Shown piece by piece: positions 1 to 64,000 of a stretch of DNA of 64,000 nucleotides. The translations under genes were made by a program, and so were the position numbers. Below the pieces are notes generated by a model, which saw only the letters and a program-made list of their open reading frames with translations, was not told where the DNA came from and did no database searches. Every line of letters begins with the position of its first letter. The first letter of the stretch is position 1. Origin of the DNA: Geobacillus subterraneus (GTDB taxonomy: Bacteria; Bacillota; Bacilli; Bacillales; Anoxybacillaceae); the NCBI RefSeq assembly GCF_001618685.1, contig NZ_CP014342.1:2294001-2358000 (forward strand), given 5' to 3'.

Positions 1-80
1 CCTTGCGTTAAGCTAACTGCTACTTCTGCCTTCGCAGTTCGGGACTTTCACCCTATAGACTGCACCCATGCCGGGCGCAC
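1..80 (-). ncRNA. Group II intron (IIC type), 5' end only
   Basis: Read on the minus strand, the segment starts GTGCGCCCGGCATGGG and continues through TCTATAGGGTGAAAGTCCC and GGCAGAAGTAGCAGTTAGC. This closely follows, from memory, the domain I start of bacterial group IIC introns such as the Oceanobacillus iheyensis ribozyme, and the GTGCG start fits the group II 5' consensus. The intron begins at 80 and runs leftwards out of the window, so the rest of the ribozyme and any reverse transcriptase are not seen. It sits 4 bases after the T-run of the dapH terminator. Insertion just behind a terminator hairpin is the known habit of IIC introns, including the Geobacillus GsI-IIC intron. Confidence 0.88.
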
Positions 81-84
81 TCGG

Positions 85-112
85 AAAAAAGCTGCCCTGT
101 GAGCGGACAGCT
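85..112 (-). terminator. Rho-independent terminator of dapH
   Basis: On the minus strand an 8-bp stem (AGCTGTCC with GGGCAGCT, one G-U pair) closes a 7-nt loop and is followed by six T. It lies 12 nt past the dapH stop codon. It is also the landing site of the group IIC intron. Confidence 0.85.
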
Positions 113-123
113 TTTTCATGTCA

Positions 124-834
124 TTATAATTGGCGAAGCTCTTGTTTAATTTCCGTTTTCGCTCTCGTTTGTTCGTCAATTTGCTTAATGACGCGCGCCG
201 GCACGCCGGCCACGACCGTATACGGCGGCACGTCTTCGACGACGATTGCCCCAGCAGCGACGACCGCCCCTTTGCCGACGGTGACACCTTCCAAAATGAC
301 GGCATTAGCTCCAACGAGAACATCATCTTCAATCACGACCGGCTTGGCCGATGGCGGTTCAATCACTCCGGCCAACACCGCGCCAGCGCCGATATGGCAG
401 TTTTTCCCGACCGTTGCCCGGCCACCGAGCACGGCGTTCATATCGATCATCGTCCCTTCGCCGACGACGGCGCCGATGTTGATGACTGCTCCCATCATAA
501 TGACCGCATTGTCGCCGATCTCGACGTGATCGCGAATAATGGCGCCCGGCTCAATGCGCGCTTTCACCCCTTTTAAATCCAATAGCGGAATGGCGGAGTT
601 GCGGCGGTCATTTTCGACGACATAATCCTCGATTTTGTCCCGATTCGCCTCGATAGCGGCTTGAATGTCTTGCCATTCGCCAAACACCACGCCGGTGTTG
701 CCAGCGATAAACGTTTTCGCGCCCGGGCCGAAGTCGATGCCTTCCACGTTCCCTTTTATGTATACTTTGACCGGGGTTGATTTTTTGCTGTTTTGAATAA
801 ATGAGATGATTTCATTCGCATCCATCATTTTCAT
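124..834 (-). CDS. dapH: 2,3,4,5-tetrahydropyridine-2,6-dicarboxylate N-acetyltransferase
   Basis: DapH acetylates tetrahydrodipicolinate with acetyl-CoA in the acetylated branch of the diaminopimelate/lysine pathway, in the cytoplasm. The 236-residue protein equals the length of B. subtilis DapH and opens with the same [10 protein letters not shown] block. A left-handed beta-helix of hexapeptide repeats fills roughly residues 85-215 (for example [16 protein letters not shown] and [15 protein letters not shown]). The start at 834 is preferred over upstream in-frame starts because family members begin there and GGAGGAG lies 9 nt upstream. darB lies just upstream in the same direction, as in B. 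subtilis. PatA at 14356 is a candidate for the next transaminase step. Confidence 0.95.
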
Positions 835-927
835 GGGCCATTGCTCCTCCTTGTCCATGTTCGTTTCTTCTTTACTGTAGCAAAACAAAGATGATCGTGG
901 CAAGCGTCAATTCCCGGGCGCGCCCAG

Positions 928-1413
928 CTATGGCTTAGGCGTGCCTTTTTGTTTACGCAGTTCTTTATTTAGCTGCTTTAAAATTTCCCGCCGGGTAAAA
1001 ATCCCTTCAAAATAGCCGTCATCGTTTTCTACGCAGACGAATGGATGATTGACGACAAGTCCGACCGCCTTCATCAAGCTGTCGTCGAGCCGGAGGCGCG
1101 GAATGTTTCGATTCATCACTTCTTCGACCTTCATCGTTTCGAGCCGTTCAAACTCGATGCGCTCTAATCCTAACATCGCATCCATAATCATCGTCATGCT
1201 GATGAGCCCATGCAGTTTATACGATGTATCGAGAACTGGGATCGCTGAATAACCGGTTTTTGTCAAGACGAGCAGCGCATGATCCAAATAGTTTTCAGGC
1301 TGAACGTGCGCGACTTTATCCGCAGGGATGAGGAATGGTTTAACCGTCATGTTGGCCGGCTGTTTGTTTCCTAACCATGTCATGCCAATGTTCCGCCTTT
1401 CTCTTTTTTGCAT
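928..1413 (-). CDS. darB: CBS-domain c-di-AMP-binding regulator DarB/CbpB
   Basis: This small protein has two CBS motifs, roughly residues 20-80 and 95-155, and no catalytic domain. The blocks KVAHVQ, LLVLTKTGYSAIPVLD and FVCVENDDGYFEGIFTRRE match B. subtilis DarB (YkuL). From the literature, DarB binds c-di-AMP and, when free, interacts with the (p)ppGpp synthetase Rel and pyruvate carboxylase. The ATG at 1413 has GGAGAGG 5 nt upstream. An inner ATG at 1383 has a weaker site and is an alternative start. The gene lies between abbA and dapH, the B. subtilis order minus ccpC and the ykuNOP genes. Confidence 0.88.
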   Translation of the reverse strand: MQKRERRNIGMTWLGNKQPANMTVKPFLIPADKVAHVQPENYLDHALLVLTKTGYSAIPVLDTSYKLHGLISMTMIMDAMLGLERIEFERLETMKVEEVMNRNIPRLRLDDSLMKAVGLVVNHPFVCVENDDGYFEGIFTRREILKQLNKELRKQKGTPKP

Positions 1414-1441
1414 CTTTCCCTCTCCACTTTTATCATACCAT

Positions 1442-1474
1442 AAAAAAGACTATCGCTTCTTGCCAAGCGATAGT
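1442..1474 (-). terminator. Terminator of abbA
   Basis: A perfect 10-bp stem (ACTATCGCTT with AAGCGATAGT) closes a 6-nt loop and is followed on the minus strand by CTTTTTTA. It separates abbA from darB. Confidence 0.88.
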
Positions 1475-1487
1475 ACAAAACGACATG

Positions 1488-1685
1488 TTACCTTTCTTCA
1501 GTTAAAAGGCGGTCGTACAAACGTAAAAGCTGCCGATATCGTCGTTCGTCAGCCTCCTTATCCCCGTTTTCAATATCCGCCAGCTCCGAACGGACAAGTT
1601 CGAGCGCATATTCCTGGCTGAACAGCACCTCAAGCAACAATGACGCCTCCTCGCCCGACAGCTGCAGCGGCAGCCGCTTCGCCAT
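1488..1685 (-). CDS. abbA: AbbA-like antirepressor of AbrB
   Basis: The 65-residue product equals B. subtilis AbbA (YkzF) in length and shares its pattern: an acidic N-terminal helix (GEEASLLLEVLF), then QEYALELVRSELADIENG and a C-terminal LLRLYDRLL. AbbA is produced under Spo0A control in B. subtilis and binds AbrB in place of DNA, so it helps relieve repression of transition-state genes. The ATG at 1685 follows GGGGGAG at 6 nt. Its place next to darB is the B. subtilis order (ykuK, abbA, darB). Similarity was judged by eye from remembered sequence. Confidence 0.8.
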   Translation of the reverse strand: MAKRLPLQLSGEEASLLLEVLFSQEYALELVRSELADIENGDKEADERRYRQLLRLYDRLLTEER

Positions 1686-1773
1686 CTTCACTCCCCCTTT
1701 GCCTCTTCCGCTTTCATATATATTCAGCGGCAAAGGAAAAAAGTCGTGGAAAAAAGCGTCATTTGCGGACAGG

Positions 1774-1810
1774 CAAAAAGGCCACCCATATGAATGGAAT
1801 GGCCTTTTTT
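1774..1810 (-). terminator. Terminator of the small membrane protein gene
   Basis: AAAAAAGGCCA pairs with TGGCCTTTTT across a 13-nt loop just past the stop codon at 1810. Because A and T runs flank both sides, it could stop transcription in both directions. Confidence 0.75.
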
Positions 1811-2043
1811 CAATAATAGCGCAACGCCAAATAACCAATGGCAAAAATGGCGAGCAAGGCCGCAAGTACGTAAGCGAGAAGCAGCGGGTTGCGCAAGTAG
1901 GCATGCTCCTCGACCGTTTTCGGAATCGGCCCGTCAAGCTCCCCTTGCCAACGCTGTTGGCGTCCGAGGCGAACCGTATAGACGAACCCGATGACCGCGA
2001 TCAATACAGAGAGGGCGGATAACACAAAAGTCAACTGTGCCAT
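1810..2043 (-). CDS. Small two-helix membrane protein, function unknown
   Basis: The 77-residue product has two hydrophobic segments, about residues 3-25 (LTFVLSALSVLIAVIGFVY) and 52-74 (LLLAYVLAALLAIFAIGYLA). They are joined by a polar stretch with RLGRQQRW. The ATG at 2043 has AGGTG 7 nt upstream, and an in-frame ATG 30 nt earlier lacks a good site. It lies 48 nt after ykuI in the same direction and is probably co-transcribed. I do not recognise the family and see no catalytic motif. Confidence 0.75.
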   Translation of the reverse strand: MAQLTFVLSALSVLIAVIGFVYTVRLGRQQRWQGELDGPIPKTVEEHAYLRNPLLLAYVLAALLAIFAIGYLALRYY

Positions 2044-2091
2044 AAGTTTCACCTCATGTTTACTTTGCCTCAATGAGAGGATTTTATGCGG

Positions 2092-3312
2092 TCAATAATG
2101 GGCGTCATGCTCAAACAAGTAGCTGTACGACAAGTCGATAAACAAATAATGGCGCTCATCAATCGGGTATGAATACGTCCGGATCGTCTCCCCGGTTTCA
2201 ATGTCTGTATATAAATCCGATAAAATCCCTCTCCGGCGCGAACGCATGCGAATAATGTTTTCCAAAAAATACGGGCGCCAGCTCCAATTTTTCATGTAAT
2301 ATTGTTGCTGCAACTCCCAGCGGCCGCCGCGCTTAAACATATTGCCCGACTGTTGAAAGCCGTCTTCATCACAGACGTAAATGCGGAAGCAAACGTCATC
2401 GAGTTCGTCGGCCAGCAGCGAAATCAGCTCATTAAAGCCGCCCGCTTTTTTGTATTTGCCAAGCAGTGCGGCAATCCGTTGCTGAAACTGCTCGGAAATT
2501 TGATACAGCGTCTCGAGCTTTTTCTTTTCCTGTTGGATAAAGCGATGGCATTCTTGGCGCAGCAGTTCTTTCAACAGATCACGCGGCACGACTTCCGGCG
2601 CCGGCTTAGCCAAATAGTATCCTTGGTAGTAGCGGCCGCCATGCCGCCATGCGTACTGAAGCTGAAATGATGTTTCAATATCCTCATACAGAAGCGTCGC
2701 TCCGATTTTGCGCGCCAACAGCGAAATGGAATGAACGATTTCTTGATAAGCTTGGTGGACCGACGTTTTTCGCAATTCATGCAAGTCGATTTTTAAAATG
2801 TCAGGCGACAAAACGCCGATCCGCTCAAGATGAATGCTATGTTCGGCGATATTATCGACCGCCACTTTAATACCGTACGTGCGGATATACGTCAATAAAT
2901 GGCTGAGCTGATCCAGGTCGCCTTTAAAATGCTGCTCGTTAATTTCCAATATGATGCGGCTAAGCGCCAACCCTTTCGCCTCGTAACCGAGAAGCAATTG
3001 CAAAAACGATTCGCCGCGGTCAAGCATCAATAAATTGGCGTCGCGGTTGAGAAAGATGAGCGGCGTCTCGTCATCGAGCGACAGAAAATAATCGAGCGCC
3101 TTTTTAGTGATCACATCATCCACTTCCATGCGAAACTCTTCCGGAATCGTTTCATCATGAAAAAACGGCCCGAGACTGACTGGCCCCGCTTCCGTTTGGA
3201 ATCGCCCGAGCACTTCATATCCGATGACTCCATGCTCATCGGCGCTAAAAATCGGTTGATAGTACGGGATCACTTGCGACAAGTTGGCCATCACGTCTAA
3301 TGCATCCATCAT
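2092..3312 (-). CDS. ykuI: EAL-domain protein YkuI, probable c-di-GMP binder
   Basis: The 406-residue protein has the length and layout of B. subtilis YkuI: an EAL domain (about 1-245) and a C-terminal PAS-like domain (about 265-400). The signature reads YEVLGRF where active enzymes have E-A/V-L. The metal and general-base regions EINEQH, DNIAEH, KIDL and YEDIE are present. B. subtilis YkuI binds c-di-GMP and Ca2+, but to my knowledge no phosphodiesterase activity has been shown for it, so catalysis is uncertain here too. The start at 3312 has GAGGTGAG upstream and fits the family. It could sense or degrade c-di-GMP made by the cyclase at 8546-10186. Confidence 0.9.
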   Translation of the reverse strand: MMDALDVMANLSQVIPYYQPIFSADEHGVIGYEVLGRFQTEAGPVSLGPFFHDETIPEEFRMEVDDVITKKALDYFLSLDDETPLIFLNRDANLLMLDRGESFLQLLLGYEAKGLALSRIILEINEQHFKGDLDQLSHLLTYIRTYGIKVAVDNIAEHSIHLERIGVLSPDILKIDLHELRKTSVHQAYQEIVHSISLLARKIGATLLYEDIETSFQLQYAWRHGGRYYQGYYLAKPAPEVVPRDLLKELLRQECHRFIQQEKKKLETLYQISEQFQQRIAALLGKYKKAGGFNELISLLADELDDVCFRIYVCDEDGFQQSGNMFKRGGRWELQQQYYMKNWSWRPYFLENIIRMRSRRRGILSDLYTDIETGETIRTYSYPIDERHYLFIDLSYSYLFEHDAHY

Positions 3313-3381
3313 GCTCACCTCATTCTGGTCGACCATCTTTGCCTTTATTATAGCATAATTGCCCAATCGTTCCTGACTCGT

Positions 3382-3418
3382 AAAAAAAGCGGCTCCCCTG
3401 ACAGCAGGGAATCCGCTT
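3382..3418 (-). terminator. Terminator of fadH
   Basis: On the minus strand AAGCGG and CCGCTT enclose an inner CCCTG/CAGGG stem, followed by seven T. It lies about 110 nt past the fadH stop codon. Confidence 0.75.
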
Positions 3419-3525
3419 GTGACAAAGGCCGTTGCGTGCAATGAGCCGGTTGCCCGCGATAAATGAAGAAATACCGCCTGCAATCCCTTTTGGGTGAGGA
3501 CCATCTTGCTTTATGGCAAATTTGA

Positions 3526-4293
3526 TTAAAACGGCCGCCGGTTCAGCCATTGGCCGCCGTCGACTGTGATGCAAGCGCCGTTAATGTAAGCGGCTTCATC
3601 CGAAAGCAAAAACGAAGCGACCGCCGCGATTTCTTCCGGCGTCCCGAGCCGCCCGAGCGGCACGCTTTCCAACGTCATCCGCTCCGCTTCCTCTGATTCC
3701 CAAAGCCGCTCCGCCCCGCCTGTCCGCTCGATCGGCCCCGGGGCGATGGCATTAACGCGGAAGCCGTATTTCTTCCCCCACTCGACCGCCAATGTGCGCG
3801 TCATCGCCAGCACCCCGGCCTTGGCGCTTGCCGAATGAATGACCCCCGCGCCGGCATGCCAGGCGTACGTCGCAATGATGTTGATGATGCTCCCTTTCAA
3901 GCCGCGCGGAATCCAATAGTTGCCGACTTCACGGCTGCAGTAAAACGTTCCGTTCAATACGATGTTGATGACGCTGTTCCAACCGTTGATCGACAGCTTT
4001 TCCGCCGGACAAATAAAATTGCCGGCCGCGTTGTTAACGAGAGCATCAATGCGGCCAAACTCCGCATCGACCCGTGCGACCATGTCCGCGACTTGCTCCG
4101 GATTGCGCACATCCATCGGAACAACAAGCACCCGCCCGCCGCCGGGCGTTTCCATTTCCCGCTTAGCCTCTTCCAGCGCTTCGGCCCGCCTTCCCGTAAT
4201 GACAACGTTCGCCCCTTCAGAGACAAACCGCTTCGCCATATATTTTCCCATTCCGCTCGACCCGCCGGTAACAATGATGACTTTTCCGTTCAT
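3526..4293 (-). CDS. fadH: Probable 2,4-dienoyl-CoA reductase (SDR family)
   Basis: The 255-residue protein is a short-chain dehydrogenase with the NAD(P) motif TGGSSGMG near residue 9, NNAAGN near 89, and HSASAKAG where classical SDRs have YxxxK. That substitution is typical of dienoyl-CoA reductases, which keep the lysine and use a different tyrosine. The enzyme would reduce 2,4-dienoyl-CoA esters during beta-oxidation of unsaturated fatty acids. It corresponds to B. subtilis FadH (YkuF) and keeps the ykuI-ykuF-ykuE neighbourhood. It is divergent from ykuE across a 263-bp gap. Confidence 0.88.
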   Translation of the reverse strand: MNGKVIIVTGGSSGMGKYMAKRFVSEGANVVITGRRAEALEEAKREMETPGGGRVLVVPMDVRNPEQVADMVARVDAEFGRIDALVNNAAGNFICPAEKLSINGWNSVINIVLNGTFYCSREVGNYWIPRGLKGSIINIIATYAWHAGAGVIHSASAKAGVLAMTRTLAVEWGKKYGFRVNAIAPGPIERTGGAERLWESEEAERMTLESVPLGRLGTPEEIAAVASFLLSDEAAYINGACITVDGGQWLNRRPF

Positions 4294-4497
4294 TCGCCTC
4301 TCCCCCTATGACTGATTGCTCATTCATTTTACTGTTTCTTCAGTTCTCTTTCTTTTTCTAGCATAGGGCAAATTCTTCTTCTTTTCAACAAAAATAACTG
4401 ATTTTTTTGAAAATCAAAGCTCACTGATTTCTTTCCTGCTTTCCCTTTTCCTAAGAGTGAGGGGCCTTCTTGATTAGGCAACATGATTTTTCTCCTA

Positions 4498-4527
4498 TTG
4501 TTCTTCCCTTCTAGTTTTCGTTATAAT
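4498..4527 (+). promoter_or_regulatory. Candidate sigma-A promoter of ykuE
   Basis: TATAAT at 4522-4527 is a perfect -10 hexamer. The best -35 at 18 bp is TTGTTC (4498-4503), a weak match. It lies 30 bp before the ykuE start. The rest of the fadH-ykuE gap (4294-4497) shows no other site I can support. Confidence 0.45.
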
Positions 4528-4556
4528 AAAGCTACTTGTGAAAGGACGACGAGACG

Positions 4557-5432
4557 ATGCATCGTATTGAAACAGCCAAAATGAACCGACGCGCGTTTTT
4601 AAAAAAACTGACACGCACCGGCTTTGCCGCGGCGCTGGCGACATCGCTCGCCTACGGCTACGCCCGCTGGGTTGAACCGTCACAATTGACGGTGACGCAC
4701 CATACACTGTCACACCCGCTCATCCCGAGGGCGTTTCACGGCGTAAAACTGCTGCAATTCAGCGACCTCCATCTCGGGCATTATGACAGCTTGAAGCGCT
4801 TTTACCACGTGATCGACCGAATTAACACGCTGGAGCCTGATCTTGTTGTTTTTACCGGCGATTTGCTCCATGAGGCGAACCGATACCCGCACACTGAGAC
4901 GGTCGCTGAAGCGCTGGCAAACATCCGCGCCCCGCTTGGGAAATTCAGCGTTTATGGCAACCACGACCACGGCGGCTACGGAACGGACATTTACCGCCGG
5001 CTGATGGAACGGGCCGGGTTTCGCGTCCTTGTCAACGAGCATGCGCTCGTTCGCCGCGGACAAGAGGCGATCGCTGTGGCCGGCGGTGACGATATGATGC
5101 TCGGCCGGCCCGATTGGGCGAAAATGACGGCGGGCATTCCGCCGGCAACATATACGATCGCCCTCGTTCACGAACCGGACAGCGCCGTTGAGACGTGCCG
5201 CTACCCGATTCATGCCCAACTTTCCGGCCATAGCCATGGCGGACAAATCCAGCTGCCGTTTATCGGTCCGCTCATGACTCCGCCGCTGTCTGAACGGTAT
5301 TACGAAGGATTTTACCACGTCGGCGGGCTTGTGCTGTACGTCAACCGCGGCCTCGGCACAACAAGGGTGCCGCTTCGCTTTTTCGCTCCGCCGGAACTGA
5401 CGGTCTTTTCGCTCACTAATCGCGAAAAATAG
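4557..5432 (+). CDS. ykuE: Tat-exported metallophosphoesterase YkuE
   Basis: The 291-residue protein starts with a twin-arginine signal (NRRAFLKKL followed by GFAAALATSLAYGYA), so it is probably exported folded. The calcineurin-like motifs follow in order: SDLHLGH near residue 70, GDLL near 102, GNHDHGG near 138, and SGHSHGGQ near 224. These bind two metal ions. B. subtilis YkuE is a Tat substrate found at the cell wall. The first ATG (4557) has GAAAGGACG upstream. An ATG at 4581, closer to the Tat motif, has no clear ribosome site. Confidence 0.92.
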   Translation: MHRIETAKMNRRAFLKKLTRTGFAAALATSLAYGYARWVEPSQLTVTHHTLSHPLIPRAFHGVKLLQFSDLHLGHYDSLKRFYHVIDRINTLEPDLVVFTGDLLHEANRYPHTETVAEALANIRAPLGKFSVYGNHDHGGYGTDIYRRLMERAGFRVLVNEHALVRRGQEAIAVAGGDDMMLGRPDWAKMTAGIPPATYTIALVHEPDSAVETCRYPIHAQLSGHSHGGQIQLPFIGPLMTPPLSERYYEGFYHVGGLVLYVNRGLGTTRVPLRFFAPPELTVFSLTNREK

Positions 5433-5484
5433 GTCAAGCAAGTCACAACTATGTTATAATGGAAAGAAAAAAGGAGACATGCCG

Positions 5485-5919
5485 ATGAAACCGTTGCAGT
5501 TGACGGTCGACAATATCGCCAAAGCCATTTTTACAGTCAACCGCCATGCGAAGACGGCATTGAACCCTTCGTTTCTTTATCTTCTCAAGAAAAAAGCCAT
5601 CGAAAAGCTGCTTGAGGAAGGCAAGGCGAAAAAGGTCGGCCTCCATTTTTCCCGCAATCCAAAATACAGCCAGCAGCAATCTGATGTGCTCGTGGCCGTC
5701 GGCGACTACTATTTCCACATTCCTCCGACAAAACAAGATTTCGCCGCCCTCCCGCACCTCGGCGCGCTCAGCGACTCATACCGAAATCCTTCCGTTCGGA
5801 TGCCGCTATCGGAGGCAAAAGCGATTCTCATCGCCTACACCGGGATCAAGGAATCGACGGAACGAAAGCCGAAACGGTTGACAAAGCCGATGTTTAAGCG
5901 GCTTGGCGACCGCTACTAA
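5485..5919 (+). CDS. ykyB: YkyB family protein
   Basis: This 144-residue basic protein matches the YkyB family in length and in blocks such as NIAKAIFTVNRHAKTA, YYFHIPPTKQDF and LSDSYRNP. The function is not known. I chose the ATG at 5485 because AAGGAG lies 8 nt upstream, while the ATG at 5479 is only 2 nt from it. It follows ykuE by 50 nt, as in the B. subtilis ykyB-ykuE region. A hairpin terminator follows. Confidence 0.85.
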   Translation: MKPLQLTVDNIAKAIFTVNRHAKTALNPSFLYLLKKKAIEKLLEEGKAKKVGLHFSRNPKYSQQQSDVLVAVGDYYFHIPPTKQDFAALPHLGALSDSYRNPSVRMPLSEAKAILIAYTGIKESTERKPKRLTKPMFKRLGDRY

Positions 5920-5921
5920 AC

Positions 5922-5955
5922 AAGGCGCCGGAATGTTCCCGACGCCTTCTTTTCT
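5922..5955 (+). terminator. Terminator of ykyB
   Basis: AAGGCG plus a short CCGG extension pairs with CCCGACGCCTT across a small loop and is followed by CTTTTCTTT. Confidence 0.75.
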
Positions 5956-6118
5956 TTCCCCTGCTTACTCATGATGGAACTCAGAGCTCCGCTCCCCCGG
6001 CAGTGAAGCGGATTCAGTGGCCATTGTTTCACTTCATCTGAAAGTGGATGCTCCCCGCTCAAAATCAGAAACAGGAGCGGCCTTTACACATTGAGAAAAT
6101 GGGCCGATTACGGGAGAT

Positions 6119-7521
6119 TCAGACCGATACCCCCTTTCGCTTCATGCTTCCCCATTGTTTTCGGCGACGGATGGCGTCGATGATTCCTTCGCACCGCCAC
6201 CATGCCGTCAGCGGGCGATACCAAAACGTCTCCGTCAGCGAGAAGAAAAAGAGCCACACAAAATCCGAGACGTTCGGAAACTTCCGCTCGGTCCATTCCT
6301 CAAGCAACACGGCGGCAGCGGACAAAAGCGAGCCGTACAAAACAGAAACCACCAACAAAAGAAGAGCAAACTCGATATATAGGCTTCCGAGAAACAGTGA
6401 GAGAACCATGACGATATATCCGGTTAGCTCCACAACCGGACCGAGAAACTCAATGAACCAAAAATATGGGAAAGAAAGGAGGCCGATCGAACCGTATTTC
6501 GGGTTGAACAACAGCGTCCGGTGGCGCCATAAGCTTTCAAGCAGCCCGCGATGCCAGCGTCGCCGCTGTTTACGCAAGTCGCCATACGTTTCCGGCGCCT
6601 CCGTCCAGCAGACCGGGTCCGGGATGTAGATAATTTTTTTCGCCTCATTTTTTTCCCGCGCCAGCCGGTGCAGACGCACGACAAGTTCCATATCCTCGCC
6701 GGCCGTATCCGCATACCCGCCTGCCTCGATTACCCACTGTTTGGAAAAAACGCCAAACGCACCAGAAACAATCAGCAGCAAATTATGGCGGCTTAAGCCG
6801 AGACGGCCGAGCAAAAACGCGCGCAAATATTCGATCGTTTGCATAATGACAAGCGGCCGCCGCGATAGCCCGACCTTCACAATGTCACCGCGCTCAATCC
6901 GGCAGCCATTGGCGATGCGGATGCTGCCTCCTGAGGCGATCACTTCCCCGTCCGACTCGATCATCGGTTTCATCACTTTTAAAAAGGCGCGCCGCTCCAA
7001 CACGGAATCGCCGTCAATCGAACAAATATACGGGTAGCGGGCGGCGTTGATCCCCGCGTTTAACGCATCCGCCTTCCCGCCGTTTTCTTTATCAAGGACG
7101 AATAAGTGCGGATAGGCCGGCGATCGTAGATGGCTTTGATTTCTTTTGCCGCCAGCTGGCGGCGAATCACGCGATACACGGGCCGAAGCCCGAAATGCTC
7201 AATCAGCTGCTCAAGCGTCCGATCCGTCGAACCGTCATTGATGACGATCACCTCATATTGCGGATATTCAATGCTGAGCAGCGAGCGGATCGAGCCGACG
7301 ATGCCGGCTTCCTCATTATAGGCGGGAACGAGGATGGACACCGGCTTTGCATAGCTCACATCGAGCAGCTCCTCGTACGGCTCCCAATCGTCAAGCCGAT
7401 GGGTGCGCCGTAAGTGGACAAAGGAAACGGCGAGCAGAAACGTATAAAAAACGACGACACCGGCCATATAAACGAGCACAGCCTGCCCGATGGCCGCCAC
7501 AATTGTCTGCCATGGCCCCAC
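6119..7521 (-). pseudogene. Processive family 2 glycosyltransferase, broken by a 1-nt frameshift
   Basis: Two overlapping frames make one family 2 glycosyltransferase of about 467 residues. The upstream frame (7521 to about 7127) has an N-terminal membrane helix and the motifs LVPAYNEE and INDGSTD. The downstream frame (to 6119) has the processive signature with QRRRW, the acidic SIDGDS block, and three or four C-terminal membrane helices. Around 7121-7130 the sequence reads ATCTACGATCG, where one added base would give the smooth [18 protein letters not shown]. The likely start is GTG at 7521, sharing one base with the preceding stop, with GGAGGAG 5 nt upstream. Such enzymes build and export beta-linked polysaccharides. 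A sequencing error or true inactivation cannot be told apart here. Confidence 0.85.
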
Positions 7522-8546
7522 TATATCTCCTCCTCTTCGAGCCATTGCCTTGCCATATCGCGGGCGTAGCGGTCGTCCACATGTTGAGCCGCTGTACGCA
7601 ATACAGCCCGGCCGTTCGGAAGGCGGGCGATGGCCGCGGCCGCCTCGGAACGAACGGCAAAGGAACGGTCTGAAAGCCGCTCGCACAGAAGCGGGAGCAG
7701 CTTTTCTTCCCGGTATTTTCCGGCAAGGCGGGTCGCTATCAATCTCTCTTGCCAATGCGGCGAGCGCAAGTGGCGCTCGAGCTGCCGCGCGCCAAGTGGC
7801 ACACCGATTTCCGCCATCGCCTTGAGCGCACGAACGCGGATTTCCAAATCTTCCGATGCTAATAGCTGCTCCAAAAACAGTCCTTCCTGACGGCGGCGGA
7901 TGCCGATCATGTCGATCAACGCATATTTTCCCGCCGGCGGCAGTTCAGCAAACCGTTTTTTTACCTGTTGAAGCAGCTGCTCGCTCATATGGCCAAAAAT
8001 GATGCGATACGCAAATTCCGTCAACTCATATTTCGGTTGAAACACATATGTCACGACCGGACGATAATCAAATTTGGCGAAAATGGCCAATATTTTCGCT
8101 GTCTCCCCTTCTGTGACCCCAGCGGAACGGTACAGCCGTTCGATGTCGGGCAGCATCCCCTTCATCTGCAAGTCTTCGATCAGAAACAGCGCGTTCATCC
8201 GCTCGCTCCATTGCCGGCTTGCCAGCCGGTGGCGCAGCCAGCCTTGAAAGTGCGCTTCAGCAAACGCGCGCAGGCGCGTCTGCACATGCTCCCCTTTCAA
8301 TAACGAGGCAAAGCTATCCAACAGTTGGAGCACAGCCTCCCGTTCAAGCGGCGATGAAAAACGAAACGAAAGCTCCTCCTCTCCGAGCAAATAGCGAAGC
8401 AGCGGGAGACGGCGTTCTTCCTTATAGGCGCGCAGCCGGGCCTGGCGCCGGTTTTCCCGCCATTTGCGCACGATCAAATAAATGAACAGCCCGGTCAGCA
8501 CCGCCGACAAAGCAGCCGCCACCGCGACGGCGAAAACGAGCGCCAT
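7521..8546 (-). CDS. Membrane-anchored HEAT-repeat protein
   Basis: The 341-residue protein has one N-terminal membrane helix (residues 2-27), a basic stretch ([13 protein letters not shown]), then an all-helical region. The last third has clear HEAT repeats such as [17 protein letters not shown] and [22 protein letters not shown] repeats are protein-binding scaffolds. The start overlaps the cyclase stop by one base (TAATG), and the stop overlaps the glycosyltransferase GTG by one base, so the three genes are translationally coupled. I infer a role in linking the c-di-GMP protein to the glycosyltransferase, but no direct evidence shows this. Confidence 0.85.
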
Positions 8547-10186
8547 TACTCATCCAGCTCCTTTAGCAGCCGGCGCAGCCGCGCTTCAAGCTCAAGCCAT
8601 TTGAACGGCTTTGTCACATACTCATCGACCCCTTTTTCGAGAGCATCAGCGATTTCCCGCTCATCTTGGCGCGACGTCAGCATCATCACTTTATGCGGCG
8701 TCCGCCGGCGGCGGAGGCGGTGCAACACCTCAAGGCCGTCCATTTTCGGCATCACCCGGTCTAAAATGACGACGAAGCGCCGTCCATGTTCACAGAGCGG
8801 CGATTCGAGGAAGGAAAGCCCGTCGCCAAACTCATAAATGTCCACCTCCCGCTCCTGCTCGGCGGCAAGCTTGCGAACGAGATCAGCGATGACCGTTCGC
8901 GCCAATTCATCATCGTCGACAATGGCAACAGCCCACCGCTGTTTGCCCGCCTGGCGATGTTGTGTTTCGTTCTGAGCGCCATTGGCGTGAGACGGTTGCC
9001 TCCGCGCTTCTTCAACTCGGTTGCCGCCCTTTCTTTTGGCTGCATACAGCGCTTTGTCGGCCAGCTTGAGCCAATGATCGAGCGGTTCGTTCGGATCGTC
9101 GCATTCGACAAAACCGGCGGAAAACGTACACGATAGGCGCGCGCCGTCCGCCTCAACTTCCTCGGAAGCGAACTGGCGCTGCAGCCGCCTAAGCACACGG
9201 CGCGCTTCTCCTGTCGATGTTTTTGCCAGCCAAACGATAAACTCCTCGCCCCCAAAGCGGACGACCGTATCCATTCCCCGCGTATGTTGAAGCAAAAAGG
9301 CAGCCAGCTTTTTTAACACCGCATCACCCATCAAGTGGCCGAAACGGTCATTGACTTGCTTGAAATGGTCCAAGTCGAGCAGCGCCAGACAGCTCGGTGT
9401 CCCGGAACGCTCGAGATCGCTGCGCAGGCGGGCATACACTCGCGGCAAGTATTTACGATTGTAGACGCCGGTTAACTCATCAATAAGCACAAGTTCATCA
9501 ATTTTCCGCTTTTTTTCTACGAGACGCCGGACACGAATGAACAGCTCGCCAGCTGCAGCCGGCTTCACGACGACATCGTCGGCGCCAAGCTCATACCATT
9601 TTAGATGGACGGCTTTGCGCCCGTCTGTGCCGACGATCACTACCGGAATGTAGGAAGCGCGACCGGCGTTCTCCAGCAGAGCAAGGAAAGAAGGAGTTTC
9701 TAAATGATCTTCCCCGATGTCGACGATGATGCAGTCCGGGTTGAGGCGAAACATGGATGCTGCCGCCTGTTCGAAGGAAGGAAGTGTGATGAAGCGCCAC
9801 GATACGGTTTGCAGTGATCCGCGGAGATAAGCAAAAAATAGCGGATCATTTCCGCAGAGAAGAACGACGGCTTCCGGTCCTCCGCGTTGCGGGAGGGAAG
9901 TGATTGGAGAAGAATCGGTTTCTTCGGCTTCATAGCAGCGGCGAAGGAGCGGAACCATCTCCGCCAGCGCCTCCTCCGCCGTCCATTGCCGTTCCTTTTG
10001 CCTGTTCGTGCGCTGAAGAATCCGTTCCGCTTCGGCAGCGATATCATTGCGGCCGATCACCTCCGCCGCCCGGCCGATGGCACCGAAAAACCGGGTCAAC
10101 TCCGCGCTGCTGAGCGGCGGTGAAGCCTCCCATTGTTCATACTGTTCTTTTATCCGGTCTAGTAACGAGACGACATAGGAATCCAA
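8546..10186 (-). CDS. Diguanylate cyclase with REC-GGDEF-REC architecture
   Basis: From the TTG at 10186 the protein has 546 residues: a helical N-terminal domain (about 1-90), a receiver domain (about 106-225, phosphoacceptor in IIVDIGE), a GGDEF domain (about 235-395) and a second receiver (about 420-540, with AIVDDDE, ILDRVMPKMDG and TKPF). The active site is RFGGEEF. Five residues before it stands RGMD, a match to the RxxD inhibitory site, so it probably makes c-di-GMP and is product-inhibited. The start is uncertain: TTG at 10186 has AAAGGAG at 7 nt, while GTG at 10261 has only a G-run 3 nt upstream. It heads the operon with the HEAT protein and glycosyltransferase. A kinase partner is not seen nearby. 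Confidence 0.9.
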   Translation of the reverse strand: MDSYVVSLLDRIKEQYEQWEASPPLSSAELTRFFGAIGRAAEVIGRNDIAAEAERILQRTNRQKERQWTAEEALAEMVPLLRRCYEAEETDSSPITSLPQRGGPEAVVLLCGNDPLFFAYLRGSLQTVSWRFITLPSFEQAAASMFRLNPDCIIVDIGEDHLETPSFLALLENAGRASYIPVVIVGTDGRKAVHLKWYELGADDVVVKPAAAGELFIRVRRLVEKKRKIDELVLIDELTGVYNRKYLPRVYARLRSDLERSGTPSCLALLDLDHFKQVNDRFGHLMGDAVLKKLAAFLLQHTRGMDTVVRFGGEEFIVWLAKTSTGEARRVLRRLQRQFASEEVEADGARLSCTFSAGFVECDDPNEPLDHWLKLADKALYAAKRKGGNRVEEARRQPSHANGAQNETQHRQAGKQRWAVAIVDDDELARTVIADLVRKLAAEQEREVDIYEFGDGLSFLESPLCEHGRRFVVILDRVMPKMDGLEVLHRLRRRRTPHKVMMLTSRQDEREIADALEKGVDEYVTKPFKWLELEARLRRLLKELDE

Positions 10187-10571
10187 CTTCCCTCTCCTTT
10201 CCTCATGGTAAACATTTCCTAATTGTGATAAAAAAAAGCCCCGAGCTGCTTCCGTTTTCACGTTCCCCCCCTTTTTTCCTATTATTAATATAGTCGACAC
10301 GGTCTAAAAACATTCTGGTCTTCCTCCTTCACTTACCCGGGGCAGAAGAGGGGACCTCTCACACTCCCCTGCGCTCAAGCGCATTCGGTTGCCGTTCGTC
10401 TCGGCTTTCTCCTTATCTAGAAGGCTGGTGAAAAACAACGCCTGCCCCTAGCTGACATCAGATCACTTGAAATGAGAAGCCGATGCCGCAAAGCTTCTCA
10501 ATTTGAAAAACAAGGCGGGGAAGCGACCTGCTCCTTCAATCACCGATCTTCTATGCAACGGTATCAAGAGC
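10187..10571. other. Intergenic region between the cyclase operon and tnpB element 1
   Basis: This 385-nt stretch holds the leader of the cyclase operon and the right flank of the tnpB element. On the minus strand a possible 36-codon leader ORF (10313 to 10203) has AAGGAGG at 9 nt. A run of six A and seven G lies inside it. Two short inverted repeats (TGCGCTTGAGCGCA, and AGAAGC paired with GCTTCT around 10470-10500) can be seen. I looked for a c-di-GMP riboswitch core and did not find one. The remainder is unassigned. Confidence 0.4.
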
Positions 10572-10730
10572 GTGAACTACCCCCACTTAATTTTCTAGCG
10601 AAAATTTGAAGTGGGGGCTTCCAAAGAAGTTTGACTGCTTCAAGCAATCCTTATTCTTTGAGGCGTGTCCACTTCGCCGCTAGAGCATAAGACACTCAGG
10701 TCTACAGCTTTACTTTTCTTTAAGATGTTT
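10572..10730 (-). ncRNA. Candidate guide (omega) RNA of TnpB copy 1
   Basis: In TnpB systems the guide RNA scaffold comes from the 3' end of tnpB and the right end of the element, and the guide is the flanking DNA. Here the right end forms a strong CCCCCACTT/AAGTGGGGG hairpin, and transcription would then run into a guide starting GCTCTTGATACCGTTG (10571 downwards). The 5' limit given is an estimate. Confidence 0.5.
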
Positions 10731-11887
10731 AATGCGCCATTGACATCAGCATTAATTAGTTTGCCAGACTTTGTTCGATACAAGCCGCGCTTAATACGTT
10801 TGCCGCTGAACTTATATTCTTTTGGATTGTCGGCATTATATTCAGGAATCTCATCGCCGTCAAAAAAGCTGGCTTGAGACGTATATGATTCTTCCTGTTT
10901 CAAGAATTCAATGCCGTAAAATTCACAAAGATATTCTAGTTTTTCTTTTATGTTACCGAGAGGAATATTGACAAAGTTTTGATTTGTCTTTTTTCCTAGA
11001 TTAATATTGCGTTGCCATGTTTCCGCATAGCCAATGACAAGTTTGCCAATTTGATTTTCAATACAGTAGTTAATGATGTAACGGCAAGTCTTGTTGATAT
11101 AATCATTCACTTTATTATTGCGATTCATAGCAAGCAACGCCTGTTTACGAGTGGTGCCTTTGATTTTTTGCTTATCTTTTATGCTTTGAAGTCTGGCATT
11201 TTCTTTGTTAAACCATTGATTTATACTTTTTAATCTCCGCCCATCAATGATGAATGATCTGCCGTCTGATGTGACACAAGTGGCAAAATTGTTTAATCCT
11301 AAATCAATTGCCAGTGCTTTTTGGTCATTTAATTCTCTTTGATCTTCAGGCATTTCATATTTGTACTGAATCTCAAAGAACCTGGCATGATGCTTAGGAA
11401 TGATTTCAATCTGCTTAATCTTTTTGTCCAGTAACACAGGCGGAATCGTTATCGTGATAGGCTTGTGAGTCTTTTTAAATAGGCGAGAATACGGTATCGT
11501 AAATTTGTTGCCGTCTATACGAATCTGGCCAATGATCAGTGAATGAAAGCCATCTTTTTTAAGATATTTTGGAATACTGATAGCCTTGTGGTCATATTTT
11601 CCTTGTTTGGCAAGAATGATCAAACCAAAGAAAGATTTAAAGGCTTCATTGACCTTTTTTAAAATTTGCTGTGCCATGTTGCTGTTTAACAGCTTATAGT
11701 TTTCGTTAGTTTTTGCAAGATGATAGTTTTTCTCATAATTAAGAAATTCCTTGTGTTCAAAATAGTATTGTCTGACATGGTACAATCCGACGTTGTACAT
11801 GTTCTTGGCAATATGGCACAGTTCTCGAAGAGTCAAGTATTCTTCTTTGGTCAAACCATTTAGCTGTTGTTTGATACAAAAATACAT
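10640..11887 (-). CDS. tnpB: TnpB, RNA-guided nuclease of an IS605-type element, copy 1
   Basis: The 415-residue protein has the TnpB layout: an N-terminal helix-rich and OB-like part (about 1-185) and a split RuvC nuclease with D195 (AIDLGLNN), E289 (GYAE) and D381 (NADVNGALN). The usual CxxC...CxxC zinc ribbon between the second and third RuvC motifs is absent. At [10 protein letters not shown] the first pair of cysteines is missing. The family cuts DNA next to a short TAM using the guide RNA. The ATG at 11887 has GGGAGGTG 5 nt upstream, and the upstream in-frame ATG is part of that site. AT-rich codon use differs from its neighbours. It differs from copy 2 at residues 37, 91, 100, 201 and 291. 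Confidence 0.92.
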
Positions 11888-12027
11888 GTTTTCACCTCCC
11901 ATCTAACTATATGATACTATATTTTACTGAATCTATCCTATTTTCAGCAAAATATAGTTAAGGCGATTCATCTCCCACTTACTCCGCTTCGCTTCGTTGA
12001 AGTGGGAGTCTTCTCGCCTAATTAAGA

Positions 12028-12056
12028 TAAAAAGGCCGTTGCCTTGTTGCAACGGC
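12028..12056 (-). terminator. Terminator of the DUF1906 gene, split by tnpB element 1
   Basis: GCCGTTGC pairs perfectly with GCAACGGC across a 6-nt loop and is followed by CTTTTTAT on the minus strand. The IS605-type element starts directly after TTTAT, so the terminator T-run supplied its target motif. Confidence 0.85.
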
Positions 12057-12061
12057 GCTGT

Positions 12062-12712
12062 TTAATATAAAAAGTCAAGCAAGCGGCGGTCCGCCAAATT
12101 CGTATCCACCGGACAAACTTCCGCGTCGCGCCCGTACTGCCAGACCCAGACGTTCGCGCTGCAAGGCGGGGCGGCCGGCTGGTAACGCGGCGCTTTTTGT
12201 TCTTTCGTCGTTCCCGGCCTTGGAGCCGCGCTCCAAATGACGGCCTGCACCGCCACTTGGTTGTTCCTCCCCACCGCCTCGCAATAAGCGGCGGCGAAAT
12301 CTCCCTTCGTTGGATCGGCGTACAGTCCCGGGCGATACCCGGTCGGATAAAGCGTTTCCACCCAAGCAGCGATCCAAGCCGCGTCGACGGCAAAAAAGTC
12401 TTCAATGTTGGCAAACAGCAATTTATTTTTCGGAATGCCGAGCCGCCGCGCATGGAACACCGCATTGCGCGCCGCCACTTGCCCGTTCGCATAGCCGACC
12501 GCCTCACGAAAGGCGTTGTAGATGGGCATCACTTTGACTCCATAGTTGCGGATGCGGGTGATCTCGTCCCGCGTCAACCCTTCCGACACATTAGGCACTT
12601 CCACCAAATAGCGGCCCCAAAATTTCGGATAACCGAGCTCTGTCCGTACGCATTGAAACAATTGGTCCGTTACGACTTGCGCCGAATCAACGCCCCAAAC
12701 ACCTCTTACCAT
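12062..12712 (-). CDS. DUF1906 glycoside-hydrolase-like protein
   Basis: The 216-residue protein matches the DUF1906 (glycoside hydrolase-like) fold: GVDSAQ at the N-terminus, FWGRYL, VKVMPIYN, a central NIEDFF, GYRPGLYADP and a C-terminal VWVWQYGRD. These proteins resemble GH25-type barrels and may act on cell-wall glycans, but no signal peptide is seen, so the location is unclear. The ATG at 12712 has AGGAGGGGG 5 nt upstream. The gene stands alone, transcribed in the same direction as corA upstream. Confidence 0.8.
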   Translation of the reverse strand: MVRGVWGVDSAQVVTDQLFQCVRTELGYPKFWGRYLVEVPNVSEGLTRDEITRIRNYGVKVMPIYNAFREAVGYANGQVAARNAVFHARRLGIPKNKLLFANIEDFFAVDAAWIAAWVETLYPTGYRPGLYADPTKGDFAAAYCEAVGRNNQVAVQAVIWSAAPRPGTTKEQKAPRYQPAAPPCSANVWVWQYGRDAEVCPVDTNLADRRLLDFLY

Positions 12713-12783
12713 CCTTCCCCCTCCTTCGCGGTCACATTGCCACAGTTATGTATATGAGAGGGACAGCTTGTTTTATACGGCTG

Positions 12784-13773
12784 CTAGCGGCGCTCCCGAT
12801 CCTCTTTCGCCCAGTCGCCTTTTAACAGTTGGAACCATCCGTTGCGCTTAAACCAGACAAACATCGTTATGCCGATGGTTGCCATGACAGCCAATACGGC
12901 AAAGTACCCATATTTCCAGCGCAGTTCGGGCATATAGTCAAAGTTCATCCCATAAATGCCCGCAATAAAGGTGAGCGGCATAAAAATCGTCGTAATGGCC
13001 GTAAACGTCATCATAATGTTATTCATTCGGTTGGAGTTGAGCGACAAATAGCTGTCGCGAATATCGGCGGTAATTTCCCGATTCGTCTCAATCATTTCTG
13101 ACAGCTTTAATAAATGATCGTAAATATCATAGAAATACAGCTGCCGCTCTTTCATGCGCTGCAGCCGATCGGAGTGGATGATGCGGTACAATAAGTCGCG
13201 CATCGGCACAATCGTCCGGCGCAATCTCGATAAATCGCCGCGAATGTCAAACACTTTTTCGATAATGTCATGAATCGGCTCGTTGTTCGTATTTTCCTCT
13301 AAATCATTCAACACATCTTCAATGTAGTACAGCGGAGGGAAGTAATCATCAACGAGCTTGTCGATCAGCCGATACATGACATGAAACGGCCCCTGCTGCA
13401 CGTCCTGCTCGCTCTTCAGCCGCTCCCATACGTCCTCGACCGCATGAACCGGCGACTTATGAAACGAAACGATAAAGTTTTGTCCGACAAACAGATCGAC
13501 TTCCTCAGCCTCAAGCGTCGTCCCCGCAATCGCATGGAGGACAACAAATAAGTAGCGGTCATAAAAATCGAGTTTCGGCCGCTGCACATATTCCAAACAG
13601 TCCTCAATCGCGAGCGGGTGGAAACGGAAAAACGAGGCGAGCAAGTCGGATTCCTCTTCCGTCGGCTCATGAAAATCGACCCAATACCATGAAACGTCCG
13701 GGCTGTTGACGAGCGTTAAATCGACATCATGCATAACCTCAAACTCTTTTGTTACGACACACGTGCGGATCAT
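12784..13773 (-). CDS. corA: CorA-type magnesium transporter
   Basis: The 329-residue protein has a large cytoplasmic N-terminal domain and two C-terminal membrane helices (about residues 268-287 and 300-320). The CorA signature YGMNF lies at the end of the first helix, followed by the acidic MPEL loop. It would take up Mg2+ (or Co2+/Ni2+) as a pentamer. Length and topology are typical. The ATG at 13773 has GGTG about 8 nt upstream. An ATG two codons earlier is very close to that site. Confidence 0.92.
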   Translation of the reverse strand: MIRTCVVTKEFEVMHDVDLTLVNSPDVSWYWVDFHEPTEEESDLLASFFRFHPLAIEDCLEYVQRPKLDFYDRYLFVVLHAIAGTTLEAEEVDLFVGQNFIVSFHKSPVHAVEDVWERLKSEQDVQQGPFHVMYRLIDKLVDDYFPPLYYIEDVLNDLEENTNNEPIHDIIEKVFDIRGDLSRLRRTIVPMRDLLYRIIHSDRLQRMKERQLYFYDIYDHLLKLSEMIETNREITADIRDSYLSLNSNRMNNIMMTFTAITTIFMPLTFIAGIYGMNFDYMPELRWKYGYFAVLAVMATIGITMFVWFKRNGWFQLLKGDWAKEDRERR

Positions 13774-13898
13774 CGCCATCTCACCTTGCCATTTTTTTCT
13801 CTTCTTATCATAACCGAAAAGACGTTACACCCCAACAAAAAACGGGTATAGAAATCGTGTAGAGAAAAAAATGACAAAAAATATTTATCTAAATTTTC

Positions 13899-13927
13899 TT
13901 TACATTTTCACCAAAAACGATGATAAT
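13899..13927 (+). promoter_or_regulatory. Sigma-A promoter of the IDEAL-domain gene
   Basis: TTTACA (13899-13904) and GATAAT (13922-13927) are 17 bp apart. A 6-bp hairpin (GGGAAC with GTTCCC, 13936-13953) lies just after the start site, in the short leader before the ribosome site. Confidence 0.75.
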
Positions 13928-13972
13928 ATAAAAAAGGGAACTCCTTCGTTCCCATATGGGAGGGAATCAACG

Positions 13973-14200
13973 ATGTACGAAAAACAGTATCCGAACGAAG
14001 GCGCCGTATTGTTCAACCAGCCGGAAGAAAAAAGCAGCTATGGTCCAATGGCCGAACGAGTATTGAAAGAAGCGATCTTCCAGTTTCAGAGAAAAAAACT
14101 GATGGAAAAAATTGATGAGGCGCTCGCTGCCCGCAACAAGCCGCTGTTTTTCAAACTTTCCGCCCAGTATAACGACTTGTTGAAAAAATACGGCGCGTAA
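13973..14200 (+). CDS. Small IDEAL-domain protein
   Basis: The 75-residue protein ends in an IDEAL domain (KLMEKIDEALAARNKPLFFKLS), a short helical module named after its IDEAL-like motif and found in Bacillus regulatory proteins such as ComK and YpiB relatives. The ATG at 13973 has GGGAGGG 8 nt upstream. A longer in-frame start would run through the promoter and is rejected. The gene is monocistronic with its own promoter and a strong terminator. The precise role is unknown. Confidence 0.82.
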   Translation: MYEKQYPNEGAVLFNQPEEKSSYGPMAERVLKEAIFQFQRKKLMEKIDEALAARNKPLFFKLSAQYNDLLKKYGA

Positions 14201-14243
14201 AAGGAGCGAACGAAGTTGGAGTGTGAATCGTCCATGACAGGGT

Positions 14244-14300
14244 GAGCCCCATTTCCGTCTGCGGAAACGATCCGAACGGAAAGGGGCTCATTTTTGTTTT
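14244..14300 (+). terminator. Long terminator hairpin after the IDEAL-domain gene
   Basis: GAGCCCC-TTTCCGT pairs with ACGGAAA-GGGGCTC over about 15 bp and is followed by ATTTTTGTTTTT. Confidence 0.9.
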
Positions 14301-14321
14301 TCTGTTTTTCATTCTCAATGG

Positions 14322-14327
14322 TACAAT
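14322..14327 (+). promoter_or_regulatory. Candidate -10 element of patA
   Basis: TACAAT lies 29 bp before the patA GTG, inside the gap just after the terminator. No good -35 is seen at 17 bp, so this is tentative. Confidence 0.35.
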
Positions 14328-14355
14328 AGAGAAAAAACGGAAAGGTGGACAACTC

Positions 14356-15513
14356 GTGAAACACCTCTTTCAGCCACGCGTCCAAGCCATTCAACTGTCA
14401 GGCATCCGCCAGTTTTTCAACCTTGTCGCCGGCCGGCCGGGGCTAGTTTCCTTGACGATCGGCCAGCCGGATTTTCCGACGCCCGATCATGTCAAAGCGG
14501 CCGCCCAAGAAGCGATCGCCGATGATTTCACCACGTATACGGCGAACGCCGGCCTCCTTGAGCTGCGCCAGGCGGCTTGTCAGTTTGTCGCCGATAAATA
14601 CGGGCTTCGCTACAGCCCGGATGAAGTGATCGCCACCGTCGGCGCCAGTCAAGCGCTTGATATTACGTTTCGCACCATTTTAGAAGAAGGGACAGAAGTG
14701 CTTCTTCCTGCGCCGGTCTATCCCGGCTATGAGCCGCTCATCCGCCTGTGCGGGGCGAAACCGGTGCACATCGACACAAGACAAAACGGCTTTCGTCTGT
14801 CGGCCGAGCTGATCGCCCCTTACATCACCGACAAGACGCGCTGCCTTGTCCTTCCGTATCCGTCCAATCCGACCGGAACGACGCTGTCAAGTGAAGCGCT
14901 TGAAGCCATCGCCGCGCTGATGAAAGGACGGCCGATTTGGATCGTGTCTGATGAAATTTACAGCGAGCTCGTCTATCGCGGACGCCACCGCTCGATCGCT
15001 GAATGGCTGCCAGAGCAGACGATCGTCATCAACGGGCTAAGCAAGTCGCACTCGATGACCGGCTGGCGCATCGGGTTTGTCTTCGCCCCGTCCTTTGTCA
15101 TCGAACAGATGGTCAAAGTGCACCAATACAGCGTCTCCTGCACGTCATCCGTCAGCCAAAAAGCGGCGGTTGAGGCGCTTACCGCCGGCAAAAACGACGC
15201 CGAGGCGATGCGCGCCGCTTACGCCGAACGGCTTGAGTACGCATACAATCGCCTCACGGCCATGGGGCTTCCGGTCGAAAAACCGGACGGCGCGTTTTAT
15301 TTATTTCCATCGATCGCTGCGTTTCATATGCCATCGTTTGATTTTGCCGTTGATGTCGTTGAAAAAGCCGGCGTCGCCCTCGTCCCCGGCAGCGCCTTTT
15401 CGGAATACGGCGAAGGCTATGTCCGCCTGTCGTACGCCTATTCGCTTGACGTGCTCAAAGAAGGGCTCGATCGGCTCGAGCGATACGTTCAGGCGAAGAG
15501 GAACAGCCGGTAA
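14356..15513 (+). CDS. patA: Aminotransferase PatA (probable N-acetyl-LL-diaminopimelate transaminase)
   Basis: This 385-residue class I/II aminotransferase has the fold-type I motifs IGQPDFPTP, YPSNPTGT, the VSDEIYSEL block and the PLP lysine in GLSKSHSMTGWR. The closest remembered protein is B. subtilis PatA. Its likely job is the transamination step after DapH in lysine and diaminopimelate synthesis, though aromatic substrates are possible. The start is GTG at 14356 with AAAGGTGG about 7 nt upstream. The upstream ORF extension overlaps the preceding terminator and is rejected. Confidence 0.88.
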   Translation: MKHLFQPRVQAIQLSGIRQFFNLVAGRPGLVSLTIGQPDFPTPDHVKAAAQEAIADDFTTYTANAGLLELRQAACQFVADKYGLRYSPDEVIATVGASQALDITFRTILEEGTEVLLPAPVYPGYEPLIRLCGAKPVHIDTRQNGFRLSAELIAPYITDKTRCLVLPYPSNPTGTTLSSEALEAIAALMKGRPIWIVSDEIYSELVYRGRHRSIAEWLPEQTIVINGLSKSHSMTGWRIGFVFAPSFVIEQMVKVHQYSVSCTSSVSQKAAVEALTAGKNDAEAMRAAYAERLEYAYNRLTAMGLPVEKPDGAFYLFPSIAAFHMPSFDFAVDVVEKAGVALVPGSAFSEYGEGYVRLSYAYSLDVLKEGLDRLERYVQAKRNSR

Positions 15514-15587
15514 AATGAGAGCGGCTTTGTTTTCCTTTCAGCGCGCTGCCGCATGCGGATTCCACCGGCTGATTTGCGCACATATGC

Positions 15588-15626
15588 AAAAAAGGAGGGC
15601 CCGCAAAAGCAACGGGACCCCTTTTT
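15588..15626. terminator. Bidirectional terminator between patA and the quinone oxidoreductase gene
   Basis: AAAAAAGG-GGGCCCG pairs with CGGGACCCCTTTTT. A and T runs flank both sides, so it can serve the convergent genes on either side. Confidence 0.75.
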
Positions 15627-15690
15627 CATCGCTATATGCGTTTTCTTTTGGGGAAGGCGGCCTTTTTGGTCAGATCGTTTCCTCTCTTTT

Positions 15691-16665
15691 TTACGGCACA
15701 AGCAACAGCTTGCCGCTCGTTTTCCGTCCTTGCAGCAGCTCGTGCACCATGGCAGCCTGTTCAAGCGGATAGACGCCGCCGATGGTCAGCTCTAAACTTC
15801 CTTCTTGCACCCAATGGAGCAGTTCGCGCAAGCTTCGCTCGTACAGCGCCCGCTTCCGCATGATCTGCGGCAAGAAAAAGCCGATGACGGACCAGTTTTT
15901 CGCCATCAGGCGAACCGGGTTCAGGCGCGTCATCTCCCCGCTTGCCGCACCGTAGACAACAAGGCGGCCGAACGGGGCAAGGCAATCAAGCGTTTGGTGG
16001 AAAATGTCGCCACCCGCCATTTCCAAAGCAACGTCAACGCCGCGCCCTTGGGTCGCCTCCATCACGGCCTTAGACCAGTCGTTTTTCGTATAATCGACCG
16101 TCACATCGGCGCCAAGACGGCGAGCGAGCGCCCGCTTCTCCTCGGTGCTCGCCGTGGCGATGACGGTTTTCGCGCCAAACCGTTTCGCCAGCTGTACAGC
16201 GAGCGTGCCGACGCCGCCGGCTGCCGCATGGATGAGCACTGTTTCCCCTTCTTCAAGGCGACCCATCGTTTTCAAAATGTGATAGGCGCTTAACCCTTGC
16301 ACCGGCAGCGCTGCCGCTTGGCGGGCATCAACTCCGTCCGGCAGCGGCACGACCGCCCGCTCATCAACAACGACATACTCGGCGTAGCCGCCCGCCTCGA
16401 TCAAGGCGACGACGCGCTGTCCTGGACGGATCGTCTGCACGTTGGGACCGACTTCGCGGACGACGCCCGCCACTTCGGTGCCGGGCACGAATGGAAGCGG
16501 CGTCGGTACAACATAGCGTCCTTCCCGCCTCGCTGTGTCGGCGTAATTGACGCCGATCGCCTCCGCTTCAATCAACACATGCCGTTCGGATGGCGACGGG
16601 CGCTCGATCTCTTTCACTTTGAGCACGCCCGGACCGCCGTACTCTGTAAATTGCACCATTTTCAT
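15691..16665 (-). CDS. NADPH:quinone oxidoreductase family protein (zinc-free MDR)
   Basis: The 324-residue medium-chain dehydrogenase/reductase has an N-terminal GroES-like domain (GVNYADTARREG, FVPGTEVAG) and a Rossmann domain with AAAGGVGTLAVQLAK near residue 147. The zinc-ligand cysteines of alcohol dehydrogenases are missing, as in quinone or enone reductases. It starts inside the comB stop (ATGA overlap) and is the last gene of the tetR-aph-comB unit. It may reduce an enoyl or quinone-like intermediate of the acid-degradation pathway upstream. The true substrate is unknown. Confidence 0.85.
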   Translation of the reverse strand: MKMVQFTEYGGPGVLKVKEIERPSPSERHVLIEAEAIGVNYADTARREGRYVVPTPLPFVPGTEVAGVVREVGPNVQTIRPGQRVVALIEAGGYAEYVVVDERAVVPLPDGVDARQAAALPVQGLSAYHILKTMGRLEEGETVLIHAAAGGVGTLAVQLAKRFGAKTVIATASTEEKRALARRLGADVTVDYTKNDWSKAVMEATQGRGVDVALEMAGGDIFHQTLDCLAPFGRLVVYGAASGEMTRLNPVRLMAKNWSVIGFFLPQIMRKRALYERSLRELLHWVQEGSLELTIGGVYPLEQAAMVHELLQGRKTSGKLLLVP

Positions 16666-17447
16666 TGCCGTTTCCCCTCCCTTGTTGCTTTCATTTGCGC
16701 CATATCGCGCATTTCCGGTCCAAACGGCCCGGGCTCGAGCTTCGGAATGACGGAAAGCGCTCCGTGCCGATTGATGTAGTCAATCTCCTTTTCAAGGCCG
16801 CACGCGGCCATCCAGCGGCCAACACGCGAGGAGGATAGCACCTCTTTCGCCTTTCCTTCGCCGCCGTATTGCCGGTAAAACAGCCAGGCGGCCATGGCGC
16901 TGTCAGAAAGCTCTGCCGCGGTGATTCCTTGCTCAATCAAGCAATGGACAAAATAGCCGGCGCCATAAAAATCTTCAAGGCAAAAGCGGCCGGATGAGCC
17001 GGAGCAAATGACAATGATCGTCTCATTCTGATGCGCCCGGCAAATATGTTCGCCAACAGCTGGGCTGTTAAGCAAACTCGCCGCATACACGGCCCGGGCT
17101 TTCATCGCCTTGCGAAGCGCCACCGTGCCGTTTGTCGTCGACAAAATGACGGTCTTCCCCGGGCAAACCGTTTGCAAAAACAGCGGCGTCGGCGGGTGGA
17201 AGCCGGTGATCGTCCTTCCTTCGCTTTCACCGGCAAGTTCATACCCCCCATCCGGCAATCGGCGCCCAACTTCTTCGGCTTCGGCCGCGCTATACACCGG
17301 AACGACCGAACGAGCGCCGGCAGCCAACGCCGCTGTAATCGATGACGTCGCGAGCAAAATATCAAACACAACGGCTACTTTGCCGTCAGCGAGCGCCGTT
17401 TCGTCAATGTCTTCCTTGCGCAGCACAACATGCACTTTCGTGATCAT
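16662..17447 (-). CDS. comB: 2-phosphosulfolactate phosphatase-like protein (ComB family)
   Basis: The 261-residue protein matches the ComB family (KVHVVLRKEDI, VVFDILLATSSI, LSTTNGTVA, CSGSSGRFCLEDFYGAG). ComB hydrolyses 2-phosphosulfolactate in coenzyme M synthesis in archaea. In bacilli, related enzymes can take part in sulfolactate formation, since 3-sulfolactate is a spore component in B. subtilis. Here it is placed between an APH-like kinase gene (6-nt gap) and an oxidoreductase gene (4-nt overlap), an unexpected partnership. Function by family only. Confidence 0.82.
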   Translation of the reverse strand: MITKVHVVLRKEDIDETALADGKVAVVFDILLATSSITAALAAGARSVVPVYSAAEAEEVGRRLPDGGYELAGESEGRTITGFHPPTPLFLQTVCPGKTVILSTTNGTVALRKAMKARAVYAASLLNSPAVGEHICRAHQNETIIVICSGSSGRFCLEDFYGAGYFVHCLIEQGITAAELSDSAMAAWLFYRQYGGEGKAKEVLSSSRVGRWMAACGLEKEIDYINRHGALSVIPKLEPGPFGPEMRDMAQMKATREGKRQ

Positions 17448-17453
17448 CCTTTT

Positions 17454-18512
17454 TCACCGCCCTGTCGCCAGCTGCCACGCATGCCCGATGAGCGCCTCGA
17501 CAAACTGGTTGAAATGACGAAACCGCTCATCATTTGTTTGTCCGCGGCGGTAACGGTAATAAATTTGTTGGCAGATGACGGCCAATTTAAAATAAGCAAA
17601 CGTTAAATAGATATGCATATCAGAAACGTCGCGCCCGCTTTTTTCCGCATACGCAGCAATAAACTGTTCGCGCGTGTAAAAGCCGGGCCGGACGGTGACC
17701 GGCGCGCGGCCGAAGCCGTGTTTGACAAGCGGCGGGTCGCCTTCTTCAATCCAATAGCTCAGCGCCACTGCCAAATCGGCAAGCGGGTCGCCAACGGTCG
17801 ACATTTCCCAATCGAACAAGCCGACCATTTTCGTCACATCGTCCTTAGCAAACAAGGCGTTATTCAGCTTAAAATCGTAATGAATCACCGTCGCCTCGCG
17901 CTGTGGCGGAATATGGGAAGCAAGCCACTTCATGAGCGCCTCGGCCGCTGGAACGTCATCTGTTTTCGCCCGCTCGTAGCGTTGAATCCAACCGTGCACT
18001 TGCCGCTCCATAAACCCTTCCGGCTTAACCATCTGAACGAGACGCGTTTTCGTATAATCGATTTGGTGAATTTGTACAAGCGTCTCAACCATCGTTTCGG
18101 AAATGCCGCGACAGACGTCTTCCGTCGGGTTGACGCCTTCTGGAAAATCACTATCAATAACGATGCCGCGGCGTCGCTCCATCACAAAAAACGGGCTGCC
18201 GATCACTGATTCATCTTCACAAAAGTAGAATGGCTTCGGAGCCAACGGGAACAGCGGGTGAATTTCGGCAAGCCACGTGCTCTCCCGCTTCATATCGTGC
18301 GCTTTTGGCGGCACCGGGCCAAACGGCGGGCGGCGCAGCACCGCTTCCCACTCCCCGCAGCGAAGCAAGTACGTCAAATTCGAGCGGCCGGCGGAAAATT
18401 GCTCGATCTCGAGCTCCCCATTCGGCATATCCGGCAACACCGCCCGTAAAAACGTAGCCAGCTTTTCGGCCGGCAGTTCCTCCCCTTTGCGCACCGGAAT
18501 AATGGCGCTCAT
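17454..18512 (-). CDS. APH-type phosphotransferase family protein (ACAD10-like)
   Basis: The 352-residue protein has the aminoglycoside-phosphotransferase/choline-kinase fold: SAGRSNLTYLL in the nucleotide-binding lobe, the catalytic loop VIHYDFKLNNALF and the metal-binding FDWEMSTVGDPLADLA. This subgroup clusters with acyl-CoA dehydrogenases and CoA ligases, and its fused animal relative is ACAD10/11, where the kinase phosphorylates 4-hydroxyacyl groups. That suggests a role in catabolising hydroxylated acids rather than antibiotic resistance. The ATG at 18512 has GGGGGAGAGGGAG just upstream. Confidence 0.82.
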   Translation of the reverse strand: MSAIIPVRKGEELPAEKLATFLRAVLPDMPNGELEIEQFSAGRSNLTYLLRCGEWEAVLRRPPFGPVPPKAHDMKRESTWLAEIHPLFPLAPKPFYFCEDESVIGSPFFVMERRRGIVIDSDFPEGVNPTEDVCRGISETMVETLVQIHQIDYTKTRLVQMVKPEGFMERQVHGWIQRYERAKTDDVPAAEALMKWLASHIPPQREATVIHYDFKLNNALFAKDDVTKMVGLFDWEMSTVGDPLADLAVALSYWIEEGDPPLVKHGFGRAPVTVRPGFYTREQFIAAYAEKSGRDVSDMHIYLTFAYFKLAVICQQIYYRYRRGQTNDERFRHFNQFVEALIGHAWQLATGR

Positions 18513-18562
18513 CTCCCTCTCCCCCTTTGCGAACCCGCTTCGATGCACGCCGTTTCGCTTGT

Positions 18563-19138
18563 TTACGGAATATGCGGCGCACCCATTCCGTCAATTAAAA
18601 TCGCCACCATTTGTTCAGCGACTTCCGCATCAGTCAGCTCGCCGTCCGGACGGAACCAGTGGTAGCTCCAATTGGCCGCCCCAAGCACCGTGAGCGCGGC
18701 GATCGCTGGCGACAAATCGCGGCGCAGTTCGCCGTTTTTCATTCCTTCTTCAATTAACGCCTGCAGCTGATGGCGGAACAAGTCGCGCTTTTCCTTCACC
18801 TTTTGCAAATGTTCCTCGTTCAAATGCTTCATCTCACGGAAAAACACGCGCGCTTGCCGCCCTTGCCGCTCGACATTGTGAATGAGCATATACACGATGG
18901 CGTACAGCTTTTCCCGCACTGACCGCCGCTCGTCATTCATCATGCGCGCCTGCTCGCTAAGCAGCCCCTCAATATAGCGAAGGTGAATGTCCATAAGCAG
19001 CTCTTCTTTGCTTTTGAAGTAGTAGTAAAACGTCCCTTTCGTCACTCCGAGGGCATCGACAATATCTTGAATCGACGTTTCGCTGAAGCCTTTTTGCTCA
19101 AACAGTTCAATGCTGGCAGCGATAATTTTTTCCCTCAT
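18563..19138 (-). CDS. TetR-family regulator of the acyl-CoA cluster
   Basis: The 191-residue protein has a typical TetR DNA-binding head (residues about 1-47: IIAASIELFEQKGF, TSIQDIVDALGVTKGTFYYYF) and a helical ligand domain. It is similar in style to FadR/YsiA-type regulators that sense acyl-CoA. It lies between the CoA ligase and the APH-like gene, downstream of a weak terminator. The likely target is the palindrome at 22908-22925 in front of the acyl-CoA dehydrogenase. That link is inferred from context only. Confidence 0.88.
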   Translation of the reverse strand: MREKIIAASIELFEQKGFSETSIQDIVDALGVTKGTFYYYFKSKEELLMDIHLRYIEGLLSEQARMMNDERRSVREKLYAIVYMLIHNVERQGRQARVFFREMKHLNEEHLQKVKEKRDLFRHQLQALIEEGMKNGELRRDLSPAIAALTVLGAANWSYHWFRPDGELTDAEVAEQMVAILIDGMGAPHIP

Positions 19139-19185
19139 TCTTTCCCACCTCTTGCCTTACATGTAGTCACTGCCAGCTATTGTAC

Positions 19186-19220
19186 CATAAAACGGCCAAG
19201 TCTGCTCGGGACTTGGCCGT
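19186..19220 (-). terminator. Hairpin between the CoA ligase and tetR genes
   Basis: ACGGCCAAGT pairs perfectly with ACTTGGCCGT across a 9-nt loop, followed by only TTTTA. The short T-run suggests partial read-through into tetR. Confidence 0.75.
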
Positions 19221-19234
19221 CAGCCGCGCCGACG

Positions 19235-20854
19235 TCATTGCGGGCGGGACGCCTCTTCGCGCAAGGCGCGGCGCAAAATTTTGCCGACGTTCGTTTTCGG
19301 CAGCTCAGCGCGGAATTCGACGATGCGCGGCACTTTATAGGACGCCAAGTTTTTTCGGCAGTGGGCGAGAATGTCGTCTTCGCTCGCCTGTTGTCCATCT
19401 TTTAAAACGATGACCGCCTTCACCGTTTCGCCGCGGTACGGATCCGGCACACCGATGGCCACCGCCTCTTTCACCGCCGGATGCTCGTACAGCACTTCCT
19501 CGATTTCGCGCGGATAAACGTTGTAGCCGCCAGCGATGATCATATCTTTTTTTCGGTCGACGATCGTCACATACCCTTCCTCGTCAATCGAGGCCAAATC
19601 CCCGGTGTACAACCATCCGTCGCGCAGCGTCACCGCCGTTTCCTCCGGCATGTTCCAATACCCCTTCATCACTTGCGGGCCGCGGATGATGAGCTCACCG
19701 ACTTCCCCCGGCGGCAATTCTTGCGTACCCGTCGCCACATCGACGACTTTGTATTCCGTCAGCGGCATGCCGATGCCGACCGTCCCTGGCTTGCGCGCTG
19801 CAAACGGCGGATTGCAATGCGTCACCGGCGATGCTTCGGACAGTCCGTACCCCTCAAGAACAACCGCCCCGGTTTTCCCCTCGAAATCGCGCATCAGCTC
19901 AAGCGGCATTGGCGCGCTGCCGCTGTTGCACGTTTTAATGCTGTTGATGCCGTACTGCTCGACTCCCGGCGTGTTCGTAATGGCGACGTACATCGTCGGC
20001 ACGCCGGGGAACACGGTCGGCTGCTTGTTGCGGATCGTCTCGAGCACTTCTTTCAGCTCAAAGCGCGGCAGCAAAATGTTTTCCGCCCCTTGGTAAATGG
20101 CTAAGTTCATTCCTGAAGTCATCGCGAAGACATGGAAGAGCGGGATCACGGTCAAATAGCGCTCTTTTCCCATTTCAAACGTTCCTTTAAAAAACTCGGC
20201 GCATTGCAAAACATTGGCAAAAATGTTGCGATGGGTGAGCATCGCCCCTTTCGAGCGCCCTGTCGTTCCGCCCGTGTATTGCAGCACAGCGACGTCATGC
20301 GCCGGCTCGATCGGCACCGGACGCACTTGCCCGCTTCCTCCGGCGAGAAACTCCTCAAACGTGACGTCTCCGGCGGCCAACGAAGCGGATGGCGGCGCCC
20401 CGAAGCTGACGGTGACCGCCCGCTTGACGGCCGTCTCCCCTCTTACCGCAACAAGGCGCGGATAAAGCGGCTCGTAAATGATGATCGTCTCAGCTCCGGA
20501 ATCGTTCAGCACATACGCCAGCTCGCGCTCGACGAGCATCGGGTTCACTTGGGTGACGATGGCGCCGGCCTGCAAAATGCCGTAATAAGCAATGACGTAT
20601 TGCGGGCAGTTCGGCAGCATAATCGCGACGCGGTCGCCTTTTTGCACCCCAAGCGCCTGCAGGCTCGAAGTGAAGCGGTTGACCGCGGCGGCGAGCTCGG
20701 CGTACGTGATCGTTTTGCTGTAAAACGTCAGCGCCGGCTGGCTGCCAAATTGCGCCGCCCGTTCATGGAGCACATCGCATACCGTTTTGTCCGGAATGTC
20801 AATATGAAACGACACATGTTCCGGATAAAGAGACAAAGCCCGTTTTTCGCTCAT
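19235..20854 (-). CDS. Long-chain fatty-acid CoA ligase (AMP-forming)
   Basis: The 539-residue enzyme has the ANL superfamily motifs: YTGGTTGRSKGAM (P-loop), VIPLFHVFAM, GYGLSEASPV, the YTGDLASID aspartate and the C-terminal lysine in PKTNVGKILRR. It activates fatty or related acids to acyl-CoA via an acyl-AMP. The ATG at 20854 has AAGGGGGAG 7 nt upstream. It is third in the operon acyl-CoA dehydrogenase, SDR, CoA ligase. Chain-length preference cannot be read from sequence. Confidence 0.92.
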   Translation of the reverse strand: MSEKRALSLYPEHVSFHIDIPDKTVCDVLHERAAQFGSQPALTFYSKTITYAELAAAVNRFTSSLQALGVQKGDRVAIMLPNCPQYVIAYYGILQAGAIVTQVNPMLVERELAYVLNDSGAETIIIYEPLYPRLVAVRGETAVKRAVTVSFGAPPSASLAAGDVTFEEFLAGGSGQVRPVPIEPAHDVAVLQYTGGTTGRSKGAMLTHRNIFANVLQCAEFFKGTFEMGKERYLTVIPLFHVFAMTSGMNLAIYQGAENILLPRFELKEVLETIRNKQPTVFPGVPTMYVAITNTPGVEQYGINSIKTCNSGSAPMPLELMRDFEGKTGAVVLEGYGLSEASPVTHCNPPFAARKPGTVGIGMPLTEYKVVDVATGTQELPPGEVGELIIRGPQVMKGYWNMPEETAVTLRDGWLYTGDLASIDEEGYVTIVDRKKDMIIAGGYNVYPREIEEVLYEHPAVKEAVAIGVPDPYRGETVKAVIVLKDGQQASEDDILAHCRKNLASYKVPRIVEFRAELPKTNVGKILRRALREEASRPQ

Positions 20855-20876
20855 TTGCTTCTCCCCCTTACTTTCG

Positions 20877-21659
20877 TTAAATGCCGGTCGCATGACTGCC
20901 GCCGTCAACGACAAGAAGCGCGCCGGTGACAAACGCGGATGCCGGCGAAGCGAGGAACAAGACGGCGCCTTTTAGGTCATCTTCACCGCCAAAGCGGCCG
21001 AGCGGCGTATGTTCCAATACTTTTTGACCGACTTGCTCAAGGACAACGCGCGACATTTTCGTCGGGAAAAAACCGGGGGCAACCGCATTGACGCGAATGC
21101 CGTGTTTTCCCCATTTAGCAGCCAAATCGCGCGTAAACGTAATAACCGCCCCTTTGCTCGTGTTGTAGCCGATCGTATTTAAAATATCGGGATGCGTGCC
21201 GCCAAGGCCGGCGACGGAAGCGATATTGATGATAGCGCCGCCGGTTTGCTTGGCAATCATCACTTTGCCGGCCGCCTGGCTCATCAAAAACGTGCCGGTG
21301 ACGTTGACGTTGATCACCTTTTGCCACGCTGCAAGCGGCATCTCCTCGACCGGCGCCCCCCATGTCGCCCCGCTGTTGTTCACCAAAATATCGATTCCCC
21401 CGAATTCTTTCGCCGTCGTTTCGACAACATGGTTTACGTCATCCGGATTCGTCACATCGCACGGCAAAGCAAGCGAGCGGACGCCGAGCCGTTCAATTTT
21501 TCCTTTTACTTGTTCACACGCTTCCACCTTGCGCGAGCAGACGACGACGTTCGCCCCGGCTTCAGCGAGGCCGATGGCGATCTGTTCGCCGAGGCCTCGC
21601 CCACCGCCGGTGACGATGGCTGTTTTTCCTTCAATTTTAAATAAGTCGAGCACATGCAT
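20877..21659 (-). CDS. SDR-family oxidoreductase of the acyl-CoA cluster
   Basis: The 260-residue protein is a classical SDR: TGGGRGLGEQ near residue 18, NNSG near 95, and catalytic S (NIASVAG) with YNTSKG. It ends in the VDGGSHATGI motif. In this setting it could oxidise a 3-hydroxyacyl-CoA, but gluconate 5-dehydrogenase-type proteins look similar. It lies between the dehydrogenase (23-nt gap) and the CoA ligase (22-nt gap). Confidence 0.88.
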   Translation of the reverse strand: MHVLDLFKIEGKTAIVTGGGRGLGEQIAIGLAEAGANVVVCSRKVEACEQVKGKIERLGVRSLALPCDVTNPDDVNHVVETTAKEFGGIDILVNNSGATWGAPVEEMPLAAWQKVINVNVTGTFLMSQAAGKVMIAKQTGGAIINIASVAGLGGTHPDILNTIGYNTSKGAVITFTRDLAAKWGKHGIRVNAVAPGFFPTKMSRVVLEQVGQKVLEHTPLGRFGGEDDLKGAVLFLASPASAFVTGALLVVDGGSHATGI

Positions 21660-21682
21660 AAGACGCCACTTCCTCCCCCATG

Positions 21683-22891
21683 TTATTGATACTGACGCAG
21701 TTCAAGCTTTGCCACTTGCTCTTTATGCACTTCATCGGGTCCGTCGGCCAAACGGAGCGTGCGCGAGTTCGCCCACAGGGCGGCCAGCGGGAAGTCGTTG
21801 CTCACCCCGGCGGCACCGAACGCCTGAATGGCGCGGTCGATCACTTTTAAGGCGACATTTGGAGCGACCACTTTAATCATGGCAATTTCTTTGCGCGCGA
21901 CCTTGTTGCCGACCGTATCCATCATGTACGCTGCTTTCATCGTCAACAGGCGCGCCTGCTCGATTTCGATGCGCGACTGGGCGATCCACTCGCGGATCAC
22001 GCCGTGCTCGGCGAGCGGCCTGCCGAACGCCACCCGCGACTGCACGCGCCGGCACATGAGCTCAAGCGCCCGCTCCGCCGCCCCAATGAGACGCATGCAA
22101 TGGTGAATCCGCCCCGGGCCGAGCCGCCCTTGGGCGATGGCGAACCCTTTTCCTTCACCCCAAATGATGTTTTCTTTCGGCACCCGCACGTGGTCATATG
22201 TAATCTCCGCATGGCCGTGCGGCGCATGATCAAAGCCAAACACCGGCAGCATCCGTTCAATTTTCACCCCCGGCGTATCGAGCGGGACGATGATCATCGA
22301 CTGCTGTTCATGTTTTGGTGCGTCCGGGTTCGTTTTGCCCATGACGATGGCGACTTTGCAGCGCGGGTCGCCGGCGCCGGACGACCACCATTTCCGGCCG
22401 GTAATGACATATTCATCGCCGTCGCGGATGATCGACGCCCGAATGTTCGTCGCATCGCTTGACGCCACATCCGGTTCGGTCATCGAAAAGCATGAGCGGA
22501 TTTCCCCGTTTAAGAGCGGGATGAGCCATTTTTGTTTTTGTTCCTCGCTTCCGTAGCGGACGAGCACTTCCATGTTGCCGGTATCCGGCGCATTGCAGTT
22601 GAACACTTCCGGAGCGATGAGCGACCGGCCCATAATTTCGCAAAGCGGCGCGTACTCGACGTTGGTTAAGCCGGCTCCGTATTCACTGTCCGGCAAAAAC
22701 AAGTTCCAAAGCCCTTCTTTTTTCGCTTTTTCCTTCAGTTCTTCGATGATCGGGGGTACGCTTGACCATCTCGACTCTTGGGCGTTCAGCTGCTCCTCGT
22801 ACACTTTTTCATTCGGATAAATGTACTCCTCCATGAAAGCGCTTAATTTTTTGATCAGCTCTTGGACTTTCGGCGAATAGGAAAAGTCCAT
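21683..22891 (-). CDS. Acyl-CoA dehydrogenase
   Basis: The 402-residue protein has the three ACAD domains, with [14 protein letters not shown] and [12 protein letters not shown] for FAD binding. Near the C-terminus it has the blocks [16 protein letters not shown] and [17 protein letters not shown]. It oxidises acyl-CoA to enoyl-CoA and passes electrons to ETF. Length and motifs resemble the ACAD10/11-like subgroup, in keeping with the APH-like kinase downstream. It is the first gene of the operon. Promoter and palindromic operator lie directly upstream. Confidence 0.92.
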
Positions 22892-22907
22892 GCCATCCCC
22901 TCCCTTT

Positions 22908-22925
22908 ATACTAACCGGTTAGTAT
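22908..22925. promoter_or_regulatory. Perfect 18-bp palindrome, candidate TetR operator
   Basis: The sequence ATACTAACCGGTTAGTAT is its own reverse complement. It lies between the predicted transcription start and the ribosome site of the acyl-CoA dehydrogenase gene, a position suited to repression. The nearby TetR-family protein (18563-19138) is the natural candidate to bind it. Confidence 0.75.
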
Positions 22926-22941
22926 GTGTCCCCTTATTTTT

Positions 22942-22970
22942 ACTATACCTCTACAGAAAGAAATATTCAA
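22942..22970 (-). promoter_or_regulatory. Sigma-A promoter of the acyl-CoA operon
   Basis: On the minus strand TTGAAT (22970-22965) and TATAGT (22947-22942) are 17 bp apart. The predicted start falls about 10 bp before the palindrome. Confidence 0.75.
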
Positions 22971-22997
22971 TATTTTTTGATAAATATGTTTAACATC

Positions 22998-23024
22998 AAA
23001 AAATGGGGCGAAACCGCCCCATTT
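22998..23024 (-). terminator. Terminator of the 3-hydroxyisobutyrate dehydrogenase gene
   Basis: AAAATGGGGCGG and CGCCCCATTTT form a strong stem, directly after the stop codon, followed by T-rich sequence on the minus strand. Confidence 0.88.
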
Positions 23025-23890
23025 TACTCCGGAATGTAGCGCTTATATAACGCCTGTGTGCCGCTGTTTTCCTCGCCGGCTTGCGCCAGTTCTTCGTACA
23101 TCGATTTGGCGAGCGCTAGGCCGGGAAGCGGCAAATTCATTCGTTCCGCTTCTTCAAGCGCAATTTTCATATCCTTAATGAAATGTTTAATGTAAAACCC
23201 GGGCGCAAAATCGCCGGCGAGCATGCGCGGCGCCAAGTTGCTCAACGACCAGCTGCCTGCCGCCCCTTTAGCGATGCTCTCAAGCACGCGGAGCGGGTCG
23301 AGTCCCGCCTGCTTCGCATACGCCATCGCTTCGCAAACGCCGATCATATTCGTAGCAATGGCGATCTGGTTGCACATTTTCGTGTGCTGGCCGGCTCCGG
23401 CTTTTCCTTGCAGGACAATGTTCGTCCCAAGGCGCTCGAGAATCGGCTTGCACGCCAAAAACACCTCTTCATCGCCGCCGACCATGATCGTCAGCGTCCC
23501 TTCGCGGGCGCCGATATCCCCGCCGGACACCGGGGCATCCAACGCGTGGATGCCTTTTTGCTTTGCCGCTTCGTAAATGGCTTGCGCTAGCGTCGGCGTC
23601 GAAGTGGTCATATCGATGACATACGTTCCCGGCCGCGCCTGCTCCAAAATTCCGCCCTCGCCGAAATACACTTGCTCAACATCGTACGGGTAGCCGACCA
23701 TGGTCATGACAACGTCCGCTTCCTTCGCCAAATCGGCGACCGTTTCCTTCCATACCGCCCCTTCTTCAAGCAAGTCGAGCGCCTTTTCCTTTGTCCGTGT
23801 ATGAACGAGAAGCGGGTAGCCCGCTTTTAATAAATGGCGCGCCATGCTTTTCCCCATGACGCCAAGGCCGATAAACCCGATCGTTTTCAT
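23024..23890 (-). CDS. 3-hydroxyisobutyrate dehydrogenase family protein
   Basis: The 288-residue beta-hydroxyacid dehydrogenase has the Rossmann start FIGLGVMGKSMARHLL, the family signature DAPVSGGDIGAREGTL and the catalytic lysine in GAGQHTKMCNQ. Substrates of the family include 3-hydroxyisobutyrate (valine breakdown), tartronate semialdehyde and glyoxylate. Position next to an acyl-CoA cluster fits valine catabolism but does not prove it. The ATG at 23890 has GGGGAGAGG about 6 nt upstream. Confidence 0.87.
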   Translation of the reverse strand: MKTIGFIGLGVMGKSMARHLLKAGYPLLVHTRTKEKALDLLEEGAVWKETVADLAKEADVVMTMVGYPYDVEQVYFGEGGILEQARPGTYVIDMTTSTPTLAQAIYEAAKQKGIHALDAPVSGGDIGAREGTLTIMVGGDEEVFLACKPILERLGTNIVLQGKAGAGQHTKMCNQIAIATNMIGVCEAMAYAKQAGLDPLRVLESIAKGAAGSWSLSNLAPRMLAGDFAPGFYIKHFIKDMKIALEEAERMNLPLPGLALAKSMYEELAQAGEENSGTQALYKRYIPE

Positions 23891-24003
23891 GCTGCCTCTC
23901 CCCTTCTGTCCGTTTTGTCTAAACGGCTGGCGAACATCACTGTGCCCTGCCACTCAGCGGTTCTCAAAAACGACAGAGCGCTAGATTCAAAAAAAGTTTC
24001 CCC

Positions 24004-24162
24004 GTGAACTACCCCCACTTAATTTTCTAGCGAAAATTTGAAGTGGGGGCTTCCAAAGAAGTTTGACTGCTTCAAGCAATCCTTATTCTTTGAGGCGTGT
24101 CCACTTCGCCGCTAGAGCATAAGACACTCAGGTCTACAGCTTTACTTTTCTTTAAGATGTTT
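24004..24162 (-). ncRNA. Candidate guide (omega) RNA of TnpB copy 2
   Basis: Same scaffold as copy 1 (3' end of tnpB plus right-end hairpin). The adjoining guide would begin GGGGAAACTTTTTTTG (24003 downwards), which differs from that of copy 1. The 5' limit is an estimate. Confidence 0.5.
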
Positions 24163-25319
24163 AATGCGCCATTGACATCAGCATTAATTAGTTTGCCAGA
24201 CTTTGTTCGATACAAGCCGCGCTTAATACGTTTGCCGCTGAACTTATATTCTTTTGGATTGTCGGCATTATATTCAGGAATTTCATCGCCGTCAAAAAAG
24301 CTGGCTTGAGACGTATAGGATTCTTCCTGTTTCAAGAATTCAATGCCGTAAAATTCACAAAGATATTCTAGTTTTTCTTTTATGTTACCGAGAGGAATAT
24401 TGACAAAGTTTTGATTTGTCTTTTTTCCTAGATTAATATTGCGTTGTAATGTTTCCGCATAGCCAATGACAAGTTTGCCAATTTGATTTTCAATACAGTA
24501 GTTAATGATGTAACGGCAAGTCTTGTTGATATAATCATTCACTTTATTATTGCGATTCATAGCAAGCAAAGCCTGTTTACGAGTGGTGCCTTTGATTTTT
24601 TGCTTATCTTTTATGCTTTGAAGTCTGGCATTTTCTTTGTTAAACCATTGATTTATACTTTTTAATCTCCGCCCATCAATGATGAATGATCTGCCGTCTG
24701 ATGTGACACAAGTGGCAAGATTGTTTAATCCTAAATCAATGGCCAGTGCTTTTTGGTCATTTAATTCTCTTTGATCTTCAGGCATTTCATATTTGTACTG
24801 AATCTCAAAGAACCTGGCATGATGCTTAGGAATGATTTCAATCTGCTTAATCTTTTTGTCCAGTAACACAGGCGGAATCGTTATCGTGATGGGCTTGTGA
24901 GTCTTTTTAAATAGGCGAGAATACGGTATCGTGAATTTGTTGCCGTCTATACGAATCTGGCCAATGATCAGTGAATGAAAGCCATCTTTTTTAAGATATT
25001 TTGGAATACTGATAGCCTTGTAGTCATATTTCCCTTGTTTGGCAAGACTGATCAAACCAAAGAAAGATTTAAAGGCTTCATTGACCTTTTTTAAAATTTG
25101 CTGTGCCATGTTGCTGTTTAACAGCTTATAGTTTTCGTTAGTTTTTGCAAGGTGATAGTTTTTCTCATAATTAAGAAATTCCTTGTGTTCAAAATAGTAT
25201 TGTCTGACATTGTACAATCCGACGTTGTACATGTTCTTGGCAATATGGCACAGTTCTCGAAGAGTCAAGTATTCTTCTTTGGTCAAACCATTTAGCTGTT
25301 GTTTGATACAAAAATACAT
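24072..25319 (-). CDS. tnpB: TnpB, RNA-guided nuclease of an IS605-type element, copy 2
   Basis: This 415-residue protein differs from copy 1 at five residues: 37 N for H, 91 S for I, 100 Y for H, 201 L for F, and 291 L for W. Position 201 lies just after the first RuvC aspartate and 291 just after the second RuvC glutamate. The RuvC triad D195/E289/D381 is intact. The zinc-ribbon cysteines are missing as in copy 1. Start choice as for copy 1 (GGGAGGTG upstream). Confidence 0.92.
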
Positions 25320-25500
25320 GTTTTCACCTCCCATCTAACTATATGATACTATATTTTACTGAATCTATCCTATTTTCAGCAAAATATAGTTAAGGCGATT
25401 CATCTCCCACTTACTCCGCTTCGCTTCGTTGAAGTGAGAGTCTTCTCGCCTAATTAAGATAAAAATCCTTCCCGTCCCCCGTACGAATACTAAACCGGGG

Positions 25501-26286
25501 TTAAATCGCTTTCACCATGCCGCCATCGACGATCAACGCCTGCCCGGTGACGTACGAGTTTGCCTCCGACAGCAAAAAGACGACAACGTTGGCAAACTCC
25601 TCAGGCGTTCCGTAACGGCCGAGCGGAATGGCGCTTCTCATGCGCGCTTCCATTTCCTCTTTCGTAATGCCGAGCTTTTCCGCGTTCACCTTGTCTAAAA
25701 AGGCGACCCGTTCCGTCGCGATCCGTCCGGGAGCGACTGTGTTGATCAAAATATTGTCAGGGGCGAACTCCGCCGCAAGCGTTTTCGTCAGCCCGACAAT
25801 CCCGGTGCGGAACGTATTGGACAAGATGAGCCCCGGAATAGGCTCTTTGATGGACGACGAGGCGATATTGACAATTTTGCCGCCTTTTTTCTTTAAATAA
25901 GGCAGCGCTTCACGAATCAGCCGAATGTAGCTCAATAAATTGAGCTCGAACGCGTATTGCCAGTCTTCGTCGCTCACTGTTTCGAACGTTCCCGCCGGAG
26001 GGCCGCCGGCGTTATTGACAAGCAAATCGATCGTTCCAAACGTCTCCACCGTTGTCGCGACAAGTCGACGGATGTCATCCGCTTTCGTCACATCGGCGCG
26101 CACATAAGCGACGCGCCCCTTATGTAAACTGCTCAGCTCCTCGGCGACTTCCTGCAGTTTTTCCTCATTCCGGCTTGTAATCATCACGTTCGCTCCTTCA
26201 AGCACAAGCGCCCGGGCAATCGCCTTGCCAAGCCCTTGGCTTGAGGCGGCAACCAACGCCGTTTTCCCGGCCAATCCGAACTCCAT
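25501..26286 (-). CDS. SDR-family protein with non-classical active site
   Basis: The 261-residue protein has the SDR cofactor motif ASSQGLGKA, NNAGG and NIASSS. Where classical SDRs have YxxxK it reads SNTFRTG, so both the tyrosine and the lysine are replaced. Similar FabG-like proteins with this change are known in bacilli, and their reaction is not clear to me. The C-terminal GQALIVDGG is normal. The ATG at 26286 has a G-rich site 6 nt upstream. An ATG two codons earlier abuts that site. Confidence 0.85.
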   Translation of the reverse strand: MEFGLAGKTALVAASSQGLGKAIARALVLEGANVMITSRNEEKLQEVAEELSSLHKGRVAYVRADVTKADDIRRLVATTVETFGTIDLLVNNAGGPPAGTFETVSDEDWQYAFELNLLSYIRLIREALPYLKKKGGKIVNIASSSIKEPIPGLILSNTFRTGIVGLTKTLAAEFAPDNILINTVAPGRIATERVAFLDKVNAEKLGITKEEMEARMRSAIPLGRYGTPEEFANVVVFLLSEANSYVTGQALIVDGGMVKAI

Positions 26287-26367
26287 GGTCATCCCCCCCG
26301 AAAAAAATAGTCATAACAAATAACAATATTCGCGCTCGTTCGCCATTTTCCTTCTTTACGGATCCGC

Positions 26368-26395
26368 GAAAAAAAGCGATTCGCCTAGCGAATCA
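26368..26395 (-). terminator. Terminator overlapping the stop of the 73-residue protein gene
   Basis: GTGATTCGC pairs with GCGAATCGC across a short loop and is followed by seven T. The first stem bases include the TGA stop codon. Confidence 0.8.
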
Positions 26396-26614
26396 CTTTT
26401 TTCCTTCCATTAGCTCCCGAAAACGTTTCATCCCTTCTTCCACTTCAAGATGGTCAACGTGGAATGGGCCACGGTTGGCCGACTGCAGCGGATCAGCATC
26501 GCTTCGCACCCCGATCGCCTTGGCGCCGTCGGCAGTCGCATCATTGATGATGCTTTCGCGGGCGCCGTCGCGGTAAAACTCGTGCGGATGGTCGTTTCGT
26601 CCGCGCTCTGGCAT
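26393..26614 (-). CDS. Small hydrophilic protein, function unknown
   Basis: The 73-residue product is charged and has no membrane segment. Visible features are a GARESIINDATADGAKAIGV stretch, then ADPLQSANRGPFHVDHLEVE and a basic C-terminus. The ATG at 26614 follows GGGAGGGG at 5 nt, and the gene has its own terminator, so it looks real. I do not recognise the family. Confidence 0.7.
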   Translation of the reverse strand: MPERGRNDHPHEFYRDGARESIINDATADGAKAIGVRSDADPLQSANRGPFHVDHLEVEEGMKRFRELMEGKK

Positions 26615-26910
26615 ATAATCCCCTCCCTCTAGAAATGTTGATCTATCAAGGCTTTTCGGCCTCTCAGGGGTGTCCAAAAAATATTTTTCGACAAAATCCC
26701 TTACATCCTTTTTCAGTTTTGTGGATATCTTACAGACCTAGGGTGCGCTTCGCGGCCACGGCTGGTTATATTTTCCTGCCGCGGGGGGAAGCATATTCGA
26801 TGCACCCTTTGGATCTCCGCGTCGCTGATGAGGACGAACCCTCCCATGTCTCCGGGCGTCTTCGCGCCAACATTCCCTCGTTCGGTCTCGTCATCAGGCG
26901 GAGGCCGGCC
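26615..26910. other. Gene-free GC-rich stretch beside the IS110-family element
   Basis: This segment shows no credible gene. It begins (plus strand) with a block GGGGTGTCCAAAAAATA near 26667-26683 that resembles an insertion-sequence end, and continues with a GC-rich, potentially structured region (26750-26910). A minus-strand frame of about 70 codons (ending near 26712) is open here but has no start or ribosome site. It may be the remnant of an older element. Confidence 0.35.
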
Positions 26911-28384
26911 AAGCTCCTTTAGGGACTCAAGGTCGAATGGATGAAATCACGCCAGCTTCTCCGGTGTCATCTCGTTGTCCAACGATTCTTCCGTTCGCAG
27001 GGGGGAGGCCTTAGGCCGCCCGTTGCACCTGGGACAAGACGTCCTGTTTCATTCGCTCCGCGTCAAACGCTTGTTTCTTCGTACAAATCGCAAACAGCAC
27101 ATTCAACAGCTTCCGGCACAAGGCGACGATGGACTGCTTTCCGGTCAGCGGATTGACGGATCGGGTCGTATAATACTCATGCAGCTCGCGAAACGCCTCG
27201 TTATGCCGAATCAGCGGAATCATCGCCCGAAACAGCACCGAGCGCAACCGTTTCCGTCCCCGTTTGGAGATGTGCTTTTGCCCTTTGCGCTGGCCGGAGG
27301 AGTTCTCCTTGAGCGTCAGGCCCGCCAACTTCACCAATTGGCGCGGGTCCCGATAATGGGCGAAGCTGCCGATCTCCGCCAGCAGATCGATGATCGTGGC
27401 GTCTCCCAACCCGTCGACCGTTTTCAACCATTGGTACTCCATCGTCGTTTGAACCAATGCCTTCAACTCGGCGTCCAGTGCAGCGATCTCCGCCTCCAAT
27501 TGGCGGTATCGGCGGACGAGCGCGGCGATCTCAAACCGGGCCATCGCTGTCCCTTCCGTCACCCCAATCGAGTCCTTCGCGGTGTTGATCAACGCCTGAA
27601 TTTTGGCCTTCTGCGGGCATTTCATCCCTTCGCTTTGCCGGTACACCTCAAGAAGCTCCTCCACCGTCCGGCCGGCCATATCAGCCGGAAGCGGCGTCCA
27701 CTCCAACACCGAAAGCGCCGTTTTCCCCAAGTCACGAAACACGGTCCAAAACTCTGGAAAATACCGATCCGTCCAGCGGACGATCGCGTTTTTCACCGCC
27801 GTCTGTTCCTTGCGGAGCTTCTCTTTGAGCGTGCTCCCCACGCGCAAATCGGCTTCAATCTCGTGCAGCAGCCGGGGAACGAGGAATCGTCCGTCTTTTG
27901 CCAGTCTGGCAATGACCAGGGCGTCTTTGGCGTCGTGTTTCGTCGGCAGGTTGTCATCAAGTTCTTTCGACCGGCACACATGCGCCGGGTTGACCATGAC
28001 CAACGGGATCCCGTGCTCCTCGAGGAAGTAGGCCAGGTTCAACCAGTAGTGCCCGGTCGGCTCCACGGCGACGATCACCTCTGACTTCCCGAACGCTTGC
28101 ATCGCCCCCTGAATCGCTTTATACAGCTGTTGAAACCCCTCTTTCGACTGGAAGATCGGGAACGATTTGCGAAGCACGCGCCCCCGGTCATCCACGAAGC
28201 AGGCGTAGTGGGTTCGTTTCGCGATATCAATACCCACGACAAGCGTTTGTTCGGTTACTTGATCAATTTTATAGTTTTGTGTACAATTCATCTGAAGTCC
28301 TCCTTGGTATGGTGAGTGATGTGGTTGATACCCCTGCATCATACCAAGAGGGCTTTTTTTGATCAAGTCCCCGGAAAAGCTCCT
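26911..28384 (-). mobile_element. IS110-family insertion sequence, boundaries tentative
   Basis: The element is defined by an intact IS110-type recombinase gene. The octamer AAGCTCCT occurs at 26911-26918 and 28377-28384, and near each copy an imperfect inverted repeat (AGTCCC with AAAG) is seen. That gives a length of about 1.47 kb, normal for IS110 relatives. IS110 elements make no ordinary terminal repeats, so the limits are provisional. If right, about 92 nt of non-coding DNA follow the gene, and 93 nt precede it. Confidence 0.55.
27011..28291 (-). CDS. IS110-family recombinase (DEDD transposase)
   Basis: The 426-residue protein has an N-terminal RuvC-like DEDD domain (VVGIDIAKRTHY, AVEPTGHYW, KHDAKDALVIA) and a C-terminal IS116/IS110/IS902 domain with GLGDATIIDLLAEIG, LVKLAGLTLKENSSG and a helix rich in basic residues (KRGRKRLRSVLF), where the serine nucleophile is expected. 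Such recombinases use a bridge (seek) RNA encoded in the element to choose targets. The ATG at 28291 has AAGGAGG 7 nt upstream. The gene appears intact. Confidence 0.9.
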   Translation of the reverse strand: MNCTQNYKIDQVTEQTLVVGIDIAKRTHYACFVDDRGRVLRKSFPIFQSKEGFQQLYKAIQGAMQAFGKSEVIVAVEPTGHYWLNLAYFLEEHGIPLVMVNPAHVCRSKELDDNLPTKHDAKDALVIARLAKDGRFLVPRLLHEIEADLRVGSTLKEKLRKEQTAVKNAIVRWTDRYFPEFWTVFRDLGKTALSVLEWTPLPADMAGRTVEELLEVYRQSEGMKCPQKAKIQALINTAKDSIGVTEGTAMARFEIAALVRRYRQLEAEIAALDAELKALVQTTMEYQWLKTVDGLGDATIIDLLAEIGSFAHYRDPRQLVKLAGLTLKENSSGQRKGQKHISKRGRKRLRSVLFRAMIPLIRHNEAFRELHEYYTTRSVNPLTGKQSIVALCRKLLNVLFAICTKKQAFDAERMKQDVLSQVQRAA

Positions 28385-28400
28385 AACGGGAATGCTCCTT

Positions 28401-28423
28401 TTTGACGGTAGTTTTCCGTCAAA
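28401..28423. repeat. Perfect hairpin TTTGACGG / CCGTCAAA
   Basis: An 8-bp perfect inverted repeat with a 7-nt loop lies between the IS110-family element and the odhB terminator. No T-run follows on the minus strand. It may be a structural remnant of an end or a protein site. Confidence 0.5.
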
Positions 28424-28461
28424 CAGGGAAGTTCATTCGCCGCGCTGTGCCGTTTCGCTGA

Positions 28462-28493
28462 TAAAAACGAGGAGCCCGCACGCCGCGGACTCC
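28462..28493 (-). terminator. Terminator of odhAB
   Basis: GGAGTCCGC pairs with GCGGGCTCC and is followed by TCGTTTTTA on the minus strand, 11 nt past the odhB stop. Confidence 0.85.
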
Positions 28494-28504
28494 TTTTTTC
28501 GGTA

Positions 28505-29788
28505 TTAACTTTCAAGCAATAAGTCTTCCGGATTTTCGATCAAGTCTTTCACCGTTTTTAAGAACCCAACCGCTTCCTTGCCGTCAATGATGCGGTGATC
28601 GTACGACAGGGCGACGTACATCATCGGACGGTTTTCAATCCGCTCCTCATCGATGGCCACCGGACGCAGTTTGATCGAATGCATCCCTAAAATGCCGACT
28701 TGCGGACCGTTTAAGAGCGGGGTCGATAAAAGCGAGCCGAATACGCCGCCGTTTGTGATCGTAAACGTGCCGCCTTGCAAATCGGCGAGCGACAGCTTGT
28801 TGCTGCGCGCTTTCGCCGCTAATTCAGCGATGTCCCGCTCAATTTCGGCGAAGTTTTTCCGGTCGCAGTCGCGCACAACCGGAACGACAAGCCCCTCATC
28901 GGTCGAAACGGCCACGCCGATGTCGTAATATTTTTTCAGCAAAATTTCATCGCCTTGAATTTCCGCGTTGACGTACGGATATTTTTTCAGCGCCGCCACG
29001 GCCGCTTTGACGAAAAACGACATAAAGCCAAGGCGGACGTCATGCTCTTCAAAAAACTTGTCTTTTTTCCGTTTGCGCAACTCCATGACCGCTGACATGT
29101 CGATTTCGTTGAACGTCGTCAGCATCGCGGTCGATTGCGAAACTTCAAGCAGCCGCTTGGCGATCGTTTGCCGGCGGCGCGACATTTTTTCACGGATGAC
29201 CGGCTTGCCGCTTTCCGCTGCGGGAGTCGGCGTTGGCGCCGAAACGGGCGCCGCCGTCGGAGCCGGTTGCGGCGCCGCTTGTAGAACAGCGGCCGGCTGG
29301 GCGGCAAATGAAGCAACGTCCTGCTTGCGGACGCGCCCAAGCGGATCAACGGTCGGCACTTGCGTCAAATCGATCCCTTTTTCGCGCGCCATTTTTCGGG
29401 CGGCCGGCGAAGCGACCGGGCGTTGGCCCGGCGCTTGGGCGACAGCGACCGGCTGCGGCGCCTGTTGCTCGGCGCGGTCAGCCGGCATGACCGTTTCCGT
29501 TTCGTCAACCGGCTTTGTTGCGGCCTGCGGGGCAGCGGCTGGTGCTGCAGCCGCTCCCTCGCCGATGATGGCGATCGCTTGGCCGACGGCGACCGTGTCG
29601 CCTTCATTCGCCAGCAGCTGCTGCAAAACGCCCGACTCTTCCGCCATAATTTCGACGTTCACTTTATCCGTTTCCAATTCACAAATCGACTCGCCTTTTT
29701 CCACATAGTCGCCCGGCTTTTTCAACCATTGAGCGATGGTGCCTTCGGTGATGGACTCTGCTAGTTCCGGGACTTTGATCTCAGCCAC
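28505..29788 (-). CDS. odhB: Dihydrolipoamide succinyltransferase (E2 of 2-oxoglutarate dehydrogenase)
   Basis: The 427-residue protein has a lipoyl domain (residues 1-77, lipoyl lysine K42 in ETDKVNVE), an Ala/Pro-rich linker, a small E3/E1-binding domain (about 126-162, [13 protein letters not shown]) and the catalytic acyltransferase domain ending with [15 protein letters not shown]. It transfers the succinyl group to CoA in the TCA cycle. The start is GTG at 29788 with GAGGAGGG 8 nt upstream. It follows odhA by 25 nt and shares its promoter. The E3 gene (pdhD) is not in the window. Confidence 0.96.
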
Positions 29789-29813
29789 GTTGATGCCCTC
29801 CTCAAACGTTCAA

Positions 29814-32669
29814 TCATCGTTCATATTTCGTTAATGCACAGCGAATAATGCGCTCCTGCTCTTTCCGGTGGACGACCGGATCGCCTTCCGCCGGACTCGC
29901 CCGCCGGCGCCGCCCGATATAGCTGACATCGACGCCGTCTGGAGCAAGGGCCCGCAGGCGCGGCTCCATATACGTCCAAGCGCCCATGTTTTTCGGCTCC
30001 TCTTGCACCCAAACGAGCTCTTTTACGTTCGGGTAACGCGCGATAATCGCCTGCACCGCTTCTTCTGGGAACGGATACAGCTCTTCAACGCGCACGACAT
30101 GCAGCCAGTCAAGCCCTTCCATTTTGCCGATTTGTTCCGCTAAATCAATCATCAGCTTGCCAGTGCCAAACACGATCCGCTCGACCTTGCTGGGGTCCGT
30201 CCCTAATCCCGGCTGCTCGAGCACCGGCGAGAATACGCCATGAACAAGCGCTTCGGCGTCGGATGCCGCCAGCGGATGACGGAGCAAGCTTTTCGGCGTC
30301 ATTAAGACGAGCGGGCGCACTTCTTCTTTTTGCAGCAGCGCCGCTTGCCGGCGCAAAATATGGAAATATTGCGCTGCCGTCGACAAGTTGGCGACCGTCC
30401 AGTTGTTTTCCGCCGCCAGCTGCAAAAACCGCTCGACGCGGCCGCTCGAATGTTCCGGCCCTTGCCCTTCATAACCGTGCGGCAAGAGCATAACGAGCCC
30501 GGACTTTTGCCCCCATTTTGCCCGTCCCGACGAGATAAACTGGTCAAACATGACTTGCGCCATGTTGGCGAAATCGCCAAACTGCGCTTCCCAAAGCACG
30601 AGCGTTTCCGGTGCGTACACGTTGTAGCCGTATTCATAACCGAGCACAGCCGCCTCAGTCAACGGGCTGTTGTAAACGACAAACGAAGCTTTCGCGCCGC
30701 TGATATGATGAAGCGGAACGTACTCTTTGCCCGTTTTCACATCGTGCAGCACTAAATGGCGCTGGGCAAACGTGCCGCGCTGTGAATCTTGGCCGGTGAG
30801 GCGGATCGGCACGCCATCTTGCAAAATCGTCGCAAACGCCAACGTTTCCGCGTGCGCCCAGTCGATTTTGCCATTTTGCATAAATACGCCGCTGCGCCGC
30901 TTTAAAATGCGCTCAAGCTTGTTAAAGACATGGAAGTCAGCCGGGAACTCGAGCAGCTCCTCATTGATGCGGTGAAGCACGTCTTTCGCCACGCCTGTTT
31001 TCACTTCCGGAAGCCGAGCGACGACCGGTTTCGGTGGATCCATAATGAAATCGAGTTCCTCTTCACTTTTCGGCACCCGTTCATAAGCAATTTTCAACCG
31101 TTCGGCCACTTCCTGTTCCATTTCTTCGACTTCCTGCTCGGCGATGATCCCCTTTTCAATCAGCTTTTGCGCATACAGCTCGCGCACGGTCGGATGCTGG
31201 TGAATGATGCTGTACATGATCGGGTTCGTCGCCATCGGCTCATCCATTTCGTTATGGCCGAAGCGGCGATAGCCGATCAAGTCGATGACAAAATCTTTTT
31301 TAAACCGCTGGCGATACGCAAACGCCAAGCTTGCCGCCGCCAGGCAGGCCTCCGGATCGTCGGCATTGACATGCACAATCGGCACTTCAAACCCTTTCGC
31401 CATATCAGAAGCATACGTTGTCGAACGGGAATCGTAACTTTCCGTCGTAAAGCCGATCATGTTGTTGGCGATAATATGAATGGCTCCGCCGGTCGTATAG
31501 CCGCGCAGCTGGCTTAAGTTGAGCGTTTCAGCCACAATGCCTTGCCCCGGGAAAGCAGCATCGCCATGAATTAAAATGGCAAACGAAGCCTCTGTCTTTT
31601 GCTCCGGCACGCCCGGTTTGGTCCGGTCTTCTTGCGCGGCGCGCGTATAACCGAGCACGACCGGATTGACGACTTCAAGATGGCTCGGGTTGTTGGCGAG
31701 CGTAATTCGCATCGTATGGGCGCTTTGATTGCGTAGCCGGCGCGCTGCCCCCAAATGGTATTTCACGTCGCCCGTCCAGCCGTAGGTGATGGCCACCGCT
31801 CCTTCAGACGGAATAAAGTTTTTGCTCTCCGCATGCTGAAACTCGGCGAAAATCATTTCATACGGCTTGCCAAGCACATGCGCAAGCACGTTCAGCCGGC
31901 CGCGGTGCGCCATGCCGATGTTGACGGCGTCAATCTCCTGTTCGATCGCCTGGCGAACAAGCTCATCAAGGAGCGGCACCATGGCGTCAAGTCCCTCAAT
32001 CGAAAAGCGCTTTTGCCCGACATACGTCCGGTGGATGAATTTTTCAAACCCCTCCACTTCCGTCAGGCGGCGCAACAAGGCGACCCGCTCTTTGTTCGCC
32101 AAGCTCGGATAGTACGCTCCGGACTCGATTTGCTGGATGAGCCAGTTCCTTTCCTCTAGATTATGTACTTGCGAGAATTCAAAGGCGATTTTATCTGTAT
32201 AGATTTTGCGCAAGTGCATGATGGCATCCCAGCCGTTTTTGACATGCGCCGGGGCATGCGGACAAAGAAATGCGACCGGAATGCGCTTTAAATCTTCCTC
32301 CGTCAAATCATACTCATCAAGTTCGAGGCGGCGCAGCTTTTTCTCCTCTTTCACAATCGGGTTCGTATCGGCGGCCAGATGGCCATAATGGCGAATGCTG
32401 TCCGCCAATTTGACGGCGGCGACAAGCTTGCTGAACACGGTCGGTGTTTCCGGCAGCCGGAACGTTTGATGCGTCTGCGCCGCTTCGTGATCCGCAGGAG
32501 AAACCGGCTCCTCGACGACCGGCGCCCCCCATTGTTCAAACAATTGTTTTAGTTCCGGATCGACGCTGTCCGGGTCATCGAGATACTGTTCGTACATTTC
32601 GATGACATAGCCGAGGTTCGGCCCGTAAAACTGGCTCCACGGTTGAGCGTAGTTCGTCTGTTTTGCCAT
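29814..32669 (-). CDS. odhA: 2-oxoglutarate dehydrogenase E1 component
   Basis: The 951-residue thiamine-diphosphate enzyme decarboxylates 2-oxoglutarate and succinylates the E2 lipoyl group. Visible features include the [17 protein letters not shown] block, [14 protein letters not shown] for ThDP/Mg binding, [14 protein letters not shown] and the C-terminal [14 protein letters not shown]. The N-terminus, [20 protein letters not shown], fits the Bacillus OdhA subgroup. The ATG at 32669 has GGAGG about 11 nt upstream, and ORF extension upstream runs through the promoter. It forms an operon with odhB. Confidence 0.96.
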
Positions 32670-32783
32670 CGTGAAAAAACCTCCAACTAGTTTTCGTGTC
32701 CCTCGGGTCAGCCGGCGGCGGTGATTAAGACGCCGCGCCCCCATTTGGCTACCATTATTCCCGAATGAACAACAAAATAACTG

Positions 32784-32797
32784 TATAAACGTTTTCA
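32784..32797. promoter_or_regulatory. Candidate cre (CcpA) site upstream of odhA
   Basis: On the minus strand TGAAAACGTTTATA fits the cre consensus TGWAARCGYTWNCW at 13 of 14 positions. It lies about 115 bp before the odhA start. In B. subtilis odhAB is repressed by good carbon sources, which fits. Confidence 0.6.
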
Positions 32798-32804
32798 CTG
32801 TTTA

Positions 32805-32828
32805 TTTTAGCACTATTAGCCGCTAAAA
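32805..32828. repeat. Inverted repeat TTTTAGC-N10-GCTAAAA upstream of odhA
   Basis: Two perfect 7-bp half-sites with a 10-bp spacer lie just upstream of the cre-like site. This could be an operator for a dimeric regulator, or a by-product of AT-rich promoter sequence. Confidence 0.45.
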
Positions 32829-32964
32829 TCGACGCAGAAACTTAAAAAAATTCAACTCATTATCATTGTATGAATAGTGTGAATAGAAAAAATAATAATG
32901 TCCGTTTGAGAGGCAGCCGGCTAAACGGCGGTCACCGCACGTCCGCAGCCTGGCTGCGCCAATG

Positions 32965-32998
32965 AAAAAACGCAGCCGGACAAAGGCTGCGCTTTTTT
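32965..32998 (-). terminator. Terminator of the chemoreceptor gene at 32997-34973
   Basis: On the minus strand GCGCAGCC pairs with GGCTGCG and is followed by TTTTTT. It begins at the stop codon. Confidence 0.88.
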
Positions 32999-34973
32999 AT
33001 GAGAGCTTGAATTTTTCCACAAGCTGCTTCAACTGCCGACTCATCTCGCTTAACGTTTCGGCTGATTCGGTCACTGTCGCAAGCGCCTGCAGCTGGTCAT
33101 CAGCCGAAGCGGCCACTTCTTCTGCCGCTGCCGCCGATTGCTGGGCAATGGCAGCAATGTTTTGCATCGCGCCAATCACATCGTCTTTGCTTCCGTTCAT
33201 CCGCTTCGCTTCTTCCATCACAGCGGTGAGCGCAGCGGTTAATTGTTCCATCATGCCGGTGATTTTCATGAACGAATCGCCGGTCGTATGCACCGCTTCC
33301 CGCTGTTCGTTGTACGCTTGCTTGGAGCGGCCGACGGCCTCGATCGCCAATCCGGCTTGCTGCTGAATGGCCGCAATGGTCGCACGGATCATTTCGGTCG
33401 CTTTGGCTGACTGTTCCGCCAGCTTGCGCACCTCGTCGGCGACAACGGCAAACCCTTTGCCATGCTCGCCGGCGCGCGCTGCCTCAATGCTCGCGTTTAA
33501 CGCAAGCAAGTTCGTCTGTCCGGAAATGGCGGTAATCGTTTGAATGACTCCATCAATTTCATCCATTTTTTTGACCAGATCGCTAATGACGTTTTCTACC
33601 GCGGACAGCTCGTGTTTCGCTTCCTCCGATTTTTGCTGCAAAACATTTAAATGTTCTAGGCCGTCGTAGCTGGCCGTTTTCGTGTCGTTCGACAGCGATC
33701 CCATGCCGGCTGTCGCACTTGTGACCGCTTCAATTTGCTGTGACAATGCCGACGTCTGCTCATTGATCGTATCAAGACTTCCGGCTTGATCGGTCGTCCC
33801 TTTCGCAATTTCACCGATCGCTTTCGCCACTTGTTCGCTTGTTGCCATCGTTTCTTCCGAGACGGCACTTAAATGGTCGGCTGAAGCCGCCAACTCGTTC
33901 ACCGATCGGTTCACTTCACCGATCAGCGCGCGCATATGCCCGATCATGTCGTTGAAATGGCGGGCGAGGCGTCCGATCTCATCTTTTGCCGCTACACGCG
34001 CCTGCACCGTTAAATCACCGGCTGCCGCCTTTTCGACTTGCTCTTGCAGAACAATAATCGGTTTCGTAATCGAGCGCGCCAAAAAGTAAATGACAACAAG
34101 CGCCACAATGAGCGCGATCACCGTAATGACGAGCATGTTCATCCCAAGCGAGCGGCTCATCGCCGATAAATCTGCTTCCTTATAGACAGCGCCTATTTTC
34201 CAGCCAAGTTCCGGAACCGTCGTAAAATACATGACCAGCTGTTCACCGTCTTGCTCGTATTGCCGCATTCCTTTTTCATGTTCGAGCATATAGCGAACCG
34301 CCGCGTTTTGTGCCATGTTTTTTCCTTTATATTGCGGGTGGACGACCGCCGTTCCTTTTGCATCAAACAACACCGGATAGCCGTGATAGCCAACGTCGCT
34401 CGCATTGACAATTCTCGTCACTGCATCAAGCGTCATGTCAATGCCGATCACGGCCAAGATGCGGCCGTTTTCGCTCACTGCCTTGGCCAATGTCACAACA
34501 TGTTTGCCTGTAATCGCATCGACATACGGTTCTGTCCACACGACTTCGTCCGGCTTCTCCATCGCTTTTTTATACCATGGGCGGCTCGTCGGATCATATC
34601 CATCCGGAAGTTCCGTCGTCGGCGTAATGTGCATCTTCTTCCGCTCCGTGCCAATATAGATGAACTGCACATTTTCATGAACGCGCAAAAACGTGCGGAA
34701 CTGCTTTTCCAGCTGCGGCCATGCTTTTTCGTCTTGAATCATTTGCATCGCCGACGGTGATTCGCTGAACTGCATTAGGCTGTTCTCCTCGCTTTGAAAG
34801 CTGTCGCGGATATCGCCAAGCAGCCCGTCGAGCGCCGCCTGCGCCCGCTGTTTGACATCAGCGTCAACGAGCTGCCGCATTTGCACAACACCGACGAGCT
34901 GCGTTGCCGCCAACGATAGAATCAATAATAAGGCCATCAAGACAATCAACTTGCTGCGCAATGTCCGGAACAC
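32997..34973 (-). CDS. Methyl-accepting chemotaxis protein with dCACHE sensor
   Basis: The 658-residue receptor has a membrane helix (about 8-30), an extracellular dCACHE-type domain (about 35-270, with [31 protein letters not shown]), a second helix (about 277-298), a HAMP domain and a long signalling coiled coil with the conserved tip [26 protein letters not shown]-like sequence (here [19 protein letters not shown]). It would sense a small molecule outside and control CheA. The start is GTG at 34973 with GGGGAG about 10 nt upstream. The ligand cannot be predicted, although dCACHE domains often bind amino or organic acids. Confidence 0.92.
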
Positions 34974-35120
34974 TCGCTATTTCTCCCCTCTGTTTCCGAT
35001 TTTTGTCGAACCATGTTCCATTATAAAAGGACGATAGTCCCGCGTCTATAGGATTAGCTTCTTATTCATACATAGCGGGCGGCGGCGGGCGGAACAATAA
35101 AAACAGGCAGGTGAATAGCG

Positions 35121-35318
35121 ATGGGTGCCATTGAACATGAAGGCTATCGATTCGAAATCGAATACAGCGTCCTGTTGCAAAAAGGAGCACTGCACGTCTA
35201 CCGTGACGGTGAATTGATCGAGGAAATTGTCTTTCCGTTTCACGGCCAAAAGCCGGACGAACGGCAGATCGAAGCGTTGGTCAGCGAATACGTTGAACAA
35301 CACGCCCACAGCCGCTAA
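35121..35318 (+). CDS. DUF5370-like small protein
   Basis: This 65-residue protein (MGAIEHEGYRFEIEYSVL, GALHVYRDGELIEEI) resembles a small Bacillus family of unknown function that I associate with DUF5370. The predicted fold is a compact beta-rich unit. The ATG follows AGGTGA at 9 nt (35109-35114). The gene is followed by its own terminator and stands alone between two unrelated genes. Confidence 0.72.
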   Translation: MGAIEHEGYRFEIEYSVLLQKGALHVYRDGELIEEIVFPFHGQKPDERQIEALVSEYVEQHAHSR

Positions 35319-35336
35319 CAGCGGCTGTTTTCTTTT
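35308..35336 (+). terminator. Terminator after the DUF5370-like gene
   Basis: ACAGCCGCT pairs perfectly with AGCGGCTGT across a 3-nt loop, followed by TTTCTTTT. The stem starts inside the last codons of the gene. Confidence 0.88.
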
Positions 35337-35410
35337 CGGCGAAAATCCCGCCGGCAAGCGGTGAGTTTCATCCCCGGGTCGAGGGCAAACCGTTGCCCAT
35401 GGATGTTTTC

Positions 35411-35440
35411 TTGGCGTTTTTTCTAGGTTTCGGTTATGAT
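35411..35440 (+). promoter_or_regulatory. Candidate sigma-A promoter of the GNAT gene
   Basis: TTGGCG (35411-35416) and TATGAT (35435-35440) are 18 bp apart, 30 bp before the GTG start. Confidence 0.55.
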
Positions 35441-35470
35441 GAAGGTAAAACGAACGAAAGGGGGATCGGC

Positions 35471-36139
35471 GTGTACAAAAAACGGCTATACGTCTTTGAC
35501 GGCGATACGCCGCGGCAAGCCGTCATCCGCAATTATACGAAAAACGATTTTTCCGCCCTCATCCGCGTGCAGCAGGAAAGCTTTCCGCCTCCGTTTCCGT
35601 CCGACCTGTGGTGGAACGAGGCGCAGCTTGAAAACCATGTCACCTTGTTTCCCGAAGGGGCGCTATGCGCCGAAGTCGATGGGCGCATTGTCGGATCCAT
35701 GACCGGGCTCATCGTCGACTTTGACCCGAACCATGCCGACCATACGTGGGAAGAAATAACCGACGGCGGTTATATTCGCAACCATCGCTCGGACGGCAAC
35801 ACGCTTTATGTCGTCGACATTTGCGTTTCCCCGCCGTACCGGAAGCTCGGCCTTGGCAAGTGGCTCATGCAATCGATGTATGAAGTCGTCGTTCATCTCG
35901 GGCTCGACCGGCTGCTTGGGGGCGGACGGATGCCTGGTTATCACCGCTATGCGAACGAACTGTCCCCGGAAGAGTACATCCGCAAAGTGACGGCCGGTGA
36001 GTTGAAAGATCCGGTTATTACGTTTTTGCTTCGCTGCGGGCGCACACCGCTTGCCGTTGTCCGCAATTATTTAGAAGACGAAGAATCACTCAACCATGCA
36101 GTGTTAATGGAATGGCGCAACCCGTTTAAGCAAATATAA
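35471..36139 (+). CDS. GNAT-family N-acetyltransferase
   Basis: The 222-residue protein has a GNAT core: the acetyl-CoA binding block VVDICVSPPYRKLGLGKWLM near residues 116-135, and VQQESFPPPFP near the N-terminus. The substrate is unknown. The start is GTG at 35471 with AAAGGGGG 6 nt upstream, directly after a fitting promoter. An upstream in-frame ATG lies inside the promoter and is rejected. Confidence 0.85.
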   Translation: MYKKRLYVFDGDTPRQAVIRNYTKNDFSALIRVQQESFPPPFPSDLWWNEAQLENHVTLFPEGALCAEVDGRIVGSMTGLIVDFDPNHADHTWEEITDGGYIRNHRSDGNTLYVVDICVSPPYRKLGLGKWLMQSMYEVVVHLGLDRLLGGGRMPGYHRYANELSPEEYIRKVTAGELKDPVITFLLRCGRTPLAVVRNYLEDEESLNHAVLMEWRNPFKQI

Positions 36140-36229
36140 GGAAAAATTTTCAATCCTGAAAAGAAAGGAATCGCCGGCGGCAGCCGCGAATAAGAAAAGG
36201 AGAACATAGACGGAAAGGAATCGCTATCG

Positions 36230-36778
36230 ATGAGACCGATTTCCTACAGCGATCCGCTCGCTCCTTTACTCATTCGCAATGAACTGTTTTCCTTGCTGCC
36301 GGCGCACACCCGCCATCTGACCGTTGTTTGCATCGGCAGCAACCGCATTAACGGCGATAGCTTAGGTCCGTTTGTCGGCACGCTGCTTGAGAATGTGTAT
36401 CCGGATCATCTAACCGTCATCGGCACGCTGCAAGAGCCCGTCGATGCCACCAATCTCCGCTTCGTGCATGAGCGGCTGAACGAACGCGGCTCCTACGTGC
36501 TGGCGATCGACAGCATCGTCGGTCCGCGCCCGTTTGTCCATACGATCGCCATTCGCCCCGGCGCGCTCGCTCCCGGCACGGCGCTTGGCAAATCGCTCCC
36601 CCGTATCGGCGATGTAAGCATTATGGGCGTGATGATGGAAGAAACAGCTGATATGAGCACGCTGCCGTATACGAATTTGCACATTGTTTATCAAATGGCG
36701 AAAGTCATCGCCTTAGGCCTCTCGTTAACGGTCCGGCAACGGTATGGCTACGAATCGTCCGCCCCGCTTTTGGCGTAA
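36230..36778 (+). CDS. yyaC: Spore protease YyaC (DUF1256 family)
   Basis: The 182-residue protein matches the YyaC/DUF1256 family, with VCIGSNRINGDSLGPFVG near residue 33 and GTLQEPVDATNL. The family is related in fold to hydrogenase-maturation and germination proteases (GPR), and YyaC is a sporulation protein in B. subtilis. The likely site is the forespore. Its target is not known. AGGAGAAC and GAAAGGAATCG lie upstream of the ATG at 36230. Terminator hairpin follows. Confidence 0.88.
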   Translation: MRPISYSDPLAPLLIRNELFSLLPAHTRHLTVVCIGSNRINGDSLGPFVGTLLENVYPDHLTVIGTLQEPVDATNLRFVHERLNERGSYVLAIDSIVGPRPFVHTIAIRPGALAPGTALGKSLPRIGDVSIMGVMMEETADMSTLPYTNLHIVYQMAKVIALGLSLTVRQRYGYESSAPLLA

Positions 36779-36783
36779 ATAGA

Positions 36784-36820
36784 AAAGGCGCAGCGAACAC
36801 GAATGTCGCCGCGCCTTTAT
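36784..36820. terminator. Bidirectional terminator between yyaC and ptsI
   Basis: AAAAGGCGC-GC pairs with GC-GCGCCTTTAT around a loop of about 14 nt. It serves the convergent yyaC and ptsI genes. Confidence 0.75.
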
Positions 36821-38542
36821 TTAGGCGATATGGAACGTTTGTTTGATAAACGCCACAACTTCCTCCGCCGTGCCGAGCGACAGCACCGTCTCTTTGATGC
36901 CGGCCGCCTCTTCTTTCGACAGCTGTTTCAACTGGGCGCGCGCCGGCAAAATCGAAGTGGCGCTCATGCTGAACTCATCAAGCCCTAAAGCAAGCAAAAT
37001 CGGAATCGCAATCGGGTCGCCGGCCATTTCCCCGCACATGCCAACCCACTTCCCTTCGCGGTGGGCAGCGTCGATGACGTGGCTGATGAGCCGTAAAATC
37101 GCCGGATTGTACGGTTGATATAAATATGAAACGCGCTCATTCATCCGGTCGGCGGCCATCGTATATTGGATTAAGTCGTTCGTGCCGATGCTGAAAAAGT
37201 CGACTTCTTTCGCGAACTGATCGGCCATCACCGCCGCCGCCGGGATCTCCACCATCATGCCGACTTCAATGTCCTCGGCGACCGGCGCACCTTGGCGGAG
37301 GAGCGCCTCTTTTTCTTCAAGCAATATCGCTTTCGCTTGACGGAATTCCTCAAGCGTGGCAATCATCGGAAACATGATCTTCAAATTGCCGTGTACGCTC
37401 GCCCGCAGCAAAGCGCGCAGCTGGGTGCGGAACATGTCTTGCATTTCTAGGCAAAGGCGAATCGCCCGGAACCCTAAAAACGGGTTCATTTCTTTTGGCA
37501 AGTTTAAATACGGGAGCTCTTTATCGCCGCCAATGTCAAGCGTGCGGACGACAACCGGCTTGCCATTCATTTGTTCAAGCACCGTTTTGTAGGCGGCAAC
37601 CTGCTCTTCCTCCGTCGGCAGCTCCGAGCGGCCCATATATAAAAACTCCGTCCGATACAAGCCGATGCCTTCCGCTCCGTTAGCAAGCGCCCCTTTTACA
37701 TCGTCCGGCGTGCCGATGTTGGCCGCCAGCTCGACGTGTACGCCGTCGGCCGTCACCGTCGGCTCATGGACGAGTTTCGCCCATTCCGCTTTTTGCGCTT
37801 CATAGCGGGCTCGTTTTTCTTCATAATGGGCGAGCCGCTCCGGCGACGGATTGACAACAACTTGTCCATCAAGCCCATCGATGACGACGATGTCGCCGTT
37901 TTTCACTTCCGCCGTCACCGCCTTCGTGCCGACGACGGCCGGGATTTCGAGCGAGCGGGCCATAATGGCCGAATGCGATGTCCGTCCGCCGATGTCGGTC
38001 GCAAACCCCTTGACATATTGCCGGTCGAGCTGCGCCGTATCGGACGGCGTCAAATCTTCGGCGATAATGACGACTTCTTCCGAAATCAAACTCGGGTTTG
38101 AAATCGTGACGCCAAGCAAGTGGGCAAGGACGCGCTTCGTGACATCGCGGATGTCGGCAGCCCGCTCCTTCATGTATTCATTGTCCATTCCTTCGAACAT
38201 GGAAATGAAAAACGATGCCGTTTCGTCAAGCGCATACTCGGCATTCACTTGCTCTGTTTGAATTTTTTCTTTAATCGGGTTCAAGAGTTCCGGATCATCA
38301 AGCACAAGCAAATGGGCAGCAAAAATGGCAGCTTTGTCTTCGCCGAGCTTCTCTAACGCGTGCTGTTTAATCGCCTCGAGCTCTTCTTTCGCCTTGGCGA
38401 CCGCCGCCTCGAGCCGCGCCACTTCCGCCTCAGCGTCGGTGACCGATCGTTTTTCAGCCGCCAAATGAGGGGCTTCTAAGCGGTATGCCTTGGCAATGGC
38501 AATACCGCTTGATGCAGCAATCCCATGAATGGTTTTTTCCAT
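36821..38542 (-). CDS. ptsI: PTS enzyme I (phosphoenolpyruvate-protein phosphotransferase)
   Basis: The 573-residue enzyme takes the phosphate from PEP and passes it to HPr. The active-site histidine lies in [13 protein letters not shown] near residue 191. The C-terminal PEP-binding domain carries [23 protein letters not shown] and [14 protein letters not shown]. The ATG at 38542 overlaps the ptsH stop by one base, showing translational coupling. It is the last gene of ptsG-ptsH-ptsI. Confidence 0.97.
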
Positions 38543-38805
38543 TACTCAGCAAGGCCTTCTTTCGCCAACGTGTCCGTTAACGCTGCCATCGCCTCTGCTG
38601 CATCGGCCCCTTCTGCCGTAATTTTAATCGTTGCCCCTTTCGGAATGCCTAACGACATGACGCCCATGATCGATTTCAAGTTGACGGTTTTCCCGTTGTA
38701 TTCGAGCTGGATTTCGCTGTTAAATTTGCTCGCGGTTTGCACTAAAATCGTCGCCGGACGGGCATGGATGCCAGAGTCTGAAGTCACTTTAAACGTTTTT
38801 TCCAT
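38542..38805 (-). CDS. ptsH: HPr phosphocarrier protein
   Basis: The 87-residue protein has the phosphorylated histidine H14 (SGIHARPAT) and the regulatory serine S45 (NLKSIMGVM), the target of HPr kinase. HPr(Ser-P) is the co-repressor of CcpA, so this gene links sugar uptake to catabolite control, including the candidate cre site at odhA. It lies 112 nt downstream of ptsG. Confidence 0.97.
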
Positions 38806-38917
38806 CGTTCATCAATCCCCTTCTTCATCATTTTTCTTTGCCATCATACCAAATGCATGGGCGAGGGAGCAACGGAAAACGCTTGTCCCTCCCTCGCATC
38901 AATGATGGACAGGCCGT

Positions 38918-40933
38918 TCAGCCGATTTCAACGACACCGTCTTCGCCTTGAGCAACCGCACCTTGCTTTTTGACGCGCACCACTTCACCGGCTTGCAAGT
39001 TCGTGAAAATGATCGGTGTAACAATGGACGGCGCGTTATTTTTCACATAGTCGAGATCGACGCGCAAAATCGGCTGCCCTTTTTTCACTTCGTCGCCTTC
39101 CTTGACGAGCGCTTCAAATCCTTCGCCGTTCAGTTTCACTGTATCAATGCCGAAGTGGATTAACACCTCATGCCCCCCGACCGACTCGATGCCAATAGCA
39201 TGCTTTGTCGGGAATACGTTGATGATTTTCCCATCGACCGGGGAGACGACCGTGCCATCCGTCGGCATGACCGCGAAGCCGTCGCCCATCATTTTTTGTG
39301 AAAATACTTGATCCGGCACGTCGGCGAGCGACACGATTTCCCCGGCGAGCGGCGAAGCGATTGCTTCCGCCCGCGCTGCAGCCGGCGCCGCTTCCTTCGG
39401 CTCTTCTTTCGTTTTTACCGGTGCTTTTCCTTGCATAATATCGTGAATTTGTCCCTTTAAGATGTCCGACTTCGGACCGAAAATCGCTTGCACGTTGTTG
39501 CCGACTTCGAGCACACCGGCAGCGCCGAGCTCTTTCAGCCGGTCTTTATCGACTTGGCCGATGTCGCGGACCGACACGCGCAAGCGCGTAATGCACGCAT
39601 CCAAATGTTCGATATTTTCCTTTCCGCCAAGAGCGGCCAGCACTTCATACGGCAAATCGCCGGCCGCCGCTTCCGCTTTTGGCGCTTCGTCGCCCGTTTT
39701 TTCACGGCCTGGCGTCGCCAAGTTCCATTTGCGAATCGCAAAGCGGAACCCGAAGTAATAAATGACAGCAAACGCCAATCCGACCGGAATGACAAGCCAC
39801 CACGCCGTCCGGTTCGGCAGGACACCGAACAGCAGGAAGTCAATGACCCCGCCGGAGAACGTCATCCCGATTTTGACGTTCAACATGTGCATGATCATAA
39901 ACGATAGCCCGGCAAAGACGCAATGAACGGCAAACAAAGCCGGAGCGACGAACAAAAACGAAAACTCGATCGGTTCCGTAATCCCGGTTAAAAACGACGT
40001 CAGCGCCGCTGAGCCCATGATGCCGGCGACAACTTTTTTGTTTTCCGGACGCGCTTCATGATAAATCGCGAGCGCTGCTGCCGGAAGACCGAACATCATA
40101 AACGGGAACTTCCCGGTCATAAACGTGCCGGCTGTCAGCTCCACACCGTCTTTTAGCTGTTCGAAAAAGATTTTTTGGTCGCCGCGCACAATTTGGCCGG
40201 CCTTATTGACATATTCACCAAACTCATACCAAAACGGTGAATAAAAAATATGGTGGAGGCCAAACGGGATCAATGCCCGTTCGATCACACCGAAAATGAA
40301 CGCTGCAACCGTTCTGTTCGCATCAATCATGTTGTGCGAAAACGCATTTAACCCGTGCTGGATCGGCGGCCAGACAAACGTCATAACAATGCCAAGCACA
40401 ACAGCAGTAGCCGCTGTCACGATCGGCACGAACCGCTTGCCGGCGAAAAAGCCGAGATATTGCGGCAGTTCAATATTAAAATATTTGTTGTACATATACG
40501 CGGCCAAAATCCCGACGATAATCCCGCCGAACACGCCCGTTTGCAGCGTCGGAATGCCGAGAATGTTGGCGTAGGACGGGTCAGATCCGACCATATCGGC
40601 GGTTACGCCTAAAACGACGCCCATCGTGACGTTCATAATTAAGTAGCCGATGATTGCCGCCAAGCCTGCGACCCCTTCACCGCCGGCAAGACCGATCGCC
40701 ACACCGACGGCAAACAGGAGCGACAAATTAGCAAAAACAATGCCGCCCGCCTGTTCCATGACGTTTGCGATCAGCACGATCCAGTCGGCTTTTAACGCCG
40801 GAATTTTGTCGGTGAGCGCCGGGTTTTTCAATGCGTTGCCGAACGCCAGCAAAATCCCTGCCGCCGGCAAAATCGCCACCGGGAGCATGAGCGCTTTCCC
40901 GACTCGTTGCAACGTGCCAAACGCTCGTTTCAT
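38918..40933 (-). CDS. ptsG: PTS glucose transporter IICBA
   Basis: The 671-residue permease has the order IIC, IIB, IIA. IIC (about 1-400) has about ten membrane helices and [14 protein letters not shown] (about 430-505) has the phosphorylated cysteine in [16 protein letters not shown] (about 525-650) has the histidine in [12 protein letters not shown]. It imports and phosphorylates glucose. The ATG at 40933 has AAAGGAGG about 9 nt upstream. Expression is controlled by antitermination at the leader described at 41043-41159. Confidence 0.96.
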
Positions 40934-41042
40934 CCTCACGACCTCCTTTAAGTTTCCTTTTCTTAAGTTTTGCAGCAAACGGCGGATTCATGTACTGAAA
41001 AATGGACGGGCAATCATTTTTTAGACAAACCGAGGGCAATAA

Positions 41043-41134
41043 AAAAGACACGAATAAAGAGAGACAAAAGAACGCTTACAACGGCCCGAATGCAAACATT
41101 CGGTCGTTGCCGCCCTGTTTTGTCCTCTTTACTC
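41043..41134 (-). terminator. GlcT-controlled leader terminator of ptsG
   Basis: On the minus strand a 17-bp stem (GAGTAAAGAG-GACAAAA with TTTTGTC-TCTCTTTATTC, one bulge) encloses a second hairpin (CAACG-CCGAATG with CATTCGG-CGTTG). It is followed by GTGTCTTTTTTATT. The first four bases of the outer stem (41134-41131) are also the last four bases of the RAT, so the two structures exclude each other. Confidence 0.85.
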
Positions 41135-41159
41135 ATGCCTGATCGAATCAGTAACACGT
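41131..41159 (-). promoter_or_regulatory. RAT, ribonucleic antiterminator target of GlcT
   Basis: On the minus strand ACGTGTTACTGATTCGATCA, continuing GGCATGAGT, is the same as the B. subtilis ptsG RAT as I remember it. Active GlcT binds this RNA hairpin and prevents the leader terminator. Confidence 0.9.
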
Positions 41160-41173
41160 AAAGCGAGACAATG

Positions 41174-42031
41174 TTATCCCGTTATGCCGCTCTTTTTTTC
41201 CGCCAGCCGCTGCAAATGCAACGTCAAATAGACCGCCTCGGCATCATCAGCCGGCAGATGAAGTGTTTGCTGCATGACTTTAACTAACTTCCATGCTAGA
41301 TTATAGCATAGCGGGTAAGTCTCTTTCAAGATTTTCGACAAATTTTTTGGCTCTTCGACTTTTTCGCCTCTTTTCATCCGATCGATCGCATAGCGCAAAT
41401 GACGGACGAAACGCAAATAGTGGATGCTCTCACGGTCGATGTCGACGCCCAGCTGTCGTTCGACCATCTCGACGAGCTTAGCAATGAGCTGAGAATATTG
41501 ATTCGCTTCCGACAGGCTTTGTTTTGAAATCGCACTATGAATATGAAGGGCGATGAAGCCAGCTTCCCCTTCCGGCAGTGCGACCCCAAGCCGATCGCCA
41601 ATCAGCTCGGCCACTTCAACAGCGATTTCGTACTCAAGCGGATACAAACTTTTCGTCTCGGCCAAAAACGGGTTTTTGACGTCCAACCCTTGCTCGAGCC
41701 GCTTTAGCGTAAACGCGATATGATCGGTCAGCGCGACGTGGATGTGTTCGTTTAACGGTACGCCGACGCGCCGCTTAATATGTTGAATCACCTCGTTCAT
41801 GAGGGCGATAAACTCTTCGCTCAATTCAGGGAGCAGTTTTTTGTATTGTTCTTGTTCGCGCTCATTTTTGAGAACAAAACACTTTTCTACGGCGCTCTCC
41901 GCAATTTCATCCCCCCTTTTTTTGCCAAAGCCGATCCCTTTGCCAAGCAAAACGACTTCGCCATACGCTGGGTGGGAAGCGATTAGCACATTGTTATTGA
42001 GCGCCTTTTCCACACGAAACGGCTGTTCCAT
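41174..42031 (-). CDS. glcT: Transcription antiterminator GlcT
   Basis: The 285-residue protein of the BglG/SacY family has an N-terminal RNA-binding CAT domain (about 1-58, VEKALNNNVLIA and LGKGIGFGKKRGDEI) and two PRD domains with the conserved histidines in LNEHIHVALTDHIAF and ALHIHSAI. Phosphorylation by the IIB domain of PtsG holds it inactive without glucose. The ATG at 42031 has AAAGGAGG 7 nt upstream. It lies directly upstream of the ptsG leader, as in B. subtilis. Confidence 0.95.
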   Translation of the reverse strand: MEQPFRVEKALNNNVLIASHPAYGEVVLLGKGIGFGKKRGDEIAESAVEKCFVLKNEREQEQYKKLLPELSEEFIALMNEVIQHIKRRVGVPLNEHIHVALTDHIAFTLKRLEQGLDVKNPFLAETKSLYPLEYEIAVEVAELIGDRLGVALPEGEAGFIALHIHSAISKQSLSEANQYSQLIAKLVEMVERQLGVDIDRESIHYLRFVRHLRYAIDRMKRGEKVEEPKNLSKILKETYPLCYNLAWKLVKVMQQTLHLPADDAEAVYLTLHLQRLAEKKSGITG

Positions 42032-42193
42032 CAAGCTCCCTCCTTTCCATGACGCTTGCCCGTTATTCATTACGCGACTAATTATAAACCGGAAATGCCA
42101 TCCTGCTCAATGAAAAAAGATGGCGTTTTTTTGGATGGGACGCCGCCCTTCTTTCCATACTATAGAGGGCCAAGCCAAGAGAGGGGGATTGAT

Positions 42194-42970
42194 ATGCCAT
42201 ACGTTTCCATTAATGAGCGCGTCCGCCTTTATTATGAGGAAAAAGGGGAAGGGCCGCCGCTTTTATTCATCCACCCCCCGGGGCTAGGACATATCATTTT
42301 CCGCCAGCAAGAGCCGCTTGCCCGTCATTTTCGCCTGATTTTGTACGATATGCGCGGAAATGGGAGAAGCAGCCCATCGGACGCGCCGATCACCGTCCCG
42401 CTGCTTGCGGATGACGTTTCCATATTGCTCCGCTTCCTTGGCATCGAGCGCGCCATCGTTTGCGGCTATTCCAACGGCGGATCGATCGCGCTCGATTTCG
42501 CGCTTCGCTATCCGCAGCACGTCGAGCAACTCGTTTTGATCGGCGGGTTTCCGGAAGTGTGCACGCCGCTTTTGTACGGTGAGTTTTGGCTTGGCATTTC
42601 GGTCGCCAAACTAGGGGCCTTCTCTTTGCTCTCCTCGGCGCTCGCCATCGGGCATGGAACGAACCGGCGCGAACCGAAGCTGTTCAAACAGTACGTCCGG
42701 CTCGCTGACAAACGGGATTTAGACACCACGTACCGGGCTGGGCTTGTCTACTGCTGCACGAGACAGCTGTCTTCCCTGCGCTTGCCCTTGCTGCTCATTT
42801 ACGGGGCGCGCGACCGTTACATCCATCCTTATATCGCCATGTTCCGCCGTTATGTGCCGCACGCCGACGTCGTGTTTATCGATCGGGCCCGTCATCAAAT
42901 CCCGACTAAACATAGCAGTGAATTAAATAGCATCCTGCGGGTGTACAGCCGGCGGAAATCACTGGAATGA
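42194..42970 (+). CDS. Alpha/beta hydrolase
   Basis: The 258-residue protein has the alpha/beta-hydrolase fold: FIHPPGLGH (oxyanion region), YDMRGNGRS, the nucleophile elbow CGYSNGGS near residue 92, the acid in LLIYGARDRYI and the histidine in DRARHQIP. Substrate unknown: esterase, peroxidase or lactonase activities are all found in the family. The ATG at 42194 has GAGAGGGGG 7 nt upstream. Confidence 0.85.
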   Translation: MPYVSINERVRLYYEEKGEGPPLLFIHPPGLGHIIFRQQEPLARHFRLILYDMRGNGRSSPSDAPITVPLLADDVSILLRFLGIERAIVCGYSNGGSIALDFALRYPQHVEQLVLIGGFPEVCTPLLYGEFWLGISVAKLGAFSLLSSALAIGHGTNRREPKLFKQYVRLADKRDLDTTYRAGLVYCCTRQLSSLRLPLLLIYGARDRYIHPYIAMFRRYVPHADVVFIDRARHQIPTKHSSELNSILRVYSRRKSLE

Positions 42971-42985
42971 AAGGAGGGAAAATGG

Positions 42986-43114
42986 ATGTCCAAAAAAGGA
43001 AGGCAAAATAAAGTCAGTCAGGAAGTAGCCAATCCGACCGTTTCGAAGGCGGAAGCAGAATTGGCAAAAGACAGCATCGATACAGCAAAACAAGCGAAGA
43101 AAAACCGCTCATAA
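42986..43114 (+). CDS. Short basic protein of 42 residues, function unknown
   Basis: The ORF has a strong AGGAGG 8 nt before its ATG and directly follows the hydrolase stop by 15 nt. The product is very hydrophilic (MSKKGRQNKVSQEV, SKAEAELAKDSIDTAKQAKK), rich in Lys, Ala, Ser and Gln, and has no hydrophobic core. It has the look of a small acid-soluble spore-type protein, but I do not recognise a known one. Confidence 0.65.
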   Translation: MSKKGRQNKVSQEVANPTVSKAEAELAKDSIDTAKQAKKNRS

Positions 43115-43179
43115 CGACCACGGGGGTGTCTCAAAAGCAGCGGGACACCCTCGCGAACTTCGCCAAAGGGGGATTGATT

Positions 43180-43818
43180 ATGCCAGTTGTTACAACGCCG
43201 CTCATCAAAGACTTGTTTGCCGTCATTGAGGAACGAAAGGCCGTACGCCAATATGATGCCAACGCGACAATCAGCAAAGAAGAGCTGCGTGCCATTCTCA
43301 CGGCTGCCACGAAAGCGCCGTCTGCTTGGAATTTGCAGCCATGGCACTTTCTCGTCATCCACGGCAAGGAAACGCAACGGCGGCTTCAGCCGATCGCTTA
43401 CGGCCAACAACAAATCGTCGATGCCTCCGCTGTCGTCGTTGTGCTTGGGGATTTGGAAGCGAACCGGAATACGGATGCCGTTTACGATCCGCTCGTTCGC
43501 GAAGGAGCGATGACAGAGGAGGTGAAACGGCAGCTTGCTGAACAAATTGAGACCGCCTATGCGAACAAGCAATACGCCCGTGATGCCGCGTTTCAAAACG
43601 CCGCTTTCGCTGCGATGCAGCTCATGCTGGCGGCAACAGCGAAAGGCTGGGCGACGTGTCCGATTGGCGGCTTTAACCCTGAGCGGCTGAAAGAAGAGTT
43701 TCACATCCCGAACCGCTATGTGCCGACGCTGCTGATCACGATCGGAAAGGCGGCTGCTCCCGCCCATCATTCCATCCGGCTGCCTATTGAGGCCGTGTCG
43801 ACATGGGTTGAGCAATAG
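43180..43818 (+). CDS. Nitroreductase-family protein
   Basis: The 212-residue FMN flavoprotein has the family pattern: VIEERKAVRQYD (phosphate-binding arginines), TAATKAPSAWNLQPWHF near residue 42, and C-terminal GWATCPIGGFNPERLKE. Such proteins reduce nitro groups, quinones or enones with NAD(P)H. The ATG at 43180 has AAAGGGGG 6 nt upstream. Confidence 0.9.
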   Translation: MPVVTTPLIKDLFAVIEERKAVRQYDANATISKEELRAILTAATKAPSAWNLQPWHFLVIHGKETQRRLQPIAYGQQQIVDASAVVVVLGDLEANRNTDAVYDPLVREGAMTEEVKRQLAEQIETAYANKQYARDAAFQNAAFAAMQLMLAATAKGWATCPIGGFNPERLKEEFHIPNRYVPTLLITIGKAAAPAHHSIRLPIEAVSTWVEQ

Positions 43819-43821
43819 CCA

Positions 43822-43856
43822 AACAGGCGTCCCCTCACCATGTGGGGACGCCTGTT
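43822..43856. terminator. Terminator-like hairpin between convergent nitroreductase and kinase genes
   Basis: AACAGGCGTCCCC pairs with GGGGACGCCTGTT across an 8-nt loop, a 13-bp stem. T-runs are short on both sides. Confidence 0.7.
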
Positions 43857-43857
43857 C

Positions 43858-45153
43858 CTATGATAGCGCCTTCTGTTGGCCATTCGCATCCACAACTGCA
43901 GACCCAGACGGAAACGTCAAATGGACGACCGTTCCCTTCCCGACTTCGCTTTCAATCTGCATTGTTCCTTTATGTTCCTGAACGATTTTCATGCTTGTTG
44001 TCAGCCCGAGCCCCATTCCTTTTTCCTTCAAGGTGAAAAACGGTTCACCGATTTTTTGCAACCGCTCTTTCGAAATGCCGATGCCAGTATCGGCAATGGC
44101 TAAGCGGATTATGCCTTCAGCTTCGGACACACGGACATATAAGTTCCCGCCGTCGGGCATCGCTTCAATGGCGTTTTTCATCACGTTTAAAAGCACTTGA
44201 ACAATTTGGTTTTGGTCACCGTACACGCAAGCTTTTGGCGCGTTGTTATGGACGGAAATGGACACGTCGTTTAATGTCGCCTCATGACCGATCAGACTAA
44301 TGACATACGAAATGGCCTCGTTCAACAAAAACAGCCGGTAATCATGGCTTTGCGGCTTGGCAAGCACCAAGAGCTCGCTGACGATTTGGTTGACGCGGCC
44401 AAGCTCACTCAGCATAATGCGCACGTGGTCGTCATTCACTTCGCGCGTTTCTTGCATCATCTGCATAAATCCTTTCATTGATGTGAGCGGATTGCGAATC
44501 TCATGAGCGATGCCGGCCGCCAGCTCCCCAAGCACCGACAGCTTCTCTTTTTTCAATAGCAGCTCCTCCGTGCGCTTTTGCTGGGTAATGTCGCGACCGA
44601 TCGTCAACAATCCTTTTCGCATGCCATTGTCTTCAAACAACGGCACTTTAATGACGTCAAATGTCTTCCGCTCCCCATCCAACGTCTCGAACGACTCCTC
44701 GCGACGCGTCAATGTCCCGCTTTTCCACGCCTCGCGATCCGATTCAATGCACTGCTCGAACGCGTCTTTGAAAAACGGTACAAGCTCGCCAAGCTCGCGA
44801 TCCGTTTTTCCGACATAGTCAATATGCTCGAGATGGTACAGCCGCCGGCCGAAGTCATTGACGCGCAGCCAACGCCCTTCACTGTCTTTAAAACAAACAA
44901 AGTCGGGCATCGAGTTGATGAGCGTCAGCAGCTGCTGTTCTTTTTCTTCCGCTTTTTCAAGCTGTTCACGCTTTTTTAGCAACTGGTATAAAAACACGGC
45001 CGACAGCAAAATAAAGACCGCCCCTTTGGCGGCGCTAAGCGCAACATACACGCCGCGGCTGATCGGCAGCACATTGATCAGAGCGTCGGTGACAGCTAGC
45101 CATAAAACGCTGCCCACAACGTAACTTGCCATGACTTTTGATTTGTTTACCAC
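43858..45153 (-). CDS. Membrane-bound PAS sensor histidine kinase, sporulation-kinase type
   Basis: The 431-residue protein has two N-terminal membrane helices (about 9-29 and 38-60), a coiled linker, a PAS domain (about 75-195) and a kinase core. The H-box is AAGIAHEIRNPLTSMKGF and the ATP-lid motifs are NQIVQVLLNVMKNAIEA, IADTGIGIS and GMGLGLT. This layout is that of KinB/KinE-type phosphorelay kinases that feed Spo0F. No response regulator gene lies next to it, which fits an orphan kinase. Signal unknown. Confidence 0.88.
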   Translation of the reverse strand: MVNKSKVMASYVVGSVLWLAVTDALINVLPISRGVYVALSAAKGAVFILLSAVFLYQLLKKREQLEKAEEKEQQLLTLINSMPDFVCFKDSEGRWLRVNDFGRRLYHLEHIDYVGKTDRELGELVPFFKDAFEQCIESDREAWKSGTLTRREESFETLDGERKTFDVIKVPLFEDNGMRKGLLTIGRDITQQKRTEELLLKKEKLSVLGELAAGIAHEIRNPLTSMKGFMQMMQETREVNDDHVRIMLSELGRVNQIVSELLVLAKPQSHDYRLFLLNEAISYVISLIGHEATLNDVSISVHNNAPKACVYGDQNQIVQVLLNVMKNAIEAMPDGGNLYVRVSEAEGIIRLAIADTGIGISKERLQKIGEPFFTLKEKGMGLGLTTSMKIVQEHKGTMQIESEVGKGTVVHLTFPSGSAVVDANGQQKALS

Positions 45154-45208
45154 TTTGTCATCGAACCCCTAACATGCAAAGTCAGTGGCGGCCGCACCAT
45201 CCGCCAAG

Positions 45209-45454
45209 CTACATTTCCCGCGCCCATCCTAGCAATCGGCCGGCCAGCATGGCAGCGCGTTCATGGCCGATCCGCTTTTGCAGCGACGTCTCGAGCCGCT
45301 GCGCCACCGCCTCCGCTTCCTCCTCATAGAAGAATGAAAAGGACCACTCGAGCGCCGGAATGGCGAGAACGATATACTCCTCTTTTCGATTTTCGTAAAT
45401 ATATACATGAGCCGGAGCTTGTCCGTCGACTAGCGGCGTTTTGCGGATTTTCAT
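45209..45454 (-). CDS. Small protein of 81 residues, function unknown
   Basis: The product begins MKIRKTPLVDGQAP and continues through HVYIYENRKEEYIVLAIP, predicted beta strands, to a helical, acidic second half (EEEAEAVAQRLETSLQKR). It is cytoplasmic with no membrane helix. AAGGTGGG lies about 6 nt before the ATG at 45454. I do not recognise the family. Confidence 0.68.
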   Translation of the reverse strand: MKIRKTPLVDGQAPAHVYIYENRKEEYIVLAIPALEWSFSFFYEEEAEAVAQRLETSLQKRIGHERAAMLAGRLLGWAREM

Positions 45455-45520
45455 CGTTCCATCCCACCTTTTTGCTAGTAAGGCGTCTCCATTTCATTTA
45501 TTTTAGCAAACGGCCGTCGC

Positions 45521-46270
45521 CTACTCAATATAAATCATTTTCCTCGTCATCCCCCCGTCGATGACGAAATTTGCTCCGGTAATAAAATCGTTTTCCTCAT
45601 CGCATAAATAAAGGCAGGCGCGGGCGATGTCATCCGGTTTGCCGACGCGGCCGGCCGGGTGCTGTCGGTGGTCAATCTCCCGCAATTTTCCGTAATCACC
45701 CGTTTCAATCCAGCCGGGGCTGATGCAGTTGACGCGAATGCGATCGGCGGAAAGCGACACGGCGAGCGCATGGGTGAGAGCGATGAGGCCGCCTTTAGAC
45801 GCCGCGTACGCCTCCGAGTTCGGTTCGGACATGAGCGCTCTTGTCGAGGCGATGTTAACGATCGCCCCGCCTTTACGGTTGCGGCGCATATGTTTCGCCG
45901 CCTCCCGTGAAGCCAAAAAGGCGCTGCGCAAATTCGTCGCCAACACATCGTCCCACTCGTCCACTGTCAGCTCGTACGGCGATTTCCAGCGCGAAACGCC
46001 GGCGTTGTTGATTAAATAGTCAATGCGTCCAAAACGGCTGGCGGCTTCCTCGACAAACCGCTTAATGTCGCCCGCGTTCCGTACATCTGCCGCCACAAAT
46101 ATGGCGGTTCGTCCGCCTGTTCGCAGCTGTTCAACGAGCGCTTCTCCATTTTTCGCATCAACGTCCACAATCACAACGTTCGCCCCTTGTTTGGCAAACA
46201 TCGCGGCAATCGCCTTGCCAATTCCGTTCGCCCCGCCGGTGACAACCGCCGTTTTCTGCTCCATGCCCAT
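45521..46270 (-). CDS. SDR-family oxidoreductase
   Basis: The 249-residue classical SDR has TGGANGIGKA near residue 12, NNAG, NIASTRAL (Ser) and YAASKGG (Tyr-Lys), and ends DGGMTRKMIYIE. Family members include glucose and 3-oxoacyl reductases, and the substrate is open. The ATG at 46270 was chosen for its position 11 nt after AAAGGGG. An ATG two codons later is possible. Confidence 0.85.
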   Translation of the reverse strand: MGMEQKTAVVTGGANGIGKAIAAMFAKQGANVVIVDVDAKNGEALVEQLRTGGRTAIFVAADVRNAGDIKRFVEEAASRFGRIDYLINNAGVSRWKSPYELTVDEWDDVLATNLRSAFLASREAAKHMRRNRKGGAIVNIASTRALMSEPNSEAYAASKGGLIALTHALAVSLSADRIRVNCISPGWIETGDYGKLREIDHRQHPAGRVGKPDDIARACLYLCDEENDFITGANFVIDGGMTRKMIYIE

Positions 46271-46505
46271 TTTGCCATTTCCCCTTTCTTGCCTCGTTAG
46301 CAAATCTTATATTCTTTCCTTTGTTTCGCACGAAAATTTCCTCCTTATTATACCACCAGCGGCAGCCGAAACATATAGCTGTCACATAAGGATGTTCGGA
46401 GGTTCTCGCCGCCGATGTGAAGTTTGCTGTGAAACAAGGCAATGAAAACACTTTTCCGTCGGTGGCAACCGGCCATCTTTCTGGCACGGAAAAGCGTTTC
46501 CCATC

Positions 46506-46540
46506 AAAAAAAAAGACCGCAGTCAGGCGGTCTTTTTTTG
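46506..46540. terminator. Bidirectional terminator after the Pro-rich gene
   Basis: AAAAGACCGC pairs with GCGGTCTTTT across a 6-nt loop, with A and T runs on both sides. Confidence 0.85.
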
Positions 46541-46544
46541 CGGC

Positions 46545-47219
46545 TTACCGGTATGGGCCGTACGGCATCGGAAAACCGGGCGCATACGGGACTGTTCCGC
46601 CGTAATATGGCGGCTGCGGTGCGGCATAGTAGCCGTACGGCGCGACCGGGGCGTACGGCATCGGTGCGGCCGACGGATAGTACATCGGCGCATACGGAGC
46701 GGGACCTGGTACTGCGCCGGGCAGAACGCCGGGAGTCCCGCTCGGCAGCGCGCCTGGAACAGCCTCAGGTGCCATGCCGGCGACGGTCGGTTCCGCCCCC
46801 ATATACGGAGCAGCCATGTCGTACGGGGCAGCGGCCCCGCCAAGCGGCGGTACATTTTCTTTCCCGCCCATCGGCCAGACGGAAGCCGGAGCCACATTAG
46901 GCACCGCTCCCAAATGAAGCGGCGGCGCTGGAGGCATCATGTCGGAGCTGTCAGGGCTGTCAAACCCATCCGGGCTATCATCAAGGTGAACTGGGCTGAC
47001 AAACGGTGCCGGCGGCGCGACTGGCGGACACCAATACCCGTGCGGTGCGACCGGTGGATAATAGGCCATCGGCATCACTCCTGTTGGTATCGCTCCAGTT
47101 GACATGGCTGCCGGCATTGGTGCCATCGGCGGCGCATTATTGTCGATCCGTTCCGTCCCATCGCCATGGCCGGAGGCGTTCAGAAACGGATCATTCGCAT
47201 ACGAATCCCATTGATTCAT
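46545..47219 (-). CDS. Pro/Ala/Tyr-rich protein, probable spore coat or outer-layer protein
   Basis: The 224-residue product is low in complexity and rich in Pro, Ala, Met, Gly and Tyr. Repeated short blocks of the kind YAP, PYG and APM (for example PVAPYGYYAAPQPPYYGG) fill the second half. It has one cysteine and no signal peptide. Composition is typical of structural spore coat proteins. A sporulation-type promoter upstream (47268-47294) supports that idea. The ATG at 47219 has AAAGGGAGAGG about 4 nt upstream. No specific coat family is recognised. Confidence 0.75.
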   Translation of the reverse strand: MNQWDSYANDPFLNASGHGDGTERIDNNAPPMAPMPAAMSTGAIPTGVMPMAYYPPVAPHGYWCPPVAPPAPFVSPVHLDDSPDGFDSPDSSDMMPPAPPLHLGAVPNVAPASVWPMGGKENVPPLGGAAAPYDMAAPYMGAEPTVAGMAPEAVPGALPSGTPGVLPGAVPGPAPYAPMYYPSAAPMPYAPVAPYGYYAAPQPPYYGGTVPYAPGFPMPYGPYR

Positions 47220-47267
47220 TGTCCTCTCCCTTTCTCGCTCATAATTGTCGGGGCGCGTACCCACCCA

Positions 47268-47294
47268 TATTGTATGTCGGAACAAGCAAAGGGT
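47268..47294 (-). promoter_or_regulatory. Candidate sigma-K (mother-cell) promoter
   Basis: On the minus strand CATACAATA (47276-47268) fits the sigma-K -10 pattern CATANNNTA, and AC (47294-47293) lies 16 bp upstream as expected for the short -35. It precedes the Pro-rich gene by about 50 bp. Confidence 0.55.
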
Positions 47295-47391
47295 GTTTGC
47301 CCGGCCAAAATATAGGTATTTATCCCGCCAGCTGATTGCGCTATGATGAATAGCGACAACGATACTTAGGTGAATGCTTGGGGGGAATGCG

Positions 47392-47586
47392 ATGGACGAA
47401 GCACTGGCAGCCAAACAAATCGCCGAATTGCGCACTGGTGTCATTGCCGAACTGTTAGTAAAAAAAGAGGACTTCCTCACGTTTCGGGCCGTGCTCGTCA
47501 AACAGCCCGATTTTAAACAGTTTCGCGGCATCGCCCAGCGCGGCGGCCACGTTCTCTACCATTACATGAATACCCCGCGCAGCTGA
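47392..47586 (+). CDS. Small protein of 64 residues, function unknown
   Basis: The product ([40 protein letters not shown]) is helical and charged, with no membrane segment. The ATG at 47392 follows a G-run at 6 nt. An upstream ATG at 47374 directly abuts AGGTGA and is less likely. It is divergent from the Pro-rich gene and followed by a strong terminator. Family not recognised. Confidence 0.65.
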
Positions 47587-47607
47587 CTTCTTTGTGTTCA
47601 TCGTTCA

Positions 47608-47647
47608 ACATCCGGCTTTCAGGGGAAGAAAGCCGGATGTTTCTTTT
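47608..47647 (+). terminator. Terminator after the 64-residue protein gene
   Basis: ACATCCGGCTTTC pairs perfectly with GAAAGCCGGATGT across a 7-nt loop, followed by TTCTTTT. Confidence 0.92.
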
Positions 47648-47779
47648 GGCGGAGAAATTTCCAATGTTTCTATGAAACTAGTCATATCAACGCTTCGCAC
47701 ACTTTTCCATCATTTAGATAATGAAGAACGACGCCATCCTTGTTACTCTAGTAGCGAGTTTGCGAGAGGAGGGATGTGG

Positions 47780-48364
47780 ATGAAACAAGGAAAGGCATGG
47801 GTGATGGCGATATTGTGTGGAATGTTTTTCTTTGCCGGCCACGCCGATGCTGCGACGGTCCATACAGTCAAACGCGGTGATACACTTTGGAAAATCGCAA
47901 AACAATACGGTGTGCCGCTGAAACAACTAAAGCAAAAAAATCGCAAAGGCGATTGGCTATGTCCTGGCGAAAAACTCATCATCCCGAATGCAGGCATTAC
48001 AGCGGCAGAAAAAGATTTGCTTGCCCGTCTCGTTCATGCCGAAGCGAAGGGAGAACCGTATGCCGGGAAAGTGGCTGTGGCGACGGTCGTGCTTAACCGC
48101 GTCGATCACCCTGATTTTCCAGATACCATCCGCGACGTCATTTATGAGCGCTCTGGCGGCCATTATGCCTTCACACCGGTGGCAAACGGAACGATCAACG
48201 AACCGGCTGACCGTGAGGCATATCGCGCCGTTGAAGAAGCACTTGCTTTTCGCGGTTTAGGAAACGGCTCGCTCTATTTCTATAATCCGAAAACGGCGAA
48301 AAGCAACTGGCTGCGCTCTCGCCCGGTGACCGTTGTCATCGGCAACCATGTGTTTGCTAAGTAA
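47780..48364 (+). CDS. ykvT: Secreted LysM and SleB-type cell-wall hydrolase YkvT
   Basis: The 194-residue protein has a signal peptide (about 1-24, [15 protein letters not shown]), a LysM domain ([18 protein letters not shown], about 29-72) and a SleB/CwlJ-type hydrolase domain (about 78-190, [21 protein letters not shown]). The domain, with a key glutamate in HAEA, cleaves spore cortex peptidoglycan as a muramidase or lytic enzyme in relatives. The ATG at 47780 has GGAGGG about 6 nt upstream. Its pairing with ykvS matches B. subtilis. Confidence 0.9.
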
Positions 48365-48370
48365 ACGAAA

Positions 48371-48400
48371 ACAAAGGGCGGCTTCGCCCTTTGTTTTTTT
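48371..48400 (+). terminator. Terminator of ykvT
   Basis: ACAAAGGGCG pairs with CGCCCTTTGT across a 4-nt loop and is followed by seven T. Confidence 0.9.
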
Positions 48401-48573
48401 AAAAATATGAAATCTTAGGAAAGAAACCCCTTTACTTGTGCATAAAAATAAGGCAAACTAGTAAAAAAGCTGCCGAGCCCCGCCGAGACTGGCGCTGCTG
48501 GCAAGAGTGGGCGCGCGATCGGCCCGGTTGGCGGCTGATGAGATTTATCACTATTTGTTTAAAGGGGAATGAT

Positions 48574-48753
48574 ATGATGAAAAAAGCGAAAGTCGGGGAT
48601 ATTATTGAATTTAAAAACGGATTGCGCGGCATCGTGGAAAAAGTGAACGAAAACTCGGTCATCGTGGATTTGACATATATGGAAAACTACCGTGAACTTG
48701 ATTTGCAAGAACGAACGGTCGTCAATCATAAAAACTATAAAATCCTCGAATAG
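48574..48753 (+). CDS. ykvS: YkvS family protein (DUF2187)
   Basis: The 59-residue protein (KVGDIIEFKNGLRGIVEKV, VNHKNYKIL) matches the YkvS/DUF2187 family of small beta-barrel, KOW-like proteins in Bacilli. Function unknown. The ATG has AAAGGGG at 5 nt, followed by a second ATG. The gap 48401-48573 shows no clear promoter. Confidence 0.87.
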   Translation: MMKKAKVGDIIEFKNGLRGIVEKVNENSVIVDLTYMENYRELDLQERTVVNHKNYKILE

Positions 48754-48754
48754 A

Positions 48755-48785
48755 AAAAAGAGGCTGCCAACAGCCTCTTTTTTCT
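48755..48785. terminator. Bidirectional terminator between ykvS and the NAD(P)-binding protein gene
   Basis: AAAAAAGAGGCTG pairs with CAGCCTCTTTTTT across a 5-nt loop, with A and T runs on both sides. Confidence 0.9.
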
Positions 48786-49444
48786 TATGAAATGCGGGCT
48801 AATTCATCGCATTCATATATATGGACGCCGTTGGCCGCCGATGCCGCGCGGTAAAACATGGCCAAGGCCAGCTGGCTGGCGTCGACCGGCTTATATTTTT
48901 TCCACTTGCCGACAAACAAAAACGGCAGCCGGCATAACAGCCATCCGGCGAGCGCCTCGCCGAGGCGGAATTCCCGGCGCTTGCCGACAAGCAGCGACGG
49001 GCGAAAAATATGGAGCGATGGAATGGACAGCCGTTGCAGCGCTTCTTCCGTTTCCCCTTTGACGCGTTGGTAAAAAAACGGCGAGCACGGATTGGCGCCA
49101 ATCGAGGAGACGGTCAGAAAGCTTTTCGCCCGGCACTTTTCCGCCAGCGCCGCGGCGCGCAACGTATATTCATAGTCGACCTGAATGAACTGCTGCTTTG
49201 TTTTCGCCTTTTTCCGCGTCGTTCCGAGACAGCAAAAGACGTCATCGACGTAAAAATACCGCTCATACGACTCAAGCCGGGCAAAATCGGCGACGACTTG
49301 CTGCAGCTTTTCATGTTCCAACGGCAGCGGGGTGCGGACGAAAATAGTCACTTGCCGGTATAAATCCGACTGCAGCAGCAAAGCCAGTAGTTCACCGCCC
49401 ACCAAGCCGCTCGCTCCAAGCAAAAGCGCTGTTCTTCGCTCCAA
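48785..49444 (-). CDS. NAD(P)-binding protein, atypical SDR (TIP30/HTATIP2-like)
   Basis: The 219-residue protein has a Rossmann start (ALLLGASGLVGGELLALLL), CCLGTTRKKAKTK, an SSIGAN block and YQRVKGETEEALQ with the YxxxK pattern, followed by FRPSLLVGKR. It resembles TIP30-like NAD(P)H-binding oxidoreductases of unknown substrate. I place the start at the TTG at 49444, which has GGAGG 8 nt upstream. An upstream ATG at 49480 lies only a few bases past a TATAAT and has no ribosome site. Confidence 0.82.
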   Translation of the reverse strand: MERRTALLLGASGLVGGELLALLLQSDLYRQVTIFVRTPLPLEHEKLQQVVADFARLESYERYFYVDDVFCCLGTTRKKAKTKQQFIQVDYEYTLRAAALAEKCRAKSFLTVSSIGANPCSPFFYQRVKGETEEALQRLSIPSLHIFRPSLLVGKRREFRLGEALAGWLLCRLPFLFVGKWKKYKPVDASQLALAMFYRAASAANGVHIYECDELARIS

Positions 49445-49524
49445 CGCCAAAACCTCCAAGGCAAAACATTCATTGTTCATTATATATGAGGTTTGGCGAA
49501 AAAACTACCCTTTTTTTGCCGGCT

Positions 49525-50326
49525 TTAGCGGTTGTCGATTTTTTCCGGGTATAGGTCATGGTTGAGCAGCCGATATTCAGCCATTTGTTCATATTTTGTC
49601 CCGGGGCGTCCCCAGTTGCAATACGGGTCGATGGAAATGCCGCCGCGCGGGGTGAATTTGCCCCATACTTCGATGTAGCGCGGCTCCATCGCGTTGATTA
49701 AGTCGTTCATAATGATGTTGACGCAGTCTTCGTGAAAGTCGCCGTGGTTGCGGAAGCTGAACAAATACAGCTTGAGCGACTTGCTTTCGACGCATTTTTT
49801 GTCCGGGATGTAGCTGATGTAAATGGTCGCGAAGTCCGGTTGTCCGGTTTTTGGCAACTGTTTGCCGACGCAAACAGGTGGACTATCTCTTATTCTTATT
49901 CAGCTGCGATACTGAATAAGAACCCTTGCGCTTCCACCGCGGCAACAATGTGCAACGGTGTACTCTACTCTCTTCCTTCAGAGCTACTCTTACTCGCTTC
50001 ACTCTGAAGTGATTTCGATAGTCTCTGCACCTTCCTCAAACGGAGCAACCGCTTGCCGTCTGAGGCTTGGCTCAGGGTCGGAAAAGTAGAGGGCCCTTTC
50101 TTCCCCTGAATTCACAAGGTTTAGCCGACAGCGTCACCGCTGAAGTGTGCCCTTATTGACACAGCGTCGTAAACTCCGGACAATTGAACTTCACGAAATA
50201 ATCCCGGTCAGGATGTTTGTTGTCAAACACTTCAAGAAGATTCGGATTGTACGTGAACGAATACGTCGTCCCTTGATTGCCAAGCAGTGTCAAGTCTTTC
50301 AATTCTTCCTCTTTTCTTCCAGACAT
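49525..50326 (-). CDS. queF: NADPH-dependent 7-cyano-7-deazaguanine reductase, interrupted by a group I intron
   Basis: QueF reduces preQ0 to preQ1 in queuosine synthesis. The coding parts are 50326-50159 (56 codons) and 49854-49525 (109 codons plus stop). Together they make a 165-residue protein, the length of B. subtilis QueF. Exon 1 ends with NCPEFTTLC, where C56 is the catalytic cysteine, and exon 2 continues [15 protein letters not shown] with the conserved aspartate. Between them lies a 304-nt intron in phase 0. Without splicing the frame stops two codons into the intron. The ATG at 50326 has AAGGAGGAAGG upstream. It ends the queCDEF operon under the preQ1 riboswitch. Confidence 0.93.
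49855..50158 (-). ncRNA. Group I intron in queF
   Basis: The 304-nt insert has the marks of a group I ribozyme. P1: exon TGTGT (50163-50159) pairs with GCACA (50150-50146), giving a U-G pair at the 5' splice site, loop of 8 nt. Conserved blocks follow: GGCTAAACC (50126-50118), GAGCCAAGCC (50073-50064), GAGACTATC (50025-50017) and GATAGTCC (49887-49880). They match in order the Azoarcus-type core (P4, P6, P7, P7'). A perfect P9 hairpin CTGTTTGC/GCAAACAG (49877-49858) precedes the last base, a G at 49855. GG at 50152-50151 can pair with CC of exon 2 as a short P10. No homing endonuclease is encoded. Confidence 0.93.
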
Positions 50327-50373
50327 TCTTCCTTCCTCCTTCGCTGTCATTTTGCGCTCGAACCGCTTTCGCT

Positions 50374-51108
50374 TTACACGCCGCGCTTGTTTCCCCAAAG
50401 GAGCGTGTGCAGCTGCGGCAGGATGTGGACGTCGGCCAGCTCCTCCGACTCGGCGGCTTGCTCCACGAGCCATTCCAACCGGCCGAGAAGCTTTGCGCGA
50501 AGCGCCTCTACATCCAAATCCCCTACATCGGCGTTGCCGGTCTGCAAATAAAACGGAACGCCCGGGTAACGGCGGTGCGCTTCTTTTGCGTACGCCAAAT
50601 CAACCTCATCAAAGACGACGACTTTCAAACTGACGCGCCGCGTCCGGTTTTGATCTTTCTGCAACCGCCCGATGATGGCATCGAGCGCCGCCCAGTCGGT
50701 GTCCATCCCCGAACTTGGCGGTTTCGGGGAAATGGTGACATCATCAACATCAAGAAGCCAGTCTTGCCAGCGGCTTCCTTGCGTTTCGACCGCCACCCGC
50801 ACCCCTTTTTCATGAAGAAGCGCAACGAGCTCACCGAGTGCGGCGATCAGCAGCGGGTTGCCGCCGGAGATCGTCACATGGCGGAAGCGGAGCCCGCCAA
50901 TGGCTTCAAGCCGCCGCCAAATGTCGTCGGCCGTCAGCTGCTCGATCTCCTCTTTCGCCGACCCGTCCCACGTAAACGCCGAATCGCACCAGCGGCAGCG
51001 GTAATCGCAGCCGGCGGTGCGCACGAACATCGTCTTTTGGCCGATCACCATTCCTTCCCCTTGAATGGTCGGACCGAAAATCTCCAATACCGGAATCGTG
51101 CGCGCCAT
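50374..51108 (-). CDS. queE: 7-carboxy-7-deazaguanine synthase (radical SAM)
   Basis: QueE converts carboxytetrahydropterin to CDG with S-adenosylmethionine and an iron-sulfur cluster. The 244-residue protein has the cluster motif CDYRCRWCD (CX3CX2C) near residue 34 and TISGGNPLL. The ATG at 51108 shares one base with the queD stop (TGATG). A GTG one codon earlier is an alternative. It is third in the operon and lies 47 nt before queF. Confidence 0.95.
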
Positions 51109-51545
51109 CACCGCTCCCCCGCTTTCGGCCGGTAGACGACGTAGCTTGTTGGCGATTCACGAACAAACACTTGCAAACATTTCGGCTTGTGCGGCAGCGC
51201 ATCCAAATAGCCCTGAACGATCTCATAAATCGTGCGCGCCACCACTTCCGTCGTCGGAAACCGGTTCGGGTCATAGCGGTCAAACCAATCGGTGTGATCA
51301 TTAAGCAGCGTGTGGTCTAATTTTCCGTGGACAAGCTTCTTTAACGTTTGGAAGTTGACTAAAAAGCCGCTTTCATCCAACTCATCGCCAGCGACGGTCA
51401 CATTGACGATGTACGTATGGCCGTGCACGTTGGCGCAGCGGCCGGCCGCTTCATGAGGGATAAAATGGGCAGCGGCGATCTGCATATCTTTGTTGAGTTC
51501 GTAGCGATAATGATGGGCTACTTGCGGATAAAGCTGATGCATCAT
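51108..51545 (-). CDS. queD: 6-carboxy-5,6,7,8-tetrahydropterin synthase
   Basis: QueD turns dihydroneopterin triphosphate into carboxytetrahydropterin. The 145-residue protein has the zinc-binding histidines (AAHF, and VHGHTY) and the catalytic cysteine in GRCANVHGH. The start overlaps the queC stop by 4 nt (ATGA). GGAGG lies 10 nt upstream. Confidence 0.95.
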
Positions 51546-52213
51546 CGCGCTTCCACCTCCGCTTTCCCTCGCAAATATTCATCCAACCCGCGCTTGCGCA
51601 ACACGCACGCCGGGCACTCGCCGCAACCGTCAGCGATCACGCCGTTATAGCACGTCAGCGTCTTCGTGCGAACGAATTCAAGCGCCCCAAGCTCATCGGC
51701 CAATTTCCACGTTTCCGCTTTCGTCAGCCACATGAGCGGCGTATGAATGACAAACGGATAATCCATCGCCAAATTCAGCGTCACATTCAGCGATTTGATA
51801 AAGATGTCGCGGCAATCCGGGTAGCCGCTAAAATCCGTTTCACACACTCCGGTGACAAGATGGCGCGCCCCCCGCTGCTTGGCAAGCACCGCAGCGAACG
51901 ATAAAAACAATAAATTGCGCCCATCCACAAACGTTGTCGGCAACTCGCCTTCCTTTTGTTCAATGGCGATCTCGCCGCGCGTTAAGGCGTTCGGCGCCAA
52001 TTGTCCAAGAAGCGACATATCAAGCACCGTATGGCGGACACCGAGCTCGTCGGCGATCGATGCGGCGACGTCGATTTCCCGCCGATGACGCTGGCCATAA
52101 TCAAACGTCACCGCCTCTACTTCCGCAAACTGCTTTTTTGCCCAAAATAAACACGTTGTGCTGTCTTGGCCGCCGCTAAAGACGACGACCGCCTTTTCTT
52201 CCTTCATCTTCAT
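51542..52213 (-). CDS. queC: 7-cyano-7-deazaguanine (preQ0) synthase
   Basis: QueC uses ATP and ammonia to convert CDG to preQ0. The 223-residue protein has the PP-loop SGGQDSTT near residue 13, TFDYGQRH, and a C-terminal zinc site [14 protein letters not shown]. The ATG at 52213 has AAGGAGG 9 nt upstream. Earlier in-frame TTG and GTG codons are too close to that site. It is the first gene of the operon behind the preQ1 riboswitch. Confidence 0.95.
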
Positions 52214-52260
52214 CACAATCAACCTCCTTCTGAATCGGCAGAAGAAGAGGTTTCCGAAAC

Positions 52261-52289
52261 AAAAAAGGCCATACCCCTAGGATACAGCC
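52261..52289 (-). terminator. Expression-platform terminator of the preQ1 riboswitch
   Basis: On the minus strand GGCTGTATCC pairs with GGGTATGGCC (with wobble pairs) and is followed by TTTTTT. CCTAG in the stem can pair instead with CTAGG at the 3' end of the aptamer, giving an antiterminator. Confidence 0.8.
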
Positions 52290-52291
52290 GT

Positions 52292-52328
52292 CCCTAGTTT
52301 TTTATAGAGGGTTTTGCTAGAAACCTCT
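52292..52328 (-). promoter_or_regulatory. PreQ1-I riboswitch aptamer upstream of queCDEF
   Basis: The minus strand reads AGAGGTTTCTAGC, then CCCTCTATAAAAAACTAGGG. This fits the preQ1-I class: 5-bp P1 (AGAGG with CCTCT), a small loop and an A-rich tail that forms the pseudoknot. The known outcome for such leaders is that preQ1 binding stops expression, giving feedback on the pathway. Confidence 0.92.
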
Positions 52329-52385
52329 CCCGTACAAGCGTACGGAATTGTGATTCTTCTGTTTTCTTTATTTACTATACCATAC

Positions 52386-53498
52386 TTATGGCTTTTGTTG
52401 TAGCGCCTTTTTCACTTTTTCCGCCGTCCATACGTATAGATACAAAAGCGGAACATACACCGCGACAAGATAAAACCCTGCCTTCGCTGTCCATTGCGTC
52501 AACTGCTCAATGTCTGTCTTCTCTTGGAAAAACAGCGTCCCGACAAACAAGCAAGCGAGCAACACTGGAAGCGAACGGCGCTGCTGAACGGCAAACAGCT
52601 GTTTGATCACGCGCGTCGCTGCCCAAACGGAGACAGCGATGATCGGAAACACGACAAGCACATAAATCGAAATGACGATATATTCCATCCGCTCGATAAA
52701 CGGCACTTCCGGAATTTTGGCCAGCGTCAACGTCGGCCATGTCACATGCTCGATCTGCTCTTTGTTGTAAAAAATGATGGAGATAAACATGACGGTCAAA
52801 TAAATGAACGTCGTCAGCGCGTTGGCCGCATGCGCCCACTTTTGCGAGGACGGAGCCTGTTTTAAAAACGGGTAATACATCAGCAGCATTTCAAACCCTA
52901 AATATTGCAGCACCATCTCTTTCGATGCTTTTGCCAATTGCCCAAACGAATGGTCGAACACCGGCAATAAGTTCCGGTATTGAGCATGCTCAAGCGGAAA
53001 GAAAACCATCGGAAAAATCGTCAACAGCGGAATCACCACCCCCCAAACGCATAAGCCGACAACGACGCGAAACCCGCCGGAGACGGCGTAATACGTCATC
53101 AGCAAAAACATAAGGCTGAACTGCCACGCCCCCATCAACGGGAACACCCATACTTTAATGATTTCAATGTATGATTGAAGCACCATAAACGCCGCCAACG
53201 CGTAGTAAAAAAGAAGTCCAAGGCTCAGCACCCCGCCGATCCACCGCCCGAAGTACTGTTCATGAAGCGACACGAGGTCTCCGCCTGATGGCAAATGCGA
53301 CAGCAGCCGATACATGAGCCAAATCAACACGTGCGCCGACAGCCCGGCCATTAAGACTGCCATCCAGGCATCCTGCCCCGCCTCTTTCATCAGTGGACGC
53401 TGAAAATTGAGTGCCCCGACCCCAACTTGCGTAGCATGAATGACAAAAAACACAAGAAACGGGGAGATGAGAAACCGTTCCTGAATGGCCTGCTTCAT
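52386..53498 (-). CDS. Spore germination permease, GerB family
   Basis: The 370-residue protein is an APC-type membrane protein with about ten helices, typical of GerAB-like germinant-binding subunits. It acts in the spore inner membrane. It is the third gene of the A-C-B receptor operon, 26 nt behind gerC. The order matches B. subtilis gerK (A-C-B). The germinant cannot be predicted. Confidence 0.9.
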   Translation of the reverse strand: MKQAIQERFLISPFLVFFVIHATQVGVGALNFQRPLMKEAGQDAWMAVLMAGLSAHVLIWLMYRLLSHLPSGGDLVSLHEQYFGRWIGGVLSLGLLFYYALAAFMVLQSYIEIIKVWVFPLMGAWQFSLMFLLMTYYAVSGGFRVVVGLCVWGVVIPLLTIFPMVFFPLEHAQYRNLLPVFDHSFGQLAKASKEMVLQYLGFEMLLMYYPFLKQAPSSQKWAHAANALTTFIYLTVMFISIIFYNKEQIEHVTWPTLTLAKIPEVPFIERMEYIVISIYVLVVFPIIAVSVWAATRVIKQLFAVQQRRSLPVLLACLFVGTLFFQEKTDIEQLTQWTAKAGFYLVAVYVPLLYLYVWTAEKVKKALQQKP

Positions 53499-53524
53499 CC
53501 TAATCCCTCCTCATGTTCCCCGTC

Positions 53525-54613
53525 TTATTCGCCAATGCCGGTATGGACGATATCCACCGTGACGTGCGGGCGGATGTCTAGATCCGGGTATTCACGGTAA
53601 AACGCGTCGGAATCCCAATGTCTTGTCACACTGCGAACAAAATCGCCGATGCCGAGCGGGTCAATCCGTTTTTTCTGAAAATAACGGAATAACCGACGCA
53701 TATTATGCTCCAATTCATTTTGCATTTTTTTCTTCACATCAGCAAACAAATCTTGACCCGGCTGATCGAGCCATGACGGGTAATCCCGCACCGACGCATG
53801 GATATGGACGAACACATCAAGCACATGGCGGCCTCCATCACGCTTCCATTCATATTTCGGCTTCGCCCATAAGTTTTGCAGCATCACCCGATCCTCGCCC
53901 TGTTTCCCGCGATTCCCAACCTTCAGCTGGTAGACGCCGTTTTTCGTTTCTCCAAGCAAAATTTTCATTAAAAACGAATCACGCAAACTCACATGCCCCA
54001 CGTATCGGTCGTCGCGAAACAACGCGACCCCTTCAAGCTTGGCGAAATCTCCTTTTTTCTCAAAATACGGCAAAAACGGATCGCTGCCTGGGGAAAAATA
54101 GCGATACAAAAACAAGTGCAAATTCGTTTTCGGCAAGTTCATTGACTGTTCGTTTTGCTTAACGAGGTTCGGCAAATACAACGTATCGCTCAACGTCGTC
54201 TTAGCCGTAATCTCTAACAGCTCCTTCGCGCTTCCTTCCGCCACGCCGAGGAACAAATGACTGCCGACTTTGTTGTTGCGCGCGAGGCTGTGCGTAATTT
54301 GCGTCACCCCCCGCTTGGCAAACTCCTTGCCGAACAAAATCAAGCGCAGCTGCCCTTCCTCAACCGGCAGCGCTGATTTCGATGACAGGCCCGGAATCAA
54401 GTCGTAGATCGTCGGCGACATCGTCGTCAGCATATTCGGCTTTGTCATCGGCCCTTGCTTGAACGTCGGGTACACCGCAGTGCCCGTGTAGCGGCCGTTC
54501 TCGAAATCATACCCCATCTGTTGAATAATTTGAATTTCGTCAATCGGCCACGAACTGACGCAGCCGCCAAGCAACAGCAGCGCACCGACCCATGCGAGCC
54601 CACGCCTCATCAT
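53525..54613 (-). CDS. Spore germination lipoprotein, GerC family
   Basis: The 362-residue protein has a lipoprotein signal with the lipobox LLGGC (Cys18), then the GerC fold with QQMGYDFENGRYTGTAVYP near the N-terminus. It is anchored on the outer face of the spore inner membrane and is required with the A and B subunits. It lies 8 nt after gerA. Confidence 0.92.
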   Translation of the reverse strand: MMRRGLAWVGALLLLGGCVSSWPIDEIQIIQQMGYDFENGRYTGTAVYPTFKQGPMTKPNMLTTMSPTIYDLIPGLSSKSALPVEEGQLRLILFGKEFAKRGVTQITHSLARNNKVGSHLFLGVAEGSAKELLEITAKTTLSDTLYLPNLVKQNEQSMNLPKTNLHLFLYRYFSPGSDPFLPYFEKKGDFAKLEGVALFRDDRYVGHVSLRDSFLMKILLGETKNGVYQLKVGNRGKQGEDRVMLQNLWAKPKYEWKRDGGRHVLDVFVHIHASVRDYPSWLDQPGQDLFADVKKKMQNELEHNMRRLFRYFQKKRIDPLGIGDFVRSVTRHWDSDAFYREYPDLDIRPHVTVDIVHTGIGE

Positions 54614-54621
54614 GATCCCCC

Positions 54622-56139
54622 TTACTCATCAATATCGCGTTTTTGCTTCGCCGCATTCGGATCGTAACGAAACCGCGACCGCGGACGAAGAAACATCGGC
54701 CGCTCCGCCGTTTCACTGTATGGCGAACGAATGAATGTATCGCGGAAGCTGCGAACACGAAATGGATAAAACGGCAGCAAATACGGATAACCAAACGACT
54801 GCAGCCGCCCTAAATGAATGAGCAGTCCACAGACAGCAAAGATGATGCCGATCCCGCCCCAGAAAGCGGCAAACAAAATAAATGGGAACCGGATAAACCG
54901 GATCGTGTTGGACATTTTGAAAATCGGCGTTGTAAACGAAGCGAGCGCCGCCAACGCGACGACAATCAACAAAATCGTACTCGTCAGCCCGGCATCAACG
55001 GTTGCTTGCCCGATGACAATCCCGCCGACAATCCCGAGCGTTTGTGCGACTTTCGTCGGCAGCCGCGCCCCGGCCTCGCGCAGCAATTCAATCGTAATCT
55101 CTAAAAACAGCACTTCGAGCACCGGCGGAAACGGGACGTTCGAACGCGAATAAATGATCGGGCCAAGCAAGTCTTCCGGGATCATTTCATAATGATACGT
55201 CAACACCGCGACATAAATCGGCGACGCTAACACCGAGAACGCAACGCCGAAAAACCGGATGAGCCGGAAAAACGTGGCGAGCACCCATGGCAAATAATAG
55301 TCTTCCGGCGACGTAAAAAAATCGAAAAGAGCGGCGGGGCCAATCACGGCATACGGGGAGCCGTCGCAAAAAATGGCCACCTGACCCGACACAAGCGCAT
55401 AGATGGCCCGGTCGATCCGCTCGGTCGAGATAAACAGAGGAAACGGCGTCCGTGAATTGTCCGCAAGAAGCTGATCCAAAATAGCGTTGTCAAACACGAC
55501 GTCAAAATGAATGGACTCAAGCCGCTGCGTCACCGTTTGAATGACTTCCGGATTAGCGACACCGTCGATGTAGGCGATGACCACTTTCGTTTTCGACATC
55601 GAACCGATCGACATTTCCCGAAACACAAGATTCGGCGTCACCACTTGCCGGCGGATGAGATGCAAGTTGACCCCGACGTTTTCCACAAATCCGACTTTCG
55701 GTCCGACGACGCTGAATTCGTTTTCCGAATCATTGTTTTCCCGAAGCCCCAAATTTTCAGCCGCGGCGCCCATGAGCGCCGCTTTGTTTGGCTGCTCGCG
55801 GAAGGTGACCGCGACAAACCCTTTCAGCACCTTCTCTTCAATCAGTGCCGTGTCTTCACTCACCTCAATGCGCTGAATCGGCACGATTTGCTGCAAATCT
55901 TCCAACTGCACATTCGGATGGCGGGAAAGATCATTTTGCAGATGACAAAGGATATGTTCCTGCAGCACTTTCGGGTCGACGAGCGAATCAAAATAGTAAA
56001 TCGACAGCTCCTTGTCCCCAACCGCAAACGACACTTCGACAAAATCGCTGGACCGCCGGAGCTTTTCCCATAATTGCGGCATCGTTGGCTGCGGAGAACG
56101 CTTTTTCTTTTTAAAAAATGATAAAAAGCCCACGGCCAT
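54622..56139 (-). CDS. Spore germination protein, GerA family
   Basis: The 505-residue protein has a large hydrophilic N-terminal domain (about 1-240) and five or six membrane helices in the second half. Conserved blocks include IAYIDGVANPEVIQTV, GQVAIFCDGSPYAVIGPA and PFPPVLEVLFLEI. It forms the oligomeric channel-like subunit of the germinant receptor. It is the first gene of the operon. GGCGAGGGG lies upstream of the ATG. No clear sigma-G promoter could be assigned. Confidence 0.93.
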   Translation of the reverse strand: MAVGFLSFFKKKKRSPQPTMPQLWEKLRRSSDFVEVSFAVGDKELSIYYFDSLVDPKVLQEHILCHLQNDLSRHPNVQLEDLQQIVPIQRIEVSEDTALIEEKVLKGFVAVTFREQPNKAALMGAAAENLGLRENNDSENEFSVVGPKVGFVENVGVNLHLIRRQVVTPNLVFREMSIGSMSKTKVVIAYIDGVANPEVIQTVTQRLESIHFDVVFDNAILDQLLADNSRTPFPLFISTERIDRAIYALVSGQVAIFCDGSPYAVIGPAALFDFFTSPEDYYLPWVLATFFRLIRFFGVAFSVLASPIYVAVLTYHYEMIPEDLLGPIIYSRSNVPFPPVLEVLFLEITIELLREAGARLPTKVAQTLGIVGGIVIGQATVDAGLTSTILLIVVALAALASFTTPIFKMSNTIRFIRFPFILFAAFWGGIGIIFAVCGLLIHLGRLQSFGYPYLLPFYPFRVRSFRDTFIRSPYSETAERPMFLRPRSRFRYDPNAAKQKRDIDE

Positions 56140-56210
56140 CCCCTCGCCTTTCCGTTTACGGCATAGTCTTCCAATAGAAGGGCATTTTTATGCATCCCTC
56201 GCATTCCCTA

Positions 56211-56239
56211 TTGATTCGACAGAATATTGTATATATTAT
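56211..56239 (+). promoter_or_regulatory. Sigma-A promoter of the chemoreceptor gene at 56275
   Basis: TTGATT (56211-56216) and TATTAT (56234-56239) are 17 bp apart, 36 bp before the start codon. Confidence 0.65.
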
Positions 56240-56274
56240 TGTGAATAGACAAAAAATAAAAAGGAGAATCGTAA

Positions 56275-57885
56275 ATGAGTGAGCTGACGAAACAGCGTCG
56301 GTCGAAACGAGCGTTGAAAAAAGTGACAGAAACGGCGGAAGCGCTGCGAAAGATGATCGACCGAACGCGTCCGCTTGAAGAGCAGCTCGACCGCATCCGC
56401 GCCTTGTTGGATGAACAGCTTGGCCATGATGAATATTTTGTTCTTGTCGATGAAAGCGGATACGGAGTTGTCCATACGAACCGCCTCCGCGAGGGAAGGG
56501 TGTTTGCCGACCCAGTCGGGCTGGCTGCCGCCCGCACGAATGAACCGCTCTTGCAAGTGTACGAACGCGATACGGGCGAGGTGCTGATTGACGCCAGCTG
56601 CCCGTTTTGGACGGAGCCAGGCGGAAGGCGGTTCAATTTGCGGATGGGGCGGCTGATGCATCGCCCGTATTTGCAATGGGTGTTAGCAAGCGTCGCCATC
56701 GCGCCGGCAGCTGTTAGTCTAGCAGCCGCCCTTATGGGAGCATCGCCCGTTTTTGCCGCGCTGCTTGCCGCGGCGGCCGGACTTGGGCTTGGCGCCATCT
56801 GGCATCAAACGCTTGCCGGACAGCTGCGCCATTGGTACAGCGTCGCCCGCACTGTCTCGTCCGGCCAGCTGCAGACGGAAGTCAAGACGGCCAAAAAACG
56901 GGATGAATTCCATCAAATCGCCTACGAAATCAATAAAATGATTCTCGGCATCCGCACGATCATAGACGGATTGGCGAAAGCAGCGAAAACGGTGCACGAT
57001 GTCAGCCAAGAGCAGCAGACAGAAGTGCGGCGGTTGTCCGAGTCGTTTGACGAAATCGCCACCGCGGTCGAAACGTTCCGCGAAGGGACAAAACAACAAA
57101 CAGCGGCGGTTGAACAAGCGGATGAGGTCATTCAAAAAATGGTAGAACGCGTGCAGCTTATGCGCGCCGCGGTCGAACGCGTCGTGAGGCAAGCAGGCGA
57201 GGCGTGGTCGTCAGCGGCCGAGGGCATTCGCCTGATGAATGAAACGAAAGCGAACATGGACGCCATGCAGCAAGACATCAGCGAGACGACCGCCCTCATT
57301 GACAAAGCAGCAAAAGAGGCGGCGCGCGTTCATGAAATGATTGCCGCCATTCGCACGATCGCCAAGCAGACGAACTTGCTTGCCTTAAACGCTTCGATTG
57401 AGGCGGCGCGCGCCGGTGAGGCGGGCCGCGGCTTTTCGATCGTCGCCCAAGAAGTGCGGACGCTCGCCGAAGACACGAACACCTTCGCCGCCAAAATTTT
57501 CGCCTCGCTCGACGCCATGACAAACGCGCTCGAAGCAGCTGTACGGTCGGTTCAAGGAAGCGGCCGCCACGTTGAAAAAACAAAAGACTCCCTTTGGCAA
57601 ACAGGGGAGACGTTTTCCTCGTTCGGTGACATGTTCGCCCAGCTAAACGATCTGCTTCAACAAAACGAAGAGTACGTCAACACCATCACCGCCGACGGTG
57701 AGGAGCTAGGCAAATTGATGGGCGGCGTACGCACCGTCGCTTCCGATTTTTCCGACATGGTGCAAGAAACGGCAGCAGGGCTTGAGCGGCAAACCCTCGC
57801 CCTTCACGAGCTGGCCGGTGAAGCGGATGCGTTGGCTGCGGCGGCGCGCGATTTGGAAACGATGATCGCCCGCTTTCGCTCATGA
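56275..57885 (+). CDS. Methyl-accepting chemotaxis-type protein with cytoplasmic N-terminal sensor
   Basis: The 536-residue protein has a coiled-coil start (about 1-45), a PAS/CACHE-like cytoplasmic domain (about 45-122, [19 protein letters not shown]), a pair of helices at about 127-172 with almost no loop between them, and a HAMP-like and signalling coiled coil with the tip [19 protein letters not shown]. The sensor therefore lies inside the cell, and the membrane part is only an anchor. AAAAGGAG lies 8 nt before the ATG. It could sense energy or redox state, but no cofactor-binding residues are clear. Confidence 0.88.
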
Positions 57886-57956
57886 CAGCGCTTCGTGCGG
57901 GATGTTCCCATCCACAGCCAACCTCCTGCCGTCAAAAAAGCAGGACGAAAACATCA

Positions 57957-58008
57957 AGCCCTTTCACCTCCCGCCCCTAAACAGAGGAGCGCGGGAGATG
58001 AAAGGGCT
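57957..58008 (-). terminator. Long terminator hairpin of ykvI
   Basis: AGCCCTTTCATCTCCCGC pairs with GCGGGAGGTGAAAGGGCT over 18 bp with one G-U pair, closing a 16-nt loop, followed by TGATGTTTT. Confidence 0.85.
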
Positions 58009-58011
58009 CAG

Positions 58012-59049
58012 TTATTGCCGCGGCAACTGTCGTCGCCAAAGAAGCCATAGCAATCCAAGACTGATGTAGCCAAACAGCGGATAAATAAACGACAGCAGTT
58101 CTCCGTAACGAAACGAGCTTACGGTCGCAAACAGCGCGACAAGCAACATAGTGAGCCATTTTCCGCGAAGCGGCACCCAAACCCGCACTTGGCGCTCGAG
58201 TCCGAATAGCCCGCCGATAATTGACGTAAAAATTTCCCCGTAAATGACAAGGACATAAAACCAGTACAAAACGGCAAAAAACGTATGGACGACCTCTGCC
58301 ATCGGAATATCATACCCGTTCTTGTGCGGAAACGACAACAGCACCGTATGGTTCAGCAGCAACAAAATCGTCAGCACGGTTCCGCCCAACAACGCCCCCC
58401 TCTTCACCACCCGTTCGTTTGTTGCCTCACAAGCAAGGGGAACGAGTACAGCTTGGGCCATGGCCAAATTAAACGCTGCATACGAAAATGGCGACAGCAC
58501 CGCCTTCAGTGAATAGTCCGCCGCTGCCATGTCCGGCCGGCACAGCTCCCCGGCCATCATCGTCTTAACGAAGGCGATCGCGCTAAACAACACCATCATC
58601 GGCGCCACAAACACGTTGATGCCAAATAGCCCTTTGCGATCAAACAACATAATGATAAGCGCCAAGACGAGTGTCAGCACAACCCCTGCCTGCCGTGTCC
58701 AACCAAGCTGTTCTTCAAACACCGCCCCCGCTCCGGCGATCATCACCGCCGTCACCCCAGCGATCATCGCCGTCATGACAAGCGTCACGAACGGGCTTAA
58801 CATTTTCCCGAATAAATACCGATTCAACTCATCGTATGACACCGCTCCGATGCGGCGCGCCATCACCATAAGGCGCGCTCCGCCCCATGTAAACAAAAAG
58901 CCGCTCACGGCCACGCCGACTGTCCCCACTGCCCCGTAGCGGGTAAAAAATTCAACAATTTCCCTTCCGGTCGCAAATCCCGCGCCAACGACTGTGCCAA
59001 TATAGACAGCGGCGATTTGCCACGCCTCTCCCCATTCTTTTCCGTTCAT
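58012..59049 (-). CDS. ykvI: YkvI-like membrane protein, putative transporter
   Basis: The 345-residue protein has about ten membrane helices and the N-terminal GTVVGAGFATGREIVEFF glycine-rich motif typical of APC-superfamily transporters and of the YkvI family. The substrate is unknown. GGGGATGGCGCA lies upstream, with GGAG further away. It faces the chemoreceptor gene convergently, and a long terminator separates them. Confidence 0.85.
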   Translation of the reverse strand: MNGKEWGEAWQIAAVYIGTVVGAGFATGREIVEFFTRYGAVGTVGVAVSGFLFTWGGARLMVMARRIGAVSYDELNRYLFGKMLSPFVTLVMTAMIAGVTAVMIAGAGAVFEEQLGWTRQAGVVLTLVLALIIMLFDRKGLFGINVFVAPMMVLFSAIAFVKTMMAGELCRPDMAAADYSLKAVLSPFSYAAFNLAMAQAVLVPLACEATNERVVKRGALLGGTVLTILLLLNHTVLLSFPHKNGYDIPMAEVVHTFFAVLYWFYVLVIYGEIFTSIIGGLFGLERQVRVWVPLRGKWLTMLLVALFATVSSFRYGELLSFIYPLFGYISLGLLWLLWRRQLPRQ

Positions 59050-59127
59050 TGCGCCATCCCCTTCTCCCTTGTCCGCTGTTTATTTCCATATATATGTCTA
59101 ACGTGGACAAGAAAGACGAAACGGAAG

Positions 59128-59156
59128 AAAAAAGGATGCCTTTCTTTGGCATCCTT
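59128..59156 (-). terminator. Terminator of the YtkA-like lipoprotein gene
   Basis: AAGGATGCC pairs with GGCATCCTT across a 7-nt loop and is followed on the minus strand by TTTTTT. Confidence 0.9.
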
Positions 59157-59159
59157 CAC

Positions 59160-59903
59160 TTAATTGACAGTTACTTGTTCCACTTGATGTTCATGCAGCC
59201 CGCTCGCTTCGACATGCACTTTGACCGAGTACGTCCCTTTGTTCGCGAACGCGGCCGCTGCCTCATATTCGCCATTTCCTTTTTCCGTCGCATCGATAAA
59301 TTCATGCTTGTTGTCCGCCTGCCAAATTTCAAAACGAACGGTGGCGTCCGTCATCGGCTTTCCGTCTCTCGTGATGCGCACCCCTAACGTCACCGGTTTT
59401 CCCGCTTCGAACGAATGAGAGGATAACGACATGGAGACACCGCCGTCATGATGATGGCCTTCCTCCTTGTTCGCTTGACCATCCGAGATCACGCCCTCAG
59501 CTGCGGCCTGTTCCGGATTCCCGACGACGACATCTTGTTTCGGCATGTTGTGCATATCGCGCGCCGTTACATGGGCGACAACCGAATACGTTCCCGCTTC
59601 TTTGAACGTTTTCGTCACCGAATAGCGTCCATTTCCATCATGCTTCGCTTCAAGCATTTGCCGGTCGCCATCGCCATGCTTCCATACTTCAAATTTCACT
59701 TCGCTTGCATCATCGACGTTTTCGCCGCCGTAGGTCACGACACAGGCGAGCTTCGTCGGCTTGTCCACATCGATATGATCGGGCACATCCATTTTCACTT
59801 CAAGCATCGCCGGCGTTTCCGCTTGTTCGTTGTTGTTCGAGCAAGCGGCGATGACGATGCCAGCGAGCATGGCGATCATCGCTAAAAACAAACGTCTCCT
59901 CAT
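59160..59903 (-). CDS. Lipoprotein with two YtkA-like domains
   Basis: The 247-residue protein has a lipoprotein signal (lipobox VIAAC, Cys21) and two similar Ig-like YtkA domains (about 32-125 and 150-245). They share FEVWKHGDG/FEIWQADNK and GNGRYSVTKTFKEAGTYSV/GNGEYEAAAAFANKGTYSV. A His-rich joint (EEGHHHDGG) lies between them. Such domains occur in copper or heme-copper oxidase accessory proteins, so metal handling outside the cell is possible. AAGGAG lies 13 nt before the ATG, rather far. Confidence 0.82.
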   Translation of the reverse strand: MRRRLFLAMIAMLAGIVIAACSNNNEQAETPAMLEVKMDVPDHIDVDKPTKLACVVTYGGENVDDASEVKFEVWKHGDGDRQMLEAKHDGNGRYSVTKTFKEAGTYSVVAHVTARDMHNMPKQDVVVGNPEQAAAEGVISDGQANKEEGHHHDGGVSMSLSSHSFEAGKPVTLGVRITRDGKPMTDATVRFEIWQADNKHEFIDATEKGNGEYEAAAAFANKGTYSVKVHVEASGLHEHQVEQVTVN

Positions 59904-60097
59904 CTCTTTATCTGTCTCCTTTTTTCCTAATCTTTATAACAGATCGTTTCCGACCGCTCCGCTGCAAACGCCAGCCGCAGGCGTTTTCGGCCTTTTTTCT
60001 GTTTTTCACTTTATCATAGTTTTCCTGCACCTACATTAGTATTCACCATTTTTCCAAAAAGATTTCATCGTTATAACAATTTTTTTGTAAAAAACAC

Positions 60098-60126
60098 TTG
60101 AAAGTCAAAAAAGGTCAAATTATAAT
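60098..60126 (+). promoter_or_regulatory. Sigma-A promoter of clpE
   Basis: TTGAAA (60098-60103) and TATAAT (60121-60126) are 17 bp apart. The spacer holds the first CtsR box. Confidence 0.85.
60103..60119 (+). promoter_or_regulatory. CtsR operator, box 1
   Basis: AGTCAAA-AAA-GGTCAAA matches the tandem heptad operator of the heat-shock repressor CtsR. It overlaps the promoter spacer, so a bound repressor blocks RNA polymerase. Confidence 0.9.
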
Positions 60127-60136
60127 AAAGTCAGAA

Positions 60137-60153
60137 GGTCAAAGAAAGTCAAA
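60137..60153 (+). promoter_or_regulatory. CtsR operator, box 2
   Basis: GGTCAAA-GAA-AGTCAAA is a second tandem heptad site just after the transcription start. Two boxes suggest tight repression at normal temperature. Confidence 0.88.
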
Positions 60154-60182
60154 GTCAAGGTGCGGAAAAGGAGGTATGCCTT

Positions 60183-62318
60183 ATGCGTTGCCAAGCATGC
60201 CAACAACGTGAAGCAACAGTGTTTGTCAACTTGCAATGGAACGAGGAAAAACAACAACTTCACCTGTGCCATGAATGCTATGAAAAGCAAAAACAACAAC
60301 TGTCCATTCCGATGAACTTCGGCTTTTCGCCGTTTTCGTTTGACGACTGGTTCGCTGGCCATTTGGCGGCGGCCAACGCGCAAGCGGCCGCGCCGGAAAC
60401 GGCGGCCAAACGCCCGCAGCGCCATGGCGGTGGATTTTTGGATCAATTCGGCCGCAACTTGACGCAAATGGCCAAAGCGGGCTTGATCGATCCGGTCATC
60501 GGCCGCGACAAAGAAATTGCGCGCGTCATGGAAATTTTAAACCGCCGCAACAAAAACAACCCGGTGTTGATCGGGGAGCCGGGCGTCGGGAAAACGGCCA
60601 TCGTTGAAGGGCTGGCGCTGAAAATTGCCGAAGGGCAAGTGCCAGAAAAACTGTTGAACAAAGAAGTGTACTTGCTTGACGTCGCTTCGCTTGTCGCCAA
60701 CACCGGCATCCGCGGCCAGTTTGAAGAGCGGATGAAACGGCTCATCGCCGAACTGCAAGAGCGGAAAAACATCATCTTGTTCATTGACGAAATCCATCTG
60801 CTCGTCGGTGCTGGAGCCGCTGAAGGCTCGATGGACGCGGGCAACATTTTAAAACCGGCGCTTGCCCGCGGCGAGCTGCAAGTCGTTGGGGCGACGACAC
60901 TCAAAGAATACCGGCAAATTGAAAAAGACGCGGCTCTTGAGCGCCGCTTCCAACCGGTCATCGTCCACGAGCCGACCGTTGAGGAAGCGATCGCCATCTT
61001 AAAAGGCATTCAGCCAAAATATGAACAATTCCATCATGTCCGCTATACGGACGAGGCGATCGAAGCGTGCGTGAAATTGTCGCACCGCTACATTCAAGAC
61101 CGCTTCCTCCCGGACAAGGCGATCGACTTGCTTGACGAGGCCGGCTCGAAAGCGAACTTGCGCCTCGGCCCGACCGATGAAAAGCAACTGCAAGAGCGAT
61201 TGATCCAAATCGCGAAAGAAAAAGAACAAGCGGCGAAAGAAGAAAACTACGAATTGGCGGCGAAACTGCGCGCTGAAGAGCTGAAGCTTGAGAAACAACT
61301 CGAGCAAGGCGTCACCCAAGAACGCCCAACAGTCGATGTGGCGGACATCGAGCAAATCATTGCCGAGAAAACCGGCATCCCAGTCGGCAAACTGCAAGCC
61401 GATGAAAAAGAAAAAATGAAACATCTCGAAGAAAACTTGGCGAAAAAAGTGATCGGCCAAGCGGAAGCGGTGAAAAAAGTCGCCAAAGCGATCCGCCGCA
61501 GCCGCGCCGGCTTGAAAGCGAAACACCGCCCGATCGGTTCGTTCTTGTTCGTCGGCCCGACCGGCGTCGGGAAAACGGAGCTCGCCAAAACGCTCGCTGA
61601 AGAGCTGTTTGGCACAAAAGACGCCATGATTCGCCTCGATATGAGCGAATACATGGAGAAACATTCGGTCTCGAAGCTGATCGGTTCGCCGCCGGGCTAT
61701 GTCGGCTTTGAAGAAGCCGGCCAGCTGACGGAAAAAGTGCGCCGCAATCCGTACAGCATCATCTTGCTCGACGAGATTGAAAAAGCGCACCCGGATGTAC
61801 AGCACATCTTCCTGCAAATTTTGGAAGACGGCCGCTTAACCGACAGCCAAGGCCGCACCGTCAGCTTCAAAGACACCGTCATCATCGCGACAAGCAACGC
61901 CGGTGTGACCGACAAAAAAATCACCGTCGGCTTTGAAAAACAAAGCGGTGGCGCATCAAGCGTGCTCGACTCCTTGAACGCTTACTTCAAGCCGGAATTT
62001 TTGAACCGCTTCGACGCCATCATCGAGTTCAAGCCGCTTGAAAAAGCGCACTTGCTTCAAATCGTCGACTTGATGCTTGCCGAGGTCAAAACGGCAATGC
62101 GCGAACAAGGCATCGAACTCGACGTGACCGAAGCGGCGAAAGAAAAGCTGGCTGAGCTCGGCTACCATCCGGCCTTCGGCGCCCGCCCGCTCCGCCGCGC
62201 CATCCAGGAACATGTTGAAGACAACATCGCCGACTGCCTGCTTGACGCCGATCAATCGGTGCGTGCGATCCGCATCGATGTCAAAGGCGATGCCATTGTG
62301 GCGGAAATCGCATCATAA
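60183..62318 (+). CDS. clpE: ATP-dependent Clp protease ATPase subunit ClpE
   Basis: The 711-residue AAA+ unfoldase has an N-terminal zinc finger (CQAC near residue 3 and CHEC near 29), two ATPase modules with Walker A motifs GEPGVGKT and [12 protein letters not shown], and a UVR-like coiled linker between them ([19 protein letters not shown]). It feeds substrates to ClpP under stress and in B. subtilis also helps destabilise CtsR. The ATG at 60183 has AAAAGGAGG 7 nt upstream. Two CtsR boxes control it. Confidence 0.96.
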
Positions 62319-62330
62319 CCGTCTGACGAA

Positions 62331-62368
62331 TGCCGCCTCACCCCGTGTTCGGGGTGGGGCGGTTTTTT
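62331..62368 (+). terminator. Terminator of clpE
   Basis: GCCGCCTCACCCC pairs with GGGGTGGGGCGGT across a 6-nt loop, followed by TTTTTT. Confidence 0.9.
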
Positions 62369-62373
62369 GAATC

Positions 62374-62412
62374 AAAAAAAGGCTGCGCTCCGATGTTGCG
62401 CAGCCTTTTTTG
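62374..62412 (-). terminator. Terminator downstream of the broken small membrane gene and larC
   Basis: AAGGCTGCGC pairs with GCGCAGCCTT across a 9-nt loop and is followed by TTTTTT on the minus strand. Confidence 0.88.
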
Positions 62413-62413
62413 G

Positions 62414-62592
62414 TTAAAACAATCCGCCTTCCCGGCCGACTTCATAGAGATAATAAACGCCATAAACGAGACTGATGGCAGAAACAACCTGCACAAGCGC
62501 GCGATACAACGTTTGTTTCGGGCGGGCGAACAAAAACGGCAAACCGAGAAAAGAAGGCCAAATAACAAAGTAAGCGCCAAACCGCTCATCAT
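62414..62592 (-). pseudogene. Small membrane protein with a frame break at its start
   Basis: A minus-strand frame ending at 62414 encodes a plausible two-helix protein (FGAYFVIWPSFLGLPFLF and ALVQVVSAISLVYGVYYLY), but it has no start codon. The ribosome site AGGAGG and ATGATG at 62592-62587 are in another frame. One extra base (ATGGATGAG in place of ATGATGAG) would join them. The frame that does start with ATG gives a Cys- and Arg-rich product that looks unnatural. It lies 7 nt past larC2. Family unknown. Confidence 0.5.
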
Positions 62593-62599
62593 CGTCCTC

Positions 62600-63082
62600 C
62601 TAGGTTTTCTCCGGTTTCTCATTCAGCTGTTTCCAAACTTGTTCATACACGTTTTTCAACGGAACGCCATTTCTCTGGGCGATCGTTTTGCATTGTTCAA
62701 ACTCCGGGGCTCTTTGGACGACTTGGCCGCGGTAAATGCCTTCCTTTACCGCCACCGTCCCCCACTCCGTTTCCACCTCACGAAACCGCCGCTCGAGCCG
62801 ATGCACCGTCAGCGGGTAATAACGCACCCCCAGCGTCGTCGTTTCACGAAACAAAATCTCTTTCATGTCCTCAAGCTTCCCGTGCGAACATAACAGTTGC
62901 AGCAAAACGCCGGGGCGATTCTTTTTCATATAAATCGGCGTGTAAAACACATCGTTTGCCCCCGCCTCAAACAACAACTCCATCACGTAGCCGAGCCACT
63001 CCCCCGGCGTGTCATCAAGATTCACTTCCATTTTGACCATTTGTTCGTCAATATGTTCATGATGAGGAGGATGGCCGCCCAT
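62600..63082 (-). CDS. larC2: LarC C-terminal domain as a separate protein (LarC2)
   Basis: The 160-residue protein matches the second half of LarC, the CTP-dependent cyclometallase that inserts nickel into the pincer cofactor of lactate racemase. Blocks: VKMEVNLDDTPGEWLGYVMELLFEAGANDVFYTPIYMKK (in parts), LCSHGKLEDM, TTTLGVRYYPL. The ATG at 63082 has AAGGGAGG 7 nt upstream and lies 25 nt after the larC1 stop. In Lactobacillus plantarum the two halves are fused by a programmed frameshift. Here an independent start seems sufficient. Confidence 0.8.
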   Translation of the reverse strand: MGGHPPHHEHIDEQMVKMEVNLDDTPGEWLGYVMELLFEAGANDVFYTPIYMKKNRPGVLLQLLCSHGKLEDMKEILFRETTTLGVRYYPLTVHRLERRFREVETEWGTVAVKEGIYRGQVVQRAPEFEQCKTIAQRNGVPLKNVYEQVWKQLNEKPEKT

Positions 63083-63107
63083 CGTTCGTCCTCCCTTCCG
63101 TACACCT

Positions 63108-64000
63108 CTACCGTTGTTCACCGATCACTACGCGCAGCACATTCGGGCGGTTCGGGAACGTTTTTGTCCCAGCTCCATATCCGATGGCAGTTACTTTCAT
63201 CGACGGGAGCGGGCCAAAGCGCTCCGCCAGCACGGAAACAATCGCTGCCCCTGTCGGTGTCGTCAACTCGCCTTTCACCGCCGACTGTTCAATCGGGACG
63301 CCTTTTAACAGTTCGAGCGTCGCCGGAGCCGGCACCGGGTATTCGCCATGTGCGATATGAACCGTACCCGACCCGACGGGAATCGGAGACGACTGAATCG
63401 ACACCGCCCCTAACTGATGGATGAGAATCGCCGTTCCGACAATATCAATGATCGAATCGACGGCTCCGACTTCATGAAAATGAACATCATCCAATGGAAC
63501 GTGATGAATCCGTCCTTCTGCCTCGCCGATGCGGCGGAAAATCGCCAACGCCGTTTCTTTGACTTCCGCAGCTAACTCAGACGCTTCAATCATCCCCGCA
63601 ATTTCTTTGTATGACCGGTGATGGTGGCCGTGCCCATGATGATGATCGCTGCCGCCATGAGTGTGTGCGAGATGACGGCCATCGCCGTGATCATGTTCGT
63701 GATGATGGTGATGATTGTCATCATGACCGTGCCCGTGATGATGATGGTGTCCGTCATCATGAGCGTGCTCGTGATGGTGGTCACGATGATCATGGCCGGA
63801 GTGATGTCGATGATGGTCATCATGCTTGAGGACAACATCAAACTTTGTGCACGTAATGCCGTTTTTGACGATCTTCCGCCATGTTAACGTGTATTCCTCT
63901 TCCAACGGGAGTTTCTTTAATTCTGCTTCGAGCAGCTTCGGGTCGGCGCCGGCATCGATGAGCGCGCCGATCACCATATCTCCGCTGATTCCCGAGAAAC
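63108..64000 (-). CDS. larC1: LarC N-terminal domain (LarC1), partial at window edge
   Basis: The frame runs out of the window at 64000 with FSGISGDMVIGALIDAGADP, the usual LarC start region, so only a few residues are missing. After about residue 60 there is a very long histidine- and aspartate-rich insert (about 70 residues, roughly 63610-63830), then the conserved HHVPLDDVHFHEVGAVDSIIDIVG, GSGTVHIAHGEYPVPAPAT and GAGTKTFPNRPNVLRVVIGE. LarC works with LarB and LarE on a nickel-containing cofactor. The His-rich part probably stores or hands over nickel. The stop is at 63108, with larC2 following. Confidence 0.85.
   Translation of the reverse strand, partial: FSGISGDMVIGALIDAGADPKLLEAELKKLPLEEEYTLTWRKIVKNGITCTKFDVVLKHDDHHRHHSGHDHRDHHHEHAHDDGHHHHHGHGHDDNHHHHHEHDHGDGRHLAHTHGGSDHHHGHGHHHRSYKEIAGMIEASELAAEVKETALAIFRRIGEAEGRIHHVPLDDVHFHEVGAVDSIIDIVGTAILIHQLGAVSIQSSPIPVGSGTVHIAHGEYPVPAPATLELLKGVPIEQSAVKGELTTPTGAAIVSVLAERFGPLPSMKVTAIGYGAGTKTFPNRPNVLRVVIGEQR

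Follow-up and report, generated by a model that had tools for sequence, protein, structure and literature searches.

A group I intron directly after the catalytic cysteine codon of queF in Geobacillus subterraneus and related Bacillales

We identified a group I intron directly after the catalytic cysteine codon of queF in Geobacillus subterraneus, as evidenced by a match to the Rfam family RF00028, covariation among related introns, common splice sites, empty sites in kin and selection on the exons. Judging from sequence, we consider it highly probable that this copy is a functional group I intron that encodes no homing endonuclease, and that it belongs to an old queF element of Bacillales that has been repeatedly lost. 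The intron lies in a stretch of 64,000 nucleotides, referred to here as the window, with positions counted from its first letter. The coordinates given in the preliminary description of this DNA (49855-50158, 304 nt, a split between TGT and CCA) proved exact to the base. The locus comprises the following features, in which queC, queD and queE are names that we presume from the look of the sequences.

52288..52333, minus strand: PreQ1-type riboswitch ahead of the que operon (RF00522, 36.4 bits, below the cut-off of 39, E = 4.2e-6)
50374..52222, minus strand: queC, queD and queE, upstream of queF (ORFs 51542..52222, 51108..51545 and 50374..51111)
50159..50326, minus strand: queF 5' exon, 56 codons, ATG to TGT (Cys56) (translation; Pfam QueF on the spliced frame)
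49855..50158, minus strand: group I intron, 304 nt, no open frame of 60 aa (RF00028, 65.7 bits; orthologous introns)
49524..49854, minus strand: queF 3' exon, 109 codons and stop (translation; pN/pS 0.053 over 22 intron-bearing genes)

On the minus strand the insert runs from 50158 to 49855, with C as its first base and G as its last, and parts TGT (Cys56, the catalytic cysteine codon) from CCA; the 5' exon ends in ...ACGCTGTGT at 50159 and the 3' exon starts with CCAAAAACCGG at 49854. Leaving the insert out restores, as had been claimed, a single queF frame of 165 codons in phase 0, which is recognized as QueF (Pfam PF14489, E = 1.6e-34). Stops occur in all three forward frames of the insert and TAA is its second codon, where reading of an unspliced message ends. 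The two exons are the sole queF matches in the genome that holds the window (G000), and tgt is present elsewhere in that genome, which gives its queuosine pathway an end use. Since the sole queF is split while queC, queD, queE and tgt are kept, G000 without splicing should be without QueF and retain the rest of the checked pathway.

The last triplet of the intron, TTG, opens a 110-aa frame over the queF 3' exon (window 49525-49857, minus strand), and TTG, ATG or GTG closes the intron in 19 of the 22 queF introns described below. A gene caller could therefore report a short QueF without the catalytic cysteine, and we caution that the 3' exon may be called alone as QueF in genome annotations.

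The Infernal search proposed in the preliminary description returned a full-length match to RF00028 (65.7 bits, cut-off 50, E = 3.5e-16, window 49859-50168, minus strand), the only Rfam RNA family above its cut-off in the 64-kb window. The fold of the intron RNA lies 5.24 SD below that of 100 dinucleotide shuffles, none of which reaches it (0/100). An alignment of 13 of the 22 queF introns, with the nine longer than 590 nt left out, supports the stems listed here in the 5' to 3' order of the transcript; P7 is the guanosine-binding helix.

50146..50163, minus strand: P1, UGUGUC/GGCACA over the 5' splice site, with the conserved U-G pair and an in-frame UAA in the loop (13-intron alignment; TGTGT exon end in 22/22)
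50129..50142, minus strand: P2 hairpin, CAGCG/CGCUG, one compensatory pair (13-intron alignment)
50113..50119, minus strand: P3 5' strand, CCUUGUG (one pair is U-A in 8 and C-G in 5 of 13)
50072..50109, minus strand: P4 (UCAGGG/CCCUGA) and P5, whose loop L5 is the site of the endonuclease frame in relatives (13-intron alignment; frame scan)
50027..50071, minus strand: P6 and P6a (13-intron alignment)
50019..50023, minus strand: P7 5' strand, GACUA (invariant in 13/13)
49974..50012, minus strand: P7.1, compensatory changes in 9 of 11 pairs (13-intron alignment)
49935..49960, minus strand: P7.2, compensatory changes in 4 of 6 pairs (13-intron alignment)
49924..49930, minus strand: P3 3' strand, CGCAAGG (13-intron alignment)
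49892..49923, minus strand: P8, compensatory changes in 6 of 13 pairs (13-intron alignment)
49881..49885, minus strand: P7 3' strand, UAGUC (13-intron alignment)
49858..49877, minus strand: P9 hairpin, CUGUUUGC-GUCG-GCAAACAG, a perfect 8 bp, followed by UUG with the terminal G at 49855 (hairpin in 22/22 introns)

The U-G pair in P1, the perfect P9 hairpin and the terminal G that had been noted earlier are thus all present. The U-G pair at the 5' splice site is found in 13/13 aligned introns and P9 is a hairpin of 5-8 bp in 22/22 queF introns, while P10 amounts to two base pairs only (CC with GG, by eye). RNAalifold on the 13 introns yielded 75 pairs, 27 of them with changes on both sides. We dropped 12 of these by hand (an exon-P9 helix, a competitor of P7, and lone or two-pair stems) and added five P7 pairs as a pseudoknot, giving a final structure of 68 pairs. 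P7 is absent from RNAalifold's own prediction, in which its 5' strand is paired elsewhere, as is expected of a pseudoknot. All 68 pairs are kept across the 13 introns (100% of 876 cells paired), a figure that is favoured by the partial derivation of the structure from the same sequences, and sliding of the partners lowers pairing to 38-48%. The independent part of the support is the both-sided changes, which occur in 26 of the 68 pairs against a shuffled mean of 12.9 (0/500 shuffles as high). Compensatory changes are present in each of P2, P3, P5, P6a, P7.1, P7.2 and P8; P1, P6 and P7 are invariant and P4 varies on one side only, so that the support for these four comes from conservation and not from covariation of their own.

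The 68-pair structure contains the pseudoknotted P3/P7 core with P4, P6 and P8. It also has two additional stems, P7.1 and P7.2, which separate P7 from the P3 3' strand. Insertion of P7.1 and P7.2 is a group IA trait and is absent in subgroup IC3, to which the compact Azoarcus tRNA-Ile intron belongs. By this criterion the two stems point to subgroup IA. The core motifs had been described as Azoarcus-like, which is borne out for the P3-P8 core that the two introns have in common; an IC3 label was rejected on the presence of both P7.1 and P7.2, and the queF intron differs from that of Azoarcus in adding these stems and in not being hosted by a tRNA gene. P2, P7.1 and P7.2 are named as classifying features of group I introns in the accessible part of a review (PMC3984707).

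A search of other Geobacillus queF genes, likewise suggested at the outset, found the intron in one of 14 genomes of the genus, namely in the window copy, with the other 13 empty. In the family, queF is split at this codon in 17 of 41 genomes and intronless in 24; the insertion reads TGT|CC in 17/17, and intron length ranges from 303 to 1201 nt. Empty genes in 13/14 genus and 24/41 family genomes mark the insert as a presence/absence element. We also scanned 84,980 species with an exact 20-base core word, an approach that covers contigs of at least 3 kb and misses diverged introns. The scan returned 19 stretches, of which 17 are queF introns and two (Sphingobacterium L069 and Ktedonobacter L071) are chance word matches with no RF00028 match. 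Twelve of the 17 match family genomes already counted and five are new, from Aeribacillus composti, Ectobacillus panaciterrae, Niallia nealsonii, Niallia sp. NCCP-28 and Bacillus sp. 165. This brings the total to 22 distinct queF introns, all at the same insertion codon and all with common predicted splice sites (start CA(A/G), end G).

An even draw of the order gave a QueF match in 375 of 397 genomes. With splits judged from the number of matches and the best E, the truly split genes outside the family were G143 and G401 among the matches listed, and these seem to be the introns from Aeribacillus and Bacillus sp. 165 included above; an apparent split in G376 was rejected as a contig-edge artefact. 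In G433, QueF is matched once more some 20 kb from the full gene, there only partially and in its 3' half (G433:C6:132505-132735, L120). Among 135 phage records retrieved with the queF intron none covered 80% of the query (best 27%), and the plasmid search found no copy.

Six of the 22 queF introns contain a full-length endonuclease frame (288-316 aa) that begins near L5 and extends into the ribozyme core; the frame scan covered 17 introns, and the remaining five (249-377 nt) are too short for a 288-codon frame. All six frames match PHROG 8446, 'HNH endonuclease' (best E 2.6e-12), and their pN/pS of 0.06-0.26 over the central 266 codons indicates purifying selection. The corresponding frame is broken in G015 and shortened in G035, and the rest of the introns either lack it or could not accommodate one for their length. 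We regard these proteins as putative HNH homing endonucleases, based on the PHROG match and on a CxxC-HH-CxxCH motif read by eye. Searches of the frames gave no Pfam domain over its cut-off, no PDB sequence match and no phage relative by tblastn, and a fold search with a mediocre model (pLDDT 62) gave nothing at E <=0.001 (best E 2.9). Relatives of the endonuclease were found in 0/14 genomes of the window's genus, in a search run without a positive control, and a rough endonuclease motif scan of the 64-kb window gave no match. The window copy has no frame of 60 aa on either strand. We therefore rejected both a homing (endonuclease-bearing) intron, for want of an endonuclease frame, and an IStron, as 304 nt with no such frame hold no IS transposase.

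The exons on either side of the insertion are under purifying selection. The 22 intron-bearing genes have a pS of about 0.7 and a pN/pS of 0.14 (5' exon) and 0.053 (3' exon), and the 24 intronless genes have a pN/pS of 0.143 and 0.023, respectively. The 3' exon lies behind a stop codon yet is constrained, which would hardly be so unless it is translated. The exon end TGTGT, which pairs in P1, occurs in 22/22 intron-bearing and 9/24 intronless genes (Fisher 2.9e-6, an optimistic value as the sequences are related). A stop at the second intron codon is common to 20/22 introns and comes after 12 codons in the two from Niallia; such stops possibly stall ribosomes while the intron folds, according to the accessible part of the review cited above (PMC3984707).

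We envisage that the que operon is presumably transcribed from the PreQ1-type riboswitch and that, on an unspliced message, the ribosome would halt at the UAA seen in the P1 loop. The intron RNA would fold from P1 to P9 and, going by the chemistry of the family, guanosine bound in P7 would attack directly behind the U at 50159; the 5' exon end released in this way would attack behind the G at 49855, and the exons would be joined at UGU-CCA to encode the 165-residue QueF. Relatives at the same site with an HNH-type frame in L5 should copy the intron into intronless queF alleles, and repeated loss afterwards would lead to a patchy distribution.

Several other explanations deserve weighing against a working intron. 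An intein, a translational bypass or an IS-type insert would each interrupt a coding gene cleanly, but stops in all three forward frames exclude an intein, the window copy has no frame of 60 aa, and ribozyme covariation fits none of them, so that we find this hardly credible. It is very improbable that the intron is recognizable but dead, with queF off and the cell salvaging preQ1 or queuine. Such decay would agree with the long end branch of the window copy (0.37, the longest) and with the 13 of 14 intronless genomes in its genus; yet every counted pair holds in G000, with one compensatory change in P2 that is unique to it (C-G for U-A), tgt is present, and the exons are intact, with pN/pS against G005 of 0.10 in the 5' exon (0.019/0.185) and 0.07 in the 3' exon (0.004/0.061), although these ratios come from few changes. 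Barely better are the prospects of a domesticated intron whose splicing is regulated (e.g. by GTP, temperature or 7-deazaguanine intermediates) downstream of the PreQ1 riboswitch of the operon. A riboswitch of this type heads the operon and was found in three of eight related loci scanned (L056, L061 and L062), and splicing of flagellin introns in thermophilic Bacillus is reportedly temperature-dependent. However, a selfish element is favoured by the patchy presence (17/41), by endonuclease frames whole in some copies and broken in others, and by an alignment that reveals no conserved stem beyond those of group I introns.

A stronger rival concerns the origin of the window copy, which might have been gained recently from outside the genus and not inherited. 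Its sister G005, with a queF 97% identical, and 12 further genomes of the genus searched are empty, and a 46-row exon tree groups G000 with G005 (100/93) within its genus; at least eight state changes are needed on that tree, the fewest that fit. Divergence of the 22 introns nevertheless tracks that of their exons (Mantel r = 0.90, p 1e-4), which suggests that the element has long resided in the host line and been lost many times. The values for G000 fall near an intron/exon regression computed from the other introns, and like its host the G000 intron is rich in GC at the variable core columns (0.55; the other 21 range from 0.27 to 0.46). Moreover, the nearest relative found for its intron is at most 86% identical over the core, and exon differences from G005 are not clearly clustered at the site (4/15 within 30 nt), so that co-conversion around the G000 site was set aside. 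The longest end branch of the 22 introns (0.37) and a weakly supported place in the intron tree (80/37) let both an old resident and an import from an unsampled high-GC donor stand. On balance we consider recent gain rather unlikely, though well within reach, and favour long residence with repeated loss.

Intronless alleles may also bear a footprint of the element. In two genera of Anoxybacillus (g2 and g3), intronless alleles encode PKTN in 4/4 and intron-bearing alleles PKTG in 12/12.

L089 (G020), L090 (G017), L087 (G023) and L088 (G028): intronless PKTN alleles (queF codons at the insertion site)

The P1-pairing TGTGT occurs in 0/4 of these intronless alleles. Their identity to intron-bearing genes is 0.74 at -15..+30 versus 0.87 in the flanks (48 pairs), whereas pairs of intron-bearing genes show no dip (0.89 at the site, 0.88 in the flanks, 66 pairs). 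The site window, which was picked after the dip had already been seen, ranks 1, 2, 4 and 14 lowest of 433 for the four alleles. The ranks of intronless alleles in genera g6 and g7 are 11 (G036), 141 (G034) and 208 (G037), and in the remaining taxa outside g1-g3 the site/flank difference between intronless and intron-bearing genes is only -0.015. Intronless pairs from the window's genus have identities of 0.874 at the site versus 0.944 in the flanks (78 pairs). In two genera whose sampled genomes lack a queF intron (27 and 10 genes), the difference is -0.016 and -0.034, and restricting the comparison to similarly diverged pairs gives -0.030 and -0.046. Asn or Arg replaces Gly in 7/37 genes of these two intron-free genera and Arg stands at the same position in G008 of the window's genus, so that the residue alone is not special.

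The g2/g3 pattern would fit either escape from homing or the spread of one flank type by co-conversion, and the recoding of the intronless alleles is perhaps a form of resistance to homing. It is possible, if doubtful, that the system as a whole is an arms-race gene drive, in which an HNH-bearing intron targets the Cys-Pro codons, intronless alleles of two Anoxybacillus genera have evaded it through the recoding of some 45 bp around the target, and the window copy is a drive stripped of its nuclease. If true, synonymous changes together with Gly-to-Asn four residues after the cysteine would keep the enzyme and lose both the cleavage target and the P1 pairing.

In PMC full text, which leaves most subscription journals out of reach, we found no report of a group I intron in queF. 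The preliminary description had likewise known of none, and this holds for the literature searched; with 22 queF introns found, the insertion is no singleton. queF is a new host gene and lineage for a known kind of element, flagellin, recA and nrd hosts being already on record in the accessible part of PMC3984707. A tRNA-modification gene thereby joins the short list of bacterial protein genes that host group I introns. Intronless, endonuclease-bearing, decayed and bare copies coexist in one bacterial family, making gain, decay and loss of a homing intron, as well as evolved resistance, testable in one gene, and most of the named carriers are cultured strains. In Vibrio phage phi-pp2, two 7-cyano-7-deazaguanine reductase genes flank a homing endonuclease gene, which is another homing enzyme adjoining a QueF-type gene; the accessible part of that paper mentions group I introns elsewhere and none in the reductase gene, and we rejected it as an earlier report (PMC3468402).

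In the genus, 11 of 14 genomes have at least one group I intron over the RF00028 cut-off. We take several of the host genes to be flagellin genes and three to be ribonucleotide reductase-like (L005, L006 and L007, in G007, G008 and G003); in L006 the matched region is 623 nt long and possibly includes an extra frame. In G005 and G004, two introns lie 106 bp apart in apparently one flagellin-like gene (G005:C1:216452-217220 and G004:C1:3004678-3005486; L012, L015, L010 and L017). The strongest match in the genus (L004, G011:C1:1377774-1378121, minus strand, 105.9 bits) is in a long coding gene that looks to us like a DNA polymerase. The window genome carries one more group I intron, which lies in a flagellin-like gene at its 3' end (G000:C1:139542-139879, L002, 62.2 bits). 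Kinship between it and the queF intron was rejected, blastn giving no alignment at E up to 10; against the other introns of the genus, the only blastn alignments of the queF intron spanned 20 nt (L020, E 0.005) and 9 nt (L004).

Beyond these, the flagellin intron of Geobacillus stearothermophilus, which Hayakawa and Ishizuka are said to have described in 2009, is likewise a group I intron in a protein gene of a thermophilic Bacillaceae; it occupies another gene and site, and the likeness is one of description. The RNA polymerase beta subunit gene of Bacillus phage AR9 (NC_031039, H4/L091) shows a weak similarity of 73% over 82 nt of the core (E 0.3). The coding sequence of that gene, a different host from queF, is assembled from six segments, and a gene for an HNH homing endonuclease is annotated within it. 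A viral contig (L052, about base 3932) has an exact 20-mer of the P6-P7 region of the queF intron in another gene, followed by a GIY-YIG-like frame (by eye), and falls below the RF00028 cut-off. Group I introns have also been described in recA, nrdE and nrdF of the Bacillus cereus group, some of them similar to phage introns, in the accessible part of PMC3984707. Likened by description, these share with the queF intron a residence in conserved coding genes, although the host genes are different.
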